Shown here piece after piece: positions 1 through 64,000 of a DNA stretch of 64,000 bases. Both the position numbers and the translations under genes were made by a program. The stretch spans positions 6,014,683-6,078,682 of the forward strand of contig NC_079223.1 in the NCBI RefSeq assembly GCF_029633865.1, in the 5' to 3' direction. Below the pieces are notes generated by a model. It was not told the DNA's origin and ran no database searches. It saw only the letters and a program-made list of their open reading frames with translations. Numbering within the stretch: the stretch's first letter is position 1; every line of letters begins with the position of its first letter. The DNA is from Lampris incognitus (Eukaryota; Chordata; Actinopteri; Lampriformes; Lampridae).

Positions 1-478
1 GTTCCCTCTATAGTTTAGCTGAGAAAATAAAGAACACAATTAAGGTATGTGAGTCTCCTCGGGTAGTGTCCTCTCTGTTACACCACTGTTAAGTGCACCA
101 CTCACACAAGGAAATTATGCTTTGGAGAGCTTTTCAGCTGGCAGCTTCCGAGTAGTTTGCACAGGACACATCCAGTATCACCGTGGTTTACCGCCACATA
201 GACGGCAATGAAACAAACAAATCACTCCAGCATATCCACGGTGTGAACAAGTGACTGCGATCTGGCAACTCCCATCAGATGTAATGCAAAGAAATCCAAG
301 GCACCCTGGGATAAAACAACTACCTGTCTTCGCCTTTCACTGAAGTACACCTGATATATATATATACTTTTCTATGTATATTAGATTTACATATTATTTA
401 CTTTTACCATCTCATTGGATGGATGTACTCATTACATCACACTTAATTGGTAAATCTAATTTTTGAGCATTGACATCC
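1..478. other. No recognisable feature
   Basis: AT-rich single-copy-looking sequence. I see nothing codable or repetitive beyond a short TA run near 355. Confidence 0.5.
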
Positions 479-842
479 AATCCATCCATCCATCCATCCA
501 TCCATCCAAGCCGCTTATCCCAATTGGGGACGTGGGATGCTGGAGCCTATCCCAGCAGTCATTGGGCGGCAGGTGGGGAGACACCCTGGACAAGCCGCCA
601 GGTCCATCACAGGGCCAACATATTCACACCTAGGGACAATTCACCTGACCTACATGTCTTTGGACTGTGGGAGGAAACCGGAGCCCCCGGAGGAAACCCA
701 CACAGACACGGGGAGAACATGCAAACTCCACACAGAGGACGACCCGGGACGACCCACCAAGGTTGGACTACTCTGGGGATCGAACCCAGAACCTTCTTGC
801 TGTGAGATGACCGCGCTAACCACTGTGCCACCGTGCCGCCCC
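479..842 (-). mobile_element. SINE-B (tRNA-derived), reverse
   Basis: This SINE family has a tRNA-like head with A box (TGGCGCAGTGGTTAG) and B box (GGGTTCGAGCCCC), a body with CTCCCACAGTCCAAAGACAT, a TG-rich stretch, and a tail GAGCAGGATAAGCGG followed by GGAT repeats. This reverse copy is nearly full length, ending in ATCC repeats at 479-508. Confidence 0.88.
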
Positions 843-847
843 TAAAA

Positions 848-936
848 GGCCGGAGCCGGATTTGAACCCAGGCCGCTGTGGTAAGGACTCAGCCTTATGT
901 GGTACACGCTCTACCAGGTGAGCCACCGGGGCGCCG
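848..936 (-). repeat. tRNA-like SINE head
   Basis: On the minus strand this reads GGTGGCTCACCTGGTAGAGC (A-box-like), later GGCCTGGGTTCAAATCC (B-box-like). It is joined to sequence unrelated to a tRNA acceptor stem. It is probably a SINE head rather than a functional tRNA. Confidence 0.55.
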
Positions 937-1065
937 GTATTGACCCAAACAGCCAAATTTCCGCGAAGCACAAAACACAAGATGGAGAAAAGTCTCTATT
1001 CTTCCCCACCAGTAGAGGAAGTTTGTCTGGTTTGTTGCACGGTGATCGCCCATTAGAGAGAAATA

Positions 1066-1738
1066 TTCCCAGCCAGTCAGGCAGTCAGTCAAGCAGTCAG
1101 GCAGTCTGGCAGACAGTCAGGCAGTCTGGCAGTCAGTCAGGTAGTCAGTCAGGCAGCCGGTCAGGCAGTCTGGCAGTCAGTCAAGCAGTCAGTCAGGCAG
1201 TCAGTCAGTCAGGCAGTCTGGCAGTCAGTCAGGCAGTCAGTCAAGCAGTCAGTCAAGCAGTCAGTCAGGCAGTCAGGCAGTCTGGCAGTCAGTCAGTCAG
1301 GCAGTCTGGCAGTCAGGCAGTCAGTCAGTCAGGCAGGCAGTCAGTCAGGCAGGCAGTCAGTCAGGCAGTCAGTCAGGCAGGCAGTCAGTCAGGCAGTCAG
1401 TCAGGCAGTCAGTCAGGCAGTCAGTCAGTCAGGCAGGCAGTCAGTCAGGCAGGCAGTCAGTCAGGCAGTCAGTCAAGCAGTCAGTCAGGCAGTCAGTCAG
1501 TCAGGCAGTCTGGCAGTCAGGCAGTCAGTCAGGCAGTCAGTCAGTCAGGCAGTCAGTCAAGCAGTCAGTCAGGCAGTCAGTCAGTCAGGCAGTCTGGCAG
1601 TCAGTCAGTCAGGCAGTCAGTCAGTCAGGCAGTCAGGCAGGCAGTCAGTCAGGCAGTCTGGCAGTCAGTCAGGCAGTCTGGCAGACAGTCTGGCAGTCAG
1701 TCAGTCAGCCAGTCTGGCAGTCAGTCAGGCAGTGCACC
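1066..1738 (+). repeat. CAGT/CAGG-type microsatellite, about 670 bp
   Basis: The sequence is built from 4-base words (CAGT, CAGG, CAAG, CTGG) in irregular order. A Ser/Gln-rich open frame across it (897-1742) is a by-product of the repeat, since none of these words creates a stop in that frame. Confidence 0.95.
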
Positions 1739-2049
1739 ATGAATTGTTAATAAAAAAGCATATGCCATCTCCCGTTACCTTGCCAGTAATCGGCAGTAGT
1801 AGAGCCCTATCAGGTGTATTGGGGCCCAGCCAATTGTCTTTATTACAGGTGAGCACTGACATGCAAGTCCTACTCTCTCTCAAGATCCTCGTCTAACGGT
1901 CACACACCATCCACCTCACAGATGACGACTCAGTCCAGTCAGGATGTGCCATTCAACATCCCTGAAAAGGGTTCTAATGAAAATGTTTAATTTTGCCATA
2001 TGTGCCTCGATTGAAAAACCCCCTTACTTTTTTAGGATTATAGGTTTCA

Positions 2050-2384
2050 CGGACGCCTCACAGCAAGAAGGTCCTGGGTTCGAGCCCCGGGGTAGTCCAA
2101 CCTTGGGGGTCGTCCCGGGTCGTCCTCTGTGTGGAGTTTGCATGTTCTACCCGTGTCTGTGTGGGTTTCCTCCCACAGTCCAAAGACATGCAGGTCAGGT
2201 GGATCGGCCGGACTAAATTGTCCCTAGGTGTGACTGTATGTGTGTGTGGACCCTGTGATGGCCTGGCGGCCTGTCCAGGGTGTCTCCCCGCCTGCCGCCC
2301 AGTGACTACTGCTGGGATAGGCTCCAGCATCCCCGCCCCCCTGAGAGCAGGATAAGCGGGTGGGATAATGGATGGATGGATGGA
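2050..2384 (+). mobile_element. SINE-B, head truncated
   Basis: The copy starts within the tRNA-like head just before the B box and runs to the GGATGGATGG tail at 2371-2382. The A box is missing, so autonomous transcription is unlikely. Confidence 0.88.
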
Positions 2385-3360
2385 GGTTTCATGGACAGGC
2401 AGCCCGTACGCATTATGCTACTCCTGTCTATATGAAAGCATTTATTTTCATTTGTTGGTGGGAACGTTCACCCTGTTTTCTTCCTAATTTGGGACGTCCG
2501 ATTCCCCATTCTCCCGAGGCCGCACCATTGCGCAACACGTGGAATCGCGGACTGCTTCTTTTCAGCTGTGAGTTTCTGCTGTGGTCAGTGACGCTGTGCG
2601 GTAATTACCGCAGTCGGTGTCGTACCATCCATCACCTCGGTGACTTGTGTCTGAACCCTGCATCAGTTCCGTCCTCATTGACTGGTTCCTTCTTGAGACC
2701 TGAGTGTTGTGCCATTCACACGCAAGTCAGCTAGAACCCCTCCACCCCCTCCACCCCCTCCCCTCGACCCATATGAGAACAAAACTACAACCTCATAGAG
2801 CGCCATCATCTGTTACCCTTCAAAAATAATCACGATTTAGCTCCCAAAAACTCCAGTGTGGCGTGGGCCCTGGCGTGGGGACGGCTCGTGAGGACGGCTC
2901 ATGGGGACGGCTCAAACGTGTTGGCTGTGAAGTTGGACGAACTAACCCGGAAAGAATGTGAAAAGAAGTGACAGCGTAAAGGTCCCGGTTTTGTTTGTGT
3001 CTAACGCAGTAAAGTCCCGCACGGTGTGTCAGAACATCACGTCCCATAGGGGGCACCCAACCAACACCGGGGCGTCAACCTCAGAGCTCAGGTGCAAAAA
3101 CCCGCTCTGCAAGCTGTCAGCCTCATCAGACAGTGATGACATCATTACCTCAGCCAGGGTCAACAGTCAGAGGTCCACTTGAGCTGTATGTCACACTCTG
3201 ACGTGACTGGCGTGGCTGCGAGACAAAGAATGTGTAGGGTGTCGCTGCGACGAGGACGTCCTTGCTTCCTTCTTTACTCCACCTTCGACACTTCAGTGTC
3301 ACTTTCCCTCACCTCTCATACAGCACAGTCTAACCGGACTTACTCGGTCCAAAGTGGTTA
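2385..3360. other. No recognisable feature
   Basis: Mixed-composition sequence. It has short open frames on both strands but none with recognisable motifs or good context. Confidence 0.5.
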
Positions 3361-4015
3361 TCTTCCACTTCCGGTGTGGGACGATAGCGGCGCGAATTCA
3401 CGTTTGCGGCGGCCTCACCCAGTACCGTCCATGCAGTGTCTTTGTCCACGACTGCGTCTAAGTCTGTCTTCGCTTGATGGCTGGGAGAGCCGGTGCTGGA
3501 TCGGCTGGGAGAGCTTGGTCCGAAGAGCGTGGTCTGACGGCGACCTGGCCTGGCCTTGACTGTGTTTTCAGTGTCGCGGTGTGGGGTGCGGGGAGGTGTG
3601 TCGAGGGTGTCTGGCTGGGAGAGCCGGTGCTGGATCGGCTGGGGGAGCCTGGTCTGCTGCGTCCGGTGGGCCCAAAGACCACGGCCCGGACCGGAGCTGC
3701 GCCCGAGGAGGAAACACCGAGGGCGGTCTGACAGGATGCGGAAGCGGGGCAGGCTAAGCTAACTGCTAGCTTAGCCTGTTCCGACAGTCATCCTGGCTGG
3801 CGTTCGTTCTCCTGGACAGTGATTGTTGTTGTTGTTTTGTTTTGATTAGTTTAGATATGTGTGTTAGTTTAGATATGTGTGTTATTTTGGATATATGTAT
3901 GTGTTATTTTGGACGTACGTGTTATTTTGGACATGTGTGTTCTTGTAGTTTTTGGACATGTGTGTTTTTGTCTTTGTGTTGCTCTGCCGTGGGCTCGGGG
4001 AAACGATATTAAGCC
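3361..4015 (+). mobile_element. Dispersed repeat R1, copy 1
   Basis: This copy has the same head (CTTCCGGTGTGGGACG), GC-rich body with an internal duplication of the GAGCCGGTGCTGGAT phrase, and end (CGTGGGCTCGGGGAAACGAT). In place of the giant array it holds only a handful of degenerate 20-23-bp units (TTTTGGACATGTGTGTT) at about 3850-3970. It therefore shows a state close to the unexpanded one. Confidence 0.75.
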
Positions 4016-4193
4016 TTTCAATAGTCCTCGTGAGAGCGTTGCAGTTGTGTATGAGTGTATCATTTTTCAGTCGCTTGTGTGACGGCGTTTCAGTTGTGTA
4101 TGTAAAAGCATTTCCCTTTGTATGTGTGTGTGGTTTTCAGTATCGTATGTGAATACGTTTGGTTTCATATGTGCATGTGAGAGGAAAAGTACA

Positions 4194-4299
4194 TGTATAT
4201 ATATATATATGTATATATGTATATATATGTGTATATATATATATATGTATGTATGTATATATATGTATGTGTGTATATATATGTATGTGTGTATATATA

Positions 4300-4350
<51 letters not shown>

Positions 4351-4372
4351 ATATGTATATATACTATGTATA
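4194..4372 (+). repeat. TA/TG microsatellite cluster
   Basis: Interleaved TA, GTAT and GTGTGTAT runs. The open frames rich in Tyr and Ile here are artefacts. Confidence 0.93.
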
Positions 4373-4379
4373 TTCAGAA

Positions 4380-5357
4380 TACCGTCCCTAATGGCCCCTC
4401 ACAGATGTTGGCGCAGAGGAAGAGAGAGTAAAGCTCCACAGCCAGTTTCAAGTGAGCGAAACAACAACCCGCAGGAACAAACCCTGCGAAGCGGCGTGTG
4501 AGAGCGCTCTCTCGTTCTTCAGCAAATGAGAGCTGCTACTGAGTAGGACATGGAGAATGTGCTTCAGGCCTCCCGCAGCCCCACAGTCCCCAGTGTCTGT
4601 GTCGGGATATAAATAGAATTGCTCCGCCATCAGAAAGCGGCGCTATAGGGTGGATGCCAGCCGTTGCCTCGGCCCAACCCCTTGTCCCGGATGACCCCCA
4701 CAGTCGGCACCGCCGCGAGTTTACAGGGAGTTGAACTTGGGAGCGCTCTCTTGTTGTAATGCGAAACCGGTGAGCGCCGCCGACTCCCACTCCCACGCGC
4801 GTGGGCGGGTTTCTGCAGAAAAAACCCATTAATGTGTTCACACGGCAACATGTGCGTTGGAGTGGACTGCAGAATATTCACCGTGTCGCCGGCTGCCTCC
4901 GCCCAGCAGCAGGCAGTATGCTGCTAGTAATGTCAAAACTGGATTTGTGGCCTCCTCGGCCCAGCTTTATCCCAGGGTAATGTTCTTAAAAATTCTGTTT
5001 GAAGCACTCTTAACTTTACAGTGTCCCCCCTCCCCCCATTAATGTAAATTATGTGCATGCTGGGTGGTGCTGGTATCTAATTCAGCAGAGATGCAAGGCG
5101 TTTTAACGGCACAGTATAAACACGGGCCCTTCATCTTCACAGCTGATGAAGCTCAGGTTCGTGTGGTGGTTTCCTGTGTGTGTGTGTGTGTGTGTGTGCA
5201 CGATGGAGGAAGATCAAATGGCAATATTAATGGCGTGGATGCTGTTGTTGTTTCAGCCCGGTGTGCAGAGCTAGCTAGGTCTGCGGGGAATAGTCCAGTT
5301 GTTCTGCCTCGCTTCACCCCTGAGTGACAGCCTGAGTGAGTCTACTGACAATTACTC

Positions 5358-5391
<34 letters not shown>

Positions 5392-5646
5392 TTGCCTGTG
5401 TGTATCTGTGTGTAGTCATGTGGGTGAGGGAGAGAGACGATGGAGACTTTCTCTGCATCAGACGGAGTGATGCTCTAAAGTCAGCGCATTTGTTTATAGG
5501 TGATTCATGCTGGCCGCTGCCAGTGTTGCAATATGATTCAGCTGCAAACAGACCTGCTTATGCATGCAGGGTGTCCTGCACGAGGGCGGGGGTGGGTGGA
5601 GGGGGCTGCTCCTTCCACTACATAGAGTAAAAGAGGTTTTATTTTT
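4380..5646. other. No gene recognised
   Basis: A moderately GC-rich stretch (4400-5000), then the two TG runs. There are no family motifs. Confidence 0.5.
5176..5390 (+). repeat. Two TG microsatellites
   Basis: TG runs at 5176-5199 and 5360-5388, separated by unassigned sequence. Confidence 0.92.
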
Positions 5647-6038
5647 GGGGGGTACGGTGGTGCAGTGGTTAGCACGGTCGCCTCACAGCAAGGTCCTGGG
5701 TTCGAGCCCCGGGGTAGTCCGACCTTGGGGGTCGTCCCGGGTCGTCCTCTGTGTGGAGTTTGCATGTTCTCCCCGTGTCTGCGTGGGTTTCCTCCGGGGG
5801 CTCCGGTTTCCTCCCACAGTCCAAAGACATGTAGGTCAGGTGAATCGGCCACACTAAATTGTCCCTAGTTGTGAGTGTGTGTGTGTTTGTATGTGTGTAT
5901 GTCAGTCCTGTGACGGCCTGGCAGCCTGTCCAGAGTGTCTCCCCGCCTGCTGCCTAATGGCTGCTGGGATAGGCTCCAGCATCCCTGCGACCCTGAGAGC
6001 AGGATAAGTGGTTTGGATAATGGGTGGATGGATGGATG
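5647..6038 (+). mobile_element. SINE-B, full length
   Basis: Both promoter boxes, the body, a TG-rich stretch (5873-5905) and the GGATGGATGG tail are present. Confidence 0.9.
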
Positions 6039-6511
6039 AATGGACAGTACCTAAGTTCATAATTATAGGAAAAGGCAAAAGGGAAAAAACAAGAACTATT
6101 TCACAGGGAAAAGAGGTAATTTGTCATTTTGTGGCGAGGAGATATGGCAAGGTCAAAGAAAAGTGCCTCTTGTACCTCTCCATAGAAACATGAGGCTAAT
6201 TTGTCATCTGAAAACCAGAGGGTTCAGAACGGCCCCCCAACTCTGGCTACTCTACCCTTATTTTAATTAAATTCAGTTTATTGTCATTAAAAACAACGTG
6301 CAGGCACATGTTAAAAATGAAATGAGGGGTAACGACGTAGGTAAATGGAGAACAAACTTCACACTCCTGTCATTTTGCACATTCTGCTTTCTGCTTGACA
6401 ACAGAATACGCCAGACCCGTCTCAAATAGTAGACTTCGTAACTGTGCCAAATTGAAAGCCAGCGGTGGATTAACAAAAAAACCCAAAAACAAACTTAAAA
6501 TTATGACCTTC
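6039..6511. other. No recognisable feature
   Basis: AT-rich sequence between a SINE-B and R1 copy 2. Confidence 0.5.
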
Positions 6512-9290
6512 TGCTTCCGGTGTGGGAAGATGGCGGCGCGAGTTCACGTTTGCCCCGGCCTCACCCAGTACTGTCCACGCAGTGTCTTTGTCCACGTCTA
6601 AGTTTGTGTCTTCGTTTGATGGCTGGGACAGCTGGTGCTGGATTGGCTGGGAGGGCTTGGTCTGCTGCGTCCGGTGGGCCCAGGGACCACGGCTCTGCCT
6701 GGAGCTGCGCCAGAAGAGGAAACACCGAGGGTGGTCTGAAGGGACATGGAAGCGGGGCAGGCTGGGCTAACTGCTAGCCCATGTAGACCGGCAGTTCCGA
6801 CAGTCATCCTGGCGTTCGCTCTCTTGGACAGTGAAATTTTATTATTGTATTTGATGGATATGTGTGTTCTTGTAGTTTGGATATGTGTGTGTTTTTGTGG
6901 TTTGGGTATGTGTGTTCTTGTAGTTTGGATATATGTGTTCTTGTAGTTTGGATATGTGTGTTCTTGTAGTTTGGATATGTGTGTTCTTGTAGTTTGGATA
7001 TGTGTGTTCTTGTAGTTTGGATGTGTGTGTTCTTGTAGTTTGGATGTGTGTGTTCTTGTAGTTTGGATGTGTGTGTTCTTGTAGTTTGGATATGTGTGTT
7101 CTTGTAGTTTGGATATATGTGTTCTTGTAGTTTGGATATGTGTGTTCTTGTAGTTTGGTTGTGTGTGTTTTTGTAGTTTGGATGTGTGTGTTCTTGTAGT
7201 TTGGATATGTGTGTTCTTGTAGTTTGGATGTGTGTGTTCTTGTAGTTTGGATGTGTGTGTTCTTGTAGTTTGGATATATGTGTTCTTGTAGTTTGGATGT
7301 GTGTGTTCTTGTAGTTTGGATGTGTGTGTTCTTGTAGTTTGGATATATGTGTTGTAGTTTGGATGTGTGTGTTCTTGTGGTTTGGATGTGTGTGTTCTTG
7401 TGGTTTGGATATGTGTGTTCTTGTAGTTTGGATGTGTGTGTTCTTGTGGTTTGGATATGTGTGTTCTTGAAGTTTGGATGTGTGTGTTCTTGCGGTCTGG
7501 GTATGTGTGTTCTTGTGGCTTGGATATGTGTGTTCTTGTAGTTTGGATATGTGTGTTCTTGTAGTTTGGATATGTGTGTTCTTGTAGTTTGGATATGTGT
7601 GTTCTTGTGGTCTGGGTATGTGTTCTTGTACTTTGGATATGTGTGTTCTTGTGGTTTGGATATGTGTGTTCTTGTGGTTTGGGTATGTGTGTTCTTGTAG
7701 TTTGGATGTGTGTGTTCTTGTAGTTTGGATATGTGTTCTTGTAGTTTGGATATGTGTGTTCTTGTAGTTTGGATTGTGTGTTCTTGTGGTTTGGGTATGT
7801 GTGTTCTTGTAGTTGGGATCTGTGTGTTCTTGTGGTTTGGATATGTGTGTTCTTGTAGTTTGGATATGTGTGTTCTTGTAGTTTGGATATGTGTGTTCTT
7901 GTAGTTTGGATGTGTGTGTGCTTGTAGTGTGGATGTGTGTGTTCTTGTACTTTGGATATGTGTGTTCTTGTAGTGTGGATATGTGTGTTCTTGTGGTTTG
8001 GATATGTGTGTTCTTGTAGTTTGGATGTGTGTGTTCCTGTAGTTTGGATGTGTGTGTTCTTGTATTGTGGATGTGTGTGTTCTTGTAGTGTGGATGTGTG
8101 TGTTCTTGTAGTGTGGATATGTGTGTTCTTGTAGTTTGGATATGTGTGTTCTTGTAGTTTGGATATGTGTGTTCTTGTAGTTTGGATGTGTGTGTTCTTG
8201 TAGTGTGGATGTGCGTGTTCTTGTAGTTTGGATGTGTGTGTTCTTGTAGTGTGGATGTGTGTGTTCTTGTAGTTTGGATGTGTGTGTTCTTGTAGTGTGG
8301 ATGTGTGTGTTCTTGTAGTTTGGATGTGTGTGTTCTTGTAGTGTGGATGTGTGTGTTCTTGTGGTGTGGATGTGTGTGTTCTTGTAGTGTGGATGTGTGT
8401 GTTCTTGTAGTTTGGATGTGTGTGTTCTTGTAGTTTGGATATGTGTGTTCTTGTAGTTTGGATATGTGTGTTCTTGTAGTTTGGATATGTGTGTTCTTGT
8501 AGTTTGGATGTGTGTGTTCTTGTAGTTTGGATGTGTGTGTTCTTGCAGTGTGGATGTGTGTGTTCTGGTAGTTTGGATGTGTGTGTTCTTGTAGTTTGGA
8601 TGTGTGTGTTCTTGTAGTTTGGATGTGTGTGTTCTTGTAGTGTGGATATGTGTGTTCTTGTAGTTTGGATATGTGTGTTCCTGTAGTTTGGATGTGTGTG
8701 TTCTTGTAGTGTGGATGTGTGTGTTCTTGTGGTTTGGATGTGTGTGTTCTTGTAGTTTGGATGTGTGTGTTCTTGTAGTGTGGATGTGTGTGTTCTTGTG
8801 GTTTGGATGTGTGTGTTCTTGTAGTGTGGATGTGTGTGTTCTTGTAGTGTGGATGTGTGTGTTCTTGTAGTTTGGATAGGTGTGTTCTTGTAGTTTGGAT
8901 ATGTGTGTTCTTGTAGTTTGGATGTGTGTGTTCTTGTAGTTTGGATGTGTGTGTTCTTGTAGTGTGGATGTGTGTGTTCTTGTAGTGTGGATGTGTGTGT
9001 TCTTGTAGTTTGGATGTGTGTGTTCTTGTAGTGTGGATATGTGTGTTCTTGTGGTTTGGATATGTGTGTTCTTGTAGTTTGGATGTGTGTGTTCCTGTAG
9101 TTTGGATGTGTGTGTTCTTGTAGTGTGGATGTGTGTGTTCCTGTAGTTTGGATGTGTGTGTTCTTGTGGTTTGGATGTGTGTGTTCTTGTGGTTTGGATG
9201 TGTGTGTTCTTGTAGTTTGGATGTGTGTGTTCTCGTGGTGTGGATGTGTTGTTGTCTTTGTGCTGCACTGCTGTGGGCTGGGGGGAAACG
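6512..9290 (+). mobile_element. Dispersed repeat R1, copy 2, expanded by a 23-bp minisatellite
   Basis: The unit begins GCTTCCGGTGTGGGAAGATG, runs through a GC-rich 300-bp body (shared phrases GGTGCTGGAT, CCACGG, GAGGAAACACCGAGGG, CATCCTGG) and ends GTGGGCTGGGGGGAAACGAT. Other copies are at 3361, 9905 and 52902. A CTTCCGG followed by AAGATGGCGGC (6527-6537) resembles ETS plus YY1 promoter elements. The family is unknown to me. A retrotransposon-derived origin is inference. Confidence 0.75.
6848..9248 (+). repeat. Minisatellite, 23-bp unit, about 104 copies
   Basis: Units contain TTGGATRTGTGTGTTCTTG followed by TAG or TGG. The first position pair alternates TTTGG and TGTGG; the TGTGG variant appears only from about 7925 onward, so the array has at least two domains with different histories. 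A few units are shortened or carry single-base changes. No unit contains a stop on the minus strand in any phase, and 23 is not a multiple of 3. This gives very long open frames there (854 and 820 codons) with a 23-residue protein period. I treat these as artefacts. Confidence 0.95.
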
Positions 9291-9904
9291 ATGTGTCGCT
9301 TCATTTGAAGCGACCAGTAAAGTCTTCCTGAGTCCTGACTGAGCAGGGGGGGAAACCACCTCTGCCACCGCGGCGTGTCGTATTATTAGCGTTCAGGTTA
9401 TTTTAGGACCCATGAGGTTTGTAGCTCGTCGAGTCAACATCTTAATCAGAGACCGATAACGACACAAAGATACGAATAAAGACATGATGAGATGTAGCCG
9501 ACCACAGTAAGGTCTTTTTTGCACAATAATAATGTGATGTCATCAACAATCTGGTGTAGCTCTCTCTCCCCCCCAAAAAAGAAAGAAGTCCTGCATCTTC
9601 TGCACCTTCCTCTTTGGTTCCAGCAGATACTCTACCTCACAGGACACACCGGCGGACAAAACGCTCCGGGCCCAAATCGTGGCGACGAAACCGCAAGTCA
9701 CATTTCCTCTCTTTCTCTGAACCGAACGCCCCCATCTTGTTCAAACCCGTCAGTGGATGATACACCTATTTCCCACGAGGAATGGGGGCGAGCAGCCTGG
9801 CTTTGAATGTGGCCTCAAATCGAATGGGATGTGGCTTTCATCATCTTCACGGCATAGACTGAGAAGGTGCGTGACGGTTCTTTTCCGGAGGGTCAGCTTA
9901 AAAG
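9291..9904. other. No recognisable feature
   Basis: Spacer between the two inverted R1 copies. The only open frames are short and lack motifs. Confidence 0.5.
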
Positions 9905-10691
9905 CAGTTATCGTTTACAGTACCAGAACCAGAAACACTTTATGGGTCGTTCCATTTCATGCACGTCGCTTCCCCCAGCCCACGGCAGTGCAACACAAAG
10001 ACAGAAACACATCCCAGAACTACAAGAACACACATATCCAAAATAAAACTTATATCTAAACTAAATAAAAAGAAAAAAATCACTGTCCAGAAGAACGAAC
10101 GCCAGCCAGGAGGACTGTCGGAACTGCTGGTCTGCGTGGGCTAGCAGCTAGCTTAGCCTGCCCCGCTTCCGCGTCCTGTCAGACCACCGTCGGTGTTTCC
10201 TCTTCGGGTGCAACTCCGGTCAGGGCCGTGGTGCTTGGGCCCACAGGATGCAGCAGACCAAGCTCTCCCTTAGCCGATCCAGCGCCAGCTCTCCCAGCCA
10301 GACACCTTCGACAAACCTCCCCGCACTCCACACTAAAAACACAATCAACGCCAGGCGAGGCCGTCGCCAGACCGCCCTCGGTGTTATGGGAACTGCCGGT
10401 CTGCATGGGCTAGCAGCTAGCTTAGCCTGCCCCGCTTCGGCGTCCTGTCAGACCGCCCTCGGTGTTTCCTCTTCGGGCACAGCTCCAAGCAGGGCCGTGG
10501 TCGCCGGGCCCACAGGGCGCCGCAGACCGAGCTCCCCCAGCCGATCCAGCGCCAGCTCTCCCAGCCATCAAACAAAGACACAAACTTAGACGTGGACAAA
10601 CATGGAGAAAGACACTGCATGCACAGTACCTACTGGGTGAGACCGCCGCAGACGTGAACTCGTGCCACCATCTCCCCCCACCGGAAGCAGA
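9905..10691 (-). mobile_element. Dispersed repeat R1, copy 3 (inverted)
   Basis: A reverse copy with the head at 10691 and, beyond the minisatellite seed (AAGAACACACATATCC near 10024), a tail region around 9918-9990 (AACACTTTATGGGTCG). The GC-rich body is present twice (10142-10400 and 10401-10580). Copies 2 and 3 face each other across about 600 bp. Confidence 0.75.
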
Positions 10692-11460
10692 ACTATATCG
10701 CTTCAACCACAACACTCATGTCTAAACCAGAACCCTTGGCTGCACACAGTTACTGTGGTTTTGCAATCCCTTCATGCAAATCACAATACAGCGGCCACAT
10801 TATGTGCTTATCTCGACCATGAAGCATGTGGTCTAGCCAAGGCCCTGACAGCTCACCAGGAACCAGAGAGCAGTGGACTCCTGCAGGCGACGGTCGCCTC
10901 CTGCACCTTCCAACAAATAAAGGGGATTTATAAATTTGCCAGGGGGTTGATGATCCTCTCTCAGCTGTCCTCGTTAACTGCTTATGCTCCATAACATGGA
11001 TGGAGAGTCGGTGGCTCTGAAGTACGAGGCACCAGGGGAATCACACGCCCGCTCAATAACCAGTGAGTCAGCTGAAGGAAACAGCCTGCCGCCGCCCTTG
11101 TTATCCTGCATGGAAGACTGCCAGCATCCTCAACACCTGCAATTCGTCTCTCAGGGCACACAGAGGCCGCCGGCGGCCGTGGACCTCAATGTGCTCTGTG
11201 GTGCCGACCAGCACCACCAACACCCCGGGACGCTGTGACGGGTCTGCAGACCCTGGGTGGTCAGATGAGCACGCACAGGTAATATGAAGGATGCAGTCTG
11301 CTAAACCGGCTGATGTGTTGCTCTAAATTTGGTATGCTGGTACAAACTTCATATACTGCAAATTCAGCTTTTAGACAAGGATTTGTTGTTGTCCTCCTTG
11401 AGGAGCTTTATTGGCACAGCCTGTACATAAAAGTGTACCTCTATATACACTGTACATACA
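10692..11460. other. No recognisable feature
   Basis: Short overlapping frames on both strands, none with known motifs. Confidence 0.5.
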
Positions 11461-11630
11461 GTATATGTGTATGTATGTATGTATGTATGTATGTATGTAT
11501 GTATGTATGTATATATATATATATACTGTATGTACATTACATATATATACTGTATGTACATTACATATATATACTGTATGTACATTACATATATACACTA
11601 TATACACACTATATATACACTATATATACA

Positions 11631-11661
<31 letters not shown>

Positions 11662-11702
11662 CTGTATGTACAGTATATACACACACACATATATATATAT
11701 AT
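11461..11702 (+). repeat. TATG / ATATAC microsatellite cluster
   Basis: A GTAT run is followed by three copies of a 28-bp unit (ACTGTATGTACATTACATAT) and TA/CA runs. No gene. Confidence 0.92.
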
Positions 11703-12280
11703 CCATATGCTCACACATACTACAAGACATGACATGACAGTGGACATTGCAGACATGGGTATCGAGGTAGTATATGTATGTGTGATGTGTAGTCCACACA
11801 ACTTTGGGCTGTGTTGACGTTGTTGGCCTTCATCACCTTGTCTGCTCGTCTACCGTTCCTCTCAGAGCCGCTTGCGCTTCATCTGAGACGTGTCACGTGG
11901 GCAACGCCTTCCTCTTCGTCATTTCCCCCACAGCGTGAATATCCCCGGGCCCTCGTTTCACCGGCGTCCTTGGAGTCAGAGGAAAGAGGCGCGCTAGGAA
12001 CGGGAGAGCTATTTCTGATTCAGGTGACAGGCGGGAGAAGAGCGACGAGGTCATTTTGCTTTCAACATCCTGGTCATTCACCTCCTCCGGTGAAGTGACT
12101 TCCAGGCTGCGGAGATGAGAAGAGATTCACTGTCATCTGCACAAATCCCCCTTAACCCCGGACTGTACACCCGGCTCCATCTCCCACACAGATCTCCTTC
12201 TCTTCTGGATTCATAACGAGACCTCTTCTTCCATGGTGGACGTCTCCACATAACCACTCAGGCGGCCGTCACAGCAAATG
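11703..12280. other. No recognisable feature
   Basis: Contains one 95-codon frame (11811-12098) without recognisable domains. Confidence 0.5.
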
Positions 12281-12706
12281 TGTCTCTGGCAACACCCCCT
12301 CCCCCCTTTTCTCCCCAGGCCAGTTACCCCCACTCCTCTGAGCCGTCCCGGTCTCTGCTCCAACCCCTCTGCCGATCCGGGGAGGGCTGCAGACTACCAC
12401 ATGCCTCCTCCTCCCATACATGTGGAGTCACCAGCCGCTTCTTTTCACCTGACAGTGAGGAGTTTCACCAGGGGGACGTAGCGCGTGGGAGGATCACACT
12501 GTCCCCCCCCCCCAAACAGGCGCCCCTGACTGACCGGAGGAGGCGCTAGTGCAGCGACCAGGATACATACCCACATCCGGCTTCCCACCCGCAGACACAG
12601 CCAGTTGTGTCTGTAGGGACGCCCAACCAAGCCGGAGGTAGCACAGGGATTCGAACCGGCGTATTGGTAGGCAATAGAATAGACCGCCACACTACCCGGA
12701 CGCCCC
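12281..12706 (-). mobile_element. SINE-A (tRNA-derived), reverse
   Basis: This second SINE family is about 450 bp long. Its head is GGGGCGTCTGGGTAGCGTGG with a B box (CCGGTTCGAATCCC). The body contains GACACAATTGGCCGTGTCTG, GCACTAGCGCCTCCTCTGG, CAGGTGAAAAGAAGCGGCTG and CCCGGATCGGCAGAGG. It ends in an A- and G-rich tail. This copy is reverse and near full length. Confidence 0.88.
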
Positions 12707-13510
12707 CGCTGGCAGCATTTTCAGCCTTACTGAGCGGCTGCATGTGTTTGGATTGTGGAGCGAGTGTGTCAGACGAGACAAACGCCAGTGCAGCAATAAC
12801 AAACAGACATTTTATTGACGTTGCATTGTTGTACAGTTGATATCCAGAGGCCTTCTGCATCAGAAAAGCACGTTTCACATGAACCCCGCCGCTCTGCAGA
12901 GGCTCCGTGCAAACCCGGGGTTACCGTACGGACATCCGGACATTATAACACACAACCAAACCGCATCACGTCGACAGCCAAGACATACGGGGACACATCT
13001 GGGGAAATCCCTCACAGTTGTCTTGTTCCAAACCCCCCCCCCACCCCTCCCATCTGCAAACCCCCCCCCGAGTCCACGGGTCAGCTGTCCCACAATGTTC
13101 GCTGCCCGAAGGCGAGAAGGAAAATGTCCACGGACCAGTGTAGTGCCATTTACCCCGCCAGCATTCAGTTTCAAGGCCAACCAGTTGTACTCGCGCGAAG
13201 ACCAATACTGGAAATGATACACCAATAAATAGGGAGGTTTCAAGGTATTCACACCACACAACACACTGAACATATGTACACACTGCACAACAACAGGTCT
13301 CACAGTGATTAGAAGAAAAAAAAACTTCCACTTGACCAGTTCGAGTTCCCTTTTTGGTCCGATAACAATATTGACACCGCATGGATTGTTAGTTGTTTAT
13401 CTGTAAAGCCTAAAGCAGGAGTTCAGTCTTGCTGCTCAGGAGATACGCGGCAGCACTGTTTCCAACACACCTGCTATGTTTGGTATGTACACAGAGCCGG
13501 GAGCGCACTA
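12707..13510. other. No gene recognised
   Basis: Contains a minus-strand AATAAA near 12807 and several C-runs. It could be the distal end of a minus-strand 3' UTR, but this is speculative. Confidence 0.4.
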
Positions 13511-13738
13511 CGATCCCAGATCCGGACCAGATCCGGATCCGAGCCGGGCCAGATCAGGACCAGAGCCGGGCCAGATCCGGACCAGATCAGGGCCAGATCC
13601 GGATCAGAGCCGGACCAGATTCGGGCCAGCTCCGGATCAGAGCCGGACCAGATCCGGATCAGAACCGGACCAGGTCCGGATCAGAGCCGGACCAGATCAG
13701 GACCAGATCCGGATCAGAGCCGGACCAGATCAGAACCA
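13511..13738 (+). repeat. Minisatellite, 11-bp unit, about 20 copies
   Basis: Units are CAGATCCGGAT, CAGAGCCGGAC, CAGATCAGGAC and close variants in strict 11-base register. Unit types are interspersed, often alternating GATCCGG and GAGCCGG. Confidence 0.92.
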
Positions 13739-14199
13739 GGGTCACTATGGGCTCAAGAGCATTAAAAAAAAACATGCCACTCAGGGCGACGTGAAAGGTT
13801 CCTTCTGCACCCCCGCAAAGCAAGGCTGCACAGAGCTGCGGGGTCTGGACTGCAGCATCAGCATCCTTCAAATGAACGAACTCTCACCTCGCTGCTAATT
13901 CTACAACGCACAACACAATATCACAACGGTATGCCACAACCAAACTATATAGCACAATCCCCGGCGGCGCCGCCTTTTAGTTCACCCTGAAAGACGACGA
14001 CGCACACAGAGGATATCCTTCAGCGGCGTCCTGAACGCGGAGCTGGCCTCCTTCCCCTGCGGACGGACGGACGGACGGCGAGTTCGTGTTTCCCTGAAGT
14101 GCGGAATACAAAACCACGTTTCTGACTGACGGCTCGGGGAGAGACGTCTCCACGTGCCCTCCCGCGACTGGGATTCATAGTTTCAGGTCGACCCCAAAT

Positions 14200-15050
14200 C
14201 AATGCAACCGGTTACTTTCTTGCCCGGTGCGGGATTCGATACCAGGTGTACTGCACCACAAGGCGACGTCGCTAACCGCTCGGCTAAAGGGTCAGACCCG
14301 TTGGCTACGGACTAACGTGTTTTATTACTGGTTTACAGTCGTCACCCTCTCCCGGAAGCGCGCCCCCTCGCGCTTTGTTACTCCCGCGCTCCGAAGAGAC
14401 TTCTGAGGATCTGCACACTTCCGGATCCCACCGCTGCAATCGGTTACTTTCTTGCCCGGTGCGGGATTCGATACCGGGTGTACTGCACCACAAGGCGACG
14501 TCACTAACCGCTCGGCTAAAGGGTCAGACCTGTTGGCTAGGGGCTAACGTGTCTTATTACTGGTTTACAGTCGTCACCCTCTCCTGGAAGCGCGCCCTCT
14601 CGCGCTTTGTTATTCCCGCGCTCCGAAGAGACTTCTGAGGCTCTGCACACTTCCGGATCCCACCGCTGCAACCGGTTACTTTCTTGCCCAGTGCGGGATT
14701 CGATACGGCGTGTACTGCGCCACAAGGCGACGTCACTAACCGCTCGGCTAAAGCACTGTTTCTCAACCCACTCCTCAAGGACCCCCTATCCTGCATATTT
14801 TCTTTGCAACCCTGAATAGGTACCTGTTTGTAGTTATTCAACCAATCAGCAATGAATTTTGTCAGACGTTGCACACCTTGCATAATTAAGTGCTGCGAGA
14901 TGATTGGTCGAGTAAGTACAAGCAGGGCTACCTATGCAGGGTTACAGTGAAAATCTGCAGGATAGGGGTCCCTTGAGGACTGGGTTGGGAAACACTGGAC
15001 TAAAGGGTCAGACCTGTTAGCTAGGGGCTAACGTGTCTTATTAGTAGTTT
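14200..15050 (-). repeat. SINE-C / LTR-like tandem array (three heads, period about 236 bp)
   Basis: On the minus strand each unit carries TTTAGCCGAGCGGTTAG (a type-II tRNA A box), CTTGTGGTGCAGTACAC, TATCGAATCCCGCACCGGGC and GTAACCGGTTGC. It continues GATCCGGAAGTGTGCAGA, CTCTTCGGAGCGCG, GGGAGAGGGTGACGACTGTA. Heads recur near 14201, 14437 and 14673. The last is split by a hAT-type insert. A tRNA-Ser-like SINE or an LTR remnant are both possible. Confidence 0.75.
14754..14997. mobile_element. hAT-type short element with 8-bp target duplication
   Basis: This 244-bp element is flanked by GGCTAAAG (14746-14753) and GACTAAAG (14998-15005), an 8-bp duplication with one change. Its ends are inverted repeats of about 50 bp: CACTGTTTCTCAACCCACTC against CAGTGTTTCCCAACCCAGTC read inward. 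It has no coding capacity. It is nested inside the SINE-C array. Confidence 0.9.
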
Positions 15051-15789
15051 ACGTCAATATGCAATTATTTCATCGTTTACAAACACAGTTGTGCAAATTT
15101 CCCTCATGGCAAGTTTAAAAATACCCCCCCCCCAAATTCAAGTTTCTGTACAATAAATACAAGAAATATCGCTTCGACTAGTGAACAATCCCCCCACCCA
15201 TCTTGCAGACGACGAGATCTATCAAAATATACCTCTCTGCTTCTGTCAGCAGTGAATATCTTAACTCACCCGGCACACAAGAGTCCCTTTCAGGCTAATC
15301 AATAAATTAGGGTGCCTGTTTTTAAAAAAAACAGCTTGTAAGTAGCACAGCAACCTGCCGAGGTTACGCAACATACCGGTAAACAGTTTTCCCTTCATTT
15401 CACGCTCCTTATGAAATGCACTGGCGCAGAGTGTCACTAGAGTGGTCAGCATCGCTGATTCGGCCTAATTCGAAGGCTTTAAGTCCAAGTAACGAGCTAC
15501 TTTCTCTACTCTGACAACCACATAAAGGATATCGTGATGAATGTACTGACAAAAAATATCCAAAGAATTACCTAAATCTGTAAATAACGCCGTTAATAGT
15601 TATAAACACTCATGCAAAGCTTATTGAGGTCCTCCTAGGCCTGTTGCTAGGTAGAATTTCCCTGACACATTTACAGTCCCATGTACATCCAGTATTGCCT
15701 CGTATTATGAGTATGGCGCACACGGACACGCTATCTTTTCCTTTGAGATGCCTTTGCAAAAATGAATGGAGGCCTAATCGACTTAATGC
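15051..15789. other. No recognisable feature
   Basis: AT-rich sequence between the SINE-C array and a reverse SINE-A. Confidence 0.5.
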
Positions 15790-16233
15790 GGGTTTTTTTT
15801 TGGGGGAGGGGGGGATCCCCCCCTCCCTTTGTCTCCCCAATTGTACTTGGCCAATTACCCCACTCTTCCAAGCCGTCCTGGTTGCTGCTCCACCCCCTCT
15901 GCCGATCCGGGGAGGGCTGCAGACTCCCACATGCCTCCTCCCATACGTGTGGAGTCGCCAGCTGCTTCTTTTCACCCGAAAGTGAGGAGTTTCACCAGGA
16001 GGACGTAGCACGTGGGAGGATCAAGCTATTCCCCCGAACAGGTGCCCCGACCGACCAGAGGAGGCGCTAGTGCAGCGACCAGGACACATACCCACATCCG
16101 GCTTCCCACCCACCGACACGGCCAATTGTGTCCGTAGGGAGGCCCGACCAAGCTGGAGGTAACACGGGGATTCGAACTGTCGATCCCCATGTTGGTAGGC
16201 AACGGAGTAGACCACCACGCCACCCGGACGCCC
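15790..16233 (-). mobile_element. SINE-A, reverse
   Basis: A near full-length reverse copy with the head at 16233 and the G/A-rich tail region at 15790-15825. Confidence 0.88.
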
Positions 16234-17105
16234 TGTGACTTAATGGGTTTTGTAGTACAGATCCGCTTTGCTTACCATTTGTAGCACCGACTGCACGGCA
16301 TGACCTGCTAGGGTATCCAGACAGTAGCAGGCATTCTCAGCTTCACAGGCGAATCAGAAGCTCGCGCCATCTCGCGATAGCCAAGAGGCCGAGCACTACT
16401 GTAACAGGATGTCTATCAGTCGACAATACAATCCCCACTATCCTAAGGCAAAATGTAAGCACTAATAAGACTCTCAAAAGTTCATGTCTTTCAAACCAAA
16501 CGCAGAAGACTTTATAAAAAAGGCGCAATACGCTGGAAATAAAACTAATTTCCTATCGAAGCGCTGGAGGAGAGGGTAGAGTTGGACATCAGCCTGAATG
16601 CAGATTATAGTCCATTACTTGTTATGTTTTTGTATTTTTTTTTTAACTCGTTTTGAACGAGCTAGCCAATAACCCGAGAGACCCCTCTTCGCCCTTTACC
16701 ATTTACACCTCCTAGCTGGTTATTTACTGTCTGGTGAACTCGTACAGCATTCTGTGACGCTTAAGCTACATTTGAGAGGTCAGTGACCTCATAAAAGATG
16801 GCCCTTAATGTCCTATTAATAATACAGCAGATAAAGGAGAAATACTAATACAAAAGAAGGCGTTTCTTTTTGCTCCTTTGTCGGTGGACTTACATCTCAT
16901 CTATACCGCGTAGCGCTCTATTTTCAGGGTAGAGTTTGAACAACGGAGACAATTTTACCGTACCCTGGATATCATGAGTTAATACACTCTAATTAACTAT
17001 TCCCTAAAATTTGTCAGAGCCAAACTTTGCTGAATGCATGCATGCAGCGTGAGCGGTGCCCCACACTCCCTCATTACCACCCTTAAAATGTGTGTTTGTA
17101 CGCTT
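16234..17105 (-). other. kcnk1 3' flank / possible 3' UTR
   Basis: This 870-base AT-rich stretch lies directly downstream of the kcnk1 stop. No canonical AATAAA or ATTAAA is evident on the minus strand here. The nearest clear minus-strand AATAAA signals I see are much further away (near 14320 and 12807), beyond repeats. The polyadenylation site is therefore unresolved. No other gene is seen. Confidence 0.5.
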
Positions 17106-17365
17106 CTACTGGATCATAGGATCATCCCCGCTAGGGGAGGGCAACACGGGGACATGAGTGAGGGGCTGGGTTTTTTCCTCGTGGAGGGGCATGGATCTGT
17201 CGGACACGGTGGTGAAGGACAGGTGGTCATGCTCCAGGATGGCCAGGTGGTCCTGGGGCTTCTCCTTCTTCAGGTAAAACATCTTCCTGAGCTGCTTCAG
17301 CTGCTGCAGCTCACAGAAGGTCTCCAGCACCACCAGCATGACGATCAGACCCAGGATTAGGTACA
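17106..17365 (-). CDS. kcnk1: kcnk1 coding exon 3: last membrane segment and cytosolic tail, stop
   Basis: This final exon runs from a strong pyrimidine-rich acceptor (CTTGTCTCTGCAG) to a TAG stop and encodes residues 251-336. It begins Y-L-I-L-G-L-I-V-M-L, the fourth membrane segment, followed by the conserved TFCEL and LRKMFY motifs. Lys274, reported as a SUMO-acceptor position in human TWIK-1, is present. The human di-isoleucine endocytosis signal (Ile293-Ile294) appears here as Ile-Leu in the same place (AILEHD). The last 30 residues diverge from the mammalian tail, as is usual for this family. The codon split between exons 2 and 3 gives Val251 where human has Cys. Confidence 0.95.
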
Positions 17366-17461
17366 CTGCAGAGACAAGAGAGCCAAAGTGGATGATGGAG
17401 GACTTCCTAACATGGAGGCCTTTTTGACTCATTATACAACAACAACAACAACAACAACAAC

Positions 17462-17925
17462 AAAAGAGTTAAAGGGAAGGTTTACAAGATGGTAGTGAGA
17501 CCAGCTATGTTGTATGGTTTGGAGACAGTGGCACTGATGAAAAGACAGGAGGTGGAGCTGGAGGTGGCAGAGATGAAGATGATAAGATTTTCACTGGGAG
17601 TGATGAAGAAGGACAGGATTAGGAACGAGTATATTAGAGGGACAGCTCAGGTTGGACGGTTTGGAGACAAAGCAAGAGACAAGATGGAGATGGTTTGGAC
17701 ATGTGTGGAGGAGAGATGCTGGGTATATTGGGAGAAGGATGCTGAATATGGAGCTGCCAGGGAAGAGGAGAAGAGGAAGGCCAAAGAGGAGGTTTATGGA
17801 TGTGGTGAGGGAGGACATGCAGGTGGCTGGTGTGACAGAGGAAGATGCAGAGGACAGGAAGAGATGGAGACGGATGATCCGCTGTGGCGCCCCCTAACGG
17901 GAGCAGCTGAAAGTAGTACTACTAC

Positions 17926-17963
<38 letters not shown>
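17462..17963 (+). mobile_element. LINE 3' end with (TAG)n tail
   Basis: This encodes the C-terminal part of a non-LTR endonuclease/reverse transcriptase: VRPAMLYGLETVAL, IRNEYIRGTAQVGR and, after a frameshift, RWFGHVWRRDAGYIGRRML and KRRFMDVVREDMQVAG. It then ends in GGCGCCCCCTAACGGGAGC and a TAG-repeat tail. A close relative lies in reverse at 62752-63310. The frameshift makes it non-functional. Confidence 0.8.
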
Positions 17964-17964
<1 letters not shown>

Positions 17965-18284
17965 ACAAATATATATATATACATATATTTATTTATTTTT
18001 GTGGATAAAATGTGGACAGCAAAGGATTCCACTGGTAGTACAGTGTCAGGAAGCTGAGCAGAAAAATGTGTTATTAACTGAACGGACACCAGAGGGCAGC
18101 AGGTAGGAAATCATGTTCACAACACGCTAATGGATCGGCAGAAGAGGGTGTGCGCCTGACTGCAAAGTGGAAGAGAGAGGAAAGGAGAACAAGGATATAG
18201 AGGGGAAACAAAAACACAGGGCTCACCAAACATGAACACAATGAGAAGAAATATGATCGCACCTGAACTAGCTGGTCATGCAAG

Positions 18285-18460
18285 CAGAGGTGGAAAAACC
18301 CGGTCCAGAAAGTAAAAACCCTAACTGTGTCTTTACTCCACCCATGTACTAAACCATCAGATTGCACTGACTAGTTTCCCAAATTAGCTGGTTTAATACA
18401 TGGATGGAGTAAAGACATGGTTAGGGTTTGTACTTTCTGGACTGGGTTTTTCCACCTCTG
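18285..18460. mobile_element. hAT-type palindromic short element with perfect 8-bp duplication
   Basis: A 176-bp element between two perfect copies of CATGCAAG (18277-18284 and 18461-18468). Its two halves are inverted copies starting CAGAGGTGGAAAAACCC and sharing GTCCAGAAAGTA and GTCTTTACTCCA, so the whole element can fold on itself. A half-copy relative lies near 47835-47895. Confidence 0.92.
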
Positions 18461-19599
18461 CATGCAAGTACCTAACTTGCAAAGAATGCCCCCCCCCCCA
18501 ACTCATTTTGCAAGTTGAGAGGCGGGAATGTGTAACAAACGAATATGCATCTAAGCATCTTTTAAGAGCTTCACAACATGACCAGCGTGAGTGTTGAATC
18601 ACACAACAGGATAACGGCTGAGACGAAATGGGTGTCGCGCAACCAAAAGCGAATCCCTGCAGTGCACCAGTGCAACGGCTTCCTTTAGTCTCAGTGATGG
18701 AAACAGGAAACTCAAGATGTTGCAGGCCTCGGTGACGTACTGACTGGTTTCATGATACACACATACGCTTTGATTTCCCTCTGCATGTACTTTTTACATA
18801 AATTCACCGGGACACGTTATTAGATTGTATTTATTGGTGTGAGACAAAAAAATACAAAGCAGAGAAAATGCCTTAGGTGTTTTATAATGTTGTTTTTTCC
18901 TTCGGCGGTACAGTTTAATCTTGATTATTTTCCATGAGTGTAACCAAAACCGAAGACACGAGAGTTTTAGATGTGTTTTGGGTCACGGTTCCAGTGTGGT
19001 GTCAACAATGGCAACAAGGACAAACGAGTAACAGACACCTACTGACAGCAAAGCCAAAAACAGCATGTTGGGAGAAAAGAGTTTGGTTTGAGTAAACACA
19101 TTTTAAGACTGTCGTAAACTGTAACCTTCGTTAAGGGGGGGGGGGGACTTGGCTCTGCGTTGTCTTAAGCTTCCACCAGCGGTGGAGCGGCGGGGTCGTC
19201 AACCAAGCACGAATCATTTTTACTACCCCGACACACAGGAGTAATTTTTCACACAGAGACTCTACGAATTAGTGTGTCCGTCAAGCCACTGGCTCACATG
19301 AAAAACACATTCTGACACAGTGTTCTCTGCCCCCACAGACTGTCGCGTAGTGGCTACCGAATGGCCCATCTGTGACTTTCCTCCCACCGACACATACCCC
19401 CACCCCCCCCACCCCACCCCACCCCACCGTCCATATGGACGGGAGACGTCAGCCTAGTAACGCTCGACACTTGCCTGAACACAGCTCATCAACAGCTGAT
19501 GCTACTTAGGTCTGGAAATGTCATAAGTCTTCATTTTGGGTCACGTACAGATTCAGAATGAAGGCTGGCTCTGTAACTGGCGGCAAACTTGAACTTTGA

Positions 19600-20050
19600 G
19601 GGGCGTCCGCGTAGTGTACAGGTCTATTCTGTGGTCTACCAACACAGGGATCCCAGTACTAATCCCTGTGTTACCTCTGGCTTGGTCGGGCGTCCCTACA
19701 GACACAGTTGGCTGTGTCTGCAGGTGGGAAGCCGGGTGTGGGTATGTGTCTTGGTCGCTGGACTAGCGCGTCCTCTGGTCGGTCGGGGCGCCTGCTCAGG
19801 GGGGAGGGGAAACTGGGGGGGAATAGCGTGATCCTCCCACGCACTACGCCCCCCTGGTGAAACTCCTCACTGTCAGGTGAAAAGAAGTGGCTGGTGACTC
19901 CACATGTATCGGAGGAGGCATGTGGTAGTCTGAAGCCCCCCCCCCCCCCAAGATCAGCAGAAGGGGTGGAGCAGCGACCTGAAGACTAGGAAGAGTGGGG
20001 TAACTGGTCGGATACAACTGGGGAGAAAAAAATCAACAACAAAAAAACCA
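19600..20050 (+). mobile_element. SINE-A with perfect 15-bp target duplication
   Basis: A full-length 451-bp copy flanked by AAACTTGAACTTTGA at 19585-19599 and 20051-20065. The long duplication is what LINE-driven insertion leaves. It defines the exact ends of the family. Confidence 0.95.
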
Positions 20051-20094
20051 AAACTTGAACTTTGAACTTGTGGTGGAGAGGAGGACCCTGAAAA

Positions 20095-20735
20095 AAACCC
20101 ATTATGGATGATCCTTACTGCCCTCTCCATCACCTACTGGACGGACGGCGGAGTACTTTCTCTAACGGGCTGGTTCAGCTTCGCTATCACAAGAATCGAT
20201 ACAGGGAATCCTTCCTGCCCGAAGCAGTAACTCTCCACAGCACCTCACCTCTGTCTGACACAGAACTCTCAGAACTTTCTGTCTGACACAGAACTCTCAG
20301 AACTCTCAGCTTTAGAGTTTCTGTCTCAGCCAAACTGCTCTGTTTTGCTCCTTCAGGAACTTTGCTGATGGTGAATTTGCACGTCTTTATACTCCTACTC
20401 TACCTCATTGCATTTTTAAAACTTTAACTTCTTTGTGCACTTGTGTAATGTATATAGTACCTTGTCCTAAGTTTATATTTAGCTTGCATTCTAGTATATC
20501 CTTTATAACGATTATTCTATTGATTTTTGATATATCTATATCTATATTCTGTATTGAGCTATTTTATTTTACGTTTTGTGTTTATTTTTCTATATATTTC
20601 TTTCTTCTAGTGTTGACATGAATATTTACTGTGCATTTACTGTCCCCATGCAATGCCAGGATAACCTGCTGCTGTAACACAAGCATTTCCCAATTTGGGA
20701 TCAATAAAGTCTGTCTGTCTGTCTAGCTATCGATC
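20095..20735 (+). mobile_element. LINE 3' end (CR1/I-like), non-coding tail
   Basis: A short coding remnant (RYRESFLPEAVTL) typical of fish LINE C-termini is followed by an AT-rich 3' UTR. It ends CAATTTGGGATCAATAAAGT and a (CTGT)n run at 20710-20725. No reverse transcriptase motifs remain. Confidence 0.65.
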
Positions 20736-21059
20736 TATTAAAACGTCACGCCTACTACTACTGCTAGTGATGTGTAGATGGCTGCGGGTCACAAAACTGA
20801 GCCGGAGCGATTCAGTACCCTTCCTTGTCCTTCTTTGAACAAGGGCTGTTTGTTCCAGGGCAACATGAATGAGCCATGAATCTATTTCCAACACCAAGCA
20901 GTTTAGAACGGCACCCCTTCTTCCACGAGCTGACCGACCAGTGTGCTACTGAAGAGCCTCCCACTGACCAAAGTGTACCTATTATTACCAATTTGTTACC
21001 CAGGGTCTATCATTACCACTTGAGATGTGCCGGCACACAGCATCAGATAATGAACAACG

Positions 21060-21284
21060 TCAGAGGTGTGGAGAAACTAGACGGGTAGCCTTCAGAGGTG
21101 TGGAGAAACTAGACAGGTAGCCTTCAGAGGTGTGGAGAAACTAGACAGGTAGCCTTCAGAGGTGTGGAGAAACTAGACGGGTAGCCTTCAGAGGTGTGGA
21201 GAAACTAGACAGGCAGCCTTCAGAGGTGTGGAGAAACTAGACAGGCAGCCTTCAGAGGTGTGGAGAAACTAGACAGGTAGCCTT
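21060..21284 (+). repeat. Tandem repeat, 32-bp unit, 7 copies
   Basis: The unit contains CAGAGGTGTGGAGAAACTAG then ACAGGTAGCCTT. Copies differ only at CAGGT/CGGGT/CAGGC. The array is in kcnk1 intron 2. Confidence 0.93.
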
Positions 21285-21970
21285 TTCTATTTCGGCCTAC
21301 GCTGGATGAATCAGCACACGGCTCTACTACAGCTCTCTCACCGAGCGCGACCACAAGTGCCACGTTCCATTCCAGCCTTCGGACTCGTACGTTTAGTGAA
21401 CCAGAAATAACAGCGTATACATTTTCCCTCTATGCACTGAATTGTGCCGCCAAATATTGGCTCTCACACTTTTATTTGACCAGTCCCAAAATGCAACCAT
21501 GCATTCGGTAAATAAACAGAGAATTTGCTGCACTTGAGGAGCGCACAGTGTAGAAACAGGAGCGCACAGTGCAGAAACACACCTCACTAGAATCAGAGCT
21601 GTAGGAACGACAGCAGGAGTATTTGCCTTACAGGGAAGATATGCGGACAAAGGTCAACATGCTTCCCTTTTTTTTTCACAATCTTACAGGTCAGTGACAG
21701 TTAATCGTGCTCCTTTGAGCGCCACATGGTTTTTATAACGGTCCCGAACTAAACAAGCTGATTTTTACATTTCAGAACCTGCCCGTCGGGTTTTAAGGTG
21801 CGCTAAGCTGCAGAAGTGCTGCGTTGGAATGAAGACCTGCATGCACCCGGCTCTCCACAGCACATGACGGAGTACTACTATCCTAGGCTCTGAGTCATCA
21901 TATCAACTATTCCATCACATTTTCTGGTTGTTTCAGATTGCTCATTGCTAATTAATTGGTAAAATTAAAT

Positions 21971-22293
21971 AATTTGATATACTTTAATGATCCCTGTGGG
22001 GAACTTATTTACACTCTGCATTTAACCCATCCTAGCTGTGTAGCTAGGAGTGGTGGGCAGCCGCCGTCTCGCCTCGGTCAGGGAAAGAGACAGGAGTATT
22101 AACCCTAACATGCATGTCTTTTCGATGGTGGGGGGAAACCGGAGCATCCAGAGAAAACCCACCGCAGACACGGGGAGAACATGCAAACAGACGACCTGGA
22201 ATGACCCCAAAGTTGGACAATCCCGGGGTTCGAACCCAGGACTTTCTTAGCTGTGAGGCGACAGTGCTAACCACTGCGCCACCGTGCCACCCC
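21971..22293 (-). mobile_element. SINE-B head with alternative tail, reverse
   Basis: The tRNA-like head and first body part match SINE-B, but the 3' part differs. It contains GCCGCCGTCTCGCC, CATTTAACCCATCCTAGC and an ending related to TTTAATGATCCCTGTGGGGA instead of the GGAT tail. The copy at 48298 has the same tail. Confidence 0.85.
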
Positions 22294-22446
22294 TATCTGT
22301 TCTTATGGGCTCTAACAGGAGCCTAGTTTGACACATTGAGACTTACTGTTGTACTGACAATAACAGACACACAGATGGATTACAGTGCTTTGTAACAGCG
22401 TCAATAATGGAACGATTAATGCCCACACTGAATTATCGGCACTCAC

Positions 22447-22842
22447 CAGTGATGCCCACTTTGTAGAGCTCTCTGAACTTTTGATTGAAGGCCTCTCCAG
22501 GTACATAGTCTCCCAGACCGATGGTGCTGAGGGAAATGAAACAGAAGTAGAAAGACTCGAGGAAGTTCCAGTTCTCTTCCAGAGCTGAGAAGATGGCAGC
22601 AGGGATGAGAAAGAAGAGCGAGACCGCCAACATGGCCAGCAGAGTGGCATGAGCGATGGCCACTAATGGCTTGGACAGGCCCCAGCGTCGGTGGATGTAC
22701 ATGACGGGTCTCCGTGTGCTGAAGACCATAATCCTCTGCACAACAGCAGTGAGGAAGAGCAGGGTGAAGGGGATGCCAATCACTGAATAGACAATGCAGA
22801 AGGCTTTGCCACCATCCGACAACGGTGCTGTATGGCCATATC
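22447..22842 (-). CDS. kcnk1: kcnk1 coding exon 2: pores, central membrane segments
   Basis: This 396-nt exon, phase 1 at both ends, encodes residues 119-250 and opens codon 251. It begins with GYGH, so the first selectivity filter (TTGYG) is assembled exactly across the exon 1/exon 2 splice. It continues through the second membrane segment (SVIGIPFTLLFL), a basic cytosolic loop, the third segment, the second pore helix (FYFCFISLSTIG) and the second filter, GLGD. All of these are hallmarks of the TWIK subfamily. The acceptor ends TACAG and the donor is GTGAGT on the minus strand. No stop or frameshift is seen. A frame reading through the donor gives a few spurious residues and should be ignored. 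Confidence 0.95.
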
Positions 22843-23162
22843 CTGTATGAACACAAAAGGCATAAACACGTGAAATCAATATTATACTGTGACGTTAATA
22901 GAACGGCTGCTGTACGAGGTTTTCTCCATGAGCCCAATACTTCTATTTCAAACCCATGAATATTGAATATCTAAACATTATCATCAGTCTATCACATCTG
23001 TAAAGACAGTGATGGCGGCTAAGACAAAAGTATAATCCCTGCCTGGTTTCTTTTCCCCAGCATTACAATAATAGCCTAAAGAAATCTCATCTGGGGCGGT
23101 CTATTCCATTCCAATAAACTTTTTACCAATAATGTAATAATGTGTTACATTAACGGGACGTT

Positions 23163-23370
23163 ATTAGGGTTTAGGGTTAGGGTTTAGGGTTAGGGTTAGC
23201 TACGATATATAGTTTATTACATTATCGGGAAATGCACTTTATTACATTATCAGGAAGTTATTACATTATCAGGTTTTATTGCATTTTCAATGCCCTCAAG
23301 TGCATTTTCTTTATTACATTATCAGGGTTATTACATTATCTGGGATTTATTACATTATCGGGTTCTACAG
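23163..23370 (+). repeat. Telomere-like tract and TTATTACATTATC cluster
   Basis: TTAGGG and TTTAGGG words alternate at 23163-23199. They are followed by six or seven copies of TTATTACATTATC(A/G)GG over about 150 bases. Located in kcnk1 intron 1. Confidence 0.9.
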
Positions 23371-24079
23371 GGCGGGAAAAAAAATCCCCCCCAAAAAAAG
23401 AAAAAGACATCTCGTCTGATATTGAAACAAGTTATTGTACCAAAAGACATTGGGACAGATCTGTAATTTGTGCTATTTTACTTCATACTGGCTTTTTTAT
23501 GCAGTAATGTGCGTATTAACCTGTTAAAAGTGCACAATACACTAAATGAAAATCTGCCCTTACTTTTTTTTGTCTGAATGTGAATATAGAAGGACAGCTG
23601 AAGAAAAGACACACAAACGCTCGGTCTAATCTAGTCTATGCCAGCGAACACATTCTGTCATCACGCAACCTATCACTGTTGTCCTCAGCAGCACTCAAAA
23701 CTGTACTTTCAATAACCAGGAACTCTGCCTGGAACGATGTTTGCTCACCTCGAACATAGTTTGCATTGTGACATTTCTTATTCATATCGAGTCCCATGAA
23801 ATACTTCATCATAATATTGTTCACTTACAATACTGAACGCTGCAGTCTCGAAGAAGACACGTCATTTCTGTTTAAACGACACAAGTGGTGATACCGACAG
23901 TTTCCCTGGTGCTTGACCGCGCCAAACCCCAGTGATCGACCAGCAAAACCTGGTTGAACCTGACTTTTATCGATTGATGCTGTAGTGTCTGTTGATAAAG
24001 GTCTTCTGCGAACTCGGTTCTTTCATATCTGCTCATCTGACAGCCACAACTTCACTTCCTCTTCAAACTCACCGCTGCT

Positions 24080-24352
24080 TGTCTCACTTCTTCCTCATTT
24101 GCTTGCTTTAGTGAAGAAATAAAACGTGGCGACAGGCCCGGGTGCACATCCCGTGAATACTGGGAGGGCATCCAGCACTTCACCTGTGCCCCCGTCCACA
24201 GGGCCAGTGGTTGTGTCAGGAAGGGCAGCCGATGGAACGCGGATTGACAAGACCGCCATCGGTGCTGTGCCCTCACAGGGTACCGAGGGAGGCTGTCGGG
24301 CCTGCTGAGGTGACCCCTGGTAGGCAGGGAGCAAGCCGAAAGAAGAAGAAGT
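24080..24352 (+). mobile_element. Probable LINE 3' end with GAA-rich tail
   Basis: This segment contains TGTGTCAGGAAGGGCAGCCG, resembling RTE-type fish LINE 3' regions, and ends GACCCCTGGTAGGCAGGGAG followed by AAGCCGAAAGAAGAAGAAG. It has no coding motif of its own, so the family call is tentative. Confidence 0.5.
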
Positions 24353-24508
24353 GAAGGGATAAAATGCTACGAATAGCACCGCCATTACAATGAACAACTA
24401 TCGGTGTTCTTACCCGTGTATGAACGATGCCAGTAAAAATCACAGAACGGTGAATCAGTTCATCCGGACACAACGTTCATTGAGAGAAACGTTTCATCGC
24501 TCATCTAA

Positions 24509-25238
24509 GGCCCCTTTCCCACTGCATGGTACCGGCTCCACTCGACTCTACTCTATTCGACTCTACTGCCTCTACTTTTGGGGGATTTCGTTTTCCACTG
24601 CAGATAGTATCCCCTCACAGCCGAGCCCTGCTGGTCATTTGTGGGCGTGTTGACTAGTTTTCTTTTTAGGATATTATTTATATTTGGATAAATATACATA
24701 CATTTATATTTATTTCTAGTTAGATTTGATTGATTTCTTTATTTATAGCCGTATTTTCACGTCACCTTTGCGTATCGGCTCAGCTCACTTGGAACCTCGA
24801 CAGATTTGGTACCAAAAAAAGTACCTGGTACCAGGTACCAGTGGTGGATCTAGAGATTTTTTCCTGGGGTGGCAAAGGGGTGGCAAGACTGTGTCCCAGA
24901 GGTGGCAGCTGCCACCCCTTTGCCACCCTGTAGATCCGTGCCTGTGAGGGGGAGGGGGGATATAAATCGGCGACTTCTGTTTGAGATGAGTTTGGTGCGG
25001 GTCTCATTGACCTTCACCATGCACGTACATAAAATATACTTTAAAAACATATTATCTGATTTATAAATGGGGTGGCAATAGGGGTGGCAAGACTGTGTCC
25101 CAGAGGTGGCAGCTGCCACCCCTTGCCACCCTGTAGATCCGCCCCTGCCAGGTACTATCCCTAACTCTTGCCCAATGGAAAACCAAAAAAAGTCCCTTAT
25201 GCCCCTTTCCCATGCAGTGGAAAAGGGGCATAAGGGAC
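24509..25238. mobile_element. Short DNA transposon split by a nested hAT-type element
   Basis: The outer element starts GGCCCCTTTCCCACTGCATG and continues CTCGACTCTACT. After the nested insertion it ends in AATGGAAAACCAAAAAAAGT and a hairpin whose last arm reads GCAGTGGAAAAGGGGCATAA. This resembles the GGTACCG/CGACTC-rich short elements known in fish genomes. It has no coding capacity. Confidence 0.75.
24839..25147. mobile_element. Nested hAT-type element, perfect 8-bp target duplication
   Basis: This 309-bp insert lies between perfect copies of CCAGGTAC (24831-24838 and 25148-25155). Its ends are CAGTGGTGGATCTAGAG and, inverted, CAGGGGCGGATCTACAG. Inside are two copies of a GGTGGCAAGACTGTGTCCCA phrase (24880-24935 and 25080-25130), suggesting an internal duplication. 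Confidence 0.92.
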
Positions 25239-27299
25239 CTCTTCAGTCTCAACTGACTGCAGGTATCCCCACCCTTACAAACAATACAATGTAAATTAGC
25301 AGTATTGCTACAATCCAGCATGTTCACATGTGTATCTGCGATACCAATGTTCATTCATATGCACTGCCCCTATTCAAAAAATAAACAATACGGCGGCATG
25401 ACGACCCAAACAAATAATTGGTTTCATATGCAAATTGCCGTGACCATTTCCTGGATTACTGAGCATGCATAAAGACATTATGCCAGCAATACAAAGTATC
25501 AAAGTGGACACTGGTTTGTATTCAAACCTTCAGGATTGTAGCTTTAAAGTGTCTATCAGTGAAATGTAACTAAGTGCAAATGTTATTTACATACTTAATC
25601 ATGCATATGAGCAGACACAAACAAGTGTCTTCAAGTGTTATATAGTGAAAACCAAGCAAACAACGTTTCTGACTGCTGATGAACATGACGCAATTATTTT
25701 GTAGACCGGAACATTTTTATCTTGTTTCTGCGTCTGTGCTCACTTTTAACTGGTCTTAAAAAAAAGAGTTTAGAATTGAGCACATTACTGGCACAAGACA
25801 CGTCACTGCGCCACTGATAATGCCGTAAAGCAGAATCTGACATGTTCTGATCAAGTGGACCTAACGAGAGAGCTGAAAATGCCATGGCCCTCTAACAAGA
25901 GCATGCAACCAAGAACCTCGCAGTTCGTGTATGTTAAAAGCTAAAGATCACCTCGTCAACTGAACTTCCAAGTGTAGAATCTATAACTTTTTCCCTAGCA
26001 AAGTGCGTGTACTACTACTACTACTTTCAGCTGCTCCCATCTAACAAAGTGCACGTACTGCACTCTCATTAGGATTCAGTGGTATGTGATCATGGTATGC
26101 GGTAAACGGGAGCACGCTGGTATAACTAATTAGCTAATAGACAACAAGCAACAGCAGAGTAGAGAACAAGTGTTTGGTTGTCGCAACCGAGATAAGAGAA
26201 CGTTTGGACACAAAAAACATTTACACTATCAGTGATTGATGGCTCAAAACATATATAGTGGTGCATAGGCTGCCATGCAAGCCTGTATGTGACACTTATC
26301 TGGGCATGGATGTTGAAATGTCACAGATAGCTGCTGCCTTGTCACAGGGCTAAAGTTAACCTGACTGATAAGCATCTTCTGTTTTTGCATAACGCAAGAT
26401 AGATAAAACCTATGCAGGGTGTTCGCCGTGACCCAAGCTGTGACGTCATAGGGCCCGTGTGCATTTGTTTGCCTTTGTCTTTCAAGCGTTAACGTAGCTC
26501 TGTGCCTTCATTTATAAGTAGGTGTGAATTTAGGCCCACCTTTAGCCGCAGCATCGCTTTGCCAAAGGGCAACTCCTTAGTGACACGGCCTTAACATGTT
26601 AAAGGTTTTTCAACGCATGAGCAGTGTTTACTTTTTGCATAACCGGTGGGCAGGGTGCTAAGCTGTAAAGAATTAACATGCACCAATATTTGTACTACCT
26701 ACAGGCAATGCAAGTGGCAGGTAGTATGCAAGTAGAAGGGAGGGGGGGGGTAGGCTTTGTGTTCCAGTGTGACATGAAGGCTGGGAAAGGTCATGCCTGA
26801 AACGTTTGGTCAGTAGACCCAATCCTAGTTAAGTGATATGCTGCAGATAGGCTATAGTTTATGATTTCTGCTGCCAGCCTACTCGTACCAGGACCTCGAA
26901 GGGGGGGGGGTGCCTCGGGAAGCCTGGAATTAAACGTTTTGTTTTGGTTTGCAATTTTGTATTTCTAACTAATTAGTGTCATAACGTCAGTTGAAATTGG
27001 CTCAATACATCGGTTGAGGGACATACAGAGAGCAGAGGCTCTCTGAGGCTACTCTCACCCCTTACAAAAGGTGCAAAAGGTTTGAGTCCGCATCACGGGT
27101 CTCAGCATCAGTGCCCTAAGATGCATCAAGGTTTGAAGTGATGCTAAACATTTTTTCAATCACTGCAAGATAGTTGAGTTGGGTTAAGTTGGGTTAAAAT
27201 AGATTAACGTACTGTGATGGTAAATAATATACAGTATGCTAGAACTAAAACAAAAGTGATGTGTGAGAGACAAAAGAGGAAAGGAGCCCACAGAGACTG

Positions 27300-28175
27300 C
27301 TTATGTCTTTCCTGAACTATTGACAATTCTACAGTTCCTCCTTCGCCGCAGGTTAAGAGTCTGGGTGTCATCTTGGACAGCACATTATCTTCTGAAGCTC
27401 ACATCGACAATGCTACTCGGTCTGCATACTTCCACCTATGCGATATTAATCGTCTTCGCCCGTCACTTACACCTAACAGCACTACCATACTCACTCACAC
27501 CCTGGTTACGTCCCGTATTGACTACTGTAATTCTGTCCTCTTTGGTCTCCCCCTCAAGTGTCTCCCTAAACTTCAACTAGTCCAGAATTCAGCTGCCCGT
27601 ATCAGTACCAGAACTCCTTCCATACATCACATCACTCCTGTTCTTCAGCAGCCCCACTGGCTCCCTGTTAAATACCGCACTGACTCCAAGATCCTGCTCC
27701 TCTCCTTTAAGGCCCTTAATAACCCAGCTCCTTCATGTCTTTCTGAACTCCTTCATATCCACACGCCCTCCTGCCCTCTCACATCCTCTTCTGCTCTCCA
27801 ACTCACTAAACCATCAGCCCGCTGGACTACCATGGGGTCTAGAGCCTTCAGTCATTCTCCCCCCCCGCCTATGGACCTCTCTCTCACAAGACCTTCACAA
27901 CACTGACTCTCTTTCAACCTTCACATCCCATCTCAAAACGCACCTTTTCAGACCGGCATATTCTGTCTGATCCACGCTTCACTGAGTTTTGTGCAGATGA
28001 TGATTTTATACTTACTATCTGTTGTGTTACCTTTTTATTGTCTACCCTGCTGTGTTTTGATGTGATGCTGTCTGATACAGGGCTGCTGGTTTTTTTACTG
28101 TGTTCTGTAAGGTGTCCTTGAGTGCTCTGAAAGGTGCCCGCCCACAAATAAAATGCATTATTATTGTTATTATTA
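27300..28175 (+). mobile_element. L2-like LINE 3' fragment
   Basis: This codes for the end of an L2-type reverse transcriptase: [40 protein letters not shown] and [16 protein letters not shown]. It is followed by a 3' UTR ending in AATAAAATGCATTATTATTG, an L2-style ATT-rich tail. The coding part breaks off before the true C-terminus by frameshift. It is sense to the plus strand, antisense to kcnk1. Confidence 0.85.
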
Positions 28176-28329
28176 TGTATAGGGCCTAGAATTTTGTGCT
28201 ACACCCCCCGAGCAGACCTAATCCTAGTTAAGTGATATGCCGAAAATAGGCTATAGTTTGTGATTTCAACTGCCACCTTACCCATGGCCGCCATGTTCCT
28301 TATCGCACCCTTTTAAGCATCACTTGAAG

Positions 28330-29103
28330 CAGTGGCGGCTGGCCAGTACAACGTGCTGGGGCACTGCCCCCTTCAGATATCTAGAGATGAAAACCTACTT
28401 AAACATGTTAAATATAATTTAGTGGCATAATGCAAATAATTATAAATAAAAGTGTTTTCAGTATGTGAGCGCCTGTCAGCCTGAATACATATACTTCCTG
28501 TCTGAATACCTATACTTCCTGTCTGAATACATATACTTCCTGTCTGAATACATATACTTCCTGTCTGAATACATATACTTCCTGTATGAATACCTATACT
28601 TCCTGTCTGAATACATATACTTCCTGTATGAATACCTATACTTCCTGTCTGAATACATATACTTCCTGTATGAATACCTATACTTCCTGTCTGAACACAT
28701 ATACTTCCTGGGTGAGGGGCGCCGGCCAAACCATCCCTTGCGCAAGCCCTCAGACTTGCGGCGAGCAGGTGACCCGAGGCTGCGGTCTGATTGGTTTCTT
28801 CAGATTTTCCAGGGGGCGCAGTTCTGTGGCTGCCCCAGACACTCCCGCTTTTATTGGCAGCGACTCGGCACTGCTTTAATGTTTTTTTTGATCTGATGCG
28901 ATTGGGCAATTCTCGTGGCTGTCAATCACGTTCACACCCACCACCACGCCTCGTCTCGGCTGTCAATCATGCACCGTCTAGGAGCCCCGATGAAACCTAT
29001 AGGCTACATGGTCCTTCTGAATAACTGTGACTGTGTGCCAGGTGTGCTGCGCCGAGGTAAACTGCGCCCCCCCCCAAAACATTTTTAGCAGCAGCCGCCA
29101 CTG
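28330..29103. mobile_element. hAT-type element carrying a 21-bp minisatellite
   Basis: The ends read CAGTGGCGGCTGG and, inverted, CAGTGGCGGCTGC. The flanks ACTTGAAG (28322-28329) and GCTCGAAG (29104-29111) agree at 6 of 8 positions. The interior holds the 21-bp array and a GC-rich stretch. It has no transposase remnant and lies 45 bp from the kcnk1 exon 1 donor. Confidence 0.8.
28485..28712 (+). repeat. Minisatellite, 21-bp unit, about 11 copies
   Basis: The unit contains TACTTCCTGTCTGAATACAT. CAT/CCT and CTG/ATG variants alternate. Because 21 is a multiple of 3, frames with a 7-residue period arise on both strands; they have no coding support. Confidence 0.93.
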
Positions 29104-29147
29104 GCTCGAAGCCTAAAATCGTCGAGGCGCCGCAGGCGGACACTCAC

Positions 29148-29502
29148 CTGTGGTGGACAGCACCGTGCTGGCGAAGAACAGCGCCGAGGTGAAGTCCCAG
29201 TTCCAGTTGGCGGACGCGTTGTTGAGGATGGACACGCCGTAGTTGCTGGCGGCCAGGGCTCGGGACAGGAAGTCCTCCAGCCGCTCCTCGGACAGGCACG
29301 CGTTGTCCTGCAGGAACTGCTTTTTGACCACCCGCAACTCCTGGCGGAGCAGGTCCTCGTACGGCAGCTCCACCGAGGAGAACACCACGGCGCCGAACAC
29401 GAGATAGAGCAGGTACCCCAAGACCAACGACACGAAATACCAGGTGGACTTGTGGCTCTGGATCAGCAGCACGCAGGAATTGCCGGTTAGAGACTGAAGC
29501 AT
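29148..29502 (-). CDS. kcnk1: kcnk1 coding exon 1: two-pore potassium channel TWIK-1, N-terminal part
   Basis: This exon encodes residues 1-118 plus the first base of codon 119 of a K2P background potassium channel, a plasma and endosomal membrane protein that works as a dimer. It starts MLQSL, as known TWIK-1 proteins do, and A at -3 gives a good start context. Visible features are the first membrane segment (about 21-43), the extracellular cap with Cys69 (the inter-subunit disulfide cysteine in human TWIK-1), the N-glycosylation sequon NAS at Asn95, and the first pore loop ending STTG, which includes Thr117 and the family-unusual Thr118. Numbering matches human TWIK-1 exactly. The donor is GTGAGT on the minus strand. 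The frame stays open about 90 codons upstream through GC-rich, low-complexity sequence, but the family start argues that this is 5' UTR. The three exons total 1011 nt, or 336 residues, equal to the human length. Teleosts may carry kcnk1a and kcnk1b; I cannot tell which this is. Confidence 0.95.
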
Positions 29503-30125
29503 TGTGGTGGTGTTGTTTTTTTTGGGGGGGGAGGGGGGGGGGGTCCCCGGGTTCGCGAGGATGCCGCCCGATAAGCGAACGATGAACAAAGAGCGCAAAG
29601 ACCCACGGCGGGCGCCCTGTAACACGCTACGACGCGCACTCGGGGACCGGAAACGTTGCGCCAAAGTCACACGCACGCACACGCACCAAAAAAACGTAGC
29701 GGGTAGTGTTTCTCTCCCTCGTCCCCCCTCTGTTACGGAACCCCGTGTGCGGTGATGTGGCGGCGCAGACAAAGAGGGGCGGAGTGACGCAACTACTTCC
29801 CCCTTCTCTGCCGCGAGGTGTGGGCTGCTGCGACGACTACGGCCTCACTGCGCAGAGCGGAGGGTGGCGCACCGGGTCCTGCCTCCCCCCCCGCCTGCCC
29901 TACCCTGCCCCTCCCCCCCGCCCGCCCTGCCGCCGCGCTGCCGCGTCGCTGCCAGAGCCAGAGCAGCTTTCTTGTCCCTTGCAGGGAAACGAGTTTGCAG
30001 CCGGTATTTAGGAAACGCAAAACCCCCACACAACAGCAAAGCACGCACACGCCAAGGCAGACCTGACGCGTCACGGACGGGAGAAGGAAAGGACGCGGTG
30101 AGCAGGGAGAACCAAGGGAGGTCGT
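29150..30125 (-). promoter_or_regulatory. kcnk1: CpG-rich promoter and 5' UTR region of kcnk1
   Basis: Base composition turns sharply GC- and CpG-rich from exon 1 to about 30.1 kb, against an AT-rich background on both sides. This is typical of a CpG-island promoter. Just upstream of the start codon on the transcribed strand lie a run of cytosines (29525-29545) and a short A-run ending CACCACCACA before ATG. I see no clear TATA box. The transcription start cannot be fixed from sequence alone. Confidence 0.7.
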
Positions 30126-30130
30126 GTACG

Positions 30131-30451
30131 CAGCACGGAAGCGCGGTCGCCTCACGGCAAGAGGGTCCTGGGTTCGAGCCTCGGGGTCGTCCAACCTTGG
30201 GGGTCGTCCTCAGTGTGGAGTTGGCATGTTCTCCCCGTGTCTGCGTGGGTTCCCTCCCACAGTCCAAACACATGTAGGTCAGGTGAATCGGCCGTACTAC
30301 ATTGTGTGTGTGTGTGGGGGGGCTGTAATGGCCTGGCGGCCTGTCCAGGATGTCGCTCCGCCTGCCGCCCAGTGACTGCTGGGATGGGCTCCAGCATCCC
30401 CCGCCCCCCCCCGACCCCGACAGCAGGATAAGCGGGTTGTATAATGGATGG
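30131..30451 (+). mobile_element. SINE-B, head partly eroded
   Basis: The B box region, body and tail are present; the first bases of the head are degraded. It lies just upstream of the kcnk1 CpG region. Confidence 0.85.
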
Positions 30452-31149
30452 GTTGTATAACAAGCGATCTGCAGATATCAGATGAATACTATCTAATATT
30501 TAACAGTTGGGTGGCAGTGGGGACAAAGGAAGCCTTGTATCTCTCAGGCCTAATACCGGGCATCGTCCCCAACCGACGACCTGAGGGTAACAGCTCAGAC
30601 TCTGGCCGAAGGGGCAGAAGGGACGTAACCCTTCTGAACTCCTTCCTATCATGAAAGTTAGTAAGCTGAGCTCACTACAGAGGAACACGTGGGTGGGTAA
30701 TGTGGACACCGTCAACTATCTCCAAATACTTGACTGAATACCTCGATATTACCGGTGTTATAGCATTTTCCGACTCACCTTAGAATCTGGTCCCCCTTGG
30801 CATGAGGCTAGGTTAGGTCAGGATAACCCTACCCCCCCCAACCTTAACCCCCTAACCCCCCCTACCTCCCTAACCCCACCACCCACCACCACCAACCCTC
30901 CCCCTCCCCCCCAACCTTCTATAATTTGGGGGGGGGGGCTATTGGTACCGCGGCTGGATCTATCATAAGGGCAACCGGACCCCTGAGCGCAAAAGGGCCC
31001 TCCGCGATGGGAGAAAAAAAAAGTAGTACGCATTTATTTACGTCGACATCCGCAGAAATGACACAAAACTTGACCCATTCTCTTGGTCTTGATAAATTAT
31101 CCACTCAGAATGAAGTAAAAGTCGTTTCCGAGAAAATGAAGTGTCGTGA
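30452..31149. other. No gene recognised; C-rich tract
   Basis: The segment 30480-30655 encodes GTKEALYLSGL-like residues that may be a LINE scrap. The segment 30825-30945 is an extreme C-run tract ending in a G-run. Confidence 0.45.
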
Positions 31150-31680
31150 TTGGCTGTCTTATTGGTGAGACGGCTGGGCAGGCGGTGACTGCTGAGCGAG
31201 CGGTAACGCTAATGGCTAACGGCCAAGGTGGGGGGGGCGGGGCATAGAGAGCGAGCGGTTTACACTGACTGCGCAGATTCGAGATCAGTTGTTCTTAAGC
31301 CAAGCCCGGGCTCAAAACAGAGGAATGAATGTTTCCCTGACCCGCCGTCAGTTAGGCTGTACCAGCGAGAAGCGGGCGGGAAAGCTAGCCGAGCAGCAGA
31401 AAATGGACGGCGGTAACTGAAAGCCCAGCGGGGCCGCCGAAGGAGAGAAAAGGGAGGAAAAGGAAGCGAAAGAAGCGGGCATAAAAACAGAAAGGTCCCA
31501 ATGATAAGTAGATTTAAAAAAAGAAGAGAGAAGCTGAACAAAGGGGAGGAGAGGGCATCCCGGCGGGGCGGATGTCGAGCTAGCTAGCTAGCGGTAGCGT
31601 TAGCCCGGAGGCGTCTTGATCGTAAGAGTTTGCGCAGGGAAAGTCAAGAAGGGGGAACTTCTGAAGGTGAGACCCGTTTG
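31150..31680 (+). promoter_or_regulatory. GC-rich promoter-like patch, possible non-coding first exon
   Basis: CpG-rich sequence with repeated GAGCGAGCGGT phrases ends in a donor-like CTGAAG|GTGAGA at 31666-31671. No coding frame of interest is present, and no downstream exon is recognised. It could be an alternative promoter, a non-coding RNA start, or simply GC-rich sequence. Confidence 0.35.
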
Positions 31681-31989
31681 GTTGCGCCGTCTGTGCGCTG
31701 AGCAGTATTAACTGTCGTGATTGTGCGTTGCTGTATTTGGATGGAGGAATTTTTCTGATAGGCTGTTTGCATAACGTGTATTGCGTCACTGTGGTGTGAC
31801 GTGCGATATTGCGTTGGAGTCGGTTTGTCAACGCAACGGGGGGGGGGGGGCAGTTCTATGCTGGTCAGCCTGCTGCACGCCCGTCACTCTCATCATTGTC
31901 TTCTAGTTTGGGTGGGGCCCCAGGTGTTGTGGGGGGGGGGCCTCAGTCTCTCATCATCATCATCATTGTAAACTACTAATAATACCCGT

Positions 31990-32325
31990 GGGTCTGACCC
32001 TTTAGCCGAGCGGTTAGTGACGTCGCCTTGTGGTGCAGTACACCCCGTATCGAATCCCGCACCGGGCAAGAAAATAACCGGTTACGTTGGTGGCAGCGGT
32101 GGGATCTGGAAGTGTGCAGATCCTCAGAAGTCTCTTCGGAGCGCGGAATAAAAAAACGCGAGGGCGTGCTTCCGGGAGAGGGTGACGACTGTAAACTACT
32201 AATAAGACACGTTAGCCCCTAGCTAGCGGGTCTGACCCCTTAGCCGAGCGGTCAGAGATGTCACCTTGTGGTGCAGTACACCCAGTATCGAATCCCGCAC
32301 CGGGCAAGAAAATAACCGGTTACAT
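31990..32325 (+). repeat. SINE-C, two tandem heads
   Basis: Two heads about 240 bp apart (near 31992 and 32231) with the same linker as the 14200 array. The second is followed by a GAT repeat (32325-32346). Confidence 0.75.
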
Positions 32326-32346
32326 CATGATGATGATGATGATGAT

Positions 32347-34597
32347 CAAGGAAGGAGGGAGAGGGGGGCACACAGGACTCTATTTGGCCCACCTCGCCAT
32401 TTATTTTCTGTACGAAAGAAAAGGAGCTCCAGTGTTGTCTGTCTCATAACGTAGCTATAGGACAGTCACCTCTCAGCTCTATAGCCAGCGCGAGCTGAGA
32501 GTTTGACAGACCAACCGTAAACGAACCATGAATCTCTTAAAGAGACAGTACAGGTATAGGACGGTCGTTGCAAAACATACATAAAGATAAATGATGACAT
32601 AAAATAAAACGTAGTAAACACGAATAACAGCACACAGACAGGATTTGGTGATATTTCATGCTCAAGACAAAATAAAATAAAAACGTTAATTTTAACCTGG
32701 TTACGTTAAGTTCATTATACGTTGGCTTTTGCAGTTCTGTGCGAAGTTGCCTAGCTCACTTAGTGAGCCTTGTTTCGAAACCTGCATTCAGCTGTGCTGT
32801 GTGATGACCTTAGGATGGCGTTGTTGTGAACTTACTCCTAGTCAGTCACAGTATTGTGTGTCAGTAATAACTGCTGTGCTGTCTGCTGGGATTGCTTTTA
32901 GTGAACACAAATATTGCCATAGTCTTGAGTCATTCACTGCCTTGGGATGGGTTAATCCGCTGTTTCCTTGTCTTGTGATTTTATGAGTGAAATGGCAGCA
33001 CAATACCTGGTCTATTGAGCTGTATAGGCATCTGCTCGGCTGGACTGCTTATTCAGCCTTTGACTAATAGGTGTGTGATTATGGTGTGGTAGATTTCTCA
33101 TGCCAGCTTGACTGGAAGCTCAAAATAATTAAAGGTGGGGGTGGGGGGACGTGGTTTTATGTGAGTTTCAGTGCCCAGGGGCCCCTGGGGGTACTAATCC
33201 AGCCTTTATTGGTGCATTCAAAAGAAAGTTACACACAAGAAAAATCTCAGACGTGATCCTGTGTAATGTGGACATGGCATCCATTGTGCATTTCACTTAG
33301 CTAAAACAATCAAATAAATTCAGACATTGTGTCAGTTTACTGTAACGCAGCCTTTCAGACCGAGGAATGACAACATTTACGTTAATCGCAATTTAATTAT
33401 AACCAAAATCGTAGATGATATCAAATCTCATATCACGATATCAATATTATATCGATCTGTATATATATATTGCTCAGTCTGCTGTAGTTTGGGTGTGTGT
33501 GTATGTGTGTGTGTGTTGGGGGCCACTAAGGAAACTGGTCCAGCTGCTCTAGAGCCAGACTCAGTCTCGCTAGCAGCTAAACCAAATAGTCAATTTTTAT
33601 TTTTTTGTGTCGCCCAATATCCATCCATCCATCCATTATCTGAACCGTTAATCCTGCTGTCAGGGTCGTGGGGATTTCCAGCAATCATTGGCCCAATATC
33701 ACAAACTACAGATTTGCCTTTACAGCAACACATCTCATAAACAGGCACATTTTAGCAGGCAAAATCTCTACCCTAATTCCATCGCAAATTATAGGTGTTT
33801 GGTAGATTATATAGGATGTGCTTTCTAGTCAGCTACTGTTTCTATTTATGACTAATTGCAGTTTTTTATTTATTTGGGGGGGGGTCTCAGACCCAGGGGC
33901 CTATGGACTAGGCATGGTTTATGCCTATCCTGCCTTGTTGATATGGATTTTTATGGACAACCATTAAAGCAACAATCCTAATTATCTTTTTTATGATTGC
34001 AGTTGGAGAGTTGTTATGCAATAAATGTCGTTTAATGCTTTCTACTGCTGGTTTGTTTCAGACTATAAGTGACCCAAATTGTGAACGCTTTTGTAAATTG
34101 GGGGACGAATTTCTGCTGAAAACCTGATGTGACAAAGCATTTTATGTCCTCACCAATGCGGCAGAGCAGGGCAAGTAGATCCAGTAGACCAAGTGGGTGG
34201 AAGACCTCTGCCAACAGATACTGTGTAATAATATATCAGTGTTTTTGGCTCGGTGGTGGGGAAGGGCTGGCACAACAACTATGGCAACTCGGTTCATTAT
34301 GAATGGACCTCTGGGCCTTAGATTGGTCACATTATCACTACACTATCACTGTAGATGTCAGTAAGTTAGACAAAAGAGATAATCTCCAGGATGGTAGCTT
34401 TATTTCACTGACACCTAAGATCAGGATGTCATTGCCTGGTTGCTTTGGTCTGAGCGTTCGAGTGATCAGCGGTCATGACTCATAGAGCCCTCACTTGTTG
34501 GTTGACAGGTAACTACAGCATTATGAAGTGTGCCTGTAACATAAGATTGGCATTAGGAAAAATGCAACTTGATTGATTGAACTTGATTATGAAAAAT
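32347..34597. other. No gene recognised
   Basis: AT-rich intergenic sequence with a TG run near 33490 and a reverse SINE-B scrap. I examined open frames up to 137 codons and found no motifs. Confidence 0.5.
33619..33692 (-). mobile_element. SINE-B tail fragment, reverse
   Basis: A short reverse remnant with ATCC repeats and CCTGCTGTCAGGGTCG. Confidence 0.7.
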
Positions 34598-34817
34598 GGG
34601 GCGACATGGTGGCGCAGTGGTTAGTGCGGCCGCCTCACAGCAAGAAGGTCCTGGGTTTGAGCCCCGGGGTAGTCCAACCTTGGGGGTCGTCCTCTGTGTG
34701 GAGTTTGCATGTTCTCCCCGGGTCTGCGTGGGTTTCCTCCAGGGGCTCCGGTTTCCTCCCACAGTCCAAAGACATGTAGGTCAGGTGACACGGCCGTACT
34801 AAATTGTCCCTAGGTAG

Positions 34818-34897
<80 letters not shown>

Positions 34898-34985
34898 CTG
34901 TCCAGGGTGTCTCCCAGCCTGCCGCCCTATTGACTGCTGGGATAGGCTCCAGAGAGCAGGATAAGCGGTTTGGATAATGGCTGGA
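34598..34985 (+). mobile_element. SINE-B with expanded TG repeat
   Basis: A full-length copy whose internal TG stretch has grown to about 78 bases (34817-34895). That has replaced part of the body between the CCCTAGGT and TCCAGGGTGTCTCC landmarks. Confidence 0.9.
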
Positions 34986-35037
34986 TTGTGATAAATGTAA
35001 TGTAAAGACCACTTGGAAAAGTGTCACTGGGAAATGG

Positions 35038-35822
35038 CTCATTTATGCTCACCGTTAAATACGTATACGGACGGAGCCTTCTGTCCGTACTCTGCGTTCA
35101 TTTCGTCCGTATTTCTGCACGTTTCCTGGGAGCTTGTGGCGCCGTACAAACGGAGCAGTACCACCGGAAATCGTGGGGGCAGTGTTGCGCAGTTTAGTTA
35201 ATAGCTCACGCGCGAACAGCCAGCAACACGCAACAAAGAAGAGGAAGAAATGGCGGAACTTTTGGCGGAGAGGCTTTGCGCGTTAGTACGTAGTTACTAA
35301 CATGTTTACGACGTTACCTCGCCTGGGCACAGAGACGAACGACTGCTAAAGAGCAGCTGGGAGGACACTGGACGTGAGTTGTGACCCTTTAGCCGAGCGG
35401 TTAGTGATGTCGCCTTGTGGTGCAGTACACTCCGTATCGAATCCCGCACCGGGCAAGAAAATAACCGGTTACAATAATAATAATAATACAGTAGAACCTC
35501 AGAGATACGAACACATTGGGAATGAAAATTGTTCATAATTCTTAAATGTCCATAACTCCGAAAGTGGTCAAAAAACACCAAATTTACTAAATTAGATATT
35601 TATTTCAGTTCAAGTCATAATAAATCCATAAATAACCACTGTGACGTTCGAGCAAACGGTAATAATAACAGTACAGAACTTAACTCTGAACTGCCCTCTA
35701 GTGGATGTATTGCTTAACAACCATGCCAACGTAAAACACCCATGGGAAGTATGTGGGCAGTGGCGTTTAGAACATTTGAAACGGACGTATCTATTTACGC
35801 ACGTAAAGGGAGCATAAATGAG
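35038..35822. mobile_element. Harbinger-like non-autonomous DNA transposon
   Basis: The ends CTCATTTATGCTC match exactly in inverted orientation, and the sequences just inside are related (GTTAAATACG, TTTACGTGCG). A short open stretch from an ATG at 35249 (MAELLAERL) resembles the start of a protein in fish Harbinger-type elements. A SINE-C head is inserted at 35383-35475. The superfamily call is tentative. Confidence 0.65.
35383..35475 (+). repeat. SINE-C single head
   Basis: One head (CCCTTTAGCCGAGCGGTTAG through AATAACCGGTTAC) followed by an AAT repeat. It is inserted in the Harbinger-like element. Confidence 0.78.
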
Positions 35823-36189
35823 CATTAAGTCTCTACCTGCCAGTACATAGGCTCTCTAACAGCGAGCCCTCTATAGCGCCTCCTCGTGGCGACACACGGT
35901 AACTGGGTACACCTTGGACCCTGGCTGAACTGAAGGGGGGGGGGTCTGGCCCCTAGACGTGCGGTACGCAGGCCCACCGGTGTGTGGATATTCCCTCATG
36001 CCCATGAACCACCCCCAGCTCTGGGTTAAACAGTGCCACTGCCTGGTGGATACCTCGGGAGAGGAATAGGCTACGGGGGGGAAACCCCTACACAACATCA
36101 ACGTCCACAGTGCCTTTGTTTTGTGTTTTTCCTCCTCCTTTTTGTATGTGTCTAAGTGGGAGAGTACTGCTGGCGTCGTGTGTGACTGC

Positions 36190-36388
36190 CGCTTCTCCCT
36201 CTCGTAGCCCCCCTTCCCATCCACCCCTGTAGCTCCCCCTTCCCATCCACCCCTGTAGCCCCCCCTTCCCATCCACCCCTGTAGTCCCCCCTTCCCATCT
36301 ACCCCTGTAGCCCCCCTTCCCATCCACCCCTGTAGTTCCCCCTTCCCATCTACCCCTGTAGCCCCCCCTTCCTATCCACCCCTGTATG
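36190..36388 (+). repeat. Tandem repeat, about 29-bp unit, 7 copies
   Basis: Units contain CTTCCCATCCACCCCTGTAG with runs of C of varying length. The minus strand shows Gly/Trp-rich frames that are by-products. Confidence 0.88.
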
Positions 36389-36472
36389 TCTGTGTTATGT
36401 TTACCTGTTGTCTTGTCTCACCCCATTTACTGTAAAACGACTTTGAGTGTTGCAAAAGCGCTATATGAGATG

Positions 36473-36511
<39 letters not shown>
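36388..36511 (+). mobile_element. L2-like LINE 3' tail
   Basis: This is a short piece with the L2-style ending CTTTGAGTGTTGCAAAAGCG, CTATATGAGATG and a (TTA)n tail at 36475-36511. It has no coding part. Confidence 0.65.
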
Positions 36512-37047
36512 GTTGGTCTTCTACATAATGTCTCCCTGTTTTTGGATCCAATCTCAAGTCAAAATTATGTAAAAATTTATTTTTTTAGATGTTTAACGCC
36601 CATTTTGTTTTATCATTACATCTCTGTTTTACTATTTAGGGAGGCGGTATGTTTGCCCAAGGTATTAGGACTGTTGATGTAGACTCACAGGTTTGAAGGC
36701 TCATAACTCAGAGGGCAAAATGGTAAGACCTTATTTTCCTCTTCATTACCTGCACCACTGAACCCATTCTAACATGCAAACAAAACAAAAAAAGTCTGCA
36801 GCATTTCATCCCCGGTTTAGTGATTGTACACCATACAATAGGTAAACCAAATAGATGGAAAATAAAATAGGATATGGAGGGGGCGGGGGGACTGTAGTGC
36901 CCCAACTGGTTGGATTATTTTCGGGGAAATCACATAATTGGGCCATTGGCAAAATGAACAGTTTACCACAACCAGAACAGTTGTTGACAAACGCCAGTAT
37001 CATAAAACAGTGAAAAGGAGAGATGCATCACTGTTTTCTGTGGAGTC
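36512..37047. other. No recognisable feature
   Basis: AT-rich sequence between an L2 tail and the reverse LINE fragment. Confidence 0.5.
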
Positions 37048-37975
37048 TATTCAATTCAATTCAGTTCAATTCAATTTAAAACTTTATTGCAGACTCAGGG
37101 TCCATCACAGACAAAGACAAATAGGTAAAAGACAAATCATAGACAATACGCAGAGTAAACACAAAAAAATAACATAAATAGAACAAGTCATTGTGTTATA
37201 AGGAGGCAGGTATACCGGTGGTCCCACTGCTGGGATTGGTGGCATGTGGTACTGAATCTTATATTACTTAAACCCTTGATGATTACATTATCAGAGTCAT
37301 TGAGCCGGCAGATAGCTTTATACATGACATTTCTTATTGACTCCTGCAGCCATAAACATTTCACTTGCACTACATCATCTAGGTCTTTTTAGTAGTGTTC
37401 TCATAGCATCGTTATAAGCTACTCGAAGCCTCTGTAAGCTTGCTTTTTTATAGTTTGACCACAGGTGTGCAGTATAGCGTGGTGTTGACCACAGGTGTGC
37501 AGTGTAGCGTGGTGTTGACCACAGGTGTGCAGTATAGAGTGGTGTATAATATGCTCTGAACAGAGACATCTTCACACTTAACTGAACACATACCAAACTT
37601 GTGTGACAGAGTGTTTGTTTGTGCATACATCATGCGGCATTGCCTATAGATATCATCACCGTCTGTCATATGTTCAGTAATACAATGTCCAAGATATTTC
37701 ACCTTATTACATACCCCAAGATTATTATCAGACAACTTAAAATCAGGACATTTTAGATGCATTGTGTTTGTTTGATATGCTCCACACCAGACACACAACA
37801 TATATCAAGGAGGTGCTGGAGACCAGCACTACAGGGACTACGGATGACAAGGTCATCTGCATACATGATATGGTTCACCAAGGTATTACCCATCATGCAC
37901 CTGGTGTTACAGGCTTTCAGCTGCTTGGACAAATCATCAATATATCAGATACATCAATCTGAATCACTGACACAC
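37048..37975 (-). mobile_element. LINE reverse transcriptase fragment (jockey/I-like), with internal 30-bp triplication
   Basis: The minus strand encodes MYADDLVIRSPCSAGLQHLL (catalytic YADD at about 37851-37865), then KYLGHCITEHMTDGDDIYRQ. After a frameshift it encodes SLFRAYYTPLYTAHLWS and KKASLQRLRVAYNDAMR. The phrase TPRYTAHLWS is tandemly repeated in frame (37455-37545). The 3' side ends in an ATTCA-rich tract at 37048-37075. Frameshifts and stops make it inactive. Confidence 0.85.
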
Positions 37976-37984
37976 ACACATACA

Positions 37985-37986
37985 TG

Positions 37987-38084
<98 letters not shown>

Positions 38085-38112
38085 CATATATATACACATA
38101 TATATGTATATA
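37985..38112 (+). repeat. TA then TG microsatellite, Tc1 insertion site
   Basis: About 58 bases of TA followed by about 34 of TG and mixed words. The DD36E Tc1 element begins immediately after. Confidence 0.95.
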
Positions 38113-39332
38113 CACTCACCGGCCACTTTATTAGGCACACCTGTCCAACTGCTCGTTAACGCAAATTTCTAACCAGCCAATCACATGGCAGCAACTCAAT
38201 GCATTTAGGCATGTAGACATGGTCAAGACGATCTGCTGCAGTTCAAACCGAGCATCAGAATGGGGAAGAAAGGTGATTTAAGTGACTTTGAACGTGGCAT
38301 GGTTGTTGGTGCCAGACGGGCTGGTCTGAGTATTTCAGAAACTGCTGATCTACTGGGATTTTCACGCACAACCATCTCTAGGGTTTACAGAGAATGGTCC
38401 GAAAAAGAGAAAATATCCAGTGAGCAGCAGTTCAGTGGGCGAAAATGCCTTGTTGATGCCAGAGGTCAGAGGAGAATGGCCAGACTGGTTCGAGCTGACA
38501 GAAAGGCAACAGTAACTCAAATAACCACTCATTACAACCGAGGTATGCAGAAGAGCATCTCTGAACGCTCAACACGTCGAACCTTGAGGCAGATGGGCTA
38601 CAGCAGCAGAAGACCACACCGGGTGCCACTCCTGTCAGCTAAGAACAGGAAACTGAGGCTACAATTCGCACAGGCTCACCAAAATTGGACAATAGAAGAT
38701 TGGAAAAACGTTGCCTGGTCTGATGAGTCTCGATTTCTGCTGCGACATTCGGATGGTAGGGTCAGAATTTGGCGTCAACAACATGAAAGCATGGATCCAT
38801 CCTGCCTTGTATCAACGGTTCAGGCTGGTGGTGGTGGTGTAATGGTGTGGGGGATATTTTCTTGGCACACTTTGGGCCCCTTAGTACCAATTCAGCTTCG
38901 TGTCAACCCCACATCCTACCTGAGTATTGTTGCTGACCATGTCCATCCCTTTATGACCACAGTGTTCCCATCTTCTGATGGCTACTTCCAGCAGGATAAC
39001 GCGCCATGTCATAAAGCTCGAATCATCTCAGACTGGTTTCTTGAACATGACAATGAGTTCACTGTATTCAAATGGCCTCCACAGTCACCAGATCTCAATC
39101 CAATAGAGCACCTTTGGGATGTGATGGACCGGGAGATTCGCATCATGGATGTGCAGCCGACAAATCTGCAGCAACTGCGTGATGCTATCATGTCAATATG
39201 GACCAAACTCTCTGAGGAATGTTTCCAGTACCTTGTTGAATCTATGCCACGAAGGATTAAGGCAGTTCTGAAGGCAAAAGGGGGTCCAACCCGGTACTAG
39301 CAAGGTTTACCTAATAAAGTGGCCAGTGAGTG
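38113..39332 (+). mobile_element. Tc1/mariner element with open transposase frame (DD36E spacing)
   Basis: This 1220-bp element is bounded by TA on both sides and by inverted ends that match over about 23 bases with one mismatch: left CACTCACCGGCCACTTTATT, right reading inward CACTCACTGGCCACTTTATT. It encloses one uninterrupted transposase frame and sits inside a TA/TG microsatellite. The short single terminal repeats lack the long IR/DR arms seen in the other Tc1 element of this window. Confidence 0.93.
38260..39300 (+). CDS. Tc1/mariner transposase, 346 residues, uninterrupted
   Basis: This frame starts at ATG and reads [13 protein letters not shown], ending KGGPTRY and a TAG stop. The N-terminal third carries paired-type helix-turn-helix motifs ([20 protein letters not shown]). 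The catalytic triad is visible: Asp155 in WSDES, Asp246 in QQDNAPCH and Glu283 in NPIEHLWD. There are 36 residues between the second Asp and the Glu, matching the spacing of the DD36E group rather than classical DD34E Tc1. Length and all motifs are normal, with no stop or frameshift, so the copy is young or recently purified. Whether it is active cannot be told from sequence alone. Confidence 0.95.
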
Positions 39333-39449
39333 TATATGTATATATGTATATATATATATACATATATACATATATATAAAATCCAGTTAGTCAAGTCAAT
39401 GTTCTGTGAGACGGTGCAAGCCCGTTTCATGCTATAAGCAGCTGCTTGA

Positions 39450-40330
39450 AGGTGGGTGGTGCTCCCTTTTCCACCAACAGGGGACGGGTTCGGTGCCGGT
39501 TCGCAAACCCTTTTTTGAACGGTTCAGAGCATTTTGACCAAAAATAAATTGGTTGCGAATCCGAAAAATTAGTTCCGAACCGGCACCAAAAAATAGCAGG
39601 TTTGTCAGCGCGATCGTGACGACATCAATGGGCGCGCGACATCCCAGAGGAAGAAGCGGACATAGCCTAACGGTAGATGATGGCGGATAAGAAGGAAGCG
39701 CAGCGGTCAGTAATGGCGGATAAGAAGGAAGCGCAGCGGGCAGTAGATAATGGCGGATAAGAAGGGGGCGCAGCGGTCAGTAGATAATGGCGGATAAGAA
39801 GGAGGCGCAGCGGTCAGTAGATAATGGCAGAGAAGGAGGCGCAGCGGGCAGTAGATAATGGCGGATAAGAAGGAGGCGCAGCGGGCAGTAGATAATGGCG
39901 GATAAGAAGGGGGCGCAGCGGTCAGTAGATAATGGCGGATAAGAAGGAGGCGCAGCGGGCAGTAGATAATGGCGGATAAGAAGGGGGCGCAGCGGTCAGT
40001 AGATAATGGCGGATAAGAAGGAGGCGCAGCGGGCAGTAGATAATGGCGGATAAGAAGGAGGCGCAGCGGTCAGTAGATAATGGCGGATAAGAATGGGATG
40101 CCATATTATTGCTAGCTAGTGTGTGTAGCTAATGTTTACGTCCATTGTGCAACGCACAAAGTCCCCCGTTGATGACGTACAACGGTTCAACTAAAAACTG
40201 GTCGAAACGCGGGCCTGTTCCGCCACACGACACCAAGGTTCTGAGAATCCAGAACGGAACCGGTGCCTGAACCGGGGCTATCATCAGGCTCGCGGGGTTG
40301 CTGGGGCCTATACAACTGTGTTAAGAGAAA
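39450..40330 (+). mobile_element. Transposon-like unit carrying a 37-bp minisatellite
   Basis: The left end contains GGTGCTCCCTTTTCCACCAA and GGTTCGGTGCCGGTTCG. The right end contains GAACGGAACCGGTGCCTGAA. This is typical of the GAACCGG-rich ends of short fish DNA transposons. Terminal repeats and a target duplication could not be fixed. Confidence 0.55.
39676..40096 (+). repeat. Minisatellite, 37-bp unit, 11 copies
   Basis: Units contain ATGGCGGATAAGAAGGAGGC then GCAGCGG and TCAG or GCAG. Unit types differing at two positions alternate through the array. One unit is shortened (near 39830). Confidence 0.92.
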
Positions 40331-40375
40331 CACCTAGCGGGAGGGATGGTGCTCAACAAATAGGGAGCACAATAA

Positions 40376-40500
40376 TCCAGTTATTCACGTACGTTCTCTA
40401 TGAGACAGTACAAGCCTGTTTCATGCTATAAGCAGTCATGACACCGGGTGCGTGATTGACAGCTGATGACTGCTTATAGCATGAAACAGGCTTGTAATGG

Positions 40501-40503
<3 letters not shown>
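40376..40503. repeat. Related imperfect hairpin
   Basis: The arms share TACAAGCCTGTTTCATGCTA and continue to AAGCAGTCAT. The loop is larger than in the 41147 copy. A TA repeat (40505-40572) follows directly. Confidence 0.85.

Positions 40504-40504
<1 letters not shown>

Positions 40505-40572
<68 letters not shown>
40505..40572 (+). repeat. TA microsatellite
   Basis: About 34 TA repeats without interruption. Confidence 0.96.
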
Positions 40573-40574
<2 letters not shown>

Positions 40575-40998
40575 CTTAGCACAGACAGTAAGGAAATGTG
40601 TGTTTGGTAGATTGTTTCTTTGTTGTAACAGTGCTTCTTGGCAGTAAATCTTATATCAGGCAGCTGGTTGTCAGCACCTGGGGTACCAGAAGCTCAAAAC
40701 AAGAGTCAATAGCAACAGCAAAATAAGCTGTTTGGCATTGGCAGAGAAGATTTGGCAAATGTTTCATGGGCGCAACCCACATACTCAGCTCTGCTGCTCA
40801 TCCCACAAATGCATGTTCCTTACAAATGTGGCCCCATTTAAAAGGGAAATAAACAGGCTTTCCAACGCTATAAGATTTATTGCCAAGAAGCATTGTTACA
40901 ACAAAGACATCATCTACCAAACGCACATTTCCTTACTTTTTGTGCTAAGTTCATATATATATATATATATATATATACCCTGAGACATACACAGAGCA

Positions 40999-41040
40999 GG
41001 ACCCTGAGAGCAGGATAAGCAGTTCTGATAATGAATGGAT

Positions 41041-41044
<4 letters not shown>
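40999..41044 (+). mobile_element. SINE-B tail remnant beside a CT repeat
   Basis: About 45 bases (GAGCAGGATAAGCAG, then GGATGGAT) run directly into a 58-base CT repeat (41045-41102). Confidence 0.7.

Positions 41045-41102
<58 letters not shown>
41045..41102 (+). repeat. CT microsatellite
   Basis: About 29 pure CT repeats followed by TA repeats, about 45 bp before the perfect inverted repeat. Confidence 0.96.
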
Positions 41103-41117
<15 letters not shown>

Positions 41118-41146
41118 GCGAGAGAGATAGATCGATATATAGATAT

Positions 41147-41324
41147 AAATAATCCAGTGAGTCAAGTAAATTCTTTATGAGACAGTACAAGCCTGTTTCA
41201 TGCCATAAGCCATCATCAGCTGTCAATAATAACGATGATGATTATTGACAGCTGATGATGGCTTATGGCATGAAACAGGCTTGTACTGTCTCATAAAGAA
41301 TTTACTTGACTCACTGGATTATTT
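41147..41324. repeat. Perfect 84-bp inverted repeat with 10-base loop
   Basis: The arms 41147-41230 and 41241-41324 are perfectly complementary, with loop AACGATGATG. Arm phrases include CCAGTGAGTCAAGTAAATTC and ACAAGCCTGTTTCATGCCAT. The repeat lies about 410 bp upstream of the inferred map3k4 start codon. Weaker relatives are at 39380-39450 and 40376-40503. Confidence 0.97.
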
Positions 41325-41732
41325 CGCTCCTTGTTGGTCGAGCACTTCCCCTACCGTCGAGTGTCTCTTTTAACAACGTTACATATGCATATATATGAAG
41401 TCCTAAAAAGCACCACCATGCCTGTTGCGGAGGCTCGACGGTCTTTCGTGTGAGGTTCGTGCGCGACCATTGGCCTCGTACGTCTCCATGGCTTGTGTAC
41501 TGGCCGAGCTGCCGTAGCGCAGCGCTCCTCTGTGGCACTCCTCAGTACACACTGGAAAAATGGCGTCGGCACACGCACAGGCGAGACTTAACTGTGCCGG
41601 TGGGTAGAAAGTGCCGTGAAGAGAGTCACATTTGCCGCCCATGCAAACGTCCAGAGGTGCACAGCTCAGCCGAACTCGTCCGGACATGGTTTAGTTCATG
41701 CACGTTTCGGAACAAGGAGCCCCCGCCTTGCA

Positions 41733-41764
41733 ATGGACCCTCCGGATCGCAACGAACCCAGCAG
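41733..41764 (+). CDS. map3k4: map3k4 coding exon 1 (short, inferred)
   Basis: ATG at 41733 sits in a good context (G at -3 and at +4) and opens ten codons plus two bases, reading MDPPDRNEPS and ending AG before a GTAACG donor. The two leftover bases join the first base of exon 2 at 54265 to give Arg and keep frame exactly. Human MAP3K4 likewise starts with a short proline- and acid-rich N-terminus before the conserved YGTSPP region. The local sequence is CpG-richer than its flanks. A two-codon upstream frame (ATG GTT TAG, 41686-41694) and an overlapping upstream ATG at 41698 precede it. The assignment rests on phase, donor and composition, not on strong protein similarity. Confidence 0.68.
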
Positions 41765-44700
41765 GTAACGTGAATTTCGCGTAACAGAAACTAACGCCGT
41801 CAGTGAGCCGCGCTTGCCAAATAGTGAGCCGAACGTGACACTGCAGTCGGCCGAACGGTCAGCGCTTGCGCAGCCCGCAGGAATCGACTTCCTGTCCAAT
41901 AGTGGTTCGCGTGCAGATGCTGCATTTGCAACATTGAAGTTGTAAACTTTTTTTGTGTGTGTGTGTCTGTGTGTGTGTGTGGCTAATTTGTGTGCACGAT
42001 TGCCTGCCGATATTCGGGTTTCATCTCTTGACGTATGCCAGAGGCCCCGGGCAAAATGCTTGCCAAATGAAAAGGTAATGGCTTGCTGGATTCCCAACTG
42101 TTCCGACAGTGCAGCACAGTTAAGCTAACGTTAGCTGGCGTTTGTCAGTGTATTGTTCAAGCGCAAGTTCAGTGTGCTAAGCTGCCTCTGCGAAGGTAGG
42201 CGACTGTGGAACCGCACTGCCAGACTGGCAGCCCCCCTTTTGTTGATTCTGTAAGATGGAAGACTTTGCATTAATATATCCTCTTTTTTTTTCTTTCTAA
42301 TTTTGCAACCGCTGCTTTTGTAATTGCCTTTACCCAGCAGCCGCGCTGCACTGTTATTGATCATCTTGTTGCTCGATTGGCGCTCGTGCTGTTGCGTTGC
42401 ATGTCTCCTGATGCATGGTGAAGAACCTATGGTCTTAATTGCGGCCTACGACAATTTGCACCGTGCAGATTTGTGTCTGATACAGGCCTGGGAATATTGA
42501 ATTTGTAGCAACAAATGTCATTACAATGCATGTGCTCGCTGTGCTGCTGGGGAAAGTTGGTGGCGACGTGAATCGATTGAAGTTGTGGCATATTGCAGGA
42601 GAATGCATTCTAACAAAAAGCTAACGGTTTTTTTGTTTGTTTTCGTTTTGTTTAACTATTTGCATCAGAACGCATTGCACCTATCTGCCCCCCGACCGAC
42701 GGCGACAGTCTCTGGAATATTCCTGTCTTCCGCTTTCCCTTCTCATTCCATGCATTTGTTTTTAGAGCCGCCGGTTTAAAGGTCTTGTGTCATGTGGCAT
42801 TAGGAATGTCAGCTTTAACCACCCAATTATATGTGAGTTACACTGATGTCATATCAGACAATCCGAGACAGACGTGCTTAAATGTGGGCATTGCCGCTCT
42901 AGGAAACTAGGCCTACAGAATCATTTGCATTATTAGAAATGCAAGCAACATTTGCTTGTCATCATTGTTTAAACTACCTCCAAATCAAGAGTTGTTGTAA
43001 TCACGGGGGAGCTTGAATGATTCGTCAAAGCTTGAAATCCACCCACCCTTCAATTTCAGAACAAACTGTGTTAAGTAGCCTAAGCCTTGTTTTCAGCTGC
43101 TCCTTATACACTCATACATTTTGCTGTGGTCTCCAGGGGCAGGTCACATTCTTGCATATGGATTGGATTAACCAACACAAGAAAAAAAAAAGTACAAGAA
43201 TGATGTAATTTTGTGCTTCTATAACAAACACCTGCTTATTTTCCTTACTGACACTGCATGCTTTCATTGTAGATAAAGGCGAACTTGAGTTTGAAATGCT
43301 AATGACAAATGCTGAGTTAGTGTTTTTCTTTCAGAAAAATGGTGCACATACATTTAAGATGATTGGGTTAGGCTCTCGCTTTCAAAATGAAGCCTGCCAT
43401 TGGCAGGACAGAGATCCTTTGTCAGTGTTGTCTTGCTCTTGAAATAAGTCTGGAGACATTAGACATTCGGGCCCACAAACATTCCAGAGATTTCAGGATG
43501 TGGTGTGCGTAGTGGATGGCTGGCTTGAGCCCTGGAGGCACCCATGGCTAACTCATTAATGCTTGTAAACGCCTACAGCACAGGCAGAGGAATACAGATA
43601 GATCCACCTCTAGCATTTCCTTGACTACGGCATATCAACAGTCACAATCTGGCACCCTCGAGTTAGCCTTTTTCCTTTTTGTCTTTCCAGTCTGTTTTGC
43701 ATACTGTCTCAAAGTTGTGACATTGATCTCACATAGGTTGTAAATGTGATTAGGGTGGCCTTAAGATGCCAGGATATGTAGGAAAAAAACATTATTTTAT
43801 AACTGCGGAATAACACGAGTTAATTTTTTGAAGCCGTACCTTTTGAATGCGTTGTGCATACTTGCACAGAAAATTGGAATACAGTTATTACTGAAGATGT
43901 TGTTTATTGTTTGCCATAGTTATCTTACTCATATAATAGGCAGCTGTGTGCACTGCATTTATGGTGAAAGTGGCACAAGTTAGAGGAAAAGCTGTCACGC
44001 TACTTATATACTGTGCCATCATACATTGTGAGTGTTGTAGGCTTGTAGATGCCCTTCTGCATCTATGCACATTAAATCGGTACTGTTGCTGTGTGGCTCG
44101 TGAGGATGTTGTTTTCTGATGTTAAGTTATATACAAGGTCAAATCAAAAGTATAGTTTTTGAGCATACTTAGCTTTTCTGATCAGGTATTGTTTGAACGG
44201 CTTGCACATACATATGTTGCAGATGTAAGGAGGTCCACTTTTTCCACACTGTTACACTATTCCCGAATTGGGTGGGGCCAGGCTTGTCCTGTTCCCCTTT
44301 GTTTTTTGTTTTTCTCTCTCTCTCTCTCTCTCAGCCTTTGGCAGGAATCCTGCTGGCTGCCTTATCTTGTTTTTCAGGCACTGGTGCTAGGTCAGTCACT
44401 TCAGGGGTCTGGTCAAAGATGCAGAAGTTTGTTTTGTGTCTTTGATGAGCTGAACTTTTACACGAGGGTTGCAGAATGCAATGGCAGTTGAATTTCTTCT
44501 CTTGATGCCTCACCGGTCAACTGCAGCAGAAAACTGACAAAAGTTTTGTGCCTTTTTAAAATTTGTTATCGGAATGCAGTAATCGGCCTAAAAACTAAAT
44601 TGTTAAAGTCAGAATTAGATTAGTTGAAAAGGGGCCCTTGCACGAGCACAGCCAGTATTCCCCCCTTTTCCTCTCTAAAAGTCCTTTTTTAGTTTGGGCA

Positions 44701-47141
44701 TTGTAGGAAAGTGTGCTCACTAACCAGCTGTGTGCTATTCAGCTGTGGGCCCCATGGGCCACGTGTCGCCACTATACAATAGATTGCCCTTTCCTCTTAC
44801 AATGGTTCGGATGGTTGTGTGTCAAAAGGTCAGGCCCCTCCCTGACTCTGGTGGCCCTTGGTGTCACTGCCTCAGTCGGTATACAGAAAAGACTAAATTT
44901 TATGCTGTTTATTATGCACTCTGTGTTTCTGCCCCGGGGGCTGTAACATTCCATCGGCCTTTATTACAACCCCAATGAGCCATCAGATGAGCCATTGAGA
45001 GCAGCCAGACACCATCTGCAGCGATAATTCACCAACGGCAGCCAGGCAGGCACAGCTTGGAGATCACAGCACAGCCATAGTGAACAGGAGGGCGGGCAGG
45101 TCGCTGCCATTCTATGTGCTGCTTGCAGTTTATTTAGGAAAAGGAGAGAATCCTTACGAGGAATTTGTGCAGCCTTTACAGTTAGGACTCTTCCAAGTGC
45201 ATGCTTATAATGTCTCATGGCAACCAAACAAAACACCGGCCAATGATGACATCACTGTTTCCGCTGTCATTCCTGAGTGATTTAGTCATTTCATTCTGCC
45301 TCGGACGGCGCCTTTTTAAAACTTGCACGTATTACCTCTCGCATGTATGCACTATTTACATCTTCAGACAGCACACACCTTTGCATGTTTTCTATGCACC
45401 TACGAGTGTGCATAAGCACTCAGTGCCTGGGGGTTTGGTGGGTGTTGTACACCAGAGTGCATCAAACCAAATGTGGTTTTGTTCTTGAATTCTCTTTTGC
45501 ATGAGTGTGTTCGAGGAATAGTCTACCACTTTGAAAGCAGTTGCAGTGCATTCTGTTCCCTTCTTGCAGTTTCGAGTTGCGAATGTGCATTTTCTGAAAA
45601 AGCACAGTGGCATTGGTCAGTTGTAATTACATAGTGATAAATGGCCACTTGTGCACAAGATTGCTTACTATGCCTCCTTGTGCCTGAGGAATGAAACAAT
45701 CGCTGTAGTGTTCTGTTCTCTGTGGGGACCCCTGAACAAGCCGCTCCACAGTTTCTCGTACAATACGGTCAGAAACCATACCTTTTCAGTGTTAGCGTTC
45801 CTCTGGAATAACAAATTTATTTTTTTTTCCTTTGGAGTTCATCTGGAATAATGATTTCTCCTTTACCTGATATTTTCCCAAATATGTTGGCCACTTGAAA
45901 GCCTGGGTTGCGTTTGGAGTCCATTGGCATGTTAGGCCAACGGATTTGCAGCAGGTGTCTCCCTGCCTTGTTCCTAGCTCTGCTGCAGCTCTCAGGGGAC
46001 TGTGTGTGTTATTGTGTCTCTCAGGAGTGTGTGTGTGTGTGTGTGTTTGAAAGAGAGAAAGACTATGTTGCAGGGCAGACTGGCAGTAGGGGTCTAGACT
46101 CTTTATGTGACTCCTTTTCTTTCAGTGAAACGCTGCAGCAAGTTATTTCCAGATTGCGTCCCCCGCCCGCCCCCCTTCCCCCCAGGAGAGCCTCTACACA
46201 GACACTAATGGGCACGTGTGGGGGATGCCTTTCAGTCCGATGATGGATGGTGGGGCGTTTGGTGACCAAGCATATAGAATTTTGGATTTCAGCCCACCGC
46301 GCTTCTCCCTCCTGTTTTTGTTAGTGGGGGTCAGACCCTCTAACCCTCCTTTCTAATCCTATTAAAATACCCTCAGGAGAGGTTTAAGGAACAACAGCCC
46401 TGGCAATGTAATCTGAAAAGGCATGCCACTTGCATTGTTGTTTTTTTTTCCACCATAAAGGAAGTGTTTCGGGAGATCGTTTTACGATATGATCGTTTTC
46501 TGTAGAGCTAGACATACCATCTTCAGCTACCTTATGGCCGTGCTTAGCTAAATTTTGCAATCAGTTTGTCTGGCTGGCCTGATGCTGACCATTGCCACAC
46601 CATAGTGCTGTGCTATAAGATTTGCAAAATAGCTGCCTTTGGATTAGCATTGTGATTTGCCTCCGTTCTACCGACTTTTAGACACTTGGGTTTTAATGAT
46701 ACGGCATGCTATTTTCTCATCTTGGCAAAGCTGTCCTGTTTACCGACATTAAGAGAGTTGCTACTAAAAACCCACAGATTATATTATCCTATGTCTGGAC
46801 TACTGTGGTTATGCACACAGCATTGCTACTGTACAGTCCGGAGACAGCCAGTCAGGCTCCAGAGGAAAGACTACTCATCAGTCTGCTGCAAGTAGCAGTA
46901 GACATTTAGTCTGGTTTGAGTTCTTTAGCAACCTGATTTAAGAGACTGGTTGAATTATTGTGGGTACAAACTGCCCAGCACTGTTCGACCTTGTATTTGG
47001 AAGTTTATTTGTGTAGACCTGAATCACTGTCGGAGGGCTTTGCATTTACACAGTGACAACTGAGCAGATGCAGTAAAATGGCAGTTGAACATACCCTCTA
47101 CCCTTACACCCTCTATGTGGAAGAGGAAATGCTCCACAGTC

Positions 47142-47394
47142 GGGCGTCTGGGTAGCGTGGTGGTCTACTCCGTTGCCTACCAACATGGGGCTCGCCGGAT
47201 CGAATCTCCGTATTACCTCTGGCTTGATCAGGCGTCCCTACAGACACAATTGGCCGTGTCTGCGGGTGGGAGGCCAGATGTGGGTATGTGTCCTGGTTGC
47301 TGCACTAGCGCCCCCTCTGGTCGGTCGGGGCGCCTGATCCAGGGGGAGGGAGAACTGTGGGGAATAGCGTGATCCTCCCACATGCTACGTCCCA
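47142..47394 (+). mobile_element. SINE-A, 3' truncated
   Basis: The head and first half of the body are present; the copy stops after CACATGCTACGTCCC. Confidence 0.87.
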
Positions 47395-48297
47395 GCGTGC
47401 AATAGGTGCCGAGATAGACAATGCGCTAACAGATATGCTTAATGAAAGCACTTAATGACCAACTTATTGATAGAATGCAAAAAAAAAGAAAAATGGATGC
47501 TGGGATAGCACGGCAGTGCAGAAGCACATGAAGCATCTTCCCCAAATCTTGCTACAGAATGACACTGTACGGTGCAACAGAGATGTTGTGTTAAAGCATT
47601 ATAGGGCCCTTGGGGGTCAAAAATAGTAGCGCTCTCATAGTCACAACTGGCAGGCCCAGGCACATCTCTCATAGAGGGAGTACAGTGTGTGGATGATGTG
47701 TATCCTGAGCCGTCACAAACGTCCATCTTTAAATGCTAGTGTGTGGGTGGGCCTTCACCAGTTGGCATTGTCAGACTGTTTGCTGCCCTTTTAGTGCCTC
47801 GCTTTGTTGCTCTTTTAGGTGGCAAAAGCAGGTATAGAGAGTAGAAGTCCTAATCATGTTTTTGCTTCACCCATGTAATAAACCAGCTGATTCTTATCAA
47901 CGCCACTCTTCAGCTGGGCAGGCGTGGCTCCAGACCTTTTTTTTTTCAAGGTGTGAGTGATTTTTTTTTTTTATCCAACGGTAGCTCTGGTGCGACTGCA
48001 CAATTAATGGACACTTGGGGGGAAATTTTTTTTTTCGCTGTCTGATTGAAACTGTTCTGGTCTGATTGTGCCTTATGACCATCTACAATAAATCTAGTCA
48101 CTGTAGAAATGGTACCAAGGCAGCTACAGCCCATTTCTGCAGGCTATATCCCTTCCCATCTGAGCTATAGCAGCATGCGCAGTTTGCACATTTACTCTTG
48201 CAGATAGGCTACTGACAGCAAACATTGAAACTAACTTGGACAGTAGCAGTGACTGGCGATGAAACATGCTATCAAGTCATATTTATTATTATTACTA

Positions 48298-48658
48298 GGG
48301 CGGCATGGTGGCGCAGTGGTTAGTGCTGTCACCTCACAGCAAGAAAGTCCTGGGTTTGAGCCCCGGGGTTGTCCAACCTTGGGGGTCATCCCAGGTCGTC
48401 CTCTGTGTGGAGTTTGCATGTTCTCCCCGTGTCTGCAGTGGGTTTTCTCCGGGTGCTCCGGTTTCCCCCGCTATCAAAAAGACATGCGTGTTAGGGTTAC
48501 TACTCCTGTCTGTGCCCCTGAGCAAGGCACGGCAAGACGAACTAGAGTTGGTCCCCGGGTGCTGCACGGCGGCTGCCCACTGCTCCTAACTACACAGCTA
48601 GAATGGGTTAAATGCAGAACATAATTTCCCCATGGGGATCATTAAAGTGTATCCAAAT
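48298..48658 (+). mobile_element. SINE-B head with alternative tail
   Basis: A head with both boxes is followed by the second tail type: GAGCAAGGCACGGCAAGACG, GGGTGCTGCACGGCGGC, CCCATGGGGATCATTAAAGT. It pairs with the copy at 21971. Confidence 0.87.
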
Positions 48659-49434
48659 CAAATTAGATATTTTCTACCAAGTTCATCGAGTGCTGTACCC
48701 AGTAATGTTATAGCAGGTGAGGCACAAGGGAGAGTCAGGAGGCGACCAATGAGCCGTAAAATGCCACTAAAAAAAGACATACATTTTTCAACGTGAATGG
48801 CTAGTTGAATTTCCTTGGTTTAGGTTCAACAAGGAAAAGAATGAAATGCCCTGTGTGCACTGTGCAGAGTGTGGTGTTTCCAGTGGTGGCAACACAGAGT
48901 TCGCTACAGCCACAACCAACATGAGACATTAAGGCCTAGTCCACACATACACAGATATCAGATATTTTTCTAAACGGATATTTGACCTTCGCTTTACAAA
49001 ATAGTTCCATACACATGAGAACGCAAAGACGACTACAAATGTTCAAACAGTCATGTCGGGCCAGTGGGTGGCGATAAAGTCTACAGTCATCGATAGGTCA
49101 CATACCAGAGAAGAACATTCTGAGCATATGTAGAGCGCTTATGTTCCTTTGGCGGTAGTGACAAAAACAATAGTAGCTATTTGTCTTCATCTTTATCTTT
49201 ATTTATCTGTGGCGAATGAAAGGAAAATATGACTGTTTGTGTGGACAGACGATGAGCTGGAGTTGCTGCTTAGTGTTGCGTTACAGTACAAGGCGAAGAA
49301 AGCCCAAGAAAACATCGACCGGGACTCTTGTTATACCGCAGATGCAGACATCTTGGTGGTGTTTCAGGAACAGTATCCTGGCAAATACTGATAAAGTGGA
49401 GAAAGAGTTACCTCATTCAAAAGACACGGTGAAC

Positions 49435-49888
49435 GGGGCGTCTGGGTAGCGTAGCGGTCTATCCCGTTGCCCACGAACACAGTGATCGCCGGTTGGAATC
49501 CCCGTGTTACCTCCGGCTTGGAATTGTGTCCCTCCAGACACAATTGGCCATGTCTTCGGGTGGTAAGCCGGATGTGGGTATGTGTCCTGCTTGCTGCACT
49601 AGCGCCTCCTCTGGTCGGTCGGGGCGCCTGTTCAGGGGGGAGGGGGAACTGGCGGGAATAGCGTGAGCCTCCCATGCGCTACGTCCCCCTGGTGAAACTC
49701 CTCACTGTCAGGTGAAAAGAAGTGGCTGGCAACTCCACATGTACCGGAGGAGGCATGTGGTAGTCTGCAGCCCTCCCCAGATCGGCAGAGGGGTTGGAGC
49801 TGCCACTGGGACGGCTCGGAAGAGTGGGGTGATCGGCCAGGTACAATTGGGGGGAAAAAAGGGAGAAAATACCCCCCCCCCAAAAAAG
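49435..49888 (+). mobile_element. SINE-A inserted into the transposon-type pseudogene
   Basis: A full-length 454-bp copy between AAAGACACGGTGAAC (49420-49434) and AAAGACACAATGAAC (49889-49903), a 15-bp duplication with two changes. It interrupts the first exon of the pseudogene in the middle of a conserved coding block. Confidence 0.95.
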
Positions 49889-50689
49889 AAAGACACAATG
49901 AACAAGGCAATAATATCGACCAAGCTCAAGACCATCCGGGCGAAGTACAGTGGGGCAGTTGACGCAGGACGCCGAAGTGGACAAGGTAGAGTGGTGCTGC
50001 TGTACTTCAAGCTATGTGAGCAGATTTGGGGTGGCTCGTCTGCAACGAGCTCCATATCTGCTGGCATTGAGTCATCAGACGCTGATGTGGATGAGACCTC
50101 CTGCACCAGTCTGGATCCTGCTACCACAGATTTGGATATTGCGTCTGCTGACAGCGAGGCGTCTGCCGGAGTGTCTGCCTTGGTCCTCAAGGAGCGACGA
50201 AATTGACTTCAGGTACGTGTGATTGGTCTTTGCTGATTGTTGTTGAAGTGAAACGGGATTTGCATTGTGTTGTACATAGGCCATACCAGTGTTTCTGAAC
50301 TGATGTGTCCCCTGCTTATTTTAGTTGGTTGCATAGAGCCTCACCTCTTTGTAATTCTGCCCACAATTTTGCATTTCCCCACAAATAATCTTCATCATCG
50401 TCAGCACACTGTTTTTCTAAGGGCATATCAGTCATAATTAGAATGAAGTTAGTTTCGATGGCTCGTGATTGTTGACACTCAGTTATAATGAGGAGGCCAT
50501 TCAGCTTTTCAATAGTGCGCTGAAGGAGGAGAGCAGACGCGTTCACACTTGTCCGGCTGAAGTGTTCATCAATAGTCCAAATCAGTCTGTCCTAATTTTG
50601 AGAACACATGCATTTAGATCACAAATATTTTGGAAAAGTCATGGAAGATCACGTCTCTCGCATTTTTAGTTTTGGAGAATTTTTTATTT

Positions 50690-51142
50690 TATTGGTTTTT
50701 TTTGGATTTTTTCCCCCTTTTTCTCCCCAGTTGTACCCATCCAATTACCCCACTCTTCTGAGCTAACCCGGTCGTTGCTCCACCCCCTCTGCCGATCCGG
50801 GGAGGGCTGCAGACTACCACATGTCTCCTCCGAGACATGTGGAGTCGCCAGCCGTTTCTTTTCACCTGACAGTGAGGAGTTTCACCAGGGGGACATAGCG
50901 CGTGGGAGGATCACGCTATTCCCCCCAGTTCCCCCTCCCCCGCGAACACGCACCCTGATCAGCTGGAGAAGGCGGCTAGTGCAGCGACCAGGACACATAC
51001 CCACACCCGGCTTCCCACCCGCAGACACAGCCAATTATGTCTGTAGGGACTCCTGACCAAGCCGGCGGTAACACAGGGATTTGAACCGGCGATCCCCATG
51101 TTGGTAGGCAACGGAATAGACTGCTATGCTACCTGGACGCCC
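50690..51142 (-). mobile_element. SINE-A, reverse
   Basis: A full-length reverse copy within the inferred intron of the broken transposon-type gene. Confidence 0.88.
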
Positions 51143-51528
51143 TAGAATTTTTTTTTTTTTTTTTTTAGGGCCTGCATACATTAACGTGTGCTGTGGTGCA
51201 AGTCAAAGCAGAGGAACAGGGTGGACACTGAGCATGATCACCCAAGACTCTGAAACTCTTATCAGGAGTAAAGCACGTCCCAACTGTCTCACTGGCTTCC
51301 TCAAATCCCCGTTAAGTGAAAACAGCCCGTTTAGTAGGCCTACTCGGAGAGATTATCAAATGATGTGTGTAAACACAGTTATGATGGTCATTTTATTCAT
51401 GTTCACCAGGATCAGCTGCAGTTTTGATGTTCATACTCATCAGTTCTTCATCAGGATCAGTTATTGCTAGAGTAATGTGCTCTGAATGCAAACATTTGTT
51501 TATTTTATGTTAAAAAATGGTCATGATC

Positions 51529-51912
51529 GGGGCGTCTGGGTAGCGTGGCGGTCTGTTCCGTTTGCCTACCAACACGGGGATCGCCGGTTTGAATCCCCGT
51601 GTTCCCTGTGGCTTGGTCGGGTGTCACTACAGACACAATTGGCCGTGTCTGCAGGTGGGAAGCTGCAGGGGGGAGGGGGAACTGGGGGGAATAGCGTGAG
51701 TCTCCCACAAGCTACGCCCCCCTGGCGAAACTCCTCCCTGTCAGGTGAAAAGAAGCGGCTGGCAACTCCACATGTATCAGAGGAGATGTGGTAGTCTGCA
51801 GCCCTCCCCGGATCGGCAGAGGGGGTGGAGCAGCGACCGAGACGGCTCGGAAGAGTGGGGTAATTGGCCAGGTATAATTGGGGAGGAAAAAGGAGGGGAG
51901 GGGGATCCACAC
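51529..51912 (+). mobile_element. SINE-A with internal deletion
   Basis: The head and tail are present, but about 70 bases around the GCACTAGCGCC landmark are missing. GGTCATGAT flanks it on both sides (51519-51527, 51924-51932). Confidence 0.88.
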
Positions 51913-52901
51913 AAAAAAAAACCGGTCATGATGACATTGTGTATGTGTGTTTACGAGCCCATTTTTGAGAAATAAATTTGCTTAGTTTGAATGCTGTAAA
52001 AGTGGATCGCGACTTAATGACAATGGGAAATTGTAGGTCCCAAGGCCAGACCAGTTAACTGGGTTGTACCACAGACTAGTAGTTGCCTGTTGCTCTGTAT
52101 TGCTTGTTTTTAAAGTCATGTTCCTGTGTAAGTCATGTATTCTCTTCTTCTATTCAAGGGCTACAGACATGACAAACTCAAAGAAGGCCTTCGGCGGAGA
52201 ACGCAGCCCAAGAAGACCTACATGTGAAGAGGAGTGTGCTGGAGCTCATGAAAAGAGCAGAAACGAAATAACATGGAGAATCTCGACAAAATAACCTCCA
52301 ACCTCACATAGCTCGCAACCTCGATCACTGAAGGGTTTTCTCTTCTGAGGCAAATGATTTGGCAACCTATCCACAGGATGCCACCATATTACACACAACC
52401 CCAAGGGTATTATGCTTATGCACAAATACATGTGCCCGCACCCCCACCTCAACCAATTACAACCAATTAGCCAATTACACACAGTCTCACCTCCACCACC
52501 AAATACCACACCACAGCATCCTCCTCGGTTCTCTTACAGGCAGGCTCTGTTCCAAGATGACATCAAGCTATTTCAGTAAATATTGTTATGTAATAGACTA
52601 ATGTTGCAGTTAAACCCAAATTGTTGTTATTTGAAGTAATGTTGCACTAAGGCCTACTTTTTTTTACAGTTTTGTTGCATTACAGCTAAAACCTGTCTTT
52701 TAGTTAAGAGCACATTAAATGTATAGCATATGTGGATGAATGTACTTGACAGTACAAGCTAGACATAGAAAGATGTTGCACTCTCTGCAAAGTTAAGTTT
52801 ATTAAATAAAACTTCTTTTTTTGAATGGCTCAACATGTTTGCTAAAATGGTTTTTTGCTGGAAAACTGAAATTTGCAACAAAAAACTGAAATCTGTAACA
52901 T

Positions 52902-53312
52902 GAGGAATCAGGAACACTTTATTTGTCATTTCACTTCATGCACTTGCGTACATGAAATGAAATGCTGTTTCCCCAAGCCCACAGCACTATAACACAAAGA
53001 CAAACTACAAGAACACACATACCCAAACTAACACATACAAAAAAAATCACTGTCCAAGGGAACGAACGCCAGCCAGGATGACTGTCGGAACCGCTGGTCT
53101 GCAAGGGTTAGCAGTTACCTTAGCCCGCCCCGCTTCCACCTGCTGTCAGACCGTCCTCAGCGTTTCCTCTTCGGGCATTCCTCTTCGACCACAGCCCCAG
53201 GCAGGGGCTGTGGTCTGCGGACCCACCGGACGCAGCAGACCAAGCTCTCCCAGCCGATCCAGCGCCAGCTCCCCCAGCCAGACACCCTCAACACACAGGC
53301 CAGACACCTTAC
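52902..53312 (-). mobile_element. Dispersed repeat R1, copy 4 (5' truncated)
   Basis: A reverse copy that begins in the tail (GGAACACTTTATTTGTCATT), passes through a single-unit minisatellite seed (CAAGAACACACATACCCAAA) and the GC-rich body, and ends in CAGACACCCTCAACAC. It then abuts the Rex3-like LINE, giving a chimeric minus-strand open frame. Confidence 0.75.
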
Positions 53313-53315
53313 GGA

Positions 53316-54024
53316 GTAAACTAATTTCAGCCGCTTGTATCCGCGATCTCACCCTTTCAGTCACTACCCAAAGCTCATGACCATAGGTGAGGGTTGGAAT
53401 GAAGACTGACTGGTAAATTGAGAGCTTTGCCTTCCGGCTCAGTTCCCTCTTCACCACAACGGTCCGGTACGACATCCACATTACTGCTGATGCTGCACCA
53501 ATCCGCCTGTCAATCTCCCGCTCACTCGTGAACAAGACTGTGAGATACTTGAACTCCTTCACTTGAGGCAACAACTCATCCCCAACCCGGAGAGAACAAT
53601 CCACCATTTTCCAGTAGAGAACCATGGCCTCAGACTTGGAGGTGCTGACTCTCATCCCGGCCATTTCACACTCAGTTGCAAACTGCCCCAGTGCGCGCTG
53701 GAGGTTGCGTTTTGATGAAGCCAACAAAACCACATAATCTGCGAAGAGCAGAGATGGAATTCTGAGGTTCCCAAAATGGTCACACTCTTCACCTTGGCTG
53801 CGCCTTTAGATCCTGTCCATGAATATCACAAACAGAATCGGAGACAAGGGACAACCTTGGCGGAGTCCAACACCCACCGAAAACGTGTTTGACTTTGTGC
53901 CAAGAATGCAGACACAGCTCTCACTTTGGTTATACAAGGACCGGATGGCTTGTAGCACCTGCCCTGGTACCCCATACTCCCGCAGTACCCCCCCCCCTGG
54001 GGTGCCCAGGGGTACACTCTGTGA
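53316..54024 (-). mobile_element. Rex3-like (RTE clade) LINE fragment, reverse transcriptase damaged
   Basis: Read on the minus strand, this encodes part of a reverse transcriptase. It contains GMRVSTSKSEAMVL, a VKEFKYL block and EIDRRIGAASAVM, ending near LTYGHELWVV and IQAAEISLLRKVSG. The plus-strand phrase CGGAGACAAGGGACAACC resembles the diagnostic region used for Rex3 in fish. The expected FADD catalytic motif reads FADY (53734-53745), so the second catalytic Asp is lost, and a frame break separates the upstream part. It is truncated at both ends. Confidence 0.85.
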
Positions 54025-54264
54025 GGGGTACAGGGGAAATTAAAAAAAAATTTTTTTTTTATTTTGACAGTGGTGTATGCTCTCTAATCATGGTAAAGAT
54101 GCCAGTTAGTATTATGTAACCCGATTCCTTCGTCCAAATGGATAAAATTACTGTTTAATTAATGGAGAAAAATGCTAGATTTCAGCTTTAATATTGCAAT
54201 CAGCTGTTAAGATGTGGTTTTTCCTGGATGTTTGCGCACAAAAAGTAACACAATTTTCTCACAG

Positions 54265-54455
54265 GCAGGCCAACCCTCTGAAAGATGAACCCCAACAGAG
54301 CTCTGAGGTGGATGAACCATGGGACTCTCCCAGTGAGGAAGAGGAAGCTCTGTATGGCACATCTCCCCCCTGCACCCGCCGTCAGATAAAGCGCATGTCA
54401 GGCAAACATCAACGGAACAGCCAGACTAGAGCTGCTGGTCGCTCCCCTAACAAGA
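54265..54455 (+). CDS. map3k4: map3k4 coding exon 2
   Basis: This exon encodes residues 11-74 plus one base. It contains an acidic stretch (DSPSEEEEALYGTSPP) followed by RRQIKRMSGKHQRN, closely matching the N-terminal region of vertebrate MAP3K4. The acceptor is TTTTCTCACAG; a second AG four bases downstream is possible but would break the phase. The donor is AGA|GTAAGT, a strong consensus. The next intron is only 148 nt. Confidence 0.9.
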
Positions 54456-54603
54456 GTAAGTAAATGGGTCAGTGAAGCTGCAGTGTGAAGGGCAGAAACT
54501 GTTAAAATGAGTGGATTCACTAAATTATAAACATTCTTGAAAGAGTTGTGCAATGTTTTCTACATGTATTCCACTAAGAGGCCTCTTTCATGTCCATTTT
54601 CAG

Positions 54604-56039
54604 CAGACCTCAGTGCAATAGCCCTGAGAGAAAGTCCAAGGCAAACCGAAACCCCCGAGGAACACAGCTACAAACAGGGGAAGAAGCAGAGGGCCACACT
54701 TCGTTCCACTGAGAGAGACCACAAGAAGACATTTGAAGGCTCATTTATGTTGGATCCACTCTCTAAGTCAAGCCCTTTCAGTGCCCTCAACATGGACCCC
54801 AGGAAGCATTACTTGAGCTTGGGCTGCAGCAGTGGCAAACTCCCTGTCTCTATGCCCCATCCCATGGCCCGGACCCATCGGCAGACTTCACGCACAGACT
54901 GCCCAGCCGACCGCCTCAAATTCTTTGAAACCCTGCGACTGCTGCTGAAACTCACGTCCATGTCCTCAAAGAGGAAGGAAAAAGAGCAAAGGGGACTGGA
55001 GATCATGGCCTTCATGGGTCACAACAATGAGGTCATTTGGCTGGAGCTGCAGGCATGGCATGCGCGACGCTCCACCAGTGACCAAGACCTGTTCCTTTTC
55101 ACAGCCCGCCAAGCCATCCCTGACATAATCAACGAAGTGCTGCAATTCAAAGTCAACTTTGACAGTCTGAATCCTGGTCGATTTGCCTCAAATCCAGGGT
55201 CAGAGCAGAGCCAGTTAGGCTGTCAGAATTCCCCAGATCTAGTTTGTGGAGAAGGGAGGGAGCCTGCCGTAGCAGAGACAAACCACTGTGGCATAGATCC
55301 CTGGGGCTTTAGCGCCTGCCCACCTTCAACTATGAATGCAGCAGAACCCTTAGGCTCTGGGGCAGGTTGCAGGGATCACCTTCAGCGTCAGCGTTTGGCC
55401 TTTGAACAGGTCAAGCGGGTCATGGAGATGCTGGAGTCTGTGGAAGCATTGTATCCTTCTCTGCAGGCTTTGCAGAAGGACTATGAAAAATACGCAGCAC
55501 GGGACTTCCAGGGCAGGGTGCAGGCACTCTGCCTGTGGCTGAATATCACCCAGGACCTCAACCAGAAGCTGCGCGTTATGGCAACTGTTCTGGGCCTACA
55601 TGATCTGTCCCGTATTGGGTGGCCTGTCTTCGAGATCCCCTCACCTCGTTGCTCCCGTGGCAACGAGGAAGATGACAATGAAGAGGATGAGGAGAATGAC
55701 TCAACAGCCACTTTTACAGCTGATAGTGACGCAGAGGACAGGGATATTGGGGCGGACTGGGAAAAGGGTATGGCTGAAGGAGAGCTATCTCCCTCTCTGA
55801 CACCTAAATTTGCCCGGCTGTTGTCAGAGGACGAGTTTCTCCCAACTGCTGGGCCAGGAAATACAGAAATGACTGGGGGAAGTTCAGTGTTTTGCCCCAC
55901 AGCCATCTACAGGCCATTTGTAGATAAAGCTCTGAAACAGATGGGACTACGAAAACTGATCCTCAGACTGCACAAACTGATGGACCGTTCTCTTCAGAGG
56001 TCGAGGGCAGCCCTGCTCTGCCACACTCCTGCACAGGAG
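54604..56039 (+). CDS. map3k4: map3k4 coding exon 3 (large): regulatory region of the MTK1/MEKK4 kinase
   Basis: This 1436-nt exon encodes roughly residues 75-553 of MAP3K4, the MAP3K that relays GADD45 and stress signals to the p38 and JNK pathways. Conserved landmarks include EHSYKQGKKQRATLRSTERD, the SRTDCPADRLKFFETLRLLL block (from about residue 170), QAWHARR, FTARQAIPDIINEVL, EALYPSLQALQKDYEKYAA, GWPVFEIPSPR and IYRPFVDKALKQMGLRKLIL (from about 509). The first part overlaps the region where GADD45 proteins bind human MTK1. An acidic low-complexity insert lies near residues 427-445, where the family is variable. The acceptor is a tandem CAGCAG (54601-54606), so the exon can start at 54604 or 54607, changing Thr-Asp to Asn. 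The donor follows AQE with GTAAGG. The frame has no stop. Confidence 0.96.
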
Positions 56040-56906
56040 GTAAGGGCTGTTTGGCGATGAAGTAAATCACAATATGTTCAATTTTATGAAATGAATTATA
56101 CTTGAACCTCATATCCACACCATTTTTACAAAGCAATAGTATCTTCCTGCTGCAGGGGCCGCATTTAGTACCAATTATGATTTACTCAAGTATACAGAAT
56201 AAACTAGAATTGGATAAAAGAAGGTGGAATGTAAGATGCAGTGACAAGTTAGATTTACATGCAGCTTGTGTTTTTTTTTTTAACCACCTAAGAAAATATG
56301 TGTTAGGCTGTACTGTTCTTTTTGTAAATGCAGTGCCAAGTGGACGACATATCTAGGTTAATTAAGTGAAAATGTCTTTAAGTCAAGGGCCTTGTTAGAG
56401 TTGTATTAATGTATAGTGCCTTTTTTCTGGATCGGTTCTTCTCTGTTGAATTTGTCCGAGGAACTTAAAGGCCATAAAACTATCCAGAGAGCCGCCGTCC
56501 TCTCACAAGAGGGAAGTGTTTCTGTCATAATGGACGTGGTCTCCGTTAAGATCACGTTACATCTGTTGTCAGGATGGAAGTGGTCACTGAATTTATTTCT
56601 GCAGTGAAGCTAAATGGACATATGTGATGGCTGTTTTATAGTGAGCAGACCCTACACCTAGTGAAGATTCACTGGTGAGTCTGGAGGAGTGCATGACACT
56701 GTCAACAGAGTACCAAGTGATGGAGTATCCGGTACAGCTTCGACACACATATAGTCCACTCCTCTTGTGCTTTGTGGTCGTCCATTTACCTTTTTAGACA
56801 CTAGGTCAGGGAGTTGGTTGGTGCCTCCCAATTATTCAATATTACAATATCTTACTGTCAATTTGATGCATATTGCATTTTTTTAAAAATATTGCAATAT
56901 AATAAA

Positions 56907-56999
56907 TAGCCTGCCACCCAGTGACTGCTGGAATAGGCTCTAGCATCCCAGTGACCCTGAGAGCAGGATAAGCGGTTCAGATAATGGATGAATGGATGA
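56907..56999 (+). mobile_element. SINE-B tail fragment
   Basis: About 90 bases of the 3' end remain, including GAGCAGGATAAGCGG and a GGATGAATGG tail. Confidence 0.78.
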
Positions 57000-57283
57000 T
57001 GTGATGGGGTTTTTTCAGGGGGGGGGGGCTCCTTCCCCTTCCTATCAGTAGTAAAATGTGAAATTTAAAGAAACTACAACAAAGCACATTTGTTTTAAGC
57101 CCCATGTGTTATAAAAGTTAAAAAACCTGAAAACGGGTATGCATTCCTGATTAAATATTTCAACAATTAAAACTCATACATTCAGAGATTTAGAAATCAT
57201 TAAGAGGTTTGATGAGAAGAGAAAAAATATCCTTGCATCAGTAGATATCATTTCACTTCACAGGAATAAACAAATGTATAACT

Positions 57284-57672
57284 GGGCGTCGAGGTAGTGT
57301 AGTGGTCTATTCCGTTGCCTACCAACACGGGGATTGCCGGTTCAAATCCCGTGTTGCCTCTGGCTTGGTCGGGCATCCTTACAGACATGGTTGGCCGTGT
57401 CTGCGGGTGGGAAGCTGGATGTGGGTATGTGTCCTGCTTGCTGCACTAGCGCCTCCTCTGGTCTGTCGGGGCGCCTGTTCAGGGGGGAGTGCAATGTCCC
57501 CCTGGTGAAACTCCTCATTGTCAGCTGAAAAGAAGCGGCTTGCGAAGTATCAGAGGAGGCACGTGGTAGTCTGCAGCCCTCCCCGGATCGGCAGAGGGGT
57601 TGGAGCAGAGACCGGGATGGCTCGGAAGAGTGGGGTAATTGGCTAAATACATTTGGGAGAAAAGGGGGGGGA
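57284..57672 (+). mobile_element. SINE-A with small deletions
   Basis: The head, B box and body are recognisable, with a few short deletions. It lies just upstream of the Tc1 element and its TA repeat. Confidence 0.87.
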
Positions 57673-57780
57673 AACCCCCCCCAATATGGGGGGACCCCCC
57701 CAATATATATATATACACATGTTGATATTCCACTCCTCATTAGTCGAGCACTCAACACCATTGACGGTTTAAAAAAAATG

Positions 57781-57823
<43 letters not shown>
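57781..57823 (+). repeat. TA microsatellite, second Tc1 insertion site
   Basis: A TA run directly abutting the left end of the Tc1 element; it resumes at 59465-59480. Confidence 0.95.
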
Positions 57824-57828
<5 letters not shown>

Positions 57829-59460
57829 TGCATCCGGAAAGTATTCACACCCCTTCACTTTCCCCACATTTTGTTATGTTACAGCTTTATTCCAAAATGG
57901 ATTAAATTCCTTTTTTTTTCATCAATCTACACACAATACCCCATAATGACAAAGCGAAAAAGGTTTTGTAGAAATTTTAGCAAATTTATTAAAAATGAAA
58001 AACTGAAATATTGCATGTACATAAGTATTCACACCCTTTACTCAGTACTTGGTTGAGGCACCCTTGGCAGCGATTACAGCCTCAAGTCTTCTTGGGTATG
58101 AAGCTACAAGCTTGGCACACCTATATTTGGGGTATTTCTCCCATTCTTCTCTGCAGATCCTCTCCAGCTCTGTAAGGTTAGATGGGGAGCGTCGCTGCAC
58201 AGCTATTTTCAGGTCTTTCCAGAGATGTTCAATGGTGTTCAAGTCTGGGCTCTGGCTGGGCCACTCAAGGACATTCATAGACTTGTCCTGAAGCCACTCC
58301 TTCGTTGTCTTGGCTGTGTGCTTAGGGTCATTGTCGTGTTGAAAGGTAAACCTTCGCCCCAGTCTGAGATCCTGAGCGCTCTGGAGCAGGTTTTCATCAA
58401 GGATCTCTCTGTACTTTGCTCCATTCATCTTTCCCTTGATCCTGACTAGTCTCCCAGTTCCCGCCGCTGAAAAACATCCCCACAGCATGATGCTGCCACC
58501 ACCATGCTTCACTGTAGGGATGGTATTAGCAAGGTGATGAGAGGTGCCTGGTTTCCTCCAGACGTGACGTTTGGCATTCAGGCCAAAGAGTTCAATCTTG
58601 GTTTCATCAGACCAGAGAATCTTGTTTCTCATGGTCTGAGAGTCCTTTAGGTGCTTTCTGGCAAACTCCAAGCAGGCTGTCATGTGCCTTTTACTGAGCA
58701 GAGGCTTCCGTCTGGCCACTCTACCATAAAGGCCTGATTGGTGGAGTGCTGCAGAGATGGTTGTCCTTCTGGAAGGTTCTCCCATCTCCACAGAGGAACG
58801 CTGGAGCTCTGTCAGAGTGACCATCGGGTTCTTGGTCACCTCCCTGAACAAGGCCCTTCTCCCCCGATTGCTCAGTTTGGCTGGGCGGCCAGCTCTAGGA
58901 AGAGTCCTGGTGGATCCAGACTTCTTCCATTTACGAATGGTGGAGACCACTGTGCTCTTCGGGACCTTCAAAGCTGTAGACATTTTTTTGTACCCTTCCC
59001 CAGATCTGTGCCTCGATACAATCCTGTCTCGGGGGTCCACAGACAATTCCTTTGACTTCATGGCTTGGTTTCTGCTCTGACATGCGCTGTCAACAGTGGG
59101 ACCTTATATAGACAGGTGTGTGCCTTTCCAAATCAGGTCCAATCAATTGAATTTACTACAGGTGGACTCCAATCAAGATGTATAAACATCTCAAGGATGA
59201 TTAGTGGAAACAGGATGAACCTGAGCTCAATTCTGAGTGTCATAGTAAAGGGTGTGAATACTTATGTACATGCAATATTTCAGTTTTTTATTTTTAATAA
59301 ATTTGCAAAAAAATCTACAAAACCTTTTTCACTTTGTCATTATGGGTATTGTGTGTAGATTGATGAGAAAAAAAAGGAATCTAATCCATTTTGGAATAAG
59401 GCTGTAACATAACAAAATGTGGGGAAAGTAAAGGGGTGTGAATACTTTCCGGATGCACTG
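57824..59460 (-). mobile_element. Tc1 element with IR/DR-type ends and open transposase frame
   Basis: This element of about 1.64 kb lies in intron 3 of map3k4. Its ends begin CAGTGCATCCGGAAAGTATT in both orientations and it sits in a TA repeat. Each end is a long arm of about 210 bases containing two direct copies of AAGTATTCACACC: outer copies near 57838 and 59448, inner copies near 58023 and 59263. This is the IR/DR arrangement known from fish Tc1 elements of the Sleeping Beauty type. The left end has two extra bases (CA) before the terminus, so its exact first base is uncertain. Confidence 0.93.
58042..59061 (-). CDS. Tc1 transposase (DD34E), 339 residues, uninterrupted
   Basis: The frame runs from ATG (MKSKELSVDPRD) to TGA after KGASTKY. 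It shows a paired-like DNA-binding half (YKKMSTALKVPKSTVVSTIR), a GRPAK AT-hook-like patch near residue 58, and the catalytic residues Asp152 (WSDET), Asp243 (QHDNDPKH) and Glu278 (IEHLW) with 34 residues between the last two. The motif before the Glu reads NTIEH where most family members have NPIEH, a substitution close to the active site. No stop or frameshift is present. It is antisense to map3k4. Confidence 0.95.
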   Translation of the reverse strand: MKSKELSVDPRDRIVSRHRSGEGYKKMSTALKVPKSTVVSTIRKWKKSGSTRTLPRAGRPAKLSNRGRRALFREVTKNPMVTLTELQRSSVEMGEPSRRTTISAALHQSGLYGRVARRKPLLSKRHMTACLEFARKHLKDSQTMRNKILWSDETKIELFGLNAKRHVWRKPGTSHHLANTIPTVKHGGGSIMLWGCFSAAGTGRLVRIKGKMNGAKYREILDENLLQSAQDLRLGRRFTFQHDNDPKHTAKTTKEWLQDKSMNVLEWPSQSPDLNTIEHLWKDLKIAVQRRSPSNLTELERICREEWEKYPKYRCAKLVASYPRRLEAVIAAKGASTKY

Positions 59461-59483
59461 TACATATATATATATATATACAT

Positions 59484-59735
59484 CAACACAGATACAGGAA
59501 AATACGTTTTAGTACATTGCAGGTATTATGTGTAATGAATGCCTGCCGAGTAATATATGTAGTGTAATATATGTAAAATATGTAGTATCTTGACTACCTG
59601 AAACAAGCACACACACAGGATTTGTTTACTTGAATATTGATGAGACCTCGGGAGCACAACACAGAACAGCCATCTTGGCAGGCATTCATTACAGAACCTG
59701 CAATGTATTAAAACTTTTTTTCCTGTATCTGTGTT
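59484..59735. mobile_element. Palindromic short element
   Basis: The left arm AACACAGATACAGGAAAA, then TACATTGCAGGT and TAATGAATGCCTGCC, is mirrored on the right with small changes. The full 252-bp segment is therefore an imperfect inverted repeat around an AT-rich centre. No gene lies inside. Confidence 0.78.
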
Positions 59736-59803
59736 CATATTCCGCTCATCATTAGTTGAGCACTTATAACACCATTGACGGTTTCGGAAAAAAACGCTAC
59801 ATA

Positions 59804-59938
59804 TATATATATATTAATTTTTATATAAAATGTAAATATAAAATTTATAAAATATATAATATATATAAAATAAATATATATATATAAATATATATAGCGT
59901 TATATTTATATAGCGTTATATATACACATACACACACA

Positions 59939-59978
<40 letters not shown>
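59804..59978 (+). repeat. TA-rich and TG microsatellites
   Basis: Irregular TA-rich sequence followed by a CA run (59929-59940) and a TG run (59941-59978). Confidence 0.93.
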
Positions 59979-59981
<3 letters not shown>

Positions 59982-60737
59982 CTGTTATTTTTTTTGGGGT
60001 TGCCCCTAAAATCAAATTTTTTTTTTTTGCTGCTGACCTAATTGAGTTTGGTTTGATGGAGTCACTAGAGGTAATTAACTATTAAAAAAATTCTTACTAT
60101 TATGGGTATCGGCACCTTTTAGTTATTATTATTTGTATTACTATTACATATTATTATGTATTATTAAGTATTATTATTGTTACTGTTGTGGGTATTGGCA
60201 CCTTTTTGTTTGACACAGCAAACTGATTTGTTGAATTTGGGTCTGACAGAAAGCATTTTAGCATGTGCTGTCTTTTATACAGCTGATATGTAAAAATCCT
60301 GTGAAGCTGTTAATTGTAGTAATTACCAATTATATGGTAAACTGAATTTTTGCCAAATTTAAAACATATGATTGAAGTGTGTGACAAGATGTTCTAATAA
60401 ATGCCTAGGGAGACGTTATTGGAAGTCAAACAAAACGTCTCCCTCCCGTTGCCAGTCATTAGACATCTTTTGGTCTAGCAGCGGCTCATGTCGGAAGCCG
60501 TCAATGTGAAATATCACGCAGGCAACGTCGGGAGAGGCTAGATTAATATTGCTTTAAGTGCTTGTTGAACTTCAGTTGTGCTTACTAAGCACAAAGAAAT
60601 ATGCAGAAATGTTTGGCTATGCAAAATAACAGTGTAAGAATTTCACATCTTTAAATGAGAAGAACAGCAGGAATGGAAAGGACGGAACAATCAGACTGTT
60701 AACAAGACATTTAAAAGCATTTTGGTGTATTTAGTAA

Positions 60738-60858
60738 TCCATCCATCCATTATCCGAGCCGCTTCTCAGGGTCGCGGGGATGCTGGGGCCTGTCCCAGCA
60801 GTCTTTGGGTGGCAGGCGGGGAGACACCCTGGACAGGCCACCAGTCCATCACAGGGCC

Positions 60859-60893
<35 letters not shown>

Positions 60894-61116
60894 TCATACC
60901 TTGGGACAATTTAGTACGGTCGATTCACCTGACCTACACGTCTTTGAACTGTGGGAGGAAACCGGAGCACCAGGAGGAAACCCACACAGACACGGGGAGA
61001 ACATGCAGAGAACTCCACACAGAGGATGACCCCCAAGGTTGGACTACCCCGGGGCTCGAACCCAGGACCTTGCTGTATAGCGACCGCGCTAACCACGGTG
61101 CCACTGTGCTGCCCCT
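60738..61116 (-). mobile_element. SINE-B, reverse, full length
   Basis: The reverse copy has the tail at 60739-60750, an internal CA run (60861-60891) and the tRNA-like head at the high-coordinate end. Confidence 0.9.
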
Positions 61117-61618
61117 ACCCAGTTTCAATCAATTGCAATTTCAGTGTTAGAGTAATCCATTGCTGATAATGTTGGGAGTACTTGTGACCATTGCTGGCTG
61201 TGATTTATGAAATGCAATGTTGCATCTCTGGTATATTACCAGAAATCAGTAAAAAAAAAAATTAGCCTTCTTTTGCTAGGTAGTATTGATTTAGTGTGGC
61301 CAGTAGAATTTCACAAAATAGCTTTTTGTTACACAGCCTTTGAAAATGCAGTAAAATAACTGCAACTTTTCCACTTTCACTCTCCCACATTCTGGGCCTC
61401 ATTGCAAATATGCATTCTAATCTTGCGTTGTACAAGGCAGTGTGAGAATTAGTTATTAATGGTTAACAAAAGGGCCGTTTGAAACGTAATGTAGTTCATG
61501 TCAGGATCACTGATGCTCTTTGGAGAAAAGGCTTTTGTGTAATTGTGCATATCGGTAAGAGTACAGATACTTGGAAAAGCATCCTCACTAATCTCATTGG
61601 ACTTGTCTTCATCTGCAG

Positions 61619-61879
61619 TTTGCAGACTACCCAGACCCAATGCTGTACAGTGATTACCTGCCAGAGCTGTCCCGCCATGTTTCCTGTAGCGGTCCAGCTC
61701 ATCCGGAGCTGGGGGCAGATCAGGTGTCCTGGGAGGATCTGCGAGAAATGGACCTCCCGTCCTTCCGGCCAGCTTTCTTAGTCCTTTGCCGGGTTCTTCT
61801 CAACGTCATTCATGAATGCCTTAAACTGCGCCTTGAACAGAGACCTGCTGGAGAGCCCTCACTGCTCAGTATCAAACAG
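61619..61879 (+). CDS. map3k4: map3k4 coding exon 4
   Basis: This exon of 261 nt, phase 0 at both ends, encodes residues 554-640. It reads FADYPDPMLYSDY, then SWEDLREMDLPSF and a block essentially identical to the human protein: PAFLVLCRVLLNVIHEC and LEQRPAGEPSLLSIKQ. The acceptor is TTCATCTGCAG and the donor is CAG|GTAAGC. No in-frame stop occurs. Confidence 0.96.
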
Positions 61880-62083
61880 GTAAGCAGTTACCTCGCCATG
61901 CTTGCTTTAGCCCCAGTGCTGAAGACTAACTGAGTCATTACCTCCTTAAATCTCTTCACGTTGCATGTTCCTATATGTGCCGGATGTGAGTTGTTTTTTA
62001 AGGATATTTTATGATACAGCCACGCTGTATGAGAGGAATGTGGTATCAGCCCACTCATGTTGATGTTTATTTGTGCCCTGCAG
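61880..62083 (+). other. map3k4: map3k4 intron 4
   Basis: A short 204-nt GT-AG intron between phase-0 exons. No repeat is seen in it. Confidence 0.93.
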
Positions 62084-62236
62084 TTGGTGCGTGAGTGTAA
62101 GGAGGTTCTCAGGGGTGGCCTCCTGATGAAGCAGTACTACCAGTTCATGCTGCGTGGTGTGGTCACTGATGCTCAGGGCTTACAGACAAATGCCAACATT
62201 GATGAGTTTGAGGAGGATCTGCACAAGATGCTGGTG
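62084..62236 (+). CDS. map3k4: map3k4 coding exon 5
   Basis: This exon of 153 nt, phase 0, encodes residues 641-691. It starts LVRECKEVLRGGLLMKQYYQ and ends FEEDLHKMLV before a GTAAGA donor; the acceptor is TGCCCTGCAG. The matching human segment continues into a long helical region and, far downstream, the catalytic kinase domain. Neither is in the window, so the gene is cut by the right edge. Confidence 0.96.
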
Positions 62237-62751
62237 GTAAGACTACTCTTTACCTTCTCTCCAATACAGTGAAGCTAAAGCTATAAGCCCTCATTCACGA
62301 ATCTTACTAGCAGGTTTACCAATGCAGTAGAGGTAGTAGCGGGGCAGTAGCATTATCTTCATTAATTAACAGGTATTAGTGCTTGACTTTAACGCTTGCC
62401 TCCTTTTGATGATTTGATGTCCTGTAGGAGCTCCATAGAAGCACACTGCTGCACTAAAACACTGCCTGCTCTGTCAAGGCAGTATAGTTTCTAACTTAAT
62501 CATTATCCACATTAAAAAAAACAAAAACATATATATATAAAATGATCCCAAAAGTAATGTCAATTTGTGTCGTTGTTGTCTTCAGAAACCGGTATCAGTA
62601 GCCAATCCTAAGAGACACCATTTGGTGCTACATTTTCAGTTGGCTATTATGGACCATCGTTAAGGGCCAGTTTCCATCTAATTGATTTTGGTTCATGGTA
62701 AACATTTGGGAAGTATGTGATTAGTCGACTAGTTCGTTAAATGTTGCTACC

Positions 62752-62753
62752 CT

Positions 62754-62791
<38 letters not shown>

Positions 62792-63310
62792 TTGGCTGCT
62801 CCCGTTAGGGGGCGCCACAGTGGATCATCCGTTTCCATCTCTTCCTGTCCTCTGCATCTTCCTCTGTCACACCAGCCACCTGCATGTCCTCCCTCACCAC
62901 ATCCATAAACCTCCTCTTTGGTCTTCCTCTTTTCCTCTTCCCTGGCAGCTCCATATTCAGCATCCTTCTCTCAATATACCCAGCATCTCTCCTCCACACA
63001 TGTCCAAACCATCTCAATCCTGCCCCCCTACTTTGTCTCCAAACCGTCCAACCTGAGCTGTCCCTCCAATATACTCATTCCTAATCCTGTCCTTCTTCAT
63101 CACTCCCAGTGAAAATCTTATCATCTTCAACTCTGCCACCTCCAGCTCCACCTCCTGTCAGTGCCACTACCTCCAAACCGTATAACATAGCTGGTCTCAC
63201 TACCGTCTTGTAAACCTTCCCTTTAACTCTTCTCCTGACACTCTTCTCCACCCACTCCACCCTGCCTGCACTCTCTTCTTCACCTCTCTTCTGCATTAGT
63301 TGGCACCAAA
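62752..63310 (-). mobile_element. LINE 3' end with (AGT)n tail, reverse
   Basis: This is the reverse-strand relative of the element at 17462-17963. It has RWFGHVWRRDAGYIERRML and KRRFMDVVREDMQVAG in one frame and VVRPAMLYGLEVVAL in another. The trinucleotide tail lies at 62754-62790. It is 5' truncated and frameshifted. Confidence 0.8.
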
Positions 63311-63798
63311 AATACTAGTTAAACTTTATCATTATTTTATTAATGTACACATTTAAATTACATATCTACACAGTTTGCACTGAAATGTCATGTCTTCCTA
63401 GTCAAATGTTGCTTTATGAAAACAGAGCGTCCTTAGCCTGTTCGGCAGAGTTGCCACGTCCGCTTCTAATAAGCGACTTTGGGCTTCTTCTTTTTTAAAG
63501 TCGCTTGACTGGGGCACCGCTGACAGTAACACAGTAGAGTGCCTGCAGCTTTAACCAGTGAACTTGGATTACCACAGCATTTGTGTGGCGCAGTGCCACA
63601 CAAAATCAGTGCCATACAAAGTCAAACCTCAGTTAGGGCCCATTTTTGAGTATGGGCCCTGACTGAGATTTAAGGCTTTTTTTTATATAACAGCGATGGC
63701 CATGATAACATAGGTCGGTTTTACTCTTGTACGTTGTGACACACAGTAAACATTTGTAATTTTTAGAGTCACAAGCAGTAGTTTTGTCTCTTCATATA

Positions 63799-63946
63799 AC
63801 CATCCATCCATCCATTGTCCAAGCCGCTTATCCTGCTCTCAGGGTCACGGGGATGCTGGAGCCTATCCCAACAGTCGTTGGGTGGCAGGCGAGAAAACAC
63901 CCTGGAAAGGCCACAGGGCCCACACACACATACACACACATACACA
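63799..63946 (-). mobile_element. SINE-B tail part, reverse
   Basis: Only the tail and adjacent body are present. The copy ends in a short CA run. Confidence 0.8.
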
Positions 63947-64000
63947 CCATGGAAATTCAAAATCCAATGATACAGCGTTATTAAAATCTTCTACCTGATG

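Follow-up and report, generated by a model that had tools for sequence, protein, structure and literature searches.

Probable recurrent growth of a 23-bp minisatellite from a seed dispersed by the R1 repeat of Lampris incognitus

A minisatellite of 23-bp units fills the TG-rich internal segment of one copy of R1, a dispersed repeat, in the 64,000-nucleotide stretch of Lampris incognitus DNA analyzed here (hereafter, the window), and arrays of the same unit are found at other R1 copies in the genome. Through comparison of these arrays with each other and with R1 copies that carry the unexpanded seed, we propose that the seed has grown into arrays recurrently and locally, with some copying of arrays along the way. 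We consider this explanation, taken as a whole, to be probable. In it, R1 would be moved by the reverse transcriptase of an L2-type LINE, and exchange or slippage between imperfect internal repeats would begin the expansion.

The array and the R1 copies of the window

Four R1 copies lie in the window (3362-4007, 6509-9338, 10692-9923 and 53296-52902), and both BLAST and direct reading agree with an earlier sequence-only reading that they have common flanks. Copy 2 (6509-9338, plus strand) carries the 23-bp array. Its GC-rich 5' part (6509-6853, plus strand), which starts CTTCCGGTG...GATGGCGGCGCG, matches copies 1 and 3 at 82-86% by BLAST, and its 3' tail (9254-9338, plus strand), delimited by alignment with 40 other R1 tails and by the stem-loop count given below, has a shortened stem-loop and a TAAAG...CCTGA end. 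The seed content of the remaining copies also proved to be as that reading described it. Copy 1 (3362-4007, plus strand; TRF and BLAST) has some five degenerate units of 18 bp at 3846-3941 (79% matches, TRF), and about one 23-bp unit was read directly in each of copy 3 (9923-10692, minus strand; BLAST), in which the 5' monomer occurs twice, and copy 4 (52902-53296, minus strand; BLAST), which is 5'-truncated. An open frame that overlaps copy 4 contains a fragment of the RVT_1 domain (53149-53805, minus strand; E 0.00018, below the Pfam cut-off); copy 4 may be an insertion into a dead LINE.

The array itself spans 6855-9253 (plus strand) with a period of 23, 104.6 copies, 92% matches and a score of 3905 in the TRF analysis of the window, which bears out the earlier description of an array of about 104 units inside copy 2. 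A wrap-around parse divides it into 105 units, the last one partial, of which 99 are exactly 23 bp long; the most frequent are TGGATATGTGTGTTCTTGTAGTT (n=25) and TGGATGTGTGTGTTCTTGTAGTT (n=21). Units with a final G (T23G), which create a TGTGG junction, account for 22 of the 105. The first is unit 47 (7907-7929), and none occurs among units 1-46 (P = 3.7e-7 if unit order is random). The variant map is therefore strongly non-uniform, and TGTGG is indeed confined to the right part of the array (7907-9240, plus strand), as the unit parse, a shuffle test and the cross-array comparison all indicate.

The sequence-only reading had gone on to conclude that the array grew in at least two phases. That conclusion does not follow, as one local T23G mutation spreading by turnover gives an identical map, and two-phase growth is not required by the data. 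We suggest instead that TGTGG would have arisen by local mutation (T to G at the last base) within the right part of an array already formed, and would have spread in that part only. Measured against the array consensus, units diverge most in deciles 3-5 (1.5-2.0 differences per unit), with 0.8-1.1 differences per unit in the right half and 1.2 and 0.9 in deciles 1 and 2, respectively; the right half is thus more uniform, and a simple gradient from an old left to a young right end is absent. A long repeated block of units was not found in the window array (longest 4; shuffles mean 3.6, maximum 5).

Other interpretations of the array were set aside. As a gene it fails, since the unit length of 23 is not divisible by 3 and a protein reading is without any support; on the reverse strand all three frames are open throughout it because the unit has no stop there. 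A DNA hairpin of the unit as the cause of expansion was likewise rejected, with two units folding on neither strand (0 kcal/mol). An Rfam search of the window returned no match at the gathering threshold.

The window contains several other features. A long open frame at 54531-56057 (plus strand) belongs to a kinase gene of the MAP3K4 type (MEKK4 N-terminal, E 1.9e-213) and is probably a large exon, and two more, at 38209-39297 (plus strand) and 58045-59103 (minus strand), encode Tc1/mariner-type transposases. A 232-bp unit is repeated 2.4 times at 14203-14753 (94% matches); by eye it is tRNA-like in part, and ARAGORN calls no tRNA there. The sole tRNA call of the window (13644-13721, Gln) falls inside a 22-bp minisatellite at 13516-13739 and is probably false.

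Arrays and seeds across the genome

Searching the 1.48-Gb assembly with the window array gave 28 matches at 11 places, the window among them. At least ten further arrays of the 23-bp unit are therefore present, each with 74-268 detected units and 1.7-6.3 kb long, and this count is a lower bound because only 11 of 2352 candidates were scored. The R1 tail lies 3' of the array in nine of the ten (eight by BLAST and L044 by alignment), at the same internal site in every case. On the 5' side, R1 sequence is present in five of the ten, with about 65 bp of other sequence between R1 and the array in L046. Three arrays (L040, L041 and L044) start abruptly in unrelated DNA, L039 is preceded by a run of N, and in L048 neither side is flanked by R1. 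The earlier view that a single R1 copy expanded thus stands within the window, where one of the four copies did so, and fails for the genome as a whole.

Unexpanded copies were sought with the 3' tail of the window copy. Forty of 1934 candidates were scored, at 40 places, and 30 of these, including the window, were read. The 29 others were picked by tail similarity regardless of array state, and since they were found through the window's own tail, their ratio to array copies does not give a frequency in the genome. With up to five edits allowed, the array site holds two units in 18 of them, one in 10 and none in 1, counts that depend on the cut-off, as many ordinary copies show zero units at a stricter one (4 substitutions). 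The growth of the array from a seed within R1, as first proposed, is accordingly upheld by the presence of at least one seed unit at the array position in 28 of the 29 unexpanded copies; the restriction of that growth to one copy is not.

The structure of the seed offers a plausible starting point. In the TG-rich internal segment of R1, TTTGGATRTGTG recurs in imperfect form, at a distance of 23-27 bp in 12 of the 29 copies read. Counted with up to 2 substitutions, a TTTGGATATGTG-like motif likewise occurs twice at a spacing of 23-27 bp in 12 of the 29 unexpanded copies, at 31-34 bp in 6, and at another spacing, singly or not at all in 11. Short direct repeats flanking the amplified motif are thus present in part of the unexpanded copies, and spaced imperfect direct repeats are held to initiate minisatellites in passages of PMC6947457 and PMC3389668. 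Slipped-strand or unequal-exchange events between the imperfect TTTGGATRTGTG copies could turn the seed into a 23-bp minisatellite; an array of a few units would then lengthen and partly homogenize at its own locus, giving rise to private unit types. The 5' part of R1 is also tandemly duplicated, by 54, 81, 54 and 96 bp in L011, L019, L034 and L037, respectively, so the seed is not the only site at which R1 tends to duplicate. Four ordinary copies (L015, L022, L024 and L026) have other inserted sequence near the seed.

Long arrays seem to be commonplace in this genome, judging from a small random sample. Tandem repeats with a period of at least 7 cover 48.3% of six 10-kb stretches taken at random (54,444 bases once N are excluded), compared with 9.7% of the window. 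Two stretches are tandem over their whole length (L049 1-10000, 29-bp units; L054 1-10000, 73-bp units), and further long arrays lie at L051 7807-9644 (13-bp units), L052 1-1667 (62-bp units) and L052 7167-8052 (15-bp units). The sample also contains an unexpanded R1 copy (L050 4881-5648) with 3.3 degenerate 21-bp units. In a genome that seems this rich in long tandem arrays, small as the sample is, no locus-specific cause is needed for the one in the window.

The confinement of arrays to chromosome ends was considered and rejected. The mean distance of the 11 array loci to the nearer chromosome end is 0.128 of the chromosome length (uniform expectation 0.25; KS p = 0.007), and other R1 copies are biased too, with a mean of 0.193 (p = 0.004) across 38 of the 40 tail-match places; the window was left out, as was the second of a pair of C1 copies separated by 4.7 kb, and 9 of the 38 are without unit counts. 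The difference between arrays and other copies is weak (p = 0.096 as a fraction of chromosome length and 0.032 in Mb). The chromosome of the window array carries one more expanded R1 copy, L047 (C16), at a distance of about 165 kb, and about 2.1 kb beyond it lies an R1 copy that is unexpanded.

R1 as a candidate retroelement

R1 is probably a non-autonomous retroelement moved by an L2-type LINE reverse transcriptase, a candidate assignment drawn from features of its sequence. The 3' tail forms an 18-pair stem-loop in which 93.1% of 605 cells are paired, a share that drops to 25-50% once the partner is slid along by 1-3 columns. This count covers 39 of 41 tails, L043 and L027 being excluded because deletions remove part of the helix. 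The covariation score is 0.133, against 0.026-0.057 for slid and 0.108 for shuffled versions. Cells changed on both sides number 7, against a shuffled mean of 1.3 and 3-7 in the slid versions; as they do not exceed the latter, compensatory change alone is not decisive for the stem-loop. Several ordinary copies, for example L011, L012, L022 and L029, end in TGATTC repeats (read directly, as opposed to counted).

L2-type elements leave short target-site duplications or none. At the three 5'-truncated array copies we found no target-site duplication, the longest shared word within 60 bp being 5-6 bp, and none was found at L048. Membership of R1 in the L2 group is putative. Parts of PMC4176376 describe ZfL2-1 and ZfL2-2, zebrafish LINEs of the L2 clade whose 3' stem-loop is needed for retrotransposition. 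R1 resembles them at the level of structure, in having a 3' stem-loop, and differs in that a reverse transcriptase was not seen within R1. An L2-type reverse transcriptase would grip the R1 stem-loop in a similar way and so move the element.

Births, copying and known systems

Arrays may have been born separately in different copies or copied with the element, and the unit variants bear on both. Unit types private to one array (three or more copies) occur in all 11 arrays, and T23G is found in the window array alone (1 of 11). Most variants are private to a single array, so turnover is local. A20G is common to 8 of the 11 (P = 0.004 against random columns) and, outside positions 6 and 8, is the sole variant shared beyond chance; when the three most shared variants outside these positions are pooled, sharing is borderline above chance (P = 0.05), which leans towards copying. 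In six arrays (L040, L041, L042, L043, L044 and L046) the longest repeated string of units exceeds all 60 shuffles, as expected of block duplication in place. Repeated strings in L039, L045, L047, L048 and the window array are not above shuffles, so that no more than 6 of the 11 arrays show block duplication.

By their subfamily markers, array copies fall mostly in one R1 subfamily. A 4-bp deletion in the 5' part occurs in four of six readable array copies (it is absent from L043, and L047 is aberrant) and in 3 of 27 others. The 3' marker, full or partial, is found in seven of nine array tails, and in partial form in 3-4 of 32 others (L015, L024, window copy 4 and perhaps L027). These counts leave out 11 of 44 items that fell below the 5' threshold and 3 of 44 below the 3' threshold, the tail of L047 among the failures. 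L043 is without either marker, and private types make up 245 of its 268 gap-free units. At least two births of arrays among R1 lineages are therefore indicated, unless gene conversion moved an array, and more than two births, together with some copying, are likely. The clustering of arrays in one subfamily could also mean fewer births and more copying than we propose.

The alternative that takes copying furthest is one in which a single R1 master gained an array, as in SVA elements, and array-bearing RNA was then retrotransposed, with small private changes following. The clustering just described favors it, in particular the 3' marker, and so do A20G and the second letters at positions 6 and 8, each of which is present in 7-9 of the 11 arrays. 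Likewise, of the nine array copies that have an R1 tail and can be read on their 5' side, three are truncated within the array, compared with roughly one or two among 29 ordinary copies judged by eye, and these three suggest that some arrays probably predate the copying of the element, though as evidence they are weak. Several observations speak against a single master, however: L043 lacks both markers and consists largely of private units, most other variants are private or shared at chance level, and target-site duplications were not found. In addition, unexpanded seeds already show the A/G mixture at positions 6 and 8. We therefore regard descent of all arrays from one master as unlikely and retain recurrent local growth, in which expansion would have occurred in at least two R1 lineages, possibly more, and some arrays would have been formed before their element was copied.

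The remaining alternatives fare worse. Array length could be largely a product of assembly, since long arrays are hard to assemble and runs of N, possibly gaps or masked sequence withheld from view, lie beside L039 and in two of the six random stretches; we find this very improbable, as collapsed or copied reads are unlikely to yield 11 arrays with private variants, six of them with ordered blocks, even if lengths in this one assembly may differ from the true ones. Hardly any weight falls on a single two-phase expansion peculiar to the window locus, for which the split variant map and the one expanded copy among four could be cited, given that nine more arrays occupy the same R1 site, a tenth lies outside R1 flanks, and one local mutation explains the map. 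Just as implausible is an independent satellite inserted into, or captured by, R1 copies: L048, bare of R1 on both sides, would fit, whereas seed units at the same position in nearly all unexpanded copies and the junction of 9 of 10 further arrays with the same R1 tail do not.

In SVA elements the VNTR is integral to the element itself. R1 is similar in its composite, apparently non-autonomous makeup, in which a GC-rich head and a tail enclose a tandem array, and it differs in that 29 of 29 other copies have 0-2 units, although all of these were found via one tail and few come from the array-rich subfamily. An internal VNTR in SVA is also noted in a section of PMC3389668. That source further cites, for the guppy, a model in which minisatellites are born by slippage at noncontiguous repeats (Taylor and Breden 2000). 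Spaced imperfect direct repeats start the array in both; in R1, by contrast, a mobile element spreads the seed, which has replicates within one genome. Alu and mouse B1 repeats are likewise non-autonomous retroelements that seed a minisatellite in some copies (Jurka and Gentles 2006 and Bois et al. 1998, as cited in portions of PMC9659126 and PMC6947457), and R1 may differ from them in that a single site of a single family has yielded at least ten kilobase-long arrays with one 23-bp unit. Overall, the window array is a well-replicated example of a known process, the birth of minisatellites from transposable elements; this process in general is covered in parts of PMC9659126, PMC6947457, PMC3389668, PMC4176376 and PMC10546739. 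Among the titles listed by searches of an open-licence library, none deals with R1, an element without a name to search by.

Finally, the origin of minisatellites is difficult to follow, as the earliest stages seldom survive. In this genome a single seed is present in many R1 copies, some expanded and most not, with flanks that can be read. We tentatively raise the idea, which we rate as rather less than an even chance, that one R1 subfamily, perhaps with a seed nearer to a perfect 23-bp period, repeatedly crosses a threshold and grows to kilobases, and that most sister copies never do. With such replicates one could measure the expansion threshold as well as the influence of seed perfection and of position on the chromosome. 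The window array belongs to a class, and its value lies in the number of replicates of a single seed; if the explanation is true, R1 is a natural replicate experiment on the birth of minisatellites.
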